From Sistotremastrum niveocremeum HHB9708 (lineage: Eukaryota; Basidiomycota; Agaricomycetes; Sistotremastrales; Sistotremastraceae), in contig KV419395.1 in NCBI GenBank assembly GCA_001630475.1, positions 186,001 to 250,000 on the forward strand: 64,000 bases of DNA, in the 5' to 3' direction. Below, one piece after another: positions 1-64,000 of this stretch. The notes beneath the pieces were generated by a model, which ran no database searches, had not been told where the DNA came from, and worked only from the letters and a program-made list of their open reading frames with translations. The position numbers were made by a program, and so were the translations under genes. Positions within the stretch are counted from its first letter, which is position 1. Every line of letters begins with the position of its first letter.

Positions 1-288
1 GATATACGCAGTGCATCAATTCGTTCCTTCTCTGCGCTATCCTCTCGTTCGATCCTTCCGTTAACCACTGAAGATCTCATTCCTTTAATCGTTTTCATCG
101 AGATAACATCCATCGGACTCTCACCCTTATATCTTGGAGCTGTAAAATATATGGCTTCTGCAGGCCTTTCCCTTTTGCATCATGTCGCTTTGCTCGTTAT
201 GATAGCGCTTTGTTGGTCGTTGTCGTCGTCTTTAGATAGTAGAATAGAATCGATACTGGGTGCGATGGGAAATCGACCTGGAGAATAA
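1..288 (+). CDS. Possible 3' end of a gene entering from the left
   Basis: Frame 1 is open from the first base to a TAA at 286-288 (95 codons). The translation has two hydrophobic stretches, roughly residues 26-46 and 58-76, with an internal Met at 148. It is not recognised. It would end convergently with the minus-strand NDUFB2 gene, whose stop lies at 534, which is a normal arrangement here. It could equally be a chance open frame, because no start, splice border or conserved motif is visible. The stretch 289-533 holds only the two presumed 3' flanks. Confidence 0.22.
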   Translation, partial: DIRSASIRSFSALSSRSILPLTTEDLIPLIVFIEITSIGLSPLYLGAVKYMASAGLSLLHHVALLVMIALCWSLSSSLDSRIESILGAMGNRPGE

Positions 289-533
289 TCATAATAGACA
301 TTATAATGGCTAACATGGGCGAGGAACGACGGTCGCTGCACATAAACTTAGAGAGTGCGGAAGCCTTCGAGAAGACTGTGCTAAGATTGGGGTCAATGAA
401 ATGAACAGGGAAGATTTAAGTTGGTCGGGTTTAATGAGCTTGTCATTGCGATGGATAGTGCAGGATAATGATACAAGATTACGACGACGCTGCAATGTGA
501 AGCGCAGAGCTCGAAAGCCCCTTTCTAACGACT

Positions 534-1010
534 TCAGTGATGTTCCCCTTCTTTTGCGCTGCCGTGATGTCCAGCGCCATGTGCTTCCCAAGGATGCGCA
601 CCCTAACGTCGATACTCGATCAGCCGACCAGAATTGAGCGTAGCAAAAGCGATACGTACGAGAAGTTTGGCTCCGTCTTGTCTGAAAACGAACGAATAGA
701 TAAGAATAGAGACAATCAGGAGTGAAGAAGATACGCACCGAGCACGGTAGAATATGAAGAACCACATCGTTGCACCTAATGCTTTTCCAAGGAATCTATG
801 TGTCCAAGGGGGCATATGAGGATGGAATCCAGCTCCGGCTACATCCCACCAATCCACCAGGTCAGCCTCTTGCCATTGCCAACAACGAGTGAGACAGACC
901 TCCAGCCATGACGATTGACCGTGACGGGAAGCTTGAAATAGCGGAGTTTGAGAATCGGTAAGCGCCGGACTTGCTTTTCTACTTTTAGCAAGAAAGGCGT
1001 TTTGGTTCAT
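534..1010 (-). CDS. NADH:ubiquinone oxidoreductase subunit, NDUFB2 (AGGG) type
   Basis: Accessory membrane subunit of mitochondrial complex I. The spliced protein contains GAGFHPHMPPWTHRFLGKAL, then a membrane segment GATMWFFIFYRAR, then QDGAKLLG, and ends AHPWEAHG plus a short His/Gly tail, which is the normal order for fungal NDUFB2. Two GT-AG introns are seen, one after YRAR and one after KLL; the second closes at the AG before GGTGCGCATCC. The start is uncertain. The ATG at 1010 gives an open frame but an odd Trp-rich leader. An ATG at 909 gives a better leader, MAGGLSHSLLAMARG, but would need an implausible 28-nt intron to reach the conserved part. The gene is divergent from the AT-hook protein, whose ATG at 1040 lies only 29 bp away. 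Confidence 0.82.
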
Positions 1011-1039
1011 CCCACCACGAACTGTGAGGCTGCACAGAG

Positions 1040-4000
1040 ATGTCGGAGAAGAAGAGGAAGAGACAGCCTGTGGTGACTTATCAAGCGCCTGGAAAGTTGT
1101 TTGATAGACTTCTTGAAGGTACGCGATGCCTTGTGTTTTTGCCTTCGAGAATGAGGCGTTGAATTTGGTTCCGTTCTTGTGTTAACAGAGGAAAGCTACC
1201 ATGAGCTGCTCGGGATGCTATGGAAGAAGTTGGCTCTGCCGAAGGACTCCAAACTGGAGTTGTTTCAGATGAGAGGGGAGAGTGCTATTTCGCTTGAAGA
1301 TGGTGAGTCGCGCAAGGCGCAGTTGAGGTTGCCGTGTGGCTTTGCTAAAATATTATACAGAGGGTGATTTTCGCGCATTTCAGGAGATGGCGTGGAGGAA
1401 TGAACATGTCGTCGTGAAGGTCGGTCAAGGATATCAAAATTCCACTCAGGCTTCTGCGCCTGCTGTCAATACTGTACATTCAACCAATACCAATAACGTG
1501 GAGGTAAGTATTGGGCGTATTCTGGTTATCTTGCACTCATTTCGTATTTTTCTAGAATCAGAATGAGGACAATGAGGACGAGGATGCACCTCGTAAGAAA
1601 AAGAAACGGAAATTAGTGGCACACGCGGAACCAGAAGTCTCCAAGACGCCTGCACCGTCTGCACCTCCGCCCTTGGCTAGTGGATCCACCAACCAGTTCA
1701 AAATGCCATTGAATCCATTGACTCCCGCAACTCGCATTGACTTCGGACCAATAAGTCTCCCTCCTATTGTTTCAGTAAACCGAAGTTCGCCTCCGCCGGC
1801 TAGCACACCTGTACGGCCCAGTGATGTCACACAAGAGTCCAATGTTGTGGCGAAGAAGCGGAAGAAAACCAAGAAGAAGGGGCTTCTCGATCTTCAGGGC
1901 GAAGATCAACTCGTTGATTCGCCTCGTCCCGAGGTTAAGGAGCCCAAAAAGAAGAAGCGGAAGGAGAAAGAAGTGGTGGCTAGCGCAGCACCTGAGGCAG
2001 AGGCGGACCCTCCTGCCACTACCATCAATGGTGCCTCTGCACCGGTGCCGGCGGTTCTTCAGGAACCGACGCCGTCTGTTTCTAGAGCAGGGACCGTCTC
2101 TCCCGTTGTTGAAACTGCTGTAACCGAACCAGTTGCTCCTGTACCCAAAAAGGCTAAGAAGGGTACCAAGGCTGCTTCAAAAGCTGTTGCAACTACTTCT
2201 CCACCTACTGATCCTGTGCCTCCTCCCGCCGGTGAGGAGCCGAATGCACAACCCGAGCCCATCACTGTTACTAAACCTAAGAAGACAACGAAGAAAAAAG
2301 AGGCGAAGGCTTCTGAGAAAGCGACTGGTCAGTCTCTTCTTAGTGAAGATTTTGACCTCATTGGCCTGACAATCTACTCTATTGCACCAACAGACAAAGG
2401 TCAAGCTGTTACTAATACGACCACAACTGATTCGGGAACTGAGCCTCAAGGCATGTTTCACAACACTCTCATCTGTACTCAGCCTGATCCAGGAACAGAT
2501 CCCGTCGATAGAATACTGAAAAGTGCTTTAGAAAGGGTGGGGAGTTCTGCAAGTTCTGCGACCACATCCGCACCCGACACAGCGAAAAAAGCTCCAAAGG
2601 CTACTACCTCTGTCGCTCGTATGTCGCTGCCTGCTACGACTCGTTCTCCTGTCAACGATGTTCCTCTTTCCAAGGCTCCTCCTCAAGTCTCCGACAGTGA
2701 GGGCGACGACGCACACGCGGCTCCTCCTCCGCCGAAAGGCCCCAGCGTCGTACCTGATTCCGAAGTTGCGGACTCTGATGTAGCTGCCGTGTCTCCCGTC
2801 TCTCCGACGCATAATATATCTAGGGTTGTTGTGCCGAGCAGTCCTCCCAAACTGCCAGCTATTACTTCAACTAGGGATGAATCAAGGCGTGTCAAAACTC
2901 CCGTTGTCGATTCTGAGACTGAAGAGGATGACGACGATTCCGATGCTCCCAACGCACCGAAAATAACTCCCAGTGTAGCTCAGCCGAACTTTTCAGAAGC
3001 ATCACGATTACTGAGTGATATTGATCCTATGGAGCTCATTCGAGGACCAAAGCTCAGCTCCCAATCTGTTTCTGCCATCTTGGACTCGATGGAGAAGTCT
3101 GACGAAGAGGACGAAAAGGAGCATAGCAGCAACGAGCCCAACGACGAGGACGGCGACGAGGACGGCGAGGACAATGTGACGAGGCAGCCCCTATCGATGC
3201 GAAGTGCAGGACGATCGTACCGATCGCCCAGTCTATCTGATTCTGACTTAAGAGAAGGTTTAAATCTGCCTGGTGCGCGGGCTTCGACGGAGTCAAAGGA
3301 CTCTGAAGGAGGTACGCCACAGGAGGACTACGAAGAAAGTCCTCCCCCCGAGGACGCTGGCTCCTCCGGCGATGCCGAGGCGGATACTGTTCAGGAGATT
3401 CTGCAACCCGAAGTTGTCGTGCCTGATTCGCAACCTGAAAACGACAGCCCACAACCGGAGCCTCAGGATGAGGACTCTCTCCCAGATGCTGGGGCCGTTG
3501 ATCCTCCTCGGGCTGAATCACCTCCCATCGAACAAAACCCAACTGTGGTGGCACAGTCCCTCAGAACTCCAAAGGCGCGCCCCTTTGCTGCAATGTCGAC
3601 GGGCCCATTGTCTGCGCGCAAGCTTGCCGCGCTATCTCCTACGCTCCGCCAGGTCAGTGCGAGGACAAGTGATGAACTCGGGGAGGTAGAGGACGAGATT
3701 GAGGTGGACCATGATGATAACGGACAACAGGAAGTCGTTCCTGGAAGCTCCCTTCCGCCGCCAACTTCACCTATTGAAGATGCTTCTCAATTCGACCGCT
3801 TCAGTCAGCCTACTGTTGCAAAGCGTGGAACTCGCTCGACCTCTCGACTCACCGCTCCTACACCTATGACGAGTCCTGGTGGAGGAATCGCGAAGAACTT
3901 GCGAACCCGTTCAAAATCTGTGGCTCCCATCGCCACAGATTTAACATCGGAAACTGTTGCGGATACTGCTCTGGAGAAACGTGGGAAGAAGCGGAAGGGA

Positions 4001-5050
4001 CTCTCAGATATTGTCGAAGCAAACCCAACTTCCGGAGAGCAACCCTTGCAAGAAGAACCATCAGTTGAACCGCCGAAGAAACGAGGGCGTCCGAGGTTGA
4101 CCGAAGAAGAGAAGGCTCAAAGACGAGAAGCTAGGACCCGCGGTGCCTCCGTTGGTCCCGGGGCTGTTGCTGATCCTGCACCTCTCAAAGCTCTTGCTCG
4201 AGCGAAGTCAGTTCCACCAACCGAAGTACTCGCTGACGGAGAAGGTGTGAAAAAGCGAGGGCGCCCCAAGTTATCGGAAGCCGTCAAAGCTCAAAGGGCC
4301 GCAGAGAGGAAGGCCCTGAAGGCGAAAACGTCGGTAGCAGTACCAGCTATCACTGAGGAACCTGAGGTACCCGAGATGCCCCAAGTTGCTGCGACCCCTG
4401 CGAGAAAGCCTCTGGTTGTTGATCAGTCGCCTCTCGTTCAGACTTGGGAAGTTCTGGCTCAGTCTACTGATAATTCCTCTCTGGTGGGCGGCCGCCCAGA
4501 ACTAGAATCTTCTCAAGTCGACGAGCTTGTCTCAGATGGGGAGGCTTTGGATAGGATCGAGCAGCAAATTTCGGCAACTCAAGTGTCGAAAATGAAACCA
4601 TTATCTCCGACAAAATCAAAGAAGAAGGAGCCTTTGTTTCTTCCTTCCTCACAGTCTCAATCGCAGTCGCAGTCCCAAGCGACGCCATCCCAGAGGACGG
4701 CGGGGCCCAAATCCAAGCTAGGATCTGTTCTACATGGAGTTCTTGGCCCAGAAACGAGTCCTATGGCCCCGAAGACAGCTAGGTCTTCGTTGGTAGATCC
4801 TCGGTATCCAGCCCTTTCTACAATCAAACTACCCTCCAACCAGAGGGTCCCAAGTGCGAAGACCAGTCAGCCTTCTCAGCCAGAGTACGGACGTCGCAAG
4901 ACAGTTGAGAGCGAGGAAGATGACGATGATGAGGACGACGACGACGACGACAGTGATGAGGACGGCGCAGGTTCCCAGATCCCGGCGAGTCGACGAGCAG
5001 GTGCAGCAGTGAAGAAGTCGACAAAACGAGGAATGCTTTCGTATGCTTAG
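1040..5050 (+). CDS. Large nuclear protein with AT-hook-like motifs
   Basis: Four exons (1040-1118, 1189-1302, 1361-1503, 1556-5050) join in frame to 1276 residues. The N-terminus (MSEKKRKRQPVVTYQAPGKL) is followed by a compact region of about 85 residues with a pattern resembling a PB1/ubiquitin-like fold (KLELFQMRGESAISLEDEGD). The rest is low-complexity: Lys-rich clusters, many Pro/Ser/Thr runs, acidic stretches and an SQ-repeat near 4645-4680. Two KKRGRP boxes followed by a basic helix occur near 4075-4125 and 4249-4310 and look like AT-hooks. The C-terminus has an Asp/Glu run (about 4910-4970) and then a basic tail. This suggests a chromatin-associated scaffold; the exact function is unknown. 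Only the folded N-terminus is likely to be conserved between species. Confidence 0.85.
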
Positions 5051-5256
5051 TAGATATAATTTTTTGTATAGTAAACAGTATAATTTCTTGGTAGAAAACA
5101 TAATCGTAATTATAATACGTAATCAAGTCTAGAAGAATTCGGTAGGCGGAACTAGGACTTGGCCTTAATCGATAACTGTGGTGTCTTACGCTGCAGTGAA
5201 ACTTCTCTCTCCTTACCATCTAAAGTCTTTGAGCTACCTGGGCTTGAAGCCATTGC

Positions 5257-6898
5257 ATGTCTCAGCCATCATCGGTCCAAAAGCCTTCGCTCCAGGGGGT
5301 CAGAATCAAAGCTCGCAAAGGGACCGTCAAAGCTCAAGCGAAACACGAGCCATCCGGTCTGCAGATGCTCTTGCCCGTTCCCATCAAGTGTGCTGACGAT
5401 CACGACCGCAGTGTTCAGAGACCAACTCTATAAACATCTCGAAACTGTACCCGAAGACGATTTTGACGGTGTCGCCAACAAACTAATTCAAGCTGGATCT
5501 ACTCTCGAATACCTCAAGTATGCCGATGTTCTCTTCGAGATCCTCCTCGTCGGTGGGCTCCTGCAGCCAGGCGGTAGCTACGTCGAAGATGGCGCGCCAC
5601 CTTCGCCATTCTCGGTCTTCAAAGCCAAGGAACCGGCGCAGGCTGACGAGATAAAGAAATATGTCGAAGTTTTCAACAAGTTAATCCGAAGGTGTGTAAC
5701 AGCGATCACTCGATCTGTCTTATCTGGACTAATCATACGAAGGTACAAATATCTTCAGAAACCTCTTGAAGAGACGGTTCTACCCAGCTTGCTGCAATAC
5801 AGCAATCGTTGGACAGCGCCCCAGCAAGAGAAATTCGGAATGACAGTTGGATACCTGATGGCCCAAGGCCTCGCTAGTGCCAGCTGTCTCCAATCCCTTA
5901 CTAAGGATCATCTTGTCAAAAACGGTATGTGCTACCCACCCCACTTGACTGACCGAAACTAACACTTGAGGTGGCATAGACGTGTCTATAAACAGTCTAA
6001 CCATTGTCTTCCGCGCTTTCTTGAGCGAGCAATCTATGGATGCGCTATCCGGTGCTCTCAAGAAAGGTGGCATCAAAGATGTACTCGCTTTTCTCCCAGC
6101 CAACAAACGTGATGCCAAAAATTTTGATGCGCATTTCAAAGCCGCTGGACTACCGCAGGTCGCCGAATGGTACACCAAGCGTCAATTTGCCATCGTTAAA
6201 GATGAGATGGTTAAAACACTGAAGGAAATGTGTAGCAACGAGGACTCTATTCCTGACGTCAGTCGATCTCGCAAATTCCCACCTGCTCACTGAAGCTCAC
6301 TGATGGATACAGATCATTGGTTACATCAAACAAATTCAGGAAGAGAGTCCGGTACCCGAGGCAGAGCTGGTGCAGTGCATTTGGCAAGGCTTTATCTCCT
6401 CGATCGATTGGAGTGCTCGTGCGGACCAAATTGACGGTCTTGCAGTGCGAGATATTAGTGTAAGCCCGCGTCCTCTATCGCACAGACTTTCTGTTGATCA
6501 CGTAACGATTAGAAATATGCACCCATTCTTGAACCCTTCTGTTCTTCTGCGAAGACCCAAGTGGCCTTGATTAATGTCGTTCAAGTCCACTGCTACGAAG
6601 ATACCCGTGTAATCAAGACATTCCCGCAGATTCTTAAGGTATATAGCGTTGACATCTCCATCATATTTTGCCCATTGACTCGGCGTTCAGGTATTGTATC
6701 AGAAAGACTGTGTCTCCGAACAGGCCATTATATATTGGGCCCAGAAAGGTTCGAAGCCTCAGGGGAGGCAGCACTTCCTTAAGGCTACGGAGCCTCTTGT
6801 GAAGGTACGTGTTTTTTCATTTTTCAGCATGGGCCGAGCTAAGGCTGCCTACGTAGTTCCTCCAAGAACAAGAGTCTGAAGATGAGGAGGAAGAATGA
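5257..6898 (+). CDS. BZW / eIF5-mimic protein (5MP), W2-domain translation regulator
   Basis: Eight exons splice to 422 residues, very close to the usual length of BZW1/2. These proteins resemble the C-terminal half of eIF5, bind eIF2 and eIF3, and influence start-codon choice in the cytosol. Recognisable blocks are VFRDQLYKHLETVPEDDFDG near the N-terminus, LEYLKYADVLFEILLVGGLL, and the W2/MIF4G-like region IWQGFISSIDWS followed by VALINVVQVHCYEDTRV. The protein ends in the acidic tail EQESEDEEEE, typical of W2 domains, which use acidic/aromatic boxes to contact eIF2beta. The start at 5257 is chosen because its basic N-terminus (MSQPSSVQKPSLQGVRIKAR) splices in phase to the conserved body across an intron at 5357-5411. 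The longer open frame upstream is read-through. Confidence 0.93.
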
Positions 6899-7335
6899 GG
6901 CGGGACCCGTTAAATTGTATTACAATCCGAGTTTCTCAAATTCTGATCAAGCCACTGTATTGTTGCTCTTTCTTTAGGATCTTTTCCGTTGCTTCGTACT
7001 CAGCCGTAGAACGGCCTTTAGATTTTGCAGTGTTCCCTGACAGCATGGTACTATTTTGTGCCAAGAATGGATATATCAATTGAACGAAGTTATACGATTA
7101 CTTTTGAGATATTTGAAACAGTGAGAATTGGACGATACATTTGAGTTTCGATACAAGAACTTCTGGTTGCAGTGGAAAGGCTGCACCAATATTTGCAAGA
7201 GACGACGAGAACAATGCCAAAGCGTGCGAATCAAGAAAGGTACCACATATGTACGTACTCGAGGAGAAAGCAAAGATAGTAGAGGGGATATCCGACATTG
7301 CAAGGGTTGCATCAGCGCGAATATGTCGGTAATTG
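6899..7335. other. Convergent intergenic region
   Basis: This 437-bp gap lies between the stop of the BZW gene and the stop of the minus-strand Zn2Cys6 gene. It should contain both 3' ends. No open frame here has conserved features, and no repeat is seen. Confidence 0.6.
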
Positions 7336-10300
7336 TTACCACGCTTCAGGCATCAAGGTAGGAAACTCGGTGGCCCAGCCTGTAGTAGGTCCTTGCAAGA
7401 AAATGCCATCGGAACCATTGATAGGCATGCTAAGGTCATGAAGATTCTAAAGAACAGTCAGCGCAAATTCAGGCGATATCTTCAAGTTGTTCGACTCACC
7501 CCTTCCTGCAACCAAATTGGGATCGTCGAGGGACTGATTTGGCCCCCCGGAGTGGGCCAATGGAATCCGAGTTCCTCCTGAGTGATCGGTCCCGAAGGTA
7601 TAGCACCGGGATCGAGGAAGTGTTGAGCCATGAGGTGTTGGCCTCTGTCTGTCATAACATGAGGGTCGTGCTGCATGGGCATCGGAGCAATGCCGAGTTT
7701 ACGTCTCAGATTCGCGAGCATGAGGCGTAACGTCAATGCATATCTAGCGTGCAAGTTAGCATGCTAAATGAGAATTGCTGCAATGTGCGTACCTCTCTGC
7801 TGCCACTTCAGATAATAATTGTGACATTTGCTCAACTTGAGCAATTAATGTCCCAAGATCCAGATCACCAGGGAATAAATTTGCCATTTTGAGCAAAAAG
7901 AGCCCAGAGAACGTAGCTGTCACGAGACTGTCATGAACGGAGTACCTCAACGCCGCCCTACACCGCAAACACTTAATTATAGGCAATAACAGCATATAGA
8001 GAGTGCTTACCGGTAGGTATGCGAGTTCAGGAACATCGCAAGACAATTCGAAGCAGCTTCTTTTGCCTGGAAGGCGAGCTCTCGTTGGTCGAAAGGCATT
8101 TTGTCCCATGAGGTGCCCCGTAGTGCGAGGCATATGAGCCAAAGTTTGGTATAATACAATTCACCCTGGAGAATCTTGCGAAGTAAATGTTCCTCATCCA
8201 TAGCTTGCCCTTCCATACGAGTTAGAGAATGCAGGGCGTGAAATTTCAGAACTCACGATGCAATTCATCGCAGTCTGCCCACCATTTGTCCAAAGCGAGA
8301 TTCGCCCGTCGGACGAATGCAAGGGCACTGTGAGTTGGAGCGCCCTCAACTGGAGATAGGGTGTCATAGATTTGGACTACAGATCGTCATCAGTTGCCGG
8401 GCATCCGTCATCAGTTGCATACATACTCCTCTGAGAGACAAGCTCTATGAGAGAGATCAACCGGACATCCGTTGGAGATGACATGGGATGTGTGAGTAAT
8501 ATCCTGTAATGCCGAATCGAGTTCTCGTCTCGAAGAATGACCGGTCGTCCAGTTCCCATGCTCATTCTGTCAAGATGAGCGTCGGTGAGCGTCTATTGGT
8601 TAAACTACTCAAGCGGAACCTACTGATGATCGAACCAATACAGGCAGAGCCATATCCGTGAAGAGACAACTGTTGAACAGGATCAGTAAATCCCCGAGAT
8701 CAAGATCCAAATATGCGACTCGCCTAAATCCCTTTCTTCCTCTTCTGATCTGTGTTTGCATGCTCCGTCTGCGAGCTTCTCGAGGGCACGGTGTAATCCT
8801 AGATCCAATGCCATCCGCATTGCGTGACCACTAGGCAGCCATCCGCTGGTGCTCCAAGCTGCCAATAGCAACATGGCCTGAACCGCCTCCTTTCTGACAA
8901 CCGGACCGAACAACGTAGATCTTGCAATCCCTTGTGCTTCTTCAAGGCACTTGTAGAATGTAGTGCTCGGGGCCCCGTTCCCCGACTTGATTTTACCAGC
9001 GACTGCCAATATGGCATCGAAGCAAAAAGGGGTCCGTTCCTTGAGATTTTCGTATGTGTCGTAAGCGGGGTCGAATAAGGGAATGAAGTAGTGGCAACCC
9101 GAAAAGAAACTGTATGCATGATAAACTGTTAAGCGATGATCGAAGAAGACGAGAGAAGAAATTCCTCACATATGGTAAAGTTCCCTGGCTTCTTGGTCTG
9201 AAACAAGACCCTAGATGCGCATAAAGTGCTCGTGTGAGTTTCGCGGCTGTACATGCAGCAGCATATAGTGAGGTCACCTTTTCGACCACGTGAGGGAACG
9301 CATTTCGTGGGGTTGGCTCGACCCTCTTACGCTTCTTCACTCTGGAAAAAGAAGAGAAGTCAGAAAGCTACGTCCAGAATGAATGGTTGAGCCAGACAAC
9401 TTACCTCGGCATGTCACGTAGAGGAATTGCTGCTGCTTCCGCTGCAGCGTTGGCAAGCCCTTGAAGCGCTTCAATCGGCGCGTTCAATGTAGACCTAGGA
9501 AGCGTGTCTTCGGATTCATCGTCCGAGGATGGCGCTGTTGATGGGACTATGCCGTAAGTGGCATACTTGTGAGGGGGCGGCGCAAAGCCAGGCAGAGGTG
9601 GGAATGAGCGTGGGCCAGATCCGTTTTGACGAGCGTTTTCAGGTGGGTAATGATTCGAAGACGAGGGGTGGGGAGGTGGAGGTGGTGGCATGGAATAGGG
9701 ATTGTGTTGTTGGACTGGAGGGGCTGGCTGTGATTGGACTGCCGCCAGAATGCGATCAAGAGTCGACTGCACGCCAATCATTTGAGACTGCATAACAAGA
9801 TACTGTCCCTCGAGGTGATTGACCCGTCTGCATCAAGAAAATCGTCAGCTGGTCGTGTGTCTCAGAATAAGCGGCTACGAACTCGAGCGTCGCGTTTATA
9901 TTAGCGACTGGGGGTGCAGGATTTTTCTTCTCCGGTTTCTCGAAGATACATGGCTGGCCACTGAGTTGACAACGACGACATGGAGCCTGAAGCAAGAGCA
10001 GAGGTGAGACTCAGAAGTTACCAGGAGGCAAGGGAAGTGGTCGGGCCGACGGGCAGGGCGGGACGCTACGACTCAAGTTGGGAAGATTCATACCTCTCCT
10101 TCACACCGATTTTTGCCTTTCCGACATGCGGTACAGGCCCGTGCACCTCGCTTTGGAACCTGGACTGGCTGGTGGCTATTTTCGCCGGATGGATTGGGAG
10201 GCTCAGATTGTTGTCCTGGCTGGGCGGGTCCGGCTGAGCCGGCAAGCATGGGTTTCTGAGGCGGCGTCGAGTAGATGGAGTCCGGCGTTGTGTTCGACGA

Positions 10301-10357
10301 GCGGCGTCGTTTGTGGGACTGTTGATCGTGCGTGGATGCGGTCGGAGAGGCCGACAT
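7336..10357 (-). CDS. Zn(II)2Cys6 transcription factor with fungal-specific TF domain
   Basis: Fungal binuclear zinc-cluster regulator. Exon 1 ends with CTACRKGKNRCEGE and exon 2 begins APCRRCQLSGQPC, together giving the six-cysteine DNA-binding motif. A Pro-rich linker with a short coiled-coil-like segment follows, then a nuclear KKRKR motif, then the middle homology region (VSDQEARELYHIFFSGCHYF, FDPAYDTYENL, LLLAAWSTSGWLPSGHAMRM, LGLHRALEKL). The last exon ends PTLMPEAW before TAA at 7336. At least ten small introns are needed. One, 8670-8723, has a GC donor instead of GT. The junction around 9790-9890 is unclear: GTAGCC at 9886 works with the acceptor before YLVMQSQ, but loses a plausible VNHLEGQ segment. 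The start is the ATG at 10357; upstream codons in frame are not ATG. Target genes are unknown. The manganese peroxidase 3.6 kb away is a neighbour but not a proven target. Confidence 0.9.
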
Positions 10358-11512
10358 ATGAACAGACGACACAACAGTCGATTCGTTCGTTCGTTGGCGG
10401 AGAGGGCGACGGCGACAACGGCGGGCTCATCGGCATTTCCCGATCAGATGATTCAGGAACGCATTCAGCTCCAATTCATTCCCGGCCTTCCGTCGCATTA
10501 GCTCGCTAAACTCGTCTCGGAAATTGGAGTCTCACGTTCACTTCTCTTGCCTGCATCCAGCAACCCCTCTCGCCGTCCCCACATGGCCCACAACCATTTT
10601 AATCGACTTTGCTGCAAGATTCGAGCCACTCTCGTCTCGATCATTATCGTCAGCGATTTTCCGAGTAATTTCCGCTCTTCCATGTGCCTTCCGTTATTGC
10701 GTCTTCTAGTGTTTTTTCGAGATTCGACCTTCAAGTCTTCCATGTCTCATTTCCAGGCTACATATTGTTGGTCGTTCTTTCACGCCGTCGAGGCAATCAT
10801 ATCTGCAATGCAACCGAACAGGTCGCCCATCAATTGATTTGTTCCTGCTTCTAGGGACCACTTTGCGCGTCTCTCGCGCTGGCACAGCCGAATAAGTCTT
10901 GTTGAAAGAGCAAGACTTCGTCGATTTCAGTCTTCTAGACTACTTGAACCCCTGATTCGCTCCGTTTCTCCGAAGTTTTTGATGTCTTTGGGTCTCCTAC
11001 GCCGATCAACAGCTAGGTACAGATCTACTAGCACGACAAGTAGATTCAAAAGCCATTGGACATTTTTCCCAGTGCTTCAGTGGCTTAAGGCATCAGAAAT
11101 CGACACAGCGTCGACCTTTCATGCGATGTCTCGGCGAGACGGTACGAAGAACATGCAAAGATCACCCTACACATGTCACCGCTCGTCATACTTCTGAGAA
11201 CTTCGGTTTCCCCTGAGATGCTTGAAGATTGCCGCCTCGGCAGATGAATGACCCAGATGAACCTCTGCTCCCGCTGAAGTCCCCATATCTCTGTCCAGGA
11301 ACTGACGTAACCTGGTGAAAATTAAATGCGACGAGAAACCAAAGCAATCAACATTTGAAATTGGGACCTTGAACCCCGAGTTCTGATGAATTCGTGAGAT
11401 CGGAAGGACTCGGGTTCAAAGACCTCCGAGGGCTCACTGACCCTCGTACACTGCCAGAGGCTTGAGAGGCCGCCACGGGGCTTCACTTTAAATTTCCGTA
11501 GTGGAGCCAGTA
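10358..11512. other. Gene-poor upstream region of the zinc-cluster gene
   Basis: This stretch should hold the promoter of the minus-strand transcription factor. Short open frames exist on both strands but none shows a domain, a plausible spliced extension or a compositional signature of coding. No convincing RNA gene was seen. A pair of similar phrases around 11370-11420 (accccgag / ctcgggtt) forms a weak stem only. Confidence 0.5.
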
Positions 11513-12067
11513 AAGTAGTGGTGCTCAATTCTAGTTCACTTCGTTCACATGATATGATTTTTTCTTGCTTCCGAAAACGCAAAACCGCGAGATTCTCAAA
11601 GTGAACTGGCTATGAAATGAACGGGGTTCGGTTCGGAAAGTTCAATAATAGACTCAAGGTTTGATTTTTTTTCAAACCCCGTTAGGTCACATCCAGTGAC
11701 ATGATGTGACAGAACATGACTCGCATTAGTCGGGCATGAATATCGTGAGAATTAACATTGCGACGATGTACCAAACCTATACACTCAATTTTCTACTCTG
11801 TTTGAGCGACGAGAGAATATACAGGCCGAGCGCGACGCGACACGAAGAGTGTGATGATGTAACCACTTGGTTCGGAGATACCCGATCGCTGAGTTTCAAA
11901 AAAAAAAACACAACGCGCGTCGAGATACCCCCAGAACCGGTGTTCACAAAGTTCGATGTTGCGGCTTTGATTTTTGACTTTTCTCAGGGGTCCGATAGAA
12001 AAAAACGAAAGAAAAATATCATTTGTGGAGCTGAACTTGAGTTTCGAACTGGAATTGAGCACCACTA
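11513..12067. repeat. Degenerate inverted-repeat element (MITE-like)
   Basis: The two ends carry an inverted repeat. The left end reads TAGTGGTGCTCAATTCTAG from about 11514, and the reverse complement of the right end reads TAGTGGTGCTCAATTCCAG. Similarity fades inward, although both arms share AT-rich blocks around the motif atgatat. The interior, about 550 bp, encodes no transposase. No 8-bp target duplication is visible; a TA duplication would fit if the repeat starts at GTGGTGC. The TAGTG end is also compatible with an old hAT-type MITE. Age and family are therefore uncertain. Confidence 0.4.
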
Positions 12068-12439
12068 GTACTCGTGTAGGACTCACCAATGGATCCGTAT
12101 CGAAAATTTTGCGCGTTCCCGCTGGGGACTCGTCTTGGAGCCACGACGACTCCGAGCGTTCGGCAGGTTTCGGCAAGTCAGATTCCGAGTTCCCGACCGG
12201 CCGTAACGGCTCTTTGAGTTTGCTGTTGTTTTGCTGTTGTTGATGTTCGTCACGGGAACTGTCACGATGCGTGACTTGTTGGACTTGTTCGGTTTTGCGC
12301 AAGTCCAACATCCCTCGCATGTTCAATCTCCGCTCACTCCGTCTTGCTCCTTCACATCCATCGTCGCCATCGCTCTGCGCCCTCTTCTCCTGCCTCAACA
12401 TCCCAGCCTCTGCATGCTGCTCGCCACGTATACATAATG

Positions 12440-13316
12440 TCTATACGTGTTTGCGACAAACCTCCGATGACGCTGGCTTTGGCAGAGGGTGAGTTTCAAT
12501 TCGCGGTTCAACATCGCAATCACCATTCTCAGACGTCCGCCACGCAACGCAAACATGTCAGCAAATGTGATCAGAGCGAAAGAATGCATATGTAAGTTCT
12601 CGTCTTTTCAGTCAATCCGTCCGCTGAGGACATGTGCCAGGGTGCCTTCATCGCTATCCCGATGCAAACAAAAACAGTGACCTCAACATTCCTCGCTCGC
12701 TCCCGACATACAGCGTACGTGACCTTGCGTTTTCATATCAATCAACCTCATTACAGCCTTATCTACAGCCTCAACTTAGCCCAACATTGTTATTCCTTTT
12801 CATCGCATGTCGTTTCTATCGTTGCCACAGTCAGTCCCTTCCTCTTATAGGTCTTCTTCCAGATCGATGATGTACCATTTGTATAGGTTACACCGAGTAT
12901 ACAAGCCATGGTGACGATAGCGTAGATGAAATGGTAAGCTGGATCCTAGAGTGGTAGAGTAGGATTTCATGTAAATTATTTTATTAGTTATAGTGTATAA
13001 TATGATTTATTGAGCATTTTATTTATTTCAATAAATAATTCAAACAATCCAAAAAGCCTGATGACAAAGGACGCGGAAATATGTTGGCGAGGCCGTGGAG
13101 TCGCAGAGGAGTCGCGAAAGGGAGCCGAGGCGGAGCCTATCGACCATTTCCGCTGTGGACTCGGGGCGGAAAACGCCTCTGAGGACTCGTTCGGATCCCG
13201 CAGCGGACTACACGATTTGGGACTCGCAGCGGCCCCTCAACCGTCCGCCTGTGTATGATTCATTGAGGACTAGAAGTTCTGATGGAAGTTCTTCGTTCGC
13301 TTGGCTTCGAATATAG
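12440..13316 (+). other. Coding-like fragments, possible short spliced gene or gene remnant
   Basis: Several short frames look like protein but do not chain cleanly. An ATG at about 12440 reads MSIRVCDKPPMTLALAEG before a GTGAGT donor. A Pro/Ser-rich run including LPTYSVRDLAFSYQST follows near 12700. An open frame at 13095-13316 reads RRSLSTISAVDSGRKTPLRT and ends in SSFAWLRI. The composition suggests a disordered fungal protein. No conserved domain is recognised, and the joins between fragments cannot be fixed by eye. It may be a decayed gene. Confidence 0.22.
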
Positions 13317-13677
13317 CAGGGGTCGTTTGTTTTGAAGTGATCCTGTAGAGACATAGTCTGCATAGTTTTGTCCTAATGCATCACAATGAGAGGCTCTTGA
13401 TTTTATCCTTCTTGCCCCTGCTATAACCACGTTCAAACTGACGGAGGGCCGTAAGGTAGATAGGAAATCAAACTCACTGCCAGTGGATCAATGATTGAGC
13501 TTTTGCCCACTCGATTCTGTTGATTTGATCCAAGTCGCCTTCGGCATCCTCAACTTGGCGCTTATACTAGTAGATTATCGTAGTGCAACTTGACGTGCTT
13601 CGAATTCTGCACAAGTTTGCAATCTCGCGGGACGAGGTTCGAACTTCGAAGGCACTAGCGCCATCGTAATTAAGGCT

Positions 13678-13700
13678 ATCGACTTCGGGCCGAAGTCGAT
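13678..13700. repeat. Perfect 11-bp-arm palindrome
   Basis: ATCGACTTCGG, a single G, then CCGAAGTCGAT form a perfect inverted repeat. Outside it, GGCTATCG and CGATAGGC extend an imperfect outer stem. It lies about 250 bp beyond the 3' end of the minus-strand peroxidase gene. It could be a transcript-end hairpin, a binding site for a dimeric protein, or the relic of a small inverted-repeat element. Nothing in the sequence decides between these. Confidence 0.5.
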
Positions 13701-13949
13701 CGACGCTACTAACGATAGGCCGGTAGCATGAGATCCTTGAGTGCGCTCAAGAGTGCGCTTGCAATCTTACATGTTTGTCTAGTGGCTTTCACACGGCATT
13801 CAATAGACAATAAACGCCAATAACACCCAAAACCAATAACATTGAAACAAGGTAAATACAAACACACACGCCAGAACCTTATATACATGTAGAACACATC
13901 AGCATAGATTCTCTATATAGCTAGATGGTCTACTTGCAAAACGACTAGC

Positions 13950-15364
<1,415 letters not shown>

Positions 15365-15461
15365 TTTTAGAGACCTTGGAGCTAACCAAAGGGGAGAGTA
15401 GGGTAAGGTTGTCGGGGAAGAACTGAGGTCCTTGGAGATTGTCCTTGGCAAAGACCAGACG

Positions 15462-15468
15462 TTTTATA
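15462..15468 (-). promoter_or_regulatory. TATA box of the manganese peroxidase gene
   Basis: On the minus strand TATAAAA lies about 100 bp upstream of the peroxidase ATG, a usual position for a strong regulated fungal promoter. The 15365-16430 region between this gene and CPA1 otherwise contains no recognisable gene. No clear copy of the TGCRCNC metal-response consensus was found by eye near the TATA box. Confidence 0.55.
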
Positions 15469-16430
15469 CATTTCTGAGTCGTACCGTGACTGCTTGATCG
15501 CCCTGTCTGCATACGGGACGCGAATCGCACAGTCTCACACTTTTTACAATTGAAAAGCTGCGACAGCCAATGAAAGAGCAGCGTAGGCGAAGATTGTCTG
15601 CGGGTACGGGGCAACCATCGTGCATTCGCACAACCTTTCCCTCAGGCGACCGTCAAAGCCTAAGCCGGGGTGGGAGCTTTGAGAACAATAGTTTCCGGCC
15701 ATGAGAAGACAGGGATTGAAATTACAACAGGTGGCGACAGTGATTTGACAAATATAAAAAGTGTGTGGCCAGAAATCCGAAGAGATGGGCGAGGTGTTGT
15801 AGGATTGGTTAAGGGAATGGGATTGTGAAGCTACGGCAGAACCGTATAGCGGATCAATTAGGACGGACAGTTATAGGTTCGAAGTTAAAACAAGAATATG
15901 TATTTTTAGGCGGCAGCCAGAGCCTAAACAGTGGTGAAAGAGGTTTAAACAGTTTGTTGAAAAATGTTCCCTGTGATGGTTTGGAGCTTCATTCGAGTCC
16001 GCGTTCCGCAAGAGTTACAAGGAGCAAACACCATCGAGAGAGAGCGCAACATTTTGTGGACGAAGAGACAAAGACGGAGGTATCAACAAGGAGGTGATGA
16101 TCGTGAGTAACAAGGAACGAGTCAGTGGATCGCGTTGCAGAATCTACGGGTCGGCCTTATCCGACTAGCCTACAACACTCTAAAATCGGCCGGCATCGCA
16201 GAAGTTATCTTTAGCCTGCCCAAATACGTCATTTACCCCGATGTGAAACAGTTGAAGCCCTTCTTCAAACACCATGAGGTATCATACAATATAAAACTTT
16301 TGATTGGTAGGAACAATGTAAGAAAGTACAAGAATAGGGTCGCACGAGATTTTGCTGTATTGGAACACCGATGGAAGGAAGACTACGATTCTAAAGGACA
16401 AGGACGGACAGGAGAACTCGGTTGAGTAGA

Positions 16431-17910
16431 TTATGCTTGGGCAGCGATGGGTTGTGGTTGACCCAATGTAGGAGCTTCAGGGCCTTCCATGCTGTCAGCT
16501 TCAGCCTGTGCAATTCGCATGGCACGGCACTCGTCAACGAAATCGGTGAACATCTGAATGCATACCATCAGTCATCATACTCTCAATGATAGGCGGAACA
16601 CAAACCTCAATAGTGTCCAAAGGTCCGCCAGCGCTCTCAGGATGGAACTGAACGCCCCAGACTTTGCGACCGGATTCAGCAGTCGAGATAATGCCCTCAA
16701 CAGATGAATCATTGCAATTGATGAAGAATGGAGCCCAACCGGCTGGGAAAGGGTCTTGAAGCTTGAGAGCATATTGATGGTTTTGGCTAGAAGCTTGATG
16801 AGTTGACTGTCTAAGAGTATAACGGAAATGACCATACCTAGTTACATACACACGTCCAGCCTTGATCGAGCCGGAAGATGCGAGAGCGAGGACAGGCTGA
16901 TTATGGCCCCGGTTGCCGAACGTCATTCGGTATGCATCCAGTCCTGCAGCAATACCAATGATTTGATGACCCATGCAGATCCCGAACACCGGTTTCTCCC
17001 ACTCCTTCAAAGTTTTCCTGAGATGCATAGCAGCCTCCATGCACTGCAGGGGATCGCCTGGACCATTGCTCAAAAATAGACCGTCGAACTTGTCTCGGAT
17101 GGTGTTGAAATCGAAGTTCCATGGAAGAACGGTTACACGTGCGTTCCGACGGATCAGCGATCGAGTGATATTAGCTTTGGCGCCGAAATCGAGGACTGCA
17201 ATATCTACGTCGCCATTCGGGTTTAACACAAATGGTTCTCGAGTGGACACTTGGTCAACTAAATTCTCGAGCGAGGGATCCCAATACTCGTGCTGTTCTG
17301 GCGCAGGTGCATCGACGTCGGCACCAACAGCTATACGTCCGAGTGTCGTGCCTTGATCACGAAGAAGGCGAGTGATGGCTCGAGTGTCGACGCCAGTGAT
17401 GCCAGGGATTCCGTGTCTGTTGCACCACGAAGAAATGGATTCGGCAGCGAGGTAGTGGGAGAACTGATCAGCAACGTCCGTGACAATGACACCTGCACAT
17501 TGAATCTTCTTTGATTCAAGGAGGACGCCAACGTCTTGGTGGTCGTTGGGAGCGTGATTTATGGGGACCCCATAATTTCCGATAAGCGGAGTGGTAAACA
17601 CGAGGATTTGACCGCGATAAGAGGGGTCAGTCATTGACTCAGTATCTTCAACAAAGTGAGCAGAGCGTCCGTATTGTCGATAGGTGACTATGTGCTTACA
17701 AGAGGTTATAGCAGTGGAGAAGACGGTCTCCCCATAGATGCTTTTTGGTGCTCCGAATGATCGGCCGAAAAATGACTCGCCAGTCTTGAGATGCAAGACG
17801 GCGGGAAGGGGTGGTTTGACCAGAGGTGGTGAGGCATGAGTGGCAAGACCTCTGGTGGCGATGGACGCCATTCGGACGGAGCCTTTGGATTTCAAGAAAA
17901 TGGTGAACAT
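16431..17910 (-). CDS. CPA1: Arginine-specific carbamoyl-phosphate synthase, small (glutaminase) subunit, mitochondrial
   Basis: Hydrolyses glutamine and passes ammonia to the large subunit, which makes carbamoyl phosphate for arginine synthesis. Four exons (16431-16553, 16606-16786, 16838-17645, 17700-17910) give 440 residues. A basic Ser/Thr-rich leader without acidic residues suggests mitochondrial import. The N-terminal CPSase domain includes ESMTDPSYRGQILVFT and GNYGVP. The class I glutaminase domain carries SNGPGDP, the nucleophile Cys in FGICMGHQ, and the His/Glu pair in GVQFHPES. All introns are in-phase with the family; two of them have lengths divisible by three, so the unspliced frame stays open and is misleading. 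The last exon supplies MFTDFVDECR, the typical C-terminal helix. It is headed by a candidate regulatory uORF. Confidence 0.96.
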
Positions 17911-17939
17911 GGTGCGTGTGAGGATGTTGAAGCAAGAAT

Positions 17940-18058
17940 TTAATTGAGGAGAGAAAAGATCAAGTCACTAAGATAACTGGGGAAATTAAGGATAAGCAAA
18001 GGTAAGAGCAGAGAAAGAGAGAGGCCTACTCGTCTCTTGTGCTTTGAGTGAAGGGCAT
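17940..18058 (-). promoter_or_regulatory. Spliced upstream ORF resembling the arginine attenuator peptide (AAP)
   Basis: In the CPA1 5' leader an ATG at 18058 starts MPFTQSTRD and, unspliced, meets a TAG after 10 codons. Removing a 53-nt intron (17977-18029, GTAGGC...CCCCAG, pyrimidine-rich) joins it in phase to DYLSDLIFSLLN and a TAA at 17940-17942, a 21-residue peptide. Fungal AAPs carry the core (Q)DY-L/I-SDH-L/I-W; here DYLSD is exact, and the following H-L-W is L-I-F. The uORF stop is 29 nt before the CPA1 ATG. In Neurospora and yeast, AAP stalls the ribosome at its stop codon when arginine is abundant. Placement in front of the same gene argues against chance. Function with the changed Trp is inference. 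Confidence 0.62.
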
Positions 18059-18276
18059 GTACCCTGGAAGAAAATTTCAAGGAGGATATGGTCCGGTGGA
18101 GCTTTAGAAGAGAAAATTGCTTCCGGCCTCCGATCCTGATGCAAGGTCACGCAACGGTCACGGGGTCGTCACGCAATCCAAACGTTCTCGGTCATCGACG
18201 ACCAAGCTTAAGGTGCTTATACACGTTCCTCGCATCGCCTCCGTTTTTACGTCCTCACACTCATTCAATTCGAAAA

Positions 18277-19378
18277 ATGGTAGGCCAGCTGATTTCATTT
18301 GCTCGCCATAATTGCGTTGACAGTGGTCACCAGGCACCGAGAGGCCTCTCCGTCGAAGAAAAGCGCGTCAAACTGCTGGAAATATTCCACGAAACAGTGC
18401 GGCTTGTTATGTACAGTCATGCAGGGTCTTATGAAACTTGACTCTCATAGAAAGACTTTTACCAAGTAAGAGCACCGCAGACTGACTGACAAAGCTCTCA
18501 TCAATCGCTCCCAGCTCAAAGAATTGGAAAAGGTAAAAGACCCGAGGCATGGTGTTTGAACAAATCGCCTACCTCTCACGATTAGCTGGGCCCGAAGATG
18601 AAGGGAATAGGTACGTCAAAGCTCTTCAATTTTTCTACACCGATAATCTAACTCATTGATATAGTCTCGCAAACTGTGAAAGAGATCCTACAATCACTTG
18701 TAGATGACGGACTTGTTCAGAGCGACAAAATTGGAGCGTCCAACTGTGAGTGGAAATAAACAGCTTTTGTTCATAAAATAACCACTATATGCGCCGTATA
18801 CTAGTTTTCTGGAGCTTCCCATCCCAGAGAGGGGCCATGGTTAGCATACTATCCTCTCGGTTTTCGAGATATTAATTCTCCTCCAGATGACGAACAAGCT
18901 TGCCAATGCGAAGAAGAATCACGAGAGCTTGCAAGTCCAAATCAAACAAGCAAAAGAATCACTAGCGACCGAGACCGCACTCCGCGTAGAATCGGTAAGT
19001 TCTTCGTTCCCTCTGCTCATTTATATGTATACCCTCGCAGGATCATCGATCTGCCGCCATCGCAAAACTCGATAAAGCAAAAGCCACAGTATCCGAACTA
19101 GAGAAAGAACTCGAACAATACGGAGCTTGTGATCCAGCCCAAGTCGAAGAGAAAAAACGCGCCTTGATACTCGCTCATGAAGCCGTCGTTCGCTGGACAG
19201 GTATTTTCCGCTACGCTTTGCTATTGAATACCCCAACTCCCGCTTCTTGTTGGCAGATAATCTCTCTGTGGCTCTTTCTTATTTTGCTTCTGCCTTCGCG
19301 GTCGATACGAGTGCTGTACGCGTTCATTTCAATATCAAGGAGGACTTTGAGGATATCCCGGAACTCGGCAAGATTTAA
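18277..19378 (+). CDS. MND1: MND1, meiotic recombination coactivator
   Basis: Partner of HOP2; the nuclear heterodimer stimulates DMC1/RAD51 strand exchange in meiosis. About 205 residues in roughly ten exons. The first exon is the ATG alone (18277-18279), then a 54-nt intron, then APRGLSVEEKRVKLLEIFHE, the conserved winged-helix start. A 15-nt microexon encodes KDFYQ, followed by LKELEK, LGPKMKGI, VSQTVKEILQSLVDDGLV and the FFWSFPS motif. A long coiled coil (NKLANAKKNHESLQVQIKQA through LEKELEQYGACDP) and a short C-terminal domain ending EDFEDIPELGKI complete it. Divergent from CPA1, with 218 bp between this ATG and that of the CPA1 uORF. The density of tiny exons makes it easy to miss in automatic annotation. 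Confidence 0.92.
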
Positions 19379-19605
19379 TCCGTCTCCTGCGTTTGCTCTT
19401 GCTGTTGCTTTGGTCGCTCTCACGTTACTTTACTTCTTACTGTTGACTTTCAAATGCTAATTTAATCTGTTCTTATCACGACCCAACTGTCTGCCGGTGA
19501 CCAATCAAAAATTCTTTCACAACCCCTCTCGTTCTGCATTGGAAAGATGTCTGAATTTATGAGGAAGTAGTCCGCTGAGATAGTTGTCTTGTAGTATATC
19601 GTTTC

Positions 19606-19860
19606 ATGTGGTCGCCATCCGTGCCCATGAAGGGTCCGAAGTTGTCGGGCGCTTATTACTCTCTACCTCAACGCAACCAAGACTACGAGTTGGACGCTTT
19701 GACGTGTCAGCAACTATTGTCCTGCTATCATCAAATTTTGCCTGGTACGTCTAAGCACTCATTCTATTCAGAAGGACAGAAATAGCTCTTTCTAGAACAT
19801 CACGACTGCCTCGTCGGGACTGGGTTTTGCACAACACATCCGCCGCCGCCATCCTCTTGA
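19606..19860 (+). CDS. Possible small two-exon gene of unknown function
   Basis: An ATG at 19606 reads MWSPSVPMKGPKLSGAYYSL and on to CQQLLSCYHQILP, then a GTACGT donor at 19745. A 51-nt intron ends CTTTCTAG at 19795, and the second exon reads EHHDCLVGTGFCTTHPPPP before TGA. The total is about 67 residues with four to five cysteines and no signal peptide. Intron length and borders match neighbouring genes, which is the main support. No family is recognised, and the model could be a fragment. Confidence 0.28.
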
Positions 19861-20230
19861 GGCTTCATTCCCAATAAATCCCGATGAACTCTTCGGTTTG
19901 CGTACTGTATTGTAAGGGCGGTAACGGGTAAAGGTGCGCAATTCATTCATTGCTGATTATTGACGACTCAAGGTCAGAAGTACATGGAAAGGTCGCGCTT
20001 CTTGAGCTTCTTAACGGAATGTCTCTAGCAGCTGCTTCTTGTTGACTGTCAACTCAGTTCATCAGCAGAACGACTGTACTTTCCTGTTCAGGATCCCTCG
20101 GACAATGGCTCGCTTTGATTGGCTTTCGTATTCGCATCCCTCTCCGGTCGTCCGAATGTTGGCCCCGCGAAAAGCATATAATCCTGCCCCCACCCAGAGC
20201 ACTCTCTTTCTTCATCCACCACCATCCCCT

Positions 20231-20756
20231 CCCACCTGCCTCTGGCAGGGCTCCTTGTCTCCGGACGAAATCCTCGGTGGCTCCAGATCTTCTGTGCTGG
20301 GCCAATGGCTACCCGTCGCGCAGCGCTACCTTGTGTAGTGTTGCCGGCCTGCGTAGTCTGCCGTTGTTGGAGAGCCTAGTGAGAGTCAGCGTAACCTATC
20401 CCACCTCACCTGCATTCATTGCAGGGCTCCTCGTCTTTGTGACGAAATCTACTTCGGCTCCGGATCTTCTGTGCCGGGATACTGGCTGTATCGTCGCGCG
20501 ATGCTTTTGCGTCGCCGGCCTGTGCAGTCGGCCGTTGGAGAGAGCCTAGTGAGAGTCCGCGTTACTGTAATCCAGCCTCACCTGCCTCTGGCAGGGCTCC
20601 GTGTCCTCTGGACCGAATCCACCCTCCTCTTTGGAATGGTGGAGAGCCTAGTGAGAGCGGTGGACCCCCAACCCGGCCTCAGCCTCTTGTGGTGCTCAGA
20701 GTCCTCTGGACGAAATCCGATGGTGTCTTTGACTCATTGGAGAGCCTAGTGAGCGC
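20231..20756. repeat. Four-unit imperfect tandem repeat array
   Basis: Four diverged direct copies lie end to end, starting near 20231, 20401, 20574 and 20676. Each begins with a CACCTG...GCAGGGCTCC block, continues with a GACGAAATC-like block, and closes with GGAGAGCCTAGTGAG. The first two units are about 170 bp and share an inner block around TCCGGATCTTCTGTGC and GTCGCCGGCCTG. The last two are shortened to about 100 and 80 bp by loss of that block. No conserved reading frame runs through the array. Spacing and unit size rule out a CRISPR array. Confidence 0.75.
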
Positions 20757-21661
20757 CCCACCCCCTTCAAACCACCCTCTCTGAACCATGAGGGGCTGGT
20801 ATGACCATAAATGCACGGTCATAAACCTGAGGGATGTCTTACAATGGCTCCTCCTCTATCTCACAATACCTCATTATTGATTATCGACACTATCAACCGA
20901 TAAGTGGTTGGTTATAGCTTACTTTATGACTACTTGTACGTCCTCCTCGGTCCGTAAATTTCGTTCTTACTGATGCATCACCAGTACTTCATGTGAGTTT
21001 TTCGAAAGTGTATGGGTCAAATCCACCCCACACAACAGATCTTGATTATCCCAACCCAAATTGTGGTACGTCGCCATCCGTCATTTGTGGTTTACGGCCG
21101 TTCACCGCGCATGCAGGACAGAGATGCGGTTGCATAGGCTCAAATTGCTATTGAGATGGCTGCTTTGAAGCTAGCAGTACTGATCAACCGTTGTTGTCTG
21201 TCATACGATTTATCACAATGTAGAAACCCAGAATAAACATTCACGGCGAAAACAATCGATATAACACAATTCTCTGACAAGCCCAGAACAAGAAAACCTG
21301 GGAAGCCTTGTTTGGTATATTTATACCCTCCGAAGCAAGCCGAAAAGTCCGATGTCATGACGACTTGCACGACGAAAAGTCTGTCTCGATGTTAAACTTG
21401 AAGTCTAGCGGTACAGAGATAGGCATCGCAGTATATATGCTACAAGGAATAGGAATAATTTACAATGTGTAACAAACTAGTCATCAATAACAATGAAAAC
21501 GCGGCCTCAGTATCATCTGATCTGAGCAACGACAAAAAAATCCGGCCTCAAACCGATCCACTGAGAAGTATGGTAGAAATCACTGTTAATCACACCAGCT
21601 CTGAAAAATGACGGTGCCCATCAGAATCTGGAAAAAGCGAAAAATAAAGTCAAGTACTAGC
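20757..21661. other. Intergenic region
   Basis: Between the tandem array and the 3' end of RAD52. AT-richer than its surroundings, with only short unconvincing frames. Polyadenylation-like AT runs near 21440-21560 fit the RAD52 3' flank. Confidence 0.5.
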
Positions 21662-23706
21662 TCATCGGCGCGGTCTCTTCGAATCCCTCCCATCTCCACC
21701 AACCTGAGGCCCCACGTTGTTCATCGGTCCAGGCTGTACCCACGGCGGAGTGATCTCAGCAGGGCGTTGCGGTCCTTGTCCCTGTCCTCCCGATCTGTAT
21801 TAAAATTACATTAGTGCATTTACCAACCTCAAGGAATGACAGACATACTGCATGGCTCCTGCATCGCGCTTCAGACTTGACACCGCATTCCCCAAAGGAC
21901 CCTGGCCCGTCCCTGTCGAATGCTGAGGCTGAGCCTGCGCATGAAATTGTTTACTAGGCGGTTTCTGCCAGCCTTGATTAGGCGGCGAAGTATGTTGACG
22001 CGTCGTCGTATTCTGTAGATGTCGATGTGGACCACATACACTGAAATGTATATTCAACAGACACCTACGTTATCAAGAGCTTGTAATGGCCGTTGTCCAG
22101 CCTCGATGAGTGCTATCGTCATCTCCCGACGAGATGATTGCTGGTATTGTCGTTGTGGTCCTTGTTGTGCTCTTGAAAGGTTCTCATTCCGCATCGAAGA
22201 CGATCTTTGAAATCCTGTATTTGACGCTGCAACATTCGACGACGGCGCCACAGGGTGACTGGAAGCTTTCATCTGAACGGGTGAAGTGGAAAGTCCTGAC
22301 GTCCGTGAATTATGGGCTTGAAGAGGTGATTGACCCGACGGAAGACGTGCAGAAGAATCATCGACCAATGTCTCGTCCAGATCATCATGTATAGGTCGTC
22401 CAAGATCGTCATCGGGTACAGTTTCATCGGCAAAGTCGCATTGGGCCATGAATTTGTCGTCGTCCGAATGAAAGTATGCATTATCGTCGCTGGGCGGCTG
22501 TCGGTCGGGTTGATGAACTGACATCTTCCCAACGTGTGGAGAAGTAGCTGGTTCTGCTTTCACAGCTTGGGGAACGGGAGCGAGAGGAATGGGATTCGAT
22601 TTTGGAGGTGTAGGGCGAGAGGTGTATGCTGGTGGCGCGGCGGAAGGACGAGGATTGGGATTAGGATTAGAAGCGTTGGACTTGGGTGCTGTGGGTGCTT
22701 GGTTTTGAGGATGATGGGGCGCCGGTTCTGGTCTTTCGACCTTCGGATGGCTGATGTTCTGCTTCGGCGGCGGTTGTTGTTGCTGAGGAGGAGGCGCAGA
22801 GTGGGAGGTATTTGATGAAGTCGAAGCTTGTGCAGTTGAGGTATCGTCGTAATCTGGATGTCGATGTAAACGACTCTTGTCGAGTTTGATCTGGGAACAA
22901 TGAGGACATAGGTTTGGCTCGATCGGTGTTACGTACCGGTTGGACCTTGACTTTCGCGATTTCCGAAGCATAGTTTTTGTCGTATAAACAGTTCCCAAGA
23001 ACGTTGCCAAAAGTTCGTAGAGTACGCTTCAAAGCGTCCGTGATGGCCTCCTTCCTGCACTATAAGTAAATGAGTCTTGGAAGTCGAGGCATATATCACA
23101 ATGACTCACCTTATCCAGAGCTGCTCCCTTGCTTTTCGAATTTTCCAACAGCCCATATCCCACATCCTCATGAAATACTCCGTCTCTCAGAGTGACTCGC
23201 ACGATAGCACTGACTCCGACAGAATATCTCTTCGTCTCTTCGGTTCCATCAATAAAATCCACCGAGAGGTTGACGACGGTCGAGCTCCATCCATTGAACC
23301 CGAAAACTTCATTGGCAAGGTTGATCACCTTCCATCCCTCGACATAGCTCAACTTCGGTCCTCCGCCTGGTCCCGGTCGAGTAGAGATATATTCTGGACC
23401 GAGCTTCATGTCGAGCTTGGCTTGAAGAGTAGCTATCTTCGTCGCTGACTCCACGGAGATGGTCGGTTCCATGTATTCAGATTTGACGGGCTGAGGAGTT
23501 CCGAAGGCATAGAGCTGCGACGGCATATACGTTGATGGAACACCATGCATATTGGCATTATAGCTCGTCATCCCAGACTGGACCAGATTCGGAACTGGTT
23601 CAGCTTGGAGTGATCCAGACGATCTTTGCTGCTGAAGATGAGGGTGGGGATGACGAGCTTCGTAGGATTCAAAAAGGTGCTTTGAGAGACTTGGACTCTC
23701 GGACAT
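21662..23706 (-). CDS. RAD52: RAD52/Rad22 DNA repair protein
   Basis: Anneals single strands and loads RAD51 during homologous recombination in the nucleus. About 615 residues in five exons. The N-terminal annealing domain is clear: [74 protein letters not shown], and across an intron [20 protein letters not shown] followed by CLYDKNY. The C-terminal half is disordered, Pro/Gln-rich and acidic, as in fungal homologues, and ends in a KRPRR nuclear signal before TGA. The start [11 protein letters not shown] at 23706 is preferred; the frame upstream is open but has no good ATG context and contains the promoter. Divergent from the Smr gene (ATG at 23941). Confidence 0.95.
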
Positions 23707-23794
23707 GGACGCTGTGGCCTCGCACAAGAGAGTCAATGGATGAGGGCGGGAGCAAAAGAGGCGCCAAAACCCGAATTGATTTTCCCAAAAGTGC

Positions 23795-23815
23795 ACGCGT
23801 TCGACAGGTCACGTG
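23795..23815. promoter_or_regulatory. MCB-like ACGCGT and E-box CACGTG in the RAD52/Smr divergent promoter
   Basis: The 234-bp gap between the two start codons contains ACGCGT at 23795-23800 and CACGTG at 23810-23815. ACGCGT is the MluI cell-cycle box bound by MBF-type regulators that drive DNA-replication and repair genes in fungi. It lies 89 bp from the RAD52 ATG. Both motifs are short and can occur by chance; use is inference. Confidence 0.35.
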
Positions 23816-23940
23816 CGTGCTCCCGATGCTCGCGACGTCGTCTCGGTCGTCGGGCGCTCCAGCCGAGGCGATCGAGCAGCGTGCTTGCTCGTGTTCTTGT
23901 TCGCTTCCCTATCTTTCTTGTTCTCAAAGACGACTAGGAA

Positions 23941-25110
23941 ATGGCTGGCATTATCGCTGCGTTGTTGACGGTGTTGCAGAAGATCATCTGTGGAGGAAGC
24001 AGCGTTGAACCTGAGCCGCAATATAATCTTCAACAAGGCCAGTCCCAACCCCCGCCGCCTATTAGACCACCACAGGGGCCACCTTCGTATGGTCCACCAC
24101 CTGGGCAAACCCATCAACAGCAAGGTCATGGGCATAGTCACGGACATGGAAATGGGGCACATAATGGACAACACCAGGGACAGCATCAGAATAATTGGCA
24201 GCAGCAGGTGGCTTCGCCCATTCTTCGATGAGGACGAGCTGACTCCTCGTGTTCTGCATTGATAGGCTCCTTCATCTCCGCCACACCAACAACATCATGG
24301 CTATCAGGTACATTTGTCAAGACCCGCCTACCACAAATTCTGACGAAAGAAATATAGAACGCGAATCTCCAAAACCAGAACAACGCACACTATCGCTCGC
24401 TTCGAGATCGTGCGAGAGAAGAAGGCGATGCGATGCGCAGATGTTTTGATCAAAGTCATCAAGCTTATGAAAATGGAGACGGAGCTCGAGCTCATGAGTT
24501 GAGTGAGGAGGGACATAGACATCAAAGGGAAATGGAGAGACTGGATCAAGAAGCTAACGATTGGATATTCAGAGGTAAGTTTCCAAATCCTCTGTATCGC
24601 TCCCAAGACTGAATTTCTGCCATAGAAAATAACACTGTTGGTTTAGCCTCTCATCTGCATGATGGTTCTCTTACTTCCGAAACAGGACAGTAAACCTGGA
24701 GAGATAGACTTACACGGACTCTATGTGAAAGAGGCCATCGCCCGCACGGATCAAGCTATTCAAGAAGCTCAAGCGAGAGGCGACACTACTATTCACCTCA
24801 TCGTACTTACATCCTCACCCTTCATTGACTTATATTAACGTCTTGGCAGGTCGGGAAAGGGCTTCATTCCCAAAACCACGTCGCAAAACTCAAACCTGCA
24901 ATCGAAGATCTCATGCAAAAGTATGCAGCTTCACTCTTTCCAATCTTACTCCTCTCATTTCTTCGCCCCAGGCACAATTTATCGGCTCATTTAGATCCTC
25001 ATAATGACGGCGTCCTCATCGTCAATCTCGGAGGAGGACGTGATCGTGGTATGGATCCTGACGAAATGACGAGAAGACTTGAGAAAGACGAAGGCTGCTC
25101 GATCATGTAA
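23941..25110 (+). CDS. DUF1771-Smr domain protein
   Basis: Smr domains bind nucleic acid and in several families nick DNA or RNA; the fungal cytosolic members are linked to mRNA quality control, though their role is unsettled. The N-terminus MAGIIAALLTVLQKIICGGS is hydrophobic, followed by a Pro/Gln/His-rich linker. The DUF1771 helical segment runs from YRSLRDRAREEGDAM to ERLDQEANDWIF. The Smr domain then shows IDLHGLYVKEA (catalytic-type DLHG), VGKGLHSQNHVAKL (the GxG loop) and GVLIVNLGGG. About seven exons. Convergent with RPA43, whose stop is 115 bp away. The hydrophobic start with a Cys could anchor it to membranes; this is a guess. Confidence 0.9.
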
Positions 25111-25225
25111 TTACAGATTAATCTTATCCGACTATCATATAAGATATACCACCACCGAAGAAACGAGAAACCGAAAGCAAAGCGAGCGAATAAATGACCA
25201 AAGCCAATGCAATGAAGAAACCACT

Positions 25226-26613
25226 CTAGAGATCTGTTTTCTCCTTTCTCCGTTTCTTCTTCTCTTTCTTCGTAAGTTTCTCTTCGTCCCCGTCCACTTC
25301 GTCCGTCTTCTCCTCTCGTGGCCTCTTCTTGGATTTTTTCGTCTCGGTTGAGGCTGCAATTGGCGGCGGCGCAAGATTGGTATCCTTCATGTCCACGTCC
25401 GTCTTCATATTCCCACTCTCAGCATTAAACTCCTCCATCTCAATCGCAGCTTTCTTCCTCGCCTTCTCAGCTCTTTTCTCCTCTTTCGTCTTCCGCTTTT
25501 CCTCCTTTGCCTGTTTTCTCCGAGCTTTCTCAGCTTTCTTCGTCGCTGCGTCAATATCGACGACGGCGTTCTGTGATCCCTGAGCTTGATCCTGATCTGC
25601 TCGGGCGAGAGCTATGTCTGTTTTATGACCCAGTCTCGCAAAAGTGCTGTGCAGGTCTAGTTCGGCGTCGTCGTTTTCTGGAGAGTCCATATCCACATCT
25701 TCAGTGGCATGAGTATGAGCATGTTTTGAAGGACGTGATTTGCTTTTTGTCGTTGGAGCAGGGGAAGCTGGTGGTGGTGCGAAGGGGTTTGCAAGTAATG
25801 AACCGATGAGGGAAAGCATTTGGTTTGCAATGGTGTAACTGTAGCAATGATCATGAATTGAGAAATATTATGAGAGGAAGAAAAGAACGTACCCAATAAC
25901 TGTGAATTCCACCAACCCTTCTTCACCACCTATACTCTCTCCATCCGTTATTCGAATCCACTTTCCAGTCTGCTGAGGTTCCTCAGCTTCAGCCTCTCCC
26001 TCAACTCCCGTTTGCTCTCCATCCGGAATCACAGTCTGTTCATCAGTCTTCCACGAAACGCTTTGTCCAAATTCAGGATCGTTCTCAGCAGGTCCGTATT
26101 CGAACTCCCATTCGTCCGTCCGAATATGCTGTCGCGGTATCGAAGCGTTGAATGTAGAATGTAGGATAAGTCCTAGATGATCCGGACTTGCTAATGACAC
26201 TTTTCCCACTACATTCCATCAGTACTTCTCCGTATAGAAGAAGGAAGTGAATACCTAGTTTGGACCCAATACGCGGGGCCCAGACGAGGGCATCGAATGT
26301 AATTGGGACCACGGCGAAGGGACATTCATTGATGATTTGGGCGGTGGAAGAGGTGAATTTCATATTGGAGTGGGTTATAAGGACACCATTCAGTGCAGGG
26401 ATATGTCTATTCAAATCAGCTCGCGTTCGCGTTAGCTGGACGAAAGACAGACCTCATGAGCAACGAGTCGAGCATCTCTAATGCACCTCGTCGTGGTTCC
26501 GTCGCGAATAGAGGTGGAATAGACAGTGTCATCGAGGCGTTCATAAGAGTGAATTCTTGTCTTTCTTTGGAATTTCCTTGCGGATTTCCATGTTTTCGTT
26601 TCTTGTCTTTCAT
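25226..26613 (-). CDS. RNA polymerase I subunit RPA43
   Basis: Stalk subunit of RNA polymerase I (Rpb7-like), which contacts Rrn3 at rDNA promoters. The N-terminal tip domain includes LSIPPLFATEPRRGALEMLD and HIPALNGVLITHSN. The OB-type part continues CPFAVVPITFDALVWAPRIG, LVGKVSLASPDHLGLILHST and FNASIPRQHI. A long basic C-terminal tail with KKEKKKRRKEK fits nucleolar location. Four exons; introns close in phase after LLMR, SKL and FTVIG. The start at 26613 (MKDKKRKHG) matches the usual Lys-rich beginning of the family. An in-frame ATG at 26685 adds 24 residues and would overlap the PAM16 start codon on the other strand; a stop lies just upstream of that. Confidence 0.93.
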
Positions 26614-26683
26614 CGGAGGCGAATGAAAAAATCTACCAGAAGCGTAGACGCCCATTCTGCCACCTTCAAGCTCACTCTCTTGC

Positions 26684-27358
26684 ATGGTACGTCCTCAATC
26701 CATTGTTCTGTTCAGCTGACTGACTAGTGCATAGTCGTCACCAAAAGTCATCGTTCAGATATTAATCACAGGAACACAAATATTCGGGAAAGCTCTGTTT
26801 GAGGCGGGCCGACAAGCTGTCAAGAGTGCGTTCATTACGCTACCGTTGGCACACTATGTTCTGACTTGTTCATTATGGAACTATAGATGCGAAATATCGA
26901 CCACAAGGTGGTGGTGCTGGCGATGCACAAGGAGTGGGCAATGCGACGACTGGGAGCATCACGGACAAATTGACGAGAGAACACCTACTGACACTGGACG
27001 AGGCTCATTTGATTCTGAACCTCAAAAAGGGCGATACGGCAGAGACGATGCTGCGAGTGCGTACTGTTCACTATGCTTTAATTGCAATGATACTGAGCCC
27101 AGGCAGAACTATGAACACCTCTTCAAAGCCAACTCCCCTCCACCTAAAACAACCGAACAAGCCCCCCAGAAATTCACCTCATCCCGAACGTTATCACAGC
27201 CCATCTCATCGCATTACCTTCTTTCAAAAGTCGTCCGTGCCCGCGAGCGAATAGAGGCAGAAGCGAAGTTGGCCGCAGAAGAACTTGCAAAGCCGTCTTC
27301 ACCGCCACCGCCCCCAAATCCCACTTCATCATCACCAAATGGACCGCCGAGTGGTTAG
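26684..27358 (+). CDS. PAM16: PAM16/TIM16, regulatory subunit of the mitochondrial import motor
   Basis: J-like partner that holds Pam18 at the TIM23 channel in the inner membrane. The first exon is the ATG alone (26684-26686), followed by a 48-nt intron and SSPKVIVQILITGTQIFGKA, then LFEAGRQAVKNAKYRPQ. The degenerate J-domain reads LTREHLLTLDEAHLILNLKK and continues across an intron to NYEHLFKAN. The HPD tripeptide of true J-proteins is absent, as expected. The C-terminus carries YLLSKVVRARERIEAEAKL and a Pro-rich tail. Four exons. The ATG sits in a CATG that is also a possible RPA43 start on the opposite strand, so the 5' ends overlap. Confidence 0.93.
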
Positions 27359-27798
27359 AGTTATCTTATTGTTCCCTAGTAGTAGTCGTACAAGGCATAT
27401 TGATATCCACATTGTGTAATCGCTGCATGCATTATTTTCATTTTGTCCCCACTCCCATAATCTTCTCGAGTCGTGCTTACTCATCTTCATTTCGATAAAA
27501 TCTACTGCTTCTCTATCTGAGCCATCACCACCGAGCTCGTTGTCTCAGATATACTCGTCGTCGTCGTCGAGGGCATCGTCGGTGATAGACATCGTTTGAT
27601 CGCCGCATCGGCCGGTATCGTTTCCGACTCATCACATCCGCTCAGCCTCCTTTCCTTTCCGGCCACCCCCTCGTCCCAACACTGTCGTCCCAATCTTCTC
27701 AATCCCAAACCAAAGTCGAGATCCCTCAGCTAATCAGCAACGACGACGGCCCTGGTCTCTTCCCAGCGTCCAGTGGCCTTCCATTCCATACGTTGCTT

Positions 27799-30700
27799 AT
27801 GGGCCTCGCAGTGGGCGGGCTCGGTGTCTTCTCGTTACATGGCCTCAGCCTCAACGACTCTGCAAACGCTTTTTCGTCCGATGGAATCAAATCAACCGTC
27901 TTTTTCTTCGTTTTTGCCATCGTCCTCCTCGTCATCGGTCTGCATCCCTTTCTTATCTTTTTCTCCCCATTTTTCTGAAAAAAACTGACTGTCTCGAAAA
28001 TTTTCTAGCTTATTTGACGAGGCCGGACGAAGCGTCCTTCAGACGATTCTTGACGGAACTCTCGTTCAGGCATCACATTACACGGCTAACGTCCACTGAC
28101 GATCCTCAATCATCTGATACATCCCATGGCTTAACCAAGCCACCCCACTCGGCATCCCATCGTCCAGACCCGCCACTCATTCCACGCACCCACAACCCCC
28201 TCTCTCCAGAGCTCTGCAATAGCCATCAACCCTTCCAGTTCTCATCTAGGGCTTCTGTATCTCTCCGAACTCCAAACCACGTTTTTCGGTCCTTCATCTT
28301 CTTCACCGTCGCAGTCGTTTCGCCGCTCACTCCTCCGAGCGTCGTCCCTGGGACTGCGGCATCCGTTAAAGATGGGAATACACAGGCTACTACGCAGTCC
28401 ATTGCTGGTTCCTGGTTTATTGGCGCTTTCAATCTTTGGTGGATGGGTGGCAAAGTCGTTGCGAGAAATCGCGGAACGATGAGTCTTAGGTCTAGAAAAG
28501 GAGAAGAAGTCATCGGCGTCGTCCCCAGTCGCACTGGTCTCTTGACCTTCCGATCTCTCGATACTGAGGACGCTTCTGATGGTATGCGATCTTATCCTTT
28601 ATCCGTTTAAAAAGTCTAATATATCCACAGCTTTCAAGTACCTTCCAGAACCTTTCCACAACAACAACTCGTCTACAAAGGTCAACCTCCGTAATAGATC
28701 GTCTTCACGATCAGGTCTCAACAGTGCCAACAACCCGTCACACACGCATAACGGGAACGGTCAACAGAGCCCATATTACAATCGGCGCGATACATCAGGA
28801 GCTCAAGGCCAAAGTCAAGCAACGCAGACACCTCCCCAGAGGAGTAATACTCCACCCCCTCTGCCCAAATCCGCCTCCCTGCCTCTGCATGCCAACCGGA
28901 TTACATCGGATTATCATCAAGCGCCAACCGCCTCTGCAGAAGCGAGATCAGCCCTATCGCCTGCCAACCCCGCGACGGCTACCGCTACCGCATCTACAGC
29001 ACTCGCTTCATCACCACTCGTCGTCCCATCTCCGGTCCGCCATCGTACATCATCTGACACGCTTGGTATATCACATCACAACACTACTACCTCGCTCAGT
29101 AATGCCTCTACGACTGATGCGAACAGTCATGGTCATGGCACGGCTGCTGCAAATTCGACAATCATACCGGAGACATCGCCGGTTATTGATGAATTGATGG
29201 TCCAGTTATCTGCATCTCAGAATTCCGTCAAGGACGTCCGTGCTCAGTTGACGTCTGTCGAGAATGCATCGGCTGCTAGCCGGGCGGTTCTCGAAAGGGA
29301 AGTGGAGGAGCAGCGTGCCAAGAAGCGAGCAGAGGATGCGGCCAGAGCCGAACTTCGTGCGAGGACGAAGAGTTTGGATGAGGAGAGGAGAAGTGCCGAG
29401 GCGGCGAAAAGAGAGGGAGAAAAGAAGTTGAAAAATGCACATAATAAGCGGGAGGAGGTCGAGAGGCGGATCACGGGGCTGAACAAGGAGATCGAGCGGT
29501 TAATGACCAAGATTGAAGAGGAGGAGAAGAGCGTATTGAGGAGTGGCATCGAAGCGAGTGGCGCAGAGAAAGAACTCGAGGAGAAAATCCGGGAGAAGAA
29601 GAAAGAGCTTGAAGTCGCTGAAAAAGTTCTGGGCGCATTGAACGAACGGGCGCGAGAGCTGGATGCGAAATTGGCCGAGGAGCGAAAAATCGTGCAGGCT
29701 GCCAGAGACAGGGCTGCTGAAAGGAAGAAAACTCGAGGTCGGGCTGGGAAACCGCATCAGCCTGCTGCCAGTCTTCCTTGGCCGCCCCCTATCGTCCCGC
29801 CTCCCCTCCCAGTCGAGCATCTGCCTCCCCCAGGCATTTCCATTCTTGAAAGGCCAGCCTTGTCTCTGCCTGCTGCGCGGTCCAGAAGCATGCACGTCGG
29901 GTCACCCGAGCACTCACCTCCGCTCCAGCACCATCTTTCCCTGAATGGTATCTCCAATACCGGTTATATACTCAACGGCAACGGATCCAGCAATGTCGGC
30001 AGTCCACAGTTCGCTCATTTCAATGACAGCGATCCGGCATTCCAACGACACGTCCCTCGGTTCTTCCCCTTCGGTGACTCAGATTCGATTACAGCAAATC
30101 TCTCCTCTCAGCCCCATTCAATCGTCGTCTCGCCTACGACTGCCGAGAGTCCCGGTCTTCTATCACCTCTGAGTACTTCGCTCATACCGAGTAGCCTTAT
30201 TCAGTCCATGAATGACGTCCATGAGGTACCGCAGCAGCGATATGAACCAAATTCGCATTCTCCGTACTTCGCTCCGGGACCGTATATGCCTTCCTCGCAT
30301 AATCATCTGCTTGAGCGCACAGGATCGGACCTGATCTCTGACGAATATGGTTCCTATGATGCCGACGAGTACATGCGCTCTAGTCGCCAAGATCAGCTAG
30401 ATGCGCAGCGGGCCGCTGTTAGAAATGTCTATGGCTTGACGATCGGCGATAGCCACCCGGATGTAAATGCAGCGATTGGCGACCATCTCGGCCCCGGCGG
30501 CAACGACGACGGATCTGAAAGCGGGAGTGCCAAAAGCCGACGCTGGTTCTCTCCTGGTTCCTTGAGGGAGAAAGAAAAGGAGAAGGATAATGCGAAAGAT
30601 AAGCCAAAGAAGGGTTTGAATCCAGACGCGAAAGTGTTCAAATTCACCCGTGGTCGATCCATTCTCCAATCGTTGAATCCTGGTCTTATCAATGGACCCA

Positions 30701-31176
30701 CCACATCACTCAATGATGAGACGTCCCCACCTGCTCCTGCGACCAGCTTCAAACATCCGGCCCTGGTCCCTCGTACCGTAACTGCCCCCGCGCCTCCTGT
30801 TCCCCAGACCCCTATGAGTGCCTTCTTCTCTTCTTTGCGTGCATTCCAGCCCTCGCCTGCAGAGCGTGAAGCCCTCCGTCGTGCTCTTGGAGGATCGGCC
30901 AACACGAGTCTGGAGCGCATATCGAGTCGAGGAAGTCATGGAGAGAACCCGTCACCTACCTCTCCTCACTTCCGTAACGCTGGTGTCGTGATGCGTCCCG
31001 CCAATCATGGTGCATCCGCCAGCGTGAACGATTTGCATACCGCGCTTGGAAGTCATGCTATGCTCTCCCCTTGGCCTTCCACGACGAGCGAGGTGTCTAT
31101 CGCTTCATTGCCTCCTACTAAGAAGTCCTTCAAGTTCAACCCATGGGCTTCTGATAAGAAGGAGGGCGATGAGTGA
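27799..31176 (+). CDS. Large membrane/coiled-coil protein, 5' part uncertain
   Basis: Exon 28631-31176 is secure: a Ser/Asn/His-rich part, then a coiled coil of about 180 residues (VKDVRAQLTSVENASAASRA to IVQAARDRAAERKK, about 29220-29730), then a Pro/Ser-rich tail ending KSFKFNPWASDKKEGDE. It joins upstream in phase to KGEEVIGVVPSRTGLLTF and FRSLDTEDASD. Further 5', an exon shows MGLAVGGLGVFSLHG and a membrane helix STVFFFVFAIVLLVIG. Coding-like frames continue to about 27520 (SEPSPPSSLSQIYSSSSSRA) through an intron at about 27579-27641, with no clear start. Between 27.94 and 28.48 kb two frames compete; one ends in a second membrane helix (LLVPGLLALSIFGGWVAK) and TGA, overlapping an ATG by ATGA. 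It may be one gene or two. No family is recognised. Confidence 0.6.
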
Positions 31177-32028
31177 GGTGGTGGTGTATGACATAGGGGG
31201 AGTGATGTGGTTGTAGGAGTGAGGTCGTAGTGGGGTCGTAGCAGTGTGCTGCGGTCTGACGGTGGTTGAGTTCTTTCCTTTTCTTGCTTTTGAACCTTTA
31301 TTCGTAGATAGCGCAAAGATGTTTTCGTGCCGCTTTCCACGCCGACTCTCTTGTTCCTGGCAGGCACGCGGTTTGTCGGCATTCCGTGCGCAGTAGTAAT
31401 AATTCGTCATCTAAAAACAAAGTTCTTAAATATATGTTCTGTTCTCATTGGCCCCCGTCTTGTTAATTTACTTCCGAATCTAGGGGGTCAACTGCCCTCG
31501 GTCCTGCATCTAGATCCAAGTCGATCTGGTCTTAATTTCCGGTCATCGACTTCAGAAAAATAAATCTTAAGAGCTTCGGAGGATCACACGACAGGGAAAC
31601 GCGCGTTTAGCATTACTGGCAGCAATGGATTTTCTGTTCATAACAACTCGTATCAGGCGTCGTGATTGTGATAAAGACAAAAAAGCGGGAGCGGGAAATT
31701 CACAGAATGAGTATTACCAGGCCCAACGGAATTGAAAAGATGAAATAGAAGTAGTAGAAAGGGGAAAAGGAGAAACTGCGAGAGCAAAGAGCGATAAAGG
31801 TAAGATCTGACCAGGACATTCCCTGTGAAAAAAGTAAACTACCACGAGTTTGTGCCCTGCCAGCTTGAAATAGCGTGAATGGAAGAAGCAGTGCTGACTA
31901 TGTGGATGATGAGATGATGAGGGGTATAGTTCGGTCCGGGCCGGATGTGGTCGTCACAAAATTGAGATAAACAGCAAAGCTTATGCAGAAACAGTGCGAA
32001 AAAGAGATAGCTTATGCAGGACAACGCA
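31177..32028. other. Convergent intergenic region
   Basis: Between the coiled-coil gene and the PSR-like phosphatase stop. Contains only short frames on both strands, AT-rich transcript-end-like sequence and no repeat that can be matched elsewhere in the window. Confidence 0.5.
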
Positions 32029-33894
32029 TCACAGACCACCGTCCAGTATACCCCTCACATCATCTACTTGAAGCAGATCCGTTAGGAACGGACACAGGTC
32101 CGTCAATTCGGTATCATGGGGGTCATTGAACCATGAGCTGACAGGGACAGCATTGTTGGGATGGAAGATATACGAGGCGGGTGAGTTGTCGAGGATGATA
32201 GTTTCCTCGATCGGTCGGCCGAGTTGTGATAGGTCCTGCAGAAGGTCAACACATGTCACAGTCGGGCCCGGAAAGCTTAGCGTACCTTGACATAGTTGCC
32301 TCGGTGGTTGTAGCAGCTTTCTCTGAACAGTCGATGAGTCACTACTCTGTGAATGTCCAGTCTATCAAGTACAGGATCGGCGTACTGAGCAACGTGTTAG
32401 CACAACTTTCTCAAAGCGTCGTGAGAGAACATTACTTTGCTTAAACTCGCAGTAAAGATAACGACTTCATATAACTCTCCCATTCTTTGGAGGAATGCAT
32501 CCACTCCGGGTCGTTTAATGACATAAACGTTGTGGAACTGGTGCTCGATCTCAACGGGCACCACATAATCCGCTTGCGGTATCAGCTACACCGTTCATAT
32601 CAGCTGACGCGGTCTTGTTCAGTAGCAGTTCTGCATACCTTGAAACTACTATGCACGAGCGTCTCATCGAGATCTAACACGAGACATTTGCGACCTGCAT
32701 GCGCCTGCGAAAGAGGTGGCAGGAGGGGTCGCGGATTGCCATCCTGGGGCAAATTAATGAACATGAAAGAATGTAGAGAAAGAGAAAGTTCACACGTACA
32801 GGGCCAATAGGTATGCCTGCGCCGCCATTCATTATTAATCGCTCTTCCTCGTCCTCTTCCTGTATTTGGTCTTGAGTCACGTCACCGACGTCATCCTCGT
32901 CCGTGAAACTAGTCCCGTCAGAGTCCTCATCACCATTATTACGCTGCAATATAGGTTCGTCGCCTGTCGATCCTGGGGGCTGCACAGCGGCTGAAAGTAC
33001 ACCTTCAGTCTCAGACTTGGGAGGGTAATGTTTAGGGGTAGGGGGAACGATCACGGAGGGATCAGACGTGGGCGTAGGGGGTGTGACAGGAGTGTGTGCC
33101 AAAGGAATGTCATCAACTATGGCCGCTATGGGTATACTGGTATCTATGGGAGGAGGGGGTGCACTTCTTGCCGAAGAAGGTTCAGCGGGGGACGCTTCCG
33201 GAGCGGGTTCAGTGGTTTCGATGGCGGGAGGTGGTGCAATGGTACCTTTCGACTCTTCAGCCGGCATCTGTGAGGTAGCTTTCGGTTTCTCCCTCGAAAC
33301 CTTGGGTGGGGGAGCCTTGGTGGGAGGATTGAGAAGCTCGATGTCATGAGCCTTTTCAGGTGCGCCGCACAAGAATATAGCACGAAAGAAGGCAGCTATA
33401 CTCGACTCTTTTTTCTGGGGAGTCGTCGTTTTTGAGCTTCGAGAGCCATTGCTCGCCTTCTTGGGAGACGACCTGCCGCTCTTCGGAGTTGGGAGTTCAG
33501 CGACCTTATCTTGCAAAGAAGGACCTGAAAGCGTGGTATTAAGAGAGCCCTTCTCCTTGTCCACGGAACTCAAACCCATAGTCGAATGATTCTGAGATTC
33601 AGAGGAGGTCGCCGTATGGGCATTAGCGCCAGCGCCTGTTCCGTCGGGCTGTTGAGGATCCTCTGGAGCCCCATCATTGTCATCCAGCCCCGCTTTTTCC
33701 TGCTGTTCGACGTCTGACGAACGCTCCTGTTTGGGAGCAGGAGGTAAGGGCTGCTCAGAGGAGGTCGCTTTGCCCTTGGAGCTGGCTCCAGGTTTTCTGG
33801 GTGCAGGACGTCTCGACGGCTGTGCAGTGTCGGGGGAGACTGAGGTGATGATGCCGGCGAGGGCGGGATTCAATTCCGCGTCTGTTGAGCTCAT
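32029..33894 (-). CDS. PSR1/NIF-family (FCP1-like) phosphatase
   Basis: HAD-type Ser/Thr phosphatase of the SCP/NIF group. Yeast Psr1/Psr2 sit at the plasma membrane and act in sodium stress. A long disordered N-terminal part contains [18 protein letters not shown], where a Cys could be lipid-modified. The catalytic domain begins [19 protein letters not shown], then [14 protein letters not shown] with the nucleophile motif DLDET, then [50 protein letters not shown] and [20 protein letters not shown], followed by [10 protein letters not shown]. Five exons with in-phase introns. The start [10 protein letters not shown] at 33894 is the first real ATG; the open frame further upstream has none. 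About 560 residues. Confidence 0.93.
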
Positions 33895-35420
33895 TGTGTT
33901 CGGCGACGAGCTCGAGACTTTTGGGTGAGAAAGAGATGAGGGAGGAGGAGAAGGCACCGTAGACTGGAGGAAGCAAGCCTCTAAAGACAGATCGTCCTCA
34001 CAAACACGCGGCGCGTTGTGTGACCGTCACACTTTACCAATTACATTCCGTTCGCCCGAAAACAATTACAAGGGCGCATTTCATTTGGCATACGTATATG
34101 GAGTCATTCAACACTACGAGACGTACAGATGCCTGCAGTAAAGCGCGCTTCATTGGGTACGCTCAACAAAGTCGGAAAATTTGCATTCCGTGGTAATTAG
34201 GCGGGAACTTGGGCAAGCGACCGTCGCTTGCAAGCAGGTCTCATCTCGCTTCGATAACGGCCAGAAGTGGGCAGCATCTCGTGCAGACCTGAAGAAAACA
34301 TGCAAAGTGTCAAACGACACGGTGAAAATGGCCTGTAACCGCCGAATGTACAGGGCAACTGCCTGGCATAGTAGCAGCCATGCGGTTTCCGCTCTGTCCT
34401 TGGTGCATTGTACCCAGTGTGTAGGAAACTGGCTGCAAGAAGCCATTGGAGGGACCACGACTTCGCTTCTCCAATAACACCATAGGCGCATTGCGGAAGG
34501 CACGTGCAGATCGTGCAAACGCCCACTGACAGACCGAAAGCTCTCACAGCGCAAGTTCGTGCACTGTTGGCTCAGTTACGCCCGACAAATCGGCCACCGA
34601 GGGTGATGAGGAACTAGGTTCGTGCAGGTTTAGAGCTAGGAAGCGGTCAAGGTCGGGTTGCATAATAGTATATCGGCGACGACAAGCTACGAGCCTAGAA
34701 ATCTCGCAACAGACCAAAGTAGTCAGAGCCGAGGACAACCTGCCGGTCGATACCGAACCGAAAGCACTGCGATACATAGCCGCGAAGACAAGTCCAGCAC
34801 GCAAGGAATGGCTGAGCCCTGTTCAATAGGGCGAATGCTGCCCAAACTCCTACGAACCCACCTCAGAGAGGTGGTCGACTTCGGAGAAGATGGGACTTCC
34901 ATGGATCAGTTTCAGGATCACAAGTACTATAGCTGTCGCCGAAGCGAGCAATGGGGTTGACAGTTGCCCCTGCTCAAGGCACGAACATTATGCCGAGACT
35001 TCACAGGCAATAGTATGCCAGGCTCTCCAGACGAGCAGCAGTCCCGTGGAGTAGTAGTAGAAAGACCTGAATTTCCGGGGTACGAGTTGAGCTTAGAACA
35101 AGGTAACCGCATCCTGTTGATGCATGATGAACAGATCCAAAATCGCCGTACGAAAGGTACACAGGGGTAAAGTGTCGGCAAAGGCGAGGCATTCCGGGAG
35201 CAAAAGCAATTTGGCATTTAGATAGAATATATTCTGAAGCTGAGCAGTTGAAAAGCCTGAGGAGTGCCCGACGTGGCCGAATGTCTCAGATTGGTGAGAG
35301 CAGGAGGAGAACAATTGCAAGTGGCTGTGCCCTGGATTTCGCACCCAAAAGTTATAAACCCAAAATCAAAGATCGTCTCAGCCCGTTCCCTCTCCGTCAC
35401 TACTGTCACTACCTCAGACG
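33895..35420. other. Divergent intergenic region, 1.5 kb
   Basis: Separates the phosphatase from the MAP kinase and should carry both promoters. Minus-strand open frames at 34150-34804 and plus-strand ones at 34181-35170 look accidental: rare residues such as Cys and Trp are frequent and no chain of exons can be built. A tRNA-like phrase near 35268 lacks a proper B box. Confidence 0.5.
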
Positions 35421-37008
<1,588 letters not shown>

Positions 37009-37947
37009 TCGTTGTCTTGGACTTATATTCGTCAATTGCTTTGCGTCGTTTGTTCATGATAGTCGTATCGTCTTCAGATTCTCTGTCAGCTTTTTGTCTC
37101 GTCTGTAGTCTATTGTAGCGTTTCTCCGGATTAGTATCATGTACGGTTTATCCTAATGCACATTAATGAACTCCCTTATGATCTTCCTCTGCCTTTTGGC
37201 AGCTGTCCAAAGCGCGAGATTGGGCTTCGTGAAATAGCAGATTTATTCCGGATCGGATCGGCAGCGATTCCGGGAGTCGCCTCTGTTCCTTTCCGACGTC
37301 TCCGTCTCTGCTTCCGGAATCGAACTTGTGCTGCAATCCTTCTCTGAGCGATTGAGCATTGTATGTCTGCTTCCTATGTCATTCTCTGGACACGACGATG
37401 CTTTAAACTCGACGTTTTTCTCTCTCCGTTGCGGCCAGCCTTACTATCGTCATTGAGTCTTCGAATGCATCTCAGCGTCATTTAGGGTCCTCCTGATGCC
37501 GATGTCGACTCGAGTTTCGTGGTCCATAACGATCTGGGGACAGTCTTCAGCTATGTCCATTGGCCAACGACTTGGAGATTCGGTTACCGTCTTCCGCGTA
37601 CACTTGTTCTGGGCTTCATTTGCTTCCTGGGAGGCTTTATCAATCCCACGCTGATTCGCCGCATGCTTGCCCCTGGGCCTACCTCGGCCAGAGCATGCTG
37701 CGGAATTGAGGGTCACGATTCTGCTCACTGGTTTGTCCAGACCAATAAAACACCCAAACTAAGATTGCCTTCTCAAGAATGTTTACCGTGGCAGACAAGC
37801 CGGAGTGATCATGGAGGGAGCCAGCCCATCCCACTCCCTTGGCCCTTGGCCCTTGGGTCAATCAAGTCAATCCAACAGAAAGATGTTGGATGTGTGCTGC
37901 TTTTCTGCCCAAGTGTTAATGATGTTCTTTGACAAATGCATCTTCTG
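37009..37947. other. Intergenic region
   Basis: Downstream of the MAP kinase. Frames such as 37519-37932 are open but lack any domain, spliced extension or sensible start and are taken as chance. The last 8 bp (37940-37947) are the left copy of the hAT-like target duplication. Confidence 0.45.
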
Positions 37948-38405
37948 TAGTGTTTGGAAGTCAGGTCACACGACCGCCAAATGACCGTAACTTGACTGAT
38001 ATCCGACCATTCATGACCAGACCGTGGTCATGGTCATGCCTTGGGGCTCATGGTCAGGTTGCAGTCATGGACCTCCCGGTAAGCCACGACCGGACCCCAT
38101 GACCAACATAGGTAGATCATTGTCTAGAGCCTTCCCCAGGCCTTCTGGTGTGTTCTGATTGTTATATACATCATATATGAGGTCCAGCAACCCAGTTTAA
38201 GTACTAAAAAGTGGAGATTTAGGACTTTTTTGAGGTCATGACCGCCATGACCGGTCAAAGTCTGGTCATGATCACCCAATTTTGGCTCAACTGCAACCGC
38301 TAGCAGTCATGGTCATGGCAAAATCTCATGACCATGACTGCTAGCAGTCGCAGTCATCGCCTCTGAGGTGCCCAAGACCCGACCTGACCCGACTTTCAAA
38401 CACTA
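37948..38405. mobile_element. Non-autonomous hAT-like DNA transposon (MITE), 458 bp
   Basis: Inverted ends: left TAGTGTTTGGAAGTCAGGTC and, reading the right end backwards, TAGTGTTTGAAAGTCGGGTC. ATCTTCTG occurs immediately outside both ends (37940-37947 and 38406-38413), an exact 8-bp target duplication. An 8-bp duplication and a TAGTG terminus are hallmarks of the hAT superfamily. There is no transposase frame inside, so it depended on an enzyme encoded elsewhere. The interior is full of CATGACC/GGTCATG motifs in both orientations, like subterminal transposase-binding repeats. The intact duplication and matching ends suggest fairly recent insertion. Confidence 0.85.
38299..38345. repeat. Perfect 19-bp hairpin inside the hAT-like element
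   Basis: GCTAGCAGTCATGGTCATG (38299-38317) is followed by a 9-nt loop and its exact reverse complement (38327-38345). The arms contain two CATG-based copies of the motif scattered through the rest of the element. Confidence 0.85.
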
Positions 38406-38624
38406 ATCTTCTGGCTGTTCCTGTCTGAGTCTGTCAGTCCAGGCCAGTGACTTGTTCAAGCGGATCAATGACTTTGCTTTCCATATGACAACAATAGCTT
38501 GGCTTTATGACCCATTAATCATGTACAGGAAATTCTAAGTGCGTTCAATAAACAAGTATGTGCAAAACAATCAGGACAGCAAGATGCAAAACAAAGCAAG
38601 AAAAAGCAACAACAAAGAGGTGCC

Positions 38625-39599
38625 CTATGGTGAACCTGGATCCTCCCCTGCCAACTTGACAAATGCAGAAAAACCTATTGAAATGGGAGCCTTGGGAGGC
38701 ACTGAGTGAGAAGGAAGATCTGGAATAATCAGATGTTCTCTTCCTCCCCCCAAAACTGTTCCAGAAATTGGTACATGTCTGATGGTTGGTGATGTACGTT
38801 CCATCCTTGTGATCTTGGGTAATTGTTTTGCAGATTCTGGAAAAGGTGTTCTGGAATCTGGGCGGAGAATGTGGAGACCTTCATGATGATCTAATTCATC
38901 ACCAGTGTGCCAGGTTATTTCTTCAGTTGCAGGCCTTGCAAGGTTCCGAACCCTCTGTTGTCTGTCCCTGTCTGGATATGCAGATGGACGAATGCCTGGA
39001 AGGAGTTTTGTGGTGCAGTCATTTTTTGTCGGAAGGGGTGGAGGACAAGGTGGAACAAAGGGTCTGTGATCCATTGATGCATGATGATGAGGGGGCTTGT
39101 GTTTTTGTTGTATATGAATGAAAAATGCTGAAGCAGACAAAAATGTCTCTTTGCATCCTAAAAACAGCAATAAATAAGTGAGACATTTCTAAACAAACAA
39201 AACAAGAAGAAATAACACACTCTCTGCAGGGCATTTCTGTTTCATAGGCTCCAGATGGTCCATACGGACATGCTCTGAGAATCTCACTGCCTTCACTGAT
39301 GTGTGGCATGAGCCATATCCACACGTAATTGTCAGCTAAAAAGAAAAATCAGAATGTAAAAGGTGTGGAAAGTTCATGAAACACACATTGGTGTCTATTT
39401 CTGCAGATTCTGCGCAATGATGTTTCTTGACATGCTTTGCGAGCAATGACCAACTTGAAAGCACGGTTGCGCAGCCTCGCCATCCACAAAGGAATCTCCT
39501 CGGATAAGTTTCCCAATCAAATGTTTGGGTAGCTGAGCTCCCAGCGAGGTTGTGAATCATGTTAAGATCACCAGAAGACGCTCGAGAACTAGTAGGCAT
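38625..39599 (-). CDS. C2H2 zinc-finger protein with three fingers
   Basis: Splicing three exons gives three fingers of the C-x4-C-x12-H-x3/4-H type, common in basidiomycetes. Finger 1 is LCGWRGCATVLSSWSLLAKH. Finger 2, across an intron, is CGYGSC then VRFSEHVRMDH. Finger 3, across a second intron, is CPAERCKETFLSASAFF then HIQQKH. A disordered, Pro/Arg-rich C-terminal region of about 160 residues follows, ending AFVKLAGEDPGSP. Individual fingers are invisible in unspliced frames because each is split or shifted. The ATG at 39599 (MPTSSRASSG) is a working start; in-frame codons continue upstream to a TTG near 39686, so another 5' exon is possible. Likely a DNA- or RNA-binding regulator; target unknown. 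Confidence 0.78.
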
Positions 39600-40618
39600 A
39601 GGGATAGAATTGACTCTGGGCAAAGCTGAGTTAGCTGCATGGAAAAGATGTCTATCAGTTCGCCAGAAAACTATGACAGAAGACAAGAAAATATAGACCT
39701 ATATCGCCTCACGCGATCTGGAGCGGTAAAGGGTTGGGTGTGTCGAGCCTTGAGCTTCAGAAGAGAAAACAAGGCAGAACTCGAGAGGAAGGCGAAATTG
39801 AAACCCCGCGACGCGGGTTGTCCCGCGCTCCCGGCCAGCTTGAACTCGGTTACTCTCGCAAGAAATGACACAAGGAGACAGCAAGCTACAGCGATACTTG
39901 AACTCCTCATCATGACTCGACCATCCCCGATGTCAGGCTCATCCTGATGGAATTTATTGACGACATGCTCAGGCTCTCTTCGCACTAAGGCTCCCAGGGA
40001 AACCATCAGTCTCGTTTAGATTGGACGTCAAAGTCTATGCTTTAAAGGCCGTTTCCCAAGGGATGCATTTGCACGGTCTCTAGCTTACATCGCTGGCGTC
40101 ACTCTTGGTCTTTCTCTTTATATATGGCACGACGCGGTGGTCTTGCGAAGAGGCACAGCTCGTCTGCACAGCTTTGGGGTTTGCGGAGTGTTCAGCATGC
40201 TCGTTGCCTATATCCGTCCTCGCACTTCTCCCGGGCCGTGTCGCTTTTGCGGTCCCAGCACCAGCGATCTGATGTCTCTAATGGAGCCCAACCTCGTTAC
40301 GTACTTCCCCCTCATCGTGCGTTTCGATGTCAGTATGACTGTGGCTTAGCCGAGGCTCGAGTCATTGTGGCCCAGGCTCGTGCTCAATCTGAGTCGACGG
40401 AGAACTATTACTCCAGTCCGGCCGTACGCCTGCCGTCTCTTACGGACCTTTTGCAGTGGTTCTGTCCTTCAGCCATCGAGTATGCCGAAGTGATAGCCGT
40501 CTTCGTCCAATGTCGGCGCCTTTGCAACGGACGTGACTGCGAAAGACTGCAGCCACGATATAAACCTCGATAGCGTTAGGAATCTGCTACACACTTCCAT
40601 TGTCGTCTATCGCTCAGA
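39600..40618. other. Divergent intergenic region, about 1 kb
   Basis: Between the zinc-finger protein and the MpaB-like gene. A 149-codon plus frame (40124-40573) and a minus frame (39671-40006) are open but unsupported. TATATAT near 40117 could be a promoter element. Confidence 0.45.
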
Positions 40619-42240
40619 ATGCCTTCCATCTCCAGCCACGTTCACACAATCTCACACAATCCCCCTGTCGTCGAAGTCGAATTCGCCCGAGGTGGAGTCC
40701 ACTCCCCAATTAACCTCATTACACCCTGCGCTCGGGAAGCGAAGCGAGAGGTGGAATCCGCGTGCACCGATGAACCAGAACTGTACGCACAGTTTACTTG
40801 CTTTTGAGCTTGAACACCGCTAAATGTCGCCTAGGAACAAGCAATTCACGGATCCTTTGTGCGATGCTGCCTTGGAAGAAGCAATGGCAAACTCGCTTGA
40901 TAACGCAGGGGTAGATTTGCTCGCTATCATCAAATCAACAGCAAAGAGTCTGCCCGACGGTCATGCCTCCGCGTTCTTGCAGCATCTGAGTCAGCCTCCC
41001 CCTGACTCCCTCAAAACGTCCACAAGCGATCTGGATGTCGCGACCCAGTTCTACGCCTTCAACTGCGTAGCGATGACTCAGTCGGTTGCGTATTTCAGCG
41101 TGGCACTCTCCATGTCATGGTACGCTTTCGTCCCGCCGGATCATTTTCAATCTTCTTAGACTTGTGGCATATCTAGCCCCGGCATCGTCAATTTGTTACC
41201 ACGCACTGACGGCAACACATCAGCCTCCAAATCGCATCACCGTGCTTCGTCGTACCCCTTGCAAATAATACAGGTTGCTCGAACGCTCTTGGGCTTTGGC
41301 GATGAAAAAGCGAGCAGTCAAGCGCATCACTGGAGCGTTGGAGGACCAAGATGGAGCGCGGCCGCAAACCTTAGGCTTGCGTTCGCCGCTTTGAGGCGGC
41401 GGGATGCCGTAAGCTCGTCCACGACGGTTCAGACAAGGCCTACGCTCGGAGATCTCGTTGCCCTGTAAGTCCTCATCCGTGAATACAATATGCATGCCAA
41501 TTCTTTGTTACTTTAGACTTCTGCTCTTCTCAATATCGCCTCTTCGTGGCCTCGCTCAACTGCCACACATCGAAAAGGCATCCGACGAGGAGGAGCGAGC
41601 CTTCATTGGACTTTGGAGACATGCTGGGTTTTACCTCGGTATCCCACCAGCCCTTCTTCGCAAACATTTCACGAAACCGACGGCGAGCGCGAAGCTCTTC
41701 CGCTCCATCATCGCCCATGGCTCTCCTAAAGGGTTCACGCCTAAGTCTGTCATGTCAGCTCCTCGGGTCCTGCAATCCGTCGCCGGCAATTGGCCATTTC
41801 CCAGAGACAGTCACTCCAATCATGCCATGATGCGTCGATTCGTAGGGGATGCAGTGTGCGATCGTCTCAACATTCCGCAGACCGCTACCATCACCCGGAT
41901 CACACTACAGTGGGAGTTGCTCAGACAGCAGCTCTTTCCCATGTTCGGCCAACTGTACCCCGATCGATCATGGTCGACTGACTACGCGAACTTCATGAAG
42001 CAATTGGCGCGCTTCGTGTCCCACGACGAGCAGCGCGTGCGCAAGTCTTCGTCCAATTATCTTCAACTCCAGCCTCCTCCCCTCGTCATGCTTTCATCCA
42101 ACTTCTCTCGCTTGCGCGATTATCTGGAACTGGCTTTCCTATTCGTAAGGCTTGCTTTGGAGGTTATTATTGCCGTCTTCATTTGTCCGACCCTCATTGG
42201 ATTACTTGTGTACAAAGTTTGGCAAGCACTCTTGTTATAA
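40619..42240 (+). CDS. MpaB-like oxygenase (DUF2236 family), membrane-associated
   Basis: Relatives include the fungal ER-bound oxygenase MpaB and the bacterial rubber oxygenase Lcp; they are heme or metal oxygenases acting on hydrophobic chains. Four exons (40619-40782, 40835-41119, 41177-41464, 41517-42240) splice in phase to 486 residues. Family-like blocks are YAFNCVAMTQSVAYFSVALS, VGGPRWSAAANLRLAFAALR, RAFIGLWRHAGFYLGIPPAL and HSNHAMMRRFVGDAVCDRLN. A C-terminal hydrophobic segment (LELAFLFVRLALEVIIAVFI, then CPTLIGLLVY) would anchor it. The third exon's 5' border is the least certain: the acceptor at 41176 avoids a stop that the one at 41160 would create. The substrate is unknown. Confidence 0.72.
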
Positions 42241-42764
42241 AAAGTTTCATTCGAAACAAAACGTGTTCATTATAGCATCCTTATATATTAAATCACGAGC
42301 AGTATTGATGGCTGCTGAGCCGGACTCAATTAGATAGAAAATAATGCTTGAGGCCCATCCAGAAGCCTCTCAGCTAAGGCGAGGAATACCGCAAATTTGC
42401 CACACAGCATGACTTGAGCGAGAGGCCTTTCTAGGAGGTTCAGCAATCGGAAAGTAATAAAACACCACCGGCTTAGTGCTTATGTAATCGAGTACCATGT
42501 AGCCGAGCCGAGCCGTCAGAAGTTCGCAAGTTACGAACTTCCCCAGTTCCGCCAGATGCAGTCATTCACAGTTGTAATAAGACGCCTCTGTGCAGAACCG
42601 ACCGTCAAGACATTGAAACAAGCGTTGAAATGGTTCCCTCGCCCTGTGCGTAAAGACCAGTGATGTACAGAACATCCTCGGAATCCTCGGGGAACACATA
42701 GCAGTCCTTCCCACACAAGATGAGATAAAGCCGGTGTGGTCCATCTTGAATGCCACAGTCCGCC

Positions 42765-43437
42765 ATGTCTCAGCCAAAGGCCCTGCTCATGGTTTTCAGA
42801 GCCTGGTGTCGACCTGCCACTGGAAGAATACCACCGGTGGTACGATGTCGAGCATGTGCCCTTGCGCACTCAGACACCTGGCTTCCTGTCCGCCCAGCGC
42901 TATCAGGAGATCGATGGTGCCAAACCGACATGGAACGCCACATATGATCTTGAATCGCTGAGTGTCCTCGATTCACCTGGTTATCAGAAACTGGGGACAG
43001 ATAAGAGCGAGCACGAGATTAGCTGTCTAGCTAGACTCGCAGTGTTGGACAGGAGGGTCTTTAAACTCCTTTACTCTGCAGGAGAAGATCCGCACGGGAA
43101 GGCGACTGTCGTCGTCTTCAATAGCATAACTCCGACCCCTGCATTGGAGAGCGAATTTCTTGAGTGGTACAAGAAAGAGCACGTCCCGATGCTCTCCAAG
43201 ATTCCTGGATGGATTCGAACGAGGCAGTTCGAACTAGTCCGGGAAGATTCCGGTTCGGAGACGACCCCGGCATGGCCGCCCAAACTGTTGACCATTCACG
43301 AGTGGGAGGATGGGTCCGGACTGCAGAGTACTGCGTTCAAAGAGGCGACTAGTACGGCGTGGAGAGCCAAGGTAATGGAGGGGGTGGTTGCAAAGGAGAG
43401 GAGAGTCATGAAGCCCTGGAATGGTGTCTCTGCTTGA
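42765..43437 (+). pseudogene. EthD-like dimeric alpha-beta barrel protein with a broken 5' frame
   Basis: Ferredoxin-like barrel protein of the EthD/YCII type, often a small tailoring enzyme or heme-degradation partner. Two related halves are visible: LEEYHRWYDVEHVPLRTQTP and, later, FLEWYKKEHVPMLSKIPGW. The natural start is MSQPKALLMVF at 42765, which should run into SEPGVDLPLEEYHRW. The two parts are in different frames at a TTTT run near 42795; one base more than expected (or two fewer) explains it. No other ATG opens the conserved frame and no intron fits. The rest, about 210 codons, is intact to TGA at 43437. It may be a young pseudogene, or a base error in the assembly. Confidence 0.6.
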
Positions 43438-44134
43438 ACGCTCAAAATATCCATATACGCGTAAGGGGGGGTGACACTGCAGATGTATATTAGCACGAGT
43501 GGCAATGTAATAAGCTAGGCCTAGTACTCACTTTGAGTTCAAAGACAAGCTGTGCATGACAAGACGATAGCTTTCTACTTAGCTGCGGATCATGATTGGC
43601 AAAGCTCGCGAAATGTCAGGATTTCACACAGGTAGACTCGAAAGCACTGCACAGCTCTGAGTAGTCGGCCCAGAAATGAGCTTCATCCTGTGGTGAACTG
43701 ACTCAATATTGCTGCAAGAAATAGTACCGTCAAAATGTCGAGACTGGATCGGCAGAATGCTGAGCTTACATAATGCTGCTCCGGACCACGATCATGTCAG
43801 TGTGCGATTCTTGCATCCCTTGAATAGCTCGCTGTCGCCAACTGGTCGCATTATTTACGGATATCGTCATGGATTTTGGACAATGCTGCCTCAATACAAC
43901 GCGTTTCGAAAGCAACAACCTGAATATGCCCGAAATGCAACCATTTCTAAACAATACGGCGGTTGCTTTTCGGCCGACCCGGAAGTGTTTGGTTCTTCCA
44001 TTTTACCCAGCCTTGTTCTCTCTCACAATGCCACTCGAAAAATAGGGCCCTGTTTGCCAATAAATAGAGCCCAAGGACAGCACTAACCGTCAAGACTTCG
44101 AACGCTCTCCCCTTCCCATCCTCTATTCGCCACT
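43438..44134. other. Intergenic region
   Basis: Between the EthD-like gene and the Ser-rich membrane protein. A 125-codon plus frame (43709-44086) is open but has no domain and no plausible role; it overlaps the expected promoter of the next gene. Confidence 0.45.
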
Positions 44135-44874
44135 ATGTCCTTTGCCATCGGTTCCACCTGGATCACTATAGTGCTTTTCCTCATCAGCATTATACCTGGT
44201 GTTATAGGCAAAGGCGGTCACGGTGGTGGTAGCTCTTCCAGTAAATCGTCGAGTGGATCCAGCTCCAGTTCGTCCAAGAGCTCCTCGACCAGCTCGTCTT
44301 CCGATTCCAAGACTCAGTCTGGTGGAAAGTCTACTTCGAACCCTGTGGCAGGCAGCCCGGCAGGCTCTACGACCAGCGGATCAACGTTAAGCACTTCGTC
44401 CTCTCCGATTTGTTATGATTCCCAGTGCGTGTTTCTTCCTTTCTTTTGGAAGTACCGAGAAGATGAGCTGATATGATCCTAGTAACCGCATTGTCCGTTG
44501 TGGATTGAAGCATTGGCAGATTGGTCTCATCGCACTCGCTGCTGTCATTGTGGCCGTTGGTAGGCATCAGTTCCTGATCTTTGCCCGAGTCTTCACTGAC
44601 TCTCCTTGCAGTCTTTGTGATGTGCCTCAGGGCATATATTGAGAGACGCAAACGCAACCACCGTGACAGCCAGCAGAACGTCACTCCCCCGAAAGTTGCT
44701 CCTCAAAGTTCTTTCAAAGGAGCGATCCACAAAGAAAGCGATATCGAGGCGTTCACTCGCGATATGCCAGTCACTCCCATCGAAAAGGCGCACTTCAAAG
44801 ATCCAGCCACTCCGACCACGCCGGGATTTGAGAAGCGCTCTCTTCTAACCATGTGGGATGACCAGTATTCATGA
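44135..44874 (+). CDS. Ser-rich single-pass membrane protein
   Basis: Three exons. A hydrophobic signal (ITIVLFLISIIPGVIG) leads to a Gly/His start and a Ser/Lys/Thr-rich stalk (about 60 residues, likely O-glycosylated), a short Cys-containing region (PICYD and IVRCGLK), one membrane helix (IGLIALAAVIVAVVFVMCL) and a basic cytoplasmic stop-transfer RRKRNHR. The tail is about 75 residues and contains repeated TP motifs (MPVTPIEK, PATPTTPGF). The topology matches a small cell-surface sensor or anchor of fungal type, but no family is recognised. Architecture resembles the gene at 45967. Confidence 0.75.
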
Positions 44875-45966
44875 GCGAGATTCTACAGAGCCCTCTTAGT
44901 CTTCACTTGCCTCATTTCCTATAACCTTACTTGAACGGGCATTGCGCTTACGATATACCCCTCCTTCACGGAGTTATATATTATGCAAGTATGATTATGA
45001 CTAGCCTATGTCTACTGTATATACAATACGTTCTCAAGTTATATGTATGGTTTTTGGAAAGTCCCTGCTAGCTACTGGAGTTGAGATTGGTGCATGCGAA
45101 ACGTCATAGTGAGACTCGCGAAAATAAAACGTGTCACTTCTGACAGCAATGCCTACTGCCGTCAGTATACCGTACCAGCTAAATTAGAATCACGGTTGTT
45201 CCCAGCATAGTCTATCGGTGGCGAGCATACTAGTAGCTCAGTCTCAACTGCAGCCAGGTACTCTGTCCAGTCTTGGGCCGACCCGGAATATCGCCACAAT
45301 TCGTTCACCACGCTACACCGCATACCGGTAGAGCCTAAGTAGTACGCAGTTTACCGTCAGATTGCCACTATCGAAATGGACGCAGGTCTATACATGAGTG
45401 CTATCAGATAAGGCTGTGCTACTTTCGGATGCGAGGAATCTTCGCGGCCCATTTATTCTTCTTTAGGGGTGAAAGCTTCAATTTACTAGTCCTTCCATTC
45501 GGTGGTCGCGGTCACAGAATGTTCCAAGCAGTAAGACCGTTCGAGTTGCACTGGCAATTATTAGCGCCTTTGAAGGTCTCTCCAGTGAATGCATGGTAGC
45601 ATTTAAGTCAATGTTGTCTCTTTGCACAGGCAAGAACCCGTGGGAATTGCCACTCAGTTCTCCACACAGAGTGGACACGATCGAGGGACAACAATCACAC
45701 AACAACGGTCATTTTTTTGTTTATTGAAGGTGCGATAGACGCCAACGTGATAAGGTACCACAGTATGCGGACCTTGTGTTTTGACTCACGCGATGCTTTA
45801 TTCACGAAAGGCGGTGTTGCATGGCCCCGCGCCTCTCGACAAGTGTCAATAGCATCGCCTCGCCGGTACAATTAGGCCCTGGTGCCACTCAACCGCGGAA
45901 GAGGTGCTGAACGATATAAAATGAGTCGTATTGCTCTGCAAATTTCTGCTCCAGTCCCTGTCCCAT
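44875..45966. other. Intergenic region, about 1.1 kb
   Basis: No convincing frame on either strand. A TATA-like ATATAAAA near 45914-45921 precedes the next gene. Confidence 0.45.
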
Positions 45967-46529
45967 ATGAAACGCTTCTCCAATGCCTCGCTTAAACTCG
46001 TCCTCACTGTCTTAGCTTTGACTCAATCAGTGTATGGTGGAGGAGAGTCGCCGATCGAAGCACGCGGGTACGGCTATAACAACGGGTACTATTATAATAC
46101 CTGCTTCAATCAACAGTGAGTGATTCAGCCTATCTTGTCGTTGAAGGACACTAATCAGCTCGGATTATCTTAGGTATTACCCCAAATATTGCAAAATTCA
46201 TGGATGGAAATTCAGCTTGCTTTTCGCGGCCTGTGTACTCCTTGCGAGTAAGTCGATGCTTTTCGGATTTTTCACGAATAATATACTGACCCAATGCGTG
46301 ATCTGTAGCGGCATTAGTGACGTGCTTGTGCATCTGCTGCAACTGTTCCTGTTGTTGCAGAAGAAGTGGAAAGAAGGTCGCACATACCGAGGAGGCTCGT
46401 GCCCCTGTGTCCGAACTACCTTCACGCCCAAGTTCAGTACACTTGTCAGCAAGTGATCACGACTCGCATCCACTCCTCCCTCTTTATTCGGCTCCACAAG
46501 AACCTCCGAAGTACTCGCCAGAGAAATGA
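45967..46529 (+). CDS. Small Tyr/Cys-rich single-pass membrane protein
   Basis: Three exons encode about 145 residues. A signal peptide (LKLVLTVLALTQSVYG) is followed by a short Gly/Tyr-rich ectodomain (GYGYNNGYYYNTCFNQQYY), a membrane helix (FSLLFAACVLLATALVTCL) and a juxtamembrane cysteine cluster (CICCNCSCCCRR), typical of palmitoylation. The cytoplasmic tail carries PLYSAP and PPKYSP, Pro-Tyr-type motifs that could bind WW-domain ubiquitin ligases of the Rsp5 group. This layout is shared by many short fungal and animal membrane adaptors. The actual function is unknown. It lies on the same strand as the Ser-rich protein at 44135, 1.1 kb away. Confidence 0.75.
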
Positions 46530-47667
46530 TAGGGTTCCCAAAAGAGGCCTCTAGTTTCAATATATACCCACAGTGAACGGCCCTCATCGAGATCTGGACA
46601 TTACGTCGCATCATGAAGTCTTGTAATAACATACCTTAGTAGCATTGACATAAACAAAGTATGGGCTCTTGATCAGAAAAACCGAGATGGAGGGTAATCA
46701 CGATGTTCTTCCGTGCCTAATGGCTGTCTGAGCGGCGTTCGAGGCATGATGCTTGCGAAATGGTGTAGTCGAAACCCTAGGAGACCGAGAAGCAAGTTGG
46801 GCCTGGACCTGGCGGTTGAACCCTTTTCAATCGTCACTGAACAATGGTCCCAATTCTGAACATTTATCAAGGTTCATAAGGTATTTCCTAGTTGGTGCTA
46901 TTCGCTTCAATGGTCTGGTGCCTTGTCCTTCAACCGTCTCCGAAATTACACGGGATGGCTTTCCTCGGGTTCTAGATAAGTTAAGTAGAGACCGGGCTTG
47001 CACCAACCTGTATGTCATAAACATATTCAACCAATGAGACGGAGCGCTGTTAATGATGGGAAGATCCGAGATGTTCGTCTGTGGAGGTGTTCTGCGAACA
47101 AGCGCGTGGGAGGGAGGCGAGCTTTATGCACCGAGCGGAACAAAGCGGAAGGCGATCGGAGCTGTGGACACCCACTCTGAATTATGATCCCACAACCTGC
47201 AAAGACAATCAGCCTCTTAGTGAAAACGCGAACGTGATTGAAGGGCGGAAGGCGGGGTGCGCAGGCCTGGCATCATCGTGCCTTCAGCTCCCATCGCCCA
47301 AAATTCTAAATCGAGTTTATGGGCTTGCCATGGTGCAAGGGGTGAGCAATGGGGGTATACTTGAAGCATCAGTTGACATCTACAAAGTTGCTCTTATGTG
47401 CTGGTGCCACTGAAGTCGACGTGTCTTATAAGACGGAGTTTGAGCGGAGATAAAGTAAAACACGGAGGCGGATGAAAGTGGCAATATCACGAGACACTTG
47501 TCTTAGGCTCCTTGACTCCAAATGTGAACTCAAAATCAAGTCTTCCCCGGACCAAGTCATCCATCTACATCGGTTATTAGGACTTAGCTATCCCTGCTAT
47601 AAGATTCCCTCCCCTCCAGGTGGCCGTCGTCCCTCTGAGTGAAGGAGTCCTATAGCGTCATCACATC
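46530..47667. other. Intergenic region, about 1.1 kb
   Basis: Short frames on both strands; none forms a spliceable chain or shows a motif. It should contain the promoter of the dehydrogenase kinase gene. Confidence 0.45.
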
Positions 47668-49421
47668 ATGTCGGGCTTCAAGATCTCATCTGCTTTGTGG
47701 GACAAGATTCACCACTTCGCCAGCTTTCCCCAGACAGGAGGTATGGTGTACTGTATCTCTAGTCACCGTTGTCTCAAACTGAAATGTAACCGGGCTCAGT
47801 GTCATTGCAGCAGATGGTCCTTTTTGGTCAGAACCCATCGCAGGGAACGCTCTTCAAAGCAAGCCAATTCCTAGCTGGTGTGTCTCGGATCATGCGACCT
47901 ATGTTGCATTGCTGATTGTTGAACTGCAGAGGAACTTCCTGTTCGATTGGCCCATCGTGTGAAGGAACTGGACCAGTTACCCCATAAGATGAGCGACATG
48001 CCCTCGATCCATAAAGTTCGAAATTGGTATGCTCAGTCATTCGAGGTAAGTAACTGTCCAAATCCCGCACGCCGGTTCTTATGATCTTCGTTCAGGAACT
48101 CATCACATTTCCCAAACCGAATCTGACAGAGATCGTGCGACAAGCTCTGAATGATGCCCCTTCCGCCGCCACCAAACTCCCCGAATCGAAACCTAATCCA
48201 TCTATGTATCGAATACTAAACTCACCTGTTAATGGAAACGGTAACGGAAACTCGTTTAAAGCCAACGGAGGAGCCGTAGATAAGACGAAACTCCGGATAC
48301 CAATGGAGCGACGTTATTTCGCGAGCACGAAGAATATTGAATGGCCTCCAGAAATGGCAGACTATAATCGCCGATTCACGGATATGATTGACCTTATCAA
48401 GAAGAGACACGACCCCACTGTCACTACTGTCGCTCAGGGTGTTTTGGAGTGGAAGCGAATGTACAAGACGGAGCATATTGGGTTAGATATGCAGAATTGG
48501 CTGGATCGATTTTATATGAGCCGTATTGGGATTCGGTTCCTTATTGGGCAGCGTATGTGCTTTCATCAGTTTTTGTTTGCTCGCTGATTGAGAGACGTTC
48601 CCAGATATTGCCTTGAATACATTTCCCAATCACGAAGATTATGTTGGGATAATTTGTACTAATTGTGTAGGTAACCTTTTCCATTTGAGCTTCCTCGTTT
48701 TGACACCTGGATAGAATGTTCATGACGTTGTTCATGAAGCTATTGAGAATGCGAGGTACGTCCGTCGACCTGCCCTTGCCAGCGCTGTACCTGACCTGTC
48801 ATCAGATTCGTTTGTGAAGAACATTATGGGATGTTCAAGGGACCACCCGTTCAGCTGATCTGCCCGAAAGACTTGACATTCTCATATGTCCCTGGGCATT
48901 TGTATGTACTAAAGTTCTTCTGCTGTTCGGAGTTTCTGACCTTCTCCGCCACAGATCACATATCTGCTTCGAGCTGCTAAAGAACTCGCTGCGGGCCGTC
49001 GTTGAGCGTTACGGCTCATCGTCGGAGGACACCTTGCCACCTATAAAGGTCATCGTGGTCGAAGGCAAGGAAGATATCACCATTAAGATATCAGATGAGG
49101 GAGGAGGGATCCCAAGGAGTGCTATCCCGCTCATTTGGACGTATATGTATACGACGATGGAGAATCCTCAGGACATCGAACAGGATTTTACCGCCAGTGA
49201 TTTCCAAGCGCCGATGGCTGGATTTGGGTACGGTTTACCTTTATCACGACTGGTGAGTCACCCATATACCTGATTGATGGTAGGGTACTGAGGTAGCACT
49301 TTCCACGCAGTATGCCAGATACTTTGGTGGCGATCTCCGGCTGATATCTATGGAGGGTTTCGGGACTGATGTGTATGTTCATCTCAATCGACTTTCTAGC
49401 AGTAGGGAACCACTGCAATGA
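47668..49421 (+). CDS. Mitochondrial pyruvate/branched-chain dehydrogenase kinase
   Basis: Inactivates the pyruvate (or branched-chain) dehydrogenase complex by Ser phosphorylation in the matrix. About nine exons. The N-terminal helical domain reads FASFPQTG, then VSLQQMVLFGQNP across an intron, then LAEELPVRLAHRVKELDQLP and IGIRFLIGQHIALN. The GHKL ATPase part carries the N box ICFELLKNSLRAVVE, the G1 box ISDEGGGIP and the G2 box FGYGLPLSRL. The C-terminus reads YARYFGGDLRLISMEGFGTD. An insertion of about 50 residues with Asn/Gly repeats sits in the helical domain. Pyruvate versus branched-chain specificity cannot be settled from sequence alone; the DEGGGIP spacing and overall layout favour pyruvate dehydrogenase kinase. 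Confidence 0.94.
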
Positions 49422-50122
49422 TCTGATGCATTTGTATTATATTCATTGATATATCACATTTCTTGTATTACCAATTTCTATCGCATACTATTTTAATCAC
49501 ACCGTTTTCCGAACTCGGAGCTACAGGCGAGTCAACGAATGACGAGGAGGCGTTCATTACGCTTGTCGTGCTACCACGCCACCGGCCCAGAGAAGCGAAC
49601 GTTCCGGAGTCGTTTAGTCAAAGAGTTAACGGGACTCCTCTAATAGGCCGGATTAGTGAGTTTCACACTGCTGCGGAGCTCAGTTCGGACATCAGGACAG
49701 TTGGAGAGGAATGTACTCACTCCAGGTGATGCGGCGCTGACGCTGTATGTGAACATCAGATCGTCACCATACCTTTCATAAAAAACGCCAGAGAAAGTCA
49801 GCACGAATCTAGTGTAGAAAATAAGGGCGAGGAGGAAAGCAGGAAGAGAATGTTTGCCTCTGTTTGGTTGATTTTCCTCATTCGTTCGACGTGCGTGAGA
49901 GAAAGGCCTTGCCTGGCGACAGCTGCCCGCCTCAATGCTGCGTCTGTGGGAGTCGAAGTCCGGAAAATGGTCCTCAAGAGGCTTCGTGTTGCCGTTATGA
50001 ACGCCATGCCGATCTCCACCAAGAACCGCAGCAGCTGAGAAAGATGATATAGCCCGACACCCACCGACTCCTTTGTCTTCAAATTTCCCTTCTTCCCGCT
50101 CTCTCCTATCTGTTTTGACACG
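49422..50122. other. Intergenic region
   Basis: A 181-codon minus frame (49640-50185) and a plus frame (49463-49729) are open but lack features. The first would overlap the start of the cytochrome b561 gene and is taken as chance. Confidence 0.4.
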
Positions 50123-50911
50123 ATGGCAAAAGGTGGAGGCGATTTCTTGTCTTTGGATGATATCCACGAGAAAGCGAAACATCATGCTATCATTGCATCG
50201 ATTGGATTTTTGGTCCTGTTGCCCATTGGCGTTCTCATTCCACGTTTCACGAGAACGTTCAATAAAAGGTCCGTGATAATTATTGCGTCAAAAAATTTGC
50301 CGCTGAATGTAGACTCGCGAATGTAGATGGTTTTGGGGACATTGGATAACCCAGTTCCTTATTTCGGGTCCCTTCGTTTTGACAGGCATTGGTCTGGGAA
50401 TGAACTTGACGGGCAAACTACAGACCGGCGGTCACTTCGTCGACCCACATAAGAAAGCCGGACTTGCTCTCCTCATTCTCTACCTTGTCCAAATCACGAT
50501 AGGAGCCATCATCCACTTCTTCAAGACACCTCGCTTGATGGGTGGACGCCGACCTCCCCAGAATTATTTCCACGCCATCCTCGGCATTGCCATCATTACG
50601 CTTGCATTCTGGCAGGTGCACTATGGTATCACGATAGAATGGACTGAAGGCACGACCGGGGTCGCGCCGCCTTCGGCATTGCGAGCATGGAAGGCATGGA
50701 TTGTGGTGCGTTGGACCGGATCTTCGTTGCAATATATTAACTGACGCCACTGCACGTCCAGGTTATTTTCGTGTTGTACTTTGGCGGCCTCGCATTGTTG
50801 CCTCGCCAGTATAGACAAGAGCGCCTCGCGAGAGAAGGAGCCATGCCTGAGAAAGTCGGCATGCGCGATGTAGAGGGTAACGGGAGCGGAGAGGGCTTGA
50901 CACACGCATGA
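50123..50911 (+). CDS. Cytochrome b561-type membrane protein (stand-alone)
   Basis: Trans-membrane electron carrier with two b-type hemes. Three exons give about 220 residues. Five hydrophobic segments are visible: HHAIIASIGFLVLLPIGVLI, WITQFLISGPFVLTGIGLGM, AGLALLILYLVQITIGAIIH, FHAILGIAIITLAFW and VIFVLYFGGLALL. Candidate heme ligands are the His in KHHAI, GHW, DPHKK and YFHAI. The usual fungal DOMON heme domain and signal peptide are missing; the N-terminus is a short soluble segment (MAKGGGDFLSLDDIHEKA). It may be a stand-alone b561, or an upstream exon has escaped notice. Redox partner unknown; a role in ferric or ascorbate-type reduction is a family inference. Confidence 0.85.
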
Positions 50912-51594
50912 GATATCTTCTAGAGAGTACAGGGCACGATACGGTCTTATAATACACAGAACGGATAGCTTGTAATATATTAGCGATTTTACTAGAGTTG
51001 CGGCGAAATTGCACGTGTACGCTCTTGAATTTCCCTGAGGACCCCCGAGAGTCCGCTACTCCCGTTTACGTGCCTCGTCCTAAACCGATAGACTCATCGA
51101 GGAACAAGGCCACTCCGTCCGCTCTCACTGCCTTCCACGGCGAGCTCGACTTGACCTCCTACACAGCCAGCCAATTCGATCAGCCGCCGGAACCACTTCA
51201 CGGTACCCGAGCGTCTTCTCCATCATTCTGCCAGCCAAAGACATCTCCTTCAATGCCCTGATCGTCTATAGCCATTCATACCCTCTTTAGCTCTGTCTCT
51301 ATAGCATTGGTCTCCCTATACCTCAGCACAACCTCGACTCACTCTGCCATCACCCGTTGTGCGGATAGTACCGCAACGATTGGCCCATTCTGCCGTTAGT
51401 CGGCCTATAAACCAGAGACTTCCCGAATCACGACCTGCAACAGCTCCTCCATCTTCTCATTACAGTTTCATTAATTCAACGCGCCCTCTAACACGAGGTT
51501 CCCTTCGTTTACAGTCGCGATCTCCTTGCCCTACTCTCAATTCCTACCCTTCTTCACTTTTGTGGCTTCAGCTCTTGTCCAACTGTTATTCACG
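50912..51594. other. Intergenic region upstream of the ELL gene
   Basis: Promoter and leader of the ELL gene. Pro/Ser/Thr-rich plus frames (50998-51261, 51359-51643) read as C/T-rich leader sequence and show no conserved block. Confidence 0.5.
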
Positions 51595-53971
51595 ATGCCC
51601 CTCCCAAACGATGGCACACTTTCGGTTCAAGGACATGCTTTGAACGCTGCGGCTCTTGGTACCAAGACGAAGAAAGCTATGATCATAAAGCTCTCCGAGG
51701 AGACCCTAGATGCTTTGATGACGAGACGCGCAGACAAGCCGACCGACATCGCCTTGGAAATAGATTTTGGATCGAAACCCGTGCGCATCATTGATCTACT
51801 CTCTTTGTTTCAGAATTCCTGACTAATATTCTTCCAGGGCTTGCATATCGGTGGCATTTTCTTTGGAGGAGACGTGATCAAGGAGAACTCTCCCCATGAC
51901 ATATACATTCGATCCGACAAAGCCCTAGCTCCTTTGCGGAACTATGCCAACGTACAAGGCAAACTCACCATCAAGCGTGAGTTGGGTGCCAAGAGCGCCA
52001 ACAAAGTCCGCAATAGCACCATCAAGTCAGAACAGTCATCGAAAGAGAGACAAATACAGAGGCTGGACGTCGTGCCACCCACCACTACAACCAATGGTGC
52101 TCCCAAGAAGGCTTCGACGAAGAAGAAGAGTGTTCCTGGTTCAAGTTCAGGCTCGAATAGTCTGATGAAACAGTTGTATCGGAATGAGGGGCAGCACTTG
52201 AAACGAGCATCGCATGTGTCTGTTTCGGAGCCCTCCACTTCCAGGCGGCCTAGTCCCATGCCACCGAGTACCGGGATGTCTGCAGCGAGCACAGCGGAGC
52301 TTCAAGCTCACCCCCAGACAAGGGAGAAGCTGATTCACTTCCTGGCCTTGAAATCCCGTTCGACGGAAGAAGTGATCGCCAGCATATGTGACAAGCACGG
52401 TAATCCTCCTACTGCTTCAACGGTGCAGGACCTTCTGAGATCGGTAATGCCCTCTGTTCTTCTATTTTACTGGACCTCTCCTGACCTTCGTCTACCGATT
52501 TTTCGTTCATTTATCCGTGATCGTCATAAAGATCGCTGTTGAAGATCAACCAGCGGACAAATCGAATCCAAACGGATCCGGAAAGCATTGGCGATTGCGA
52601 TCGGAATCATGGACTGAAGTACGCCCGTATGAATATCCGAAACTTACGGATGAAGAGCGTAATGCCATGGCTCGTTCGGCGCGACGAGTTTTCCATGCGA
52701 CTCTCAAGATCACTGAGAAGGATCCACGATGGCAGCATATTGCGTTTCCCAAAAGCAATGGGCACGATGGCCAGAAAGCAGATGAAAGTCCACCGAAAAA
52801 GCACAAGCCTCCATCCAGAACCGATGCTCTCAGCGTTCCTATCTCCCGAAATCTTCCTCCCTCTAGAACCCCTAGCGACTCTGGCGGTAGTAAACCTAAC
52901 TCTACAGCTCCTGCATCGGAGAAGGTTAGCGCTGCACATCGGAGATCGTTACCTGGATCCAAGAATGTTCTGCAAAGAGTCAAAGCTGGATCTCCTCTCC
53001 CATCATCCTCTTCAACCCCTACTCCCCATGCTTCCTCAAAACCGCCATCATCTTCCACACTTCATGACAGAGCGTCCGAAAACGGCCATTCTCCTCTCCT
53101 GTCGAAACAGGCCCTTTCAAAGCCCCTGGTACCCCCCGAACCGAAGCGCAAACGTGCATCGGATGAGGAACGATCTGCGACTCCGATCGATCCGAAGAGA
53201 AGGAGAGTTTCCGAAGAGGACGATAGAAAACCGTTGTTGCCGAACGGTGACAGCGAAAAGAAAAGACGAGATAATATGGTTCCTGGAAGTGCTGAACGCA
53301 GAAGTCATCAACGATCGCAAAGTGATGTTACTTTCAGTGCGAAGCGCATTCAGAAGGAACTTTCCCCTATCCCTGGACCTCGGGTGCCGATGCCTTCCTT
53401 CACGAAAGGACACCGACCATCGTCGAGTCGCGATGAACGAGAATCATCGATTACGAGTACAAAGATGAATGGTTCAAGCAAGGGCGAAAAACGGAGGAGG
53501 AATTCTCCTCATTATACATCTACCGAGGACGAAGACGAAGGATCTCCTTCCAAGTCTCAGAAATCTTCGTCTAGACATCAACTTCCGTTAAAGCCTTCAT
53601 CGTCATCAAGTACTCATACGCTCAAGTCCAGCTCGCGAGGACCTCGAACAGCTACCTATATCCGTCCTACACTGAGCATCGGAGGTCCACTGCCTACAGA
53701 TCACCATCTTCTACGAAGAAAATACCAGTCTATATATCCGACCTATCTTCATCTGTTTCAACTTCGGCTGGCTCAGAGATCTTTGATTGAGCAAGTTCTG
53801 GGCCCAGACGGCAGTACGGCTGCCGAAGAGGGTGAGGTCGATGAAGAGTTGGACCTCTCTTCTGATGCCCTTGCTGAAATGATGGACCCCAAGGAACTAG
53901 AGGTCCTCAACACAGATTGCGAGATCTATGAAAAAGAGCTACGGCGGATCGAGGAAGCTCTGCGGCAGTAA
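51595..53971 (+). CDS. RNA polymerase II elongation factor ELL
   Basis: Three exons (51595-51780, 51838-52443, 52532-53971) encode 743 residues. The N-terminal ELL domain reads MPLPNDGTLSVQGHALNAAA, ETLDALMTRRADKPTDIALE, GLHIGGIFFGGDV, IYIRSDKALAPLRNYANVQG and KLTIKREL. A winged-helix-like middle follows: TREKLIHFLALKSRSTEEVI and TVQDLLRS, then KHWRLRSESWTEVRPYEYPK and LTDEERNAMARSARRVF. A long Ser/Pro-rich disordered stretch leads to an occludin/ELL-like C-terminal helix pair (YQSIYPTYLHLFQLRLAQ ... DCEIYEKELRRIEEALRQ). The factor suppresses polymerase pausing together with EAF. The start MPLPNDG is the family's usual N-terminus. Confidence 0.88.
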
Positions 53972-55412
53972 CATTTATTTGCGTGCAAGTTGTCTCCTGA
54001 AAGGAGATAACCCTACGCCAGATTGGTGACTCTACTTTTATCACATTTTCTCTCTCATTGTCTTTTATCGGATAATCTCGATCTAGCACCGCCCATGTAT
54101 TTCAACCCGATGCCTTGCGAGGCCTAATGTATCTATCGGTTTCGTTCTGTACCTTCAGGGTTATTTTCTAGCCTTTGCGAAAGGGAAAGTGACACGAGGA
54201 GGGGTGTTTGATGTGCGGACTAAGGAACAGGTTCGCAGGGCGTTCGGCATGCCAACAGGGACGCATGGCACAGGCCAGATAACGCAAAGCAATCTGACCT
54301 TAATTGTCATATCCCAGGCACCGAAATGGCACTTGATGGTTGATCCTGAATCCTGAATTTTGACCTGAGTCTAGAGATGATCCGGAGAGAAGCAGAAATC
54401 GGGTATTATGCCAAGGGGATGGTGAACTACGGGATCATCGAAAGGACGTAGTCCCGAATTTAAGGGTATCGGATCTGTGGTTTAACGCCGAAGGCAACGG
54501 ATTGGTGCAGCGTAAATCAAGTAGTAAACACTCGCTTCCTTGGATTGACATGTCGCCGGTACAGAGGATATGATGGAGATAGTTGATGGCGAAGGCAAGT
54601 ATCGACCTAACCAATGGAAGAGGTTCCGGACCGCAATTATCCGGAATCTTGTAGTAAATAAGATTTGGGTATTCAGCCAGCGATCAGAATGGGTCGACAT
54701 GACGATGGATGACGAGGTGATGCGGGTTCTCCCAAAAGTGACCCCAGATAGAGAGATAGATGCTCACGCCTTCGAGGTGGGCACATTCTGCAGATGGAAA
54801 GCTCGAATCAAGCGGCGACCCCATGGTTCGTGTTCAGGGATCTAGGGGACTGGTGAGGTTGTTCGCTATGGGAAATTCAAGAATTCAACACGATTGTAGA
54901 TTCGAAACGAGGGTGGGCACCGGGGGATCTGCCTTGCACAACGTCATGTCCCAGCAGTGGAGCTAACTGCATTGAAGCTTCCCAAAAATGCGCCTTTAAC
55001 GCGCTAGCGTACCCTGGGCCGCCTCAGAGCCATTAGGAAACTAGTCTGGTAGCACATCAGACACGACGCAGCCAGCCCTGGGAATGCAAAACATGCCTAC
55101 CGAGGCACAAACGGAAACTTGTCCGTTATATCAACTTAAACCCAGCACTATCGGGATCAGACACCGAAACCGCAGAGACAGCACAGGCGCCAGAACAGCC
55201 GACCATGACCGAGAAGAAGTAAAAAAATGGGGATGACAAGCAATCAACGCGACTGAGACTGAGCACTGAGCACCGAGGCTGATCGCAAAGACGAACGGAC
55301 GAACGAGAGAAAAACGCCAGCACGTGATTTTCCCAAGATAGTTTAGCGCTAAACCTCTAGCGCCCGACTCGCACGATTTCTCACTTTTCGGTTGACCAAA
55401 CGCGCCTTTCGT
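53972..55412. other. Intergenic region, 1.4 kb
   Basis: Only short frames without features. No array or inverted repeat of note. Confidence 0.5.
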
Positions 55413-56823
55413 ATGAAACCGATCATCCTTATAACTGGCGCTACTAGGTATAATGCCTAAGCGACTCTACTTGGGCTTAAGATTACTGATCTCGCTGTCA
55501 GCGGCGTCGGGTTTGGCATCTGTGAAAGACTGCTAACCCAATTGTGCGTTCCCAGCCCACCAGACGTGGAGCCACAACGGTTCGCCAGGCCCAGCGATAA
55601 CAAACAGTCAAATGGAATATCTATTCCCTGTGAATCACTCGTGTTATTGCTTGCTTGCCGCTCAATCCAACGCGGCGAAAGATCGCGGCGGAAACTGCTC
55701 GACTCACTGGATCACACTATCAACAAGTTGAAGCAAACACCAACCTATGACGGACAGGCCGAGCGTTTTCGGTCTAATTTGGTCATAGAAATCGTTTACT
55801 GCGACTTGGGCGTCATCAAAAGCGTCTACGAATGTGCTAAAGACATCAATACCAGGTGCGTCGGCTTCATCCGCTCACCTCAGGTCTTTCTGACGCTTAT
55901 TCCAACAACAGGTTTCCATATGTCTCACATTTGGTGCTTAACGCCGGAACGAGTTCAGTTATTGGAATCAATTTTTTCCAAGCCGCCAAGGACGTTCTCA
56001 GCAACCCAGTTCTGGCTCTAACTTCTCCAACGTACAAAATCGAAGCAGTAGGCGAAACCAGTTCTGACGGTCTGGGTTGGGTATTCCAATGCAATGTTTT
56101 CGGACACTATGTCTTATATCGCGCCCTCCTCCCAAGTCTGGAAAAATGCCCTTCGTCATTCTCGAGAGTAATATGGATGTCGAGTCACGAAGCTTTGCCA
56201 GAAGCATTTTCTATTGATGATTGGCAACTGACAAAGACTACTCTGCCATATGAGGGATCGAAATATGAAATGGATCTTCTCAGCGCGACGCTAGACAGGT
56301 CGGCCGAATTGTCTACTGAGCGGAAGGATCCCTCGGTACGCCATTTCACGGTTCATCCGGGTGTCGTTTCAACAGAGATCGTTGAAATCAACTGGTTTTT
56401 GAAAATCTTGAAAATGGGACTCTTCTACCTTGTCAGTAATCCTATTCACCTATTAACAATAATTATCAATCGATCTTGCAGGTCCGACTCCTTCTTTCAC
56501 CACACCACACCATAGATCCCATAAAGGGTGCGATCTCCGCCACACATCTCCTACTAGTCTCGAGTCACCTCCTACCCTCCTCACTTGACCCACCAACACC
56601 CTCACCCCCACCAAAAGCAGCACTAGGAACCGGACTAGAATCTCACGAAACCTCGACAGCTCCAATCAAATTCGGCTCACGGACGAATTGGCTTGGTAAC
56701 GAGTATGTCGCGGTCGATCCTGTGTACGGTTGGCAAGAGAACGAGTCTGTCGCCAAAGAACTTTTGGCTAGACTCGAGACTTTGTACACCGAGTTCCTGC
56801 AGAAGGCGTCAGCAACGGACTAG
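55413..56823 (+). CDS. ERG27: 3-keto-steroid reductase, ergosterol pathway (ERG27 type)
   Basis: NADPH-dependent short-chain dehydrogenase that removes the 3-keto group during C-4 demethylation of ergosterol precursors at ER membranes or lipid droplets. Four exons. The first codes only MKPIILITGAT; across an intron the nucleotide-binding loop finishes SGVGFGICERLLTQL. VYCDLGVIKSVYECAKDI, LVLNAGTSSV, WVFQCNVFGHYVLYRALLPS, RVIWMSSHEAL and the catalytic YEGSK follow, then HFTVHPGVVSTEI and a membrane-associating stretch (WFLKILKMGLFYL). The C-terminal part includes IDPIKGAISATHLLL and GNEYVAVDPVYGW. The large insert between strands and the length (about 400 residues) are characteristic of ERG27 and not of generic reductases. 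Confidence 0.93.
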
Positions 56824-59800
56824 CGCCTCCGTGTTTCTCCTTTTTGTCATTTTCAGTCTTTGAGGAGAAGGCGACTGAATACAACGTCACGGATTCAGAG
56901 CATAGCTTCTCAGCAGGAGCTGCGTTGTTACAGTACATGTGATAGGGGATTGACTCTCCTCCGTCACCTTACTATTTGATCATCCACTACACCTTTCCAT
57001 CTTTTCTACGAGTATTTAGTATTAGCAGGAACGTCTTGATGGCAGGACTGAAAGTTGTTGCTTTGACTAGGAGCTGCTGTTGTCAAGTTCCTTTAGTTCG
57101 TGCTTTGCAATGTCGATGACTAATGCTGTCTAGGATTCTCTTTTTCAAGTGCATTTGGCCCGTTTTTTGAAAGCTTGTATACCCGTCGAAATTGTAGAGG
57201 CCTGCCCGTTACGGCGTCTGTATATGATGCTGTCCTTTTGGTCCCGTCATGTTTTCTGTAGAACGCTCAACCAAGCACTCGACAACACGGACCGCGTTAG
57301 ATTGCCTTTTATGGCTACCGCGGGCTCTAAATTCAAATCGCGCCCCTGATCGAAGACCAATTCACCGTCTGCTATGACCCCACGTCAACTGTCATCCTTG
57401 GATTATTCCGATTCCGAAAAAATGTAGGACGTTCAAATCGATCAAGAGGCAATATCATTACTCAGCAAGTTGCTAGTAAGTAAAAATATTCTCAATTTAC
57501 GATTCACTATTCAGATTACTCCCCACATTCGTGGCGCCGAGGTGGCAGTCCGCGATGGTTACTTTAGATTGCATGACATCAACGCGAAAGTTACAAGGTA
57601 CACAACGGGACTATAATGGTTCGCTCATGCATTGCTAAAAATACTGTCGTCGTCGGTCGACTCGACTCGCTACCTTTAGATGATCAATTCACGCAAAACC
57701 CGGCTATGCTCGACGAATACAGGGCAGTTACCCTTGTCCTTGTGACAAAAGACAATACCATTGAGCAAGCTTCTCTATTCATTTGTAAAAGTGTGATACG
57801 CAATGTATGACCTCTGACTCTGCTCCGCCGGCAGCACAGCGACCAACAGTCATCAACGTGAATGTCATGCCCACACGTACGGTAGACCTCCTACCCCAGA
57901 GTCCTTGTCTACGATGCTGACTTTCTACATTGATTCAGGCTTCGAATTGCTCCGGCCGCCTAAGAGATCGATGTGATTTCACCCACGAACATACGAGTGC
58001 GATCGCGCTTCAGGGAATGCTCTCTTTCACTACTAAACTTCCCTACTTAAATATATCTCCTTTAGCCATGGGAGATCTTGTGTCTTTCCTTCTATTGTCA
58101 GGGAAGCACACTTTTTCAAATGCCAAAGGAACAGGCCGTAGCGCGGGGTACGGCAAATATGAAACTGCGACACGGACGGACGGAAATTCTCCACAAGCAT
58201 GTGGTTGAACAGGCATTTCCGCTAAATCATGAGGATAATTCAAACGCCTAAACGGATTTGGTGGCTTTGAATTGTAGACCCCCTCTCCCGGCCAATGCCC
58301 AAGAAGAACGCGGAGATCCTCATATTGAACCCCGGTGTGCAGGCACGCTCTGAAAGACCGAGATGGGCGAACTTCGAATCCTTCCCAAAGTATGGGACAT
58401 GCATTCCATAATCCTGGACCTCATGGAATGGATCCCCTGGTTCCTCTGTTCTCCCATAAACAGTCTTCGCATGGCTCCCTCTCGGTATTGTGCTGCGTTC
58501 TGTCAGGGCGTCAGGGTTGATCCGATTCGTTATAAAGTCTGACGCCACAGCGCGGACAGATCCGCACCGTGGATGATTCTCAAGATTATGTACTAACAAA
58601 GCTAGCTGAGGGCCGAGTCAGGTCTCGACTAGCATGATCCCTGTTGTCTAGGCATGCAACCTTATTCGATGTTTTTACACGACTTTGTGGCATACTGGTC
58701 ACCATGGCGGGCCGCCTCCTCCCTCCACGAATTCTCAGGAAGGGCTGAGACTGTCAGAGCTGTTTAACATTTTTTCCGTCGCAAAGGCTTGGAATAGGGA
58801 CCCGCGGCCCAATACTGCAACTCTTTTCGCACATTACTTCACCTCCGAAGACGTCGTCAAGGGTCATTGAATCCTATTTCGAAAGCAAATTGTCTTGGGG
58901 ACAATACTCCCAGCAAAAAAAAGCGAGGATGGACATGACCACGCACACAATTTAATGACACAAAAATAGCCACTTGTATGTCAACCGTGCGTTAGATCGA
59001 GTGTCAATCATAGATTAGATTGATTCATCTCCAACATTTGGAAGGCTCCATTTTCGAATATACTATATGGATTGAACTGGGCAGTCTTGAGATCGAAAAA
59101 ATTGCATCGCTGAGAGTGCGAAAAAACGTCGGAGAATCAGAACTGCAGCCTCTAAATAGGTAACAATTTCTCGCTGCGGCAGGGCTCGTTAAATCAAATA
59201 ATATGACAGTCAACATTGACCTGCAGTAGGAAATTCCGACTGTCAACCACGAACATCTACAGCACCTCCAACAACTTGGTCTCCAAGAGTCGGCATTGAA
59301 TCGATTTATTGTTGTGCTTCGGCCCGCATCAAGGGACATTGGCACTGGTACTGACAGTTGCCTCGCATTCTATATCAATCTGATCGATATCGTGATGAAG
59401 GAAACGATGTCATCTCTCCTGCATGCAAGTGTCCTGCACCACTCGTATTCCTTGCAATCCTTGTTGTCGCCGTTGAGCGTGATTCTGCTACCCGTACGGG
59501 CCGATAGCTCCGTCGACGCCTGTTGACATCCTGAACACAAGGCTCGTTGAGTCGGGATATTCTGCCTTTTCTCGCCTTTGAAACAGCCCCAAATCTCATG
59601 GTATACATCGCCGGACCCATTCTCTCTCACAGTGCTGCCTACTTCTCCGTCTATTCGCCGTTAGGCAGCGCCTGATGTTGCATCATGGACAAAGCAACCC
59701 TCTGCGCGCCAGTTTCCTACGTCAACATACAGGTACCAACTTGAAGGTACACTATCTGATATCTTTCATTCACTTGAAACGTCCGAATGTCAAGTGGAGC

Positions 59801-61943
59801 GCACCCGGGCACATATCAATCAGCGAACGGGACCGTCTGAGCCAATGACGCGACACCCATTATCAGGATTCTACGCCTGACAATCGCGCCCTTGTCTGAC
59901 CAGGCACACACACTACACCTCATATTTCTCCCACGAGAAATCATCAACTAATTTCGAGGAGCGGTCCCGCCATGTTGTTCTTATCTCGGAGCCGTATGGT
60001 TGCCAACAGGCGCGCCATCACGTTGCAGATCTTAGATCTTATCAGCTTTTTTTTCTGATCTGCGAACGACCCTGCCACAAACTGTGAGTATACTGCTTGA
60101 GGTATCAAATCGAAGAGTTTCCACAGTCATAAGGATTTTGCTGTGGCATGTGGCTACGCCCTCAGTTCATATCTCTTACGGAGGGTGGGTTTATGTCCGT
60201 ATACTTCGCCCAATCTGCCACATTCTCCTCCATTGAATGGCAGGTTCTTTCCCCGGGTCGGCGTGACTGAAAATCGCTCATCCTGTCGACTATCATTTCG
60301 TGTTGCCGAAGGAATTGCCTCTTTGGAGCTCCCTTTTCAAGCACTTGTTCATGCCATGCGCTCTTTAGCTTACGCTTTTGGTGCCGGCCTTTCCTTAGCT
60401 TAGACCATCCATGGCCAAGCGAATACTGAAATATTGACAACCGAAACTGATCTACGTGATCGCAACTTGAGAATCTCGTTCCAAGATTTATCATCCCCTT
60501 GGATATCGCGTGTCATCCCCTTCCTTATGCCGAACAGATTGCTCCAGACTATCGGAGATCGCTTATGTCTTTCCCAGTTTGCTGTAGTGTGGCATGGTCG
60601 TCTCGATTGCTTCAGTTGAGGAAATGCTCACATCGATACAGTGTTCCATTCGAGGTTTGTGCTTCCTCCAATTCGAGGAGCACATGCCACTATATGCTAA
60701 CCAGTCAACTATGCATGCAGTCACACTGCTCATTTACCGCGAAATGGCGATTGGCAGGAAGTCCAAATTATTACCTCACTGAAACCGTGCACAATCTCAA
60801 GACAGAAATTGGCATCGTGAAACAAGTTAAAACTCTCAGGCCCCTCGTTCAAGTCTATCTGTCCTCTGTGAGAGTGTTCGGATAGCCTCTGAACTAACGC
60901 CCTTTCGGAAGTTTGGGAATATTGAGTCTCTTCTATGCTGTGTGAAAGTACGAACCCGTCATCGCAAGGTTCACAAACCGTGCTTGGCTTTCCGCGGCCG
61001 GCTCGGAGGAGACCCACAGAATCTTTTCCACGAACCCGACGAAGATGATGGTGCCAAAAGTCGCCATTCAAATCGACTTGTGCGGAGGTCCTCCGCTCGA
61101 TTAACTAAACAGAACCTAGTTTCGGGAGAGTAACCGGCGGTTAGGATGTGATAAAGGCAGTAGCCCCCTTCGCTTTCTGGGGACCGTTTGACAGCATGAA
61201 CAAGAGATGGGATGAATGGGTACGTGAAATTTCGGGACGCCACAACTGAGTCAATTCAGGAAGATTTGTAATCTAGGAAGAGTGTGTAGTGACCCGGAGG
61301 GGGATACACCCTTCCCAATCCCACGGCCAAGCGGGCCAAATCAGAGGCTTGGTTCATAGACCAAGAAAAGCTGGACGGCCCAATGAACCGGATTTGAGAG
61401 AACATATGCAGCGAGCTATCGGCGCCCCCCGATAAATTCACATAATGTTGACGTAGCTAGGGAGCCCTATCCAGGAAGCTGAATTGAACTAGGAAGTTGG
61501 TCGGTGAAGACCCAGGCGATTGCTTGCTTATGGATTATGCTGGGATCATGGGTGATCCGGGACTGAGTCTATGAGTACCAGGGGTCATCGGCGGGCCCCG
61601 ATCTGACCCGGCGGATCTGAGACCTGAGACCCGGGAGGCTGGATTGACCTTGTACGTAAGGCACGCTTCTCGATCGACCGAAGGTCTGTTAACTCCTATC
61701 CACATGTCCAACAGAACAGACTGACAAGCGAACCCTGCTTCTGGATCAGTCTCCATTCTCCCAGATAATTCAAAATCGTCATTTTTCACTTTTCCGCATC
61801 TTCCTGGCGATTTGGCGATTCGGCTGTTCCCCGTGCACCCTTCCTTCCTCCCCTTTTAACGCATCCAATGAATCATATTTCCACGCACAACATAAAAACC
61901 CTTGCCCGCTTCCCTTCTCCTCTCTCCACTTTCCTATCCCATC
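56824..61943. other. Gene-poor region, 5.1 kb
   Basis: Far more gene-poor than the rest of the window. Many short frames occur, mostly below 130 codons, with no domain. A coding-like pair of fragments lies at 57374-57616 (listed separately). A 62-codon plus frame at 60942-61133 rich in Arg/His/Ser (PCLAFRGRLGGDPQNLF) is the only other one with natural-looking composition. No terminal repeats or target duplications were recognised by eye. Confidence 0.5.
57374..57616 (+). CDS. Possible small spliced gene or remnant
   Basis: ATG at 57374 reads MTPRQLSSLDYSDSEKM. After possible introns (GTAGGA...CTCAG and GTAAGT...TTCAG) it continues KLLITPHIRGAEVAVRDGYF and RLHDINAKVT, then stops at 57614-57616. 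Intron lengths of about 40 nt are on the short side for this genome. No family is recognised. Confidence 0.22.
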
Positions 61944-63083
61944 ATGCTATACAGAGTACCTGCCGAGCTTGATTTTCTTCTCCCTTCATATCCTTACGAC
62001 GACGCTCCTCAATCGAGGCCCTGGTGTGGTGGGATCACTTGGGCTGGTCTTGACAACGAGCGACGTCCCTCGCCTAGTCATGTGGCATGGGTCCAGGCAG
62101 TAGAAACTGAAGGCGATATGTACGTATCCACCACTTTGAATGAGGCAGCGAAGCTCATCCAGCTTTCAGTCGTACAGATTTGTGGCCAACCCAGCTCTCC
62201 TTGAGATCGTCGCGTCAAGGCTTCTCCCTGAAGGACGTGAACGAGTGGGTGAAACGCGTGGCACCACCTCTGTGCATGTTCATGCCCAGTCAACTTCGAG
62301 ACGCTGCCATGACCCGAGCGAATCAAGAGAGTTTCAGAATGTTTGCAAAACTGTTATTAGAAAACCAAGTGGTGCGTTGAGCTTGACGCGTCTTTTCCAA
62401 TTCCTGTCGTTTATGAACGTATCTAGGTCGCGATTTCGCGCTGGAGCGGCGATGGTCGACCCCACGGTTCAGGGATCATCATCTTTCCAGTTGAGGCGTC
62501 CAACGGACTGCTCGCTGGTGCCGTTTTCCATTCGAGCAGCATTCCCGAATTCACACCGAGTCCCATTGCATCAAGTTCGAGATTTGCATTGCGGCATTCC
62601 TCCTCCGACCTCCCTGTTCTCGACGCGTACTCACGTCCGTTCCACTCCAGCGCCGAGTACCTGTCGGGAAGTTCTTCCCCCATCACCGGTCCGTCGGGAT
62701 CCAATTCACCTTGGTCAGAGGTAGTAAACACCCCTCCTCCCGTGTCCCCAACTTCCTCGACCTACTCGATACCTCGCACCCAATATCTTCACACTCCAAG
62801 CCTTCTATCAAACGGCACCCTCGCTCATTTCTCCGAATCCACTAGTCCTAGAACAGGCCCGCAGCAACAACCGAATTATGTCTTACAGGGTCAACAACAG
62901 AATGTTCATCAACAAAACTACGGGCTCGGATTAACCTCGCCTGATCTCAGTACCTTCCCAGACGTACCATTCACTCCCTCTCATTTGAAGCGAGATGATA
63001 CGCTACCACATCAGCATTATGAAACACGGTCCGCGCACCGAGAATACCAACAGCATAACCTTTCTTCATATACGGTTTTGTGA
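61944..63083 (+). CDS. Unknown protein with a possible Med25/SPOC-like beta-barrel domain
   Basis: Three exons (61944-62119, 62170-62371, 62427-63083) splice in phase to 344 residues. The first 190 or so look folded: SRPWCGGITWAGLDNERRP, then LWPTQLSLRSSRQGFSLKDV, PLCMFMPSQLRDAA, ESFRMFAKLLLENQVVAISR and GSGIIIFPVEASNGLLAGAV. The order (W-G entry strand, WP-x-L, a helix of polar residues, then GIIIFP and LLAGAVF) recalls the ACID/SPOC beta-barrel of Mediator subunit 25 and related corepressors. The rest is Ser/Pro/Gln-rich and disordered, ending LSSYTVL. A TATA-like CATAAAAACC stands about 55 bp upstream of the ATG. Family assignment is tentative. Confidence 0.7.
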
Positions 63084-64000
63084 CGTGACTCTACCCCCAT
63101 CTCACTTTTTTCATTTCGGCATTCGCATCGTCATTGTTTCTTCATTCTTTTGGTGACATGCGTGGATTTTGGGATCATCAGTCATATACTATTTACATCT
63201 AAACATATTACTTTGTACTTCGTGTAATTCATATTCTGGGCTATTGCGTACACAAATACAACTGTCTTTGTTGTTTCAGATTCGATTGCTCCAGCGTCAA
63301 GAGATCAGGGTTCGCGGTGGCCAGGGTACTCTTTGCCATAGCATTGCTGCGACCATTCAGAAAATACACTCAAACGTGGCATTTAAAGCTGGATCCGTGA
63401 TGAATGATCAGCGCTCAGCGCTCAACCGTAACTGAAATTTCGGTAAGATTGTCCGGACTGAGATTTAAGACGTAAATGTTAGGTGTGCAGCTCGTTTTCC
63501 AGGGGAACCGGATTGTTCTAATGCAGAACTGGCGTCACAAAGGAGAATCGAGCGCCATTGCCAAGAGGCGTAACACGGGAGTGTTATGGCCAAAGAGGTA
63601 GAAGCAGAAGGAAGTAGCTTGCCTACTATTGGGGGGAGCATCTAAGTCTATCCATCAAAATCTGGTATACTTGAATTTCGACAAGGTGATCCGAAACCAA
63701 ATTCGCAGTTGCCGCCGCGCCCAGATGCCTCGGCTCGATTTGGTATTCATTTCGGGCCTGGGTTCTCACGGGTTTTGATTCCTTCGGCCAATGGGAGTTC
63801 CGGGACCGAATCAAAACTCCGCTCTATCCCGAATTCCGGAGCTTAATTCGACCCCGGAAGCAAAACTTGATTTATTCCCCTGCAGTTGCGATTGTATGCG
63901 CTCTGTTCAACATTTATATGTCAGCAGGCAGTTAAAAAATAAATATCCATTGTTTTCATATAGTGGTAATGACTCCGACTACAGTCGGTAAGAATGTACT
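63084..64000. other. Right-hand flank without a recognised gene
   Basis: AT-rich 3' flank followed by short frames. TTTTGATTC at about 63773 and GAATCAAAA at about 63807 form a small inverted repeat around CGGCCAATGGGAG; its meaning is unknown. Confidence 0.4.

Follow-up and report, generated by a model that had tools for sequence, protein, structure and literature searches.

A probable attenuator-peptide uORF with a putative small intron ahead of CPA1 in Sistotremastrum niveocremeum

The arginine attenuator peptide (AAP) is the textbook nascent-peptide sensor of eukaryotes. Does the leader of CPA1, the gene for the small subunit of carbamoyl-phosphate synthase, encode such a peptide in Sistotremastrum niveocremeum HHB9708, and would it be present in unspliced as well as in spliced RNA? 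We analyzed a window of 64,000 nucleotides from contig KV419395.1, and all coordinates given here are positions within this window.

The CPA1 leader and its interrupted reading frame

The features on which the argument depends are the following.

16431 to 17910, minus strand: CPA1, carbamoyl-phosphate synthase small subunit, 440 aa, with introns at 17699-17646, 16837-16787 and 16605-16554
17940 to 17976, minus strand: uORF exon 2, with the T that completes the core Asp codon, then YLSDLIFSLLN and the stop TAA at 17942-17940
17977 to 18029 (53 nt), minus strand: putative intron, GT-AG, reading GTAGGC...CCCCAG
18026 to 18028, minus strand: stop TAG that ends the frame when the intron stays in; it overlaps the 5' splice site
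18030 to 18058 (29 nt), minus strand: uORF exon 1, with the ATG at 18058, the codons for MPFTQSTRD and the GA of the core Asp codon
18059 to 18276: gap of 218 bp between the uORF ATG and the MND1 ATG, with a TATA-like element (TATAAG, minus strand, 18221) and two copies of GTCACGCAA
18277 to 19378, plus strand: MND1, divergent, 209 aa, nine placed introns, matching Pfam Mnd1 HTH and LZ3wCH

The gene behind the leader had been named CPA1 in the first-pass annotation, and this assignment holds, because its 440-aa spliced protein scores 382 bits against NCBIfam TIGR01368 (carbamoyl-phosphate synthase small subunit; cutoff 307) and matches both Pfam CPSase_sm_chain and Pfam GATase. The three CPA1 introns are 54, 51 and 52 nt long. 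When CPA1 was used as a query against its own genome (34.7 Mb in 111 contigs), it found itself and two pieces of contig 9 with 44% identity, which probably represent the pyrimidine-pathway enzyme rather than a second copy of CPA1. Six peptide patterns derived from CPA1 found no fungal relative in the collections of viral contigs and genome contigs, and the scan of the genome-contig collection returned one bacterial homologue of 42% identity. The start of CPA1 (MFTIFLKSKGSVRMASIATRG...) holds two in-frame ATGs, at 17910 and 17868 on the minus strand, and they could give forms with a longer or a shorter leader at the N-terminus, perhaps a mitochondrial one.

Conceptual removal of the intron at 18029-17977 gives the uORF peptide MPFTQSTRDDYLSDLIFSLLN, 21 codons long, and its stop codon is separated from the CPA1 ATG at 17910 by 29 nt. 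When the intron is kept, the same ATG yields MPFTQSTRDE*, 10 codons, ending at the TAG 115 nt ahead of CPA1. Both the short unspliced product and the fusion of its frame to a DYLSD core by excision of 53 nt had been proposed in the first-pass annotation, and both are borne out as readings of the sequence. The intron cuts the codon of the core Asp as GA|T, so that unspliced RNA would make from the ATG at 18058 only a 10-mer that lacks the core; the core needs splicing, if the splice is real. The frame of exon 2 read without splicing runs ...NFPSYLSDLIF, in which Ser replaces the core Asp, and its open stretch has no ATG. A second acceptor at 17968 would give MPFTQSTRDDDLIFSLLN, with YLS lost and the core absent. 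Because retention, the exon 2 frame and the 17968 acceptor all lack the core, only correctly spliced mRNA would encode the AAP if the uORF is one. The earlier suggestion that the stall element is confined to spliced mRNA therefore follows from the sequence, provided that the splice is real. When uORFs with zero introns or one intron (45-75 nt, with a CTNA site) were enumerated in the 330-nt leader, five were found, one of which has the core.

The contexts of the two start codons differ. The uORF ATG lies in GGGTACATG (GGGTAC, T at -3) and the CPA1 ATG in CGCACCATG (CGCACC, A at -3). A purine at -3 marks a strong start context, and any other base a weak one. By this rule the context of the uORF ATG is predicted to be weak and that of the CPA1 ATG strong, which would fit control by leaky scanning.

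Other ways of reading the leader were considered as well. An unspliced AAP begun by near-cognate initiation is disfavored, as the exon 2 frame is open back to 18146 and gives SYLSD with no ATG. The upstream ATGs at 18309, 18298, 18264, 18235 and 18195 open unrelated peptides; the first two of these lie inside MND1, and the last two lie upstream (18235) and downstream (18195) of the TATA-like site.

MND1, a meiotic recombination gene, is transcribed away from CPA1, and since only 218 bp separate the divergent ATGs, the two genes may share a promoter region. The two copies of GTCACGCAA lie at 18146 and 18168, 22 bp apart (18146-18176), between CPA1 and MND1, and are possible bZIP-type sites; a search for TGA[C/G]T[C/A] found no site between 17911 and 18277. 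Past the 3' end of MND1, a diverged tandem array occupies 20233-20622 (170-bp unit, 2.2 copies, 74% matches).

Likeness of the spliced peptide to the attenuator peptide

Two reference peptides were used. The N. crassa AAP sequence is identical to PDB chain 2XL1_A, which is named arginine attenuator peptide; the yeast AAP is 25 aa long and has HIW after its core. If the splice is real, the AAP core D-Y-[L/I]-S-D, including the essential Asp, is exact in the uORF peptide. The best ungapped match to the N. crassa AAP (TRDDYLSDLIFSLLN against TSQDYLSDHLWRALN) has 8 of 15 positions identical and a score of 39, compared with 33 for the match to the yeast AAP and 62 for the N. crassa and yeast peptides with each other. 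The H-[L/I]-W that follows the core is absent, and L-I-F stands in its place, with an aromatic residue kept at the position of Trp. The LIF had been noticed in the first-pass annotation, and the alignment confirms its placement. The Trp of HLW matters for stalling by the AAP. As exon 2 is CT-rich and its composition favors codons for F, S and L, the likeness in the FSLLN tail carries little weight, and the case for an AAP rests on the core and on its position ahead of CPA1. These features suggest that the uORF is probably the arginine attenuator uORF of CPA1, interrupted by one small constitutive intron.

It is also conceivable, although considerably less likely, that the uORF is a homologous and spliced descendant of the AAP that has decayed or become insensitive to arginine, the change of HLW to LIF having removed His and Trp and left a mildly repressive uORF. 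The peptide departs from both the N. crassa and the yeast AAP at three positions in a row right after DYLSD, and as a query on its own the spliced peptide retrieves neither a PDB chain (E up to 10), the AAP chain 2XL1 included, nor a Pfam family. However, the critical Asp and the full DYLSD are retained, and an unconstrained sequence is not expected to keep the core. Moreover, Trp is replaced by another aromatic residue and Leu by Ile, and the stop follows the core Asp by 11 residues, compared with 12 in the N. crassa AAP. We class the peptide as a putative variant of the AAP, an aromatic being kept at the Trp position.

Intron signals, chance and splicing control

The candidate intron was compared with 12 reference introns of CPA1 and MND1, which range from 46 to 59 nt. 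We positioned them by continuity of the reading frame and by likeness to the protein families, and profile matches support the proteins as wholes. We relied mainly on these 12 introns; the larger training sets (183 introns, then 392) contained non-genic open frames as contaminants. Among the 12, a purine at +3 and a G at +5 are each found in 10, a YAG acceptor in 11 and a CTNA site within the scanned range in 8. The candidate has A at +3, G at +5 and a CAG acceptor, and its branch-point-like sites CTTAC, CTTAT and CTTAA begin 30, 20 and 14 nt before its 3' end. It has the best score of the 28 GT-AG pairs (44-79 nt) in 18350-17911, and this score (15.5) is comparable with those of the CPA1 introns (15.0, 14.4 and 17.3) and exceeds that of the alternative acceptor at 17968 (11.1). 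In length, donor, branch site and acceptor, the candidate thus appears to resemble the spliceosomal introns of this genome.

The donor GTAGGC occurs in 2 of the 392 introns of the contaminated training set. In 264 kb, 5 of its 77 occurrences have an intron-like tail after them, about twice the base rate of 3.3%, in a test that also gave no enrichment for two donors of CPA1 itself, GTATGG and GTTTGT. The first intron of MND1 (18280-18333) starts with the same GTAGGC as the uORF intron. This intron, one of the 12 reference introns, was chosen on the ground that MAPRGLSVEEKR resembles MND1 starts, and it probably uses this donor, a choice that is not forced, as the frame is also open unspliced. 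These observations lend modest support to GTAGGC as a donor.

To appear by accident, the motif would need a CT-rich leader in which an ATG, a GT-AG pair and DYLSD happen to coincide, and we regard this as very improbable. Some features agree with it: the tail is driven by composition, 1 of 4,000 leader shuffles reaches an alignment score of 39 or higher when both reference AAPs are used for scoring, and 3.8% of 93,390 sampled genomic GT-AG pairs score at least as well as the candidate under a model with the contaminated training set. Against it, DY[LIVM]SD was found in only 39 of 813,414 dinucleotide-shuffled leaders in which uORFs with zero introns or one intron were enumerated (about 5 in 100,000), and in 0 of 4,000 in a smaller set of dinucleotide-preserving leader shuffles. 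With the start and the intron held fixed, 13 of 1,132,779 shuffles carried the motif and 41 scored at least 39 against the N. crassa AAP. From 264 kb (the window and 200 kb of its contig) we also took 1,598 fixed, non-overlapping segments of 330 nt, both strands included, a count that misses frames crossing segment borders and in which most segments are not leaders; the motif is carried by a single segment, that of the CPA1 leader itself, which also has the top AAP score (39, compared with 37 for the next three). The motif is moreover placed at the one gene where an AAP is expected. Taken together, these counts make a chance origin of the core unlikely.

Contiguous DYLSD patterns searched in the genome gave 7 and 28 matches, compared with 4 and 16 for backward control patterns; a Leu codon is present in 23 of the 35 matches, Phe being allowed by the patterns too. 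As the intron divides the motif at CPA1, this contiguous-motif search found no match there. When splicing makes the essential residue of a stall peptide, searches of unspliced ORFs or contiguous motifs cannot see the peptide, and such spliced uORFs may thus be absent from uORF catalogues.

We rejected an RNA structure or a riboswitch as an explanation of the leader, since the fold of its 210 nt in unspliced form is no more stable than those of shuffled sequences (z = -0.16; 81 of 200 shuffles equal or exceed its stability) and no Rfam family was found in the leader at the gathering score. This result, together with the ordinary look of the intron signals, also argues against splicing as the step of control, in which retention or removal of the 53-nt intron, or use of the 17968 acceptor, would switch arginine attenuation; although the core Asp is completed solely by splicing, retention leaves a 10-codon uORF that ends well before CPA1, and the weaker second acceptor yields a core-less peptide, we give such a switch very little credence. 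It is equally doubtful that splicing gates CPA1 attenuation in the sense that regulated retention leaves a harmless 10-codon uORF and lets CPA1 escape arginine control. Of the proposal in the first-pass annotation, the part that stands is an AAP-like spliced uORF ahead of CPA1, in agreement with the statistics, the identity of the gene and the anatomy of the intron; the part that finds no support is splicing as an arginine switch, and an ordinary constitutive intron explains all of the observations.

If the uORF is the AAP uORF of CPA1 with a constitutive intron, its mode of action can be outlined as follows from the biology of the AAP, on the assumption that it lies within the CPA1 transcript; splicing, stalling and the arginine response are inferred. 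Splicing of the uORF intron would be expected to be constitutive and not the regulated step. After splicing, scanning ribosomes would pass over the weak uORF ATG and reach CPA1, or else would translate the 21-codon peptide. When arginine is low, CPA1 would be made by way of leaky scanning and of normal termination. When arginine is high, the ribosome would stall at the TAA at 17942-17940, the predicted stall site, held there by the nascent peptide in its exit tunnel, and the stalled ribosome would block scanning to CPA1 and expose the mRNA to nonsense-mediated decay. The sequence also turns a splicing-gated stall peptide into a directly testable idea.

Comparison with known attenuator systems

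The AAPs of N. crassa arg-2 and S. cerevisiae CPA1 are alike the present case in the gene that they precede, in the single short uORF close upstream of it and in the pattern T..DY[L/I]SD. The Thr three residues ahead of the core Asp is common to the uORF peptide, the N. crassa AAP and the yeast AAP. The peptides are similar in length, 21 aa here compared with 24 aa in N. crassa and 25 aa in S. cerevisiae, and in the distance from the core Asp to the stop. As to this spacing, one report states that arrest persists when the AAP stop is moved towards the N-terminus (PMC13183943), and the difference of one residue from N. crassa therefore need not be an obstacle.

Among basidiomycetes, the closest parallel is the uORF of Cryptococcus CPA1/arg-2 (CND01050 and its homologue), an AAP at the same gene as here. 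The native uORF is reported to have strong ribosome occupancy in two species, the main ORF is repressed, CPA1 mRNA is up 5-fold in upf1-delta, and AAP uORFs were verified in a cell-free system by Hood 2007, as cited there (PMC7049704). Since a Cryptococcus CPA1 uORF is reported there, an AAP in basidiomycetes is already known and is not new here (PMC7049704). The role of the core Asp is illustrated by two substitutions described in two further papers: D13N in the yeast AAP abolishes the arginine effect (PMC7969011), and D19N leaves an AAP-like uORF of Toxoplasma largely unresponsive (PMC8370653). The latter, the TgApiAT1 uORF of Toxoplasma gondii, encodes an arginine-responsive peptide with a critical Asp, as does the AAP, but it differs in belonging to an arginine transporter gene in another lineage, and its authors suggest possible convergence (PMC8370653).

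No intron-split AAP is described in the titles or abstract openings among the literature matches listed, and the core Asp built by splicing and the LIF tail seem to be new features. It is in these two respects, LIF in place of HLW (HIW in the yeast AAP) and an intron within the codon of the core Asp, that the S. niveocremeum uORF differs from the N. crassa and yeast AAPs, and an AAP with LIF for HLW would lend itself naturally to testing which residues sense arginine.
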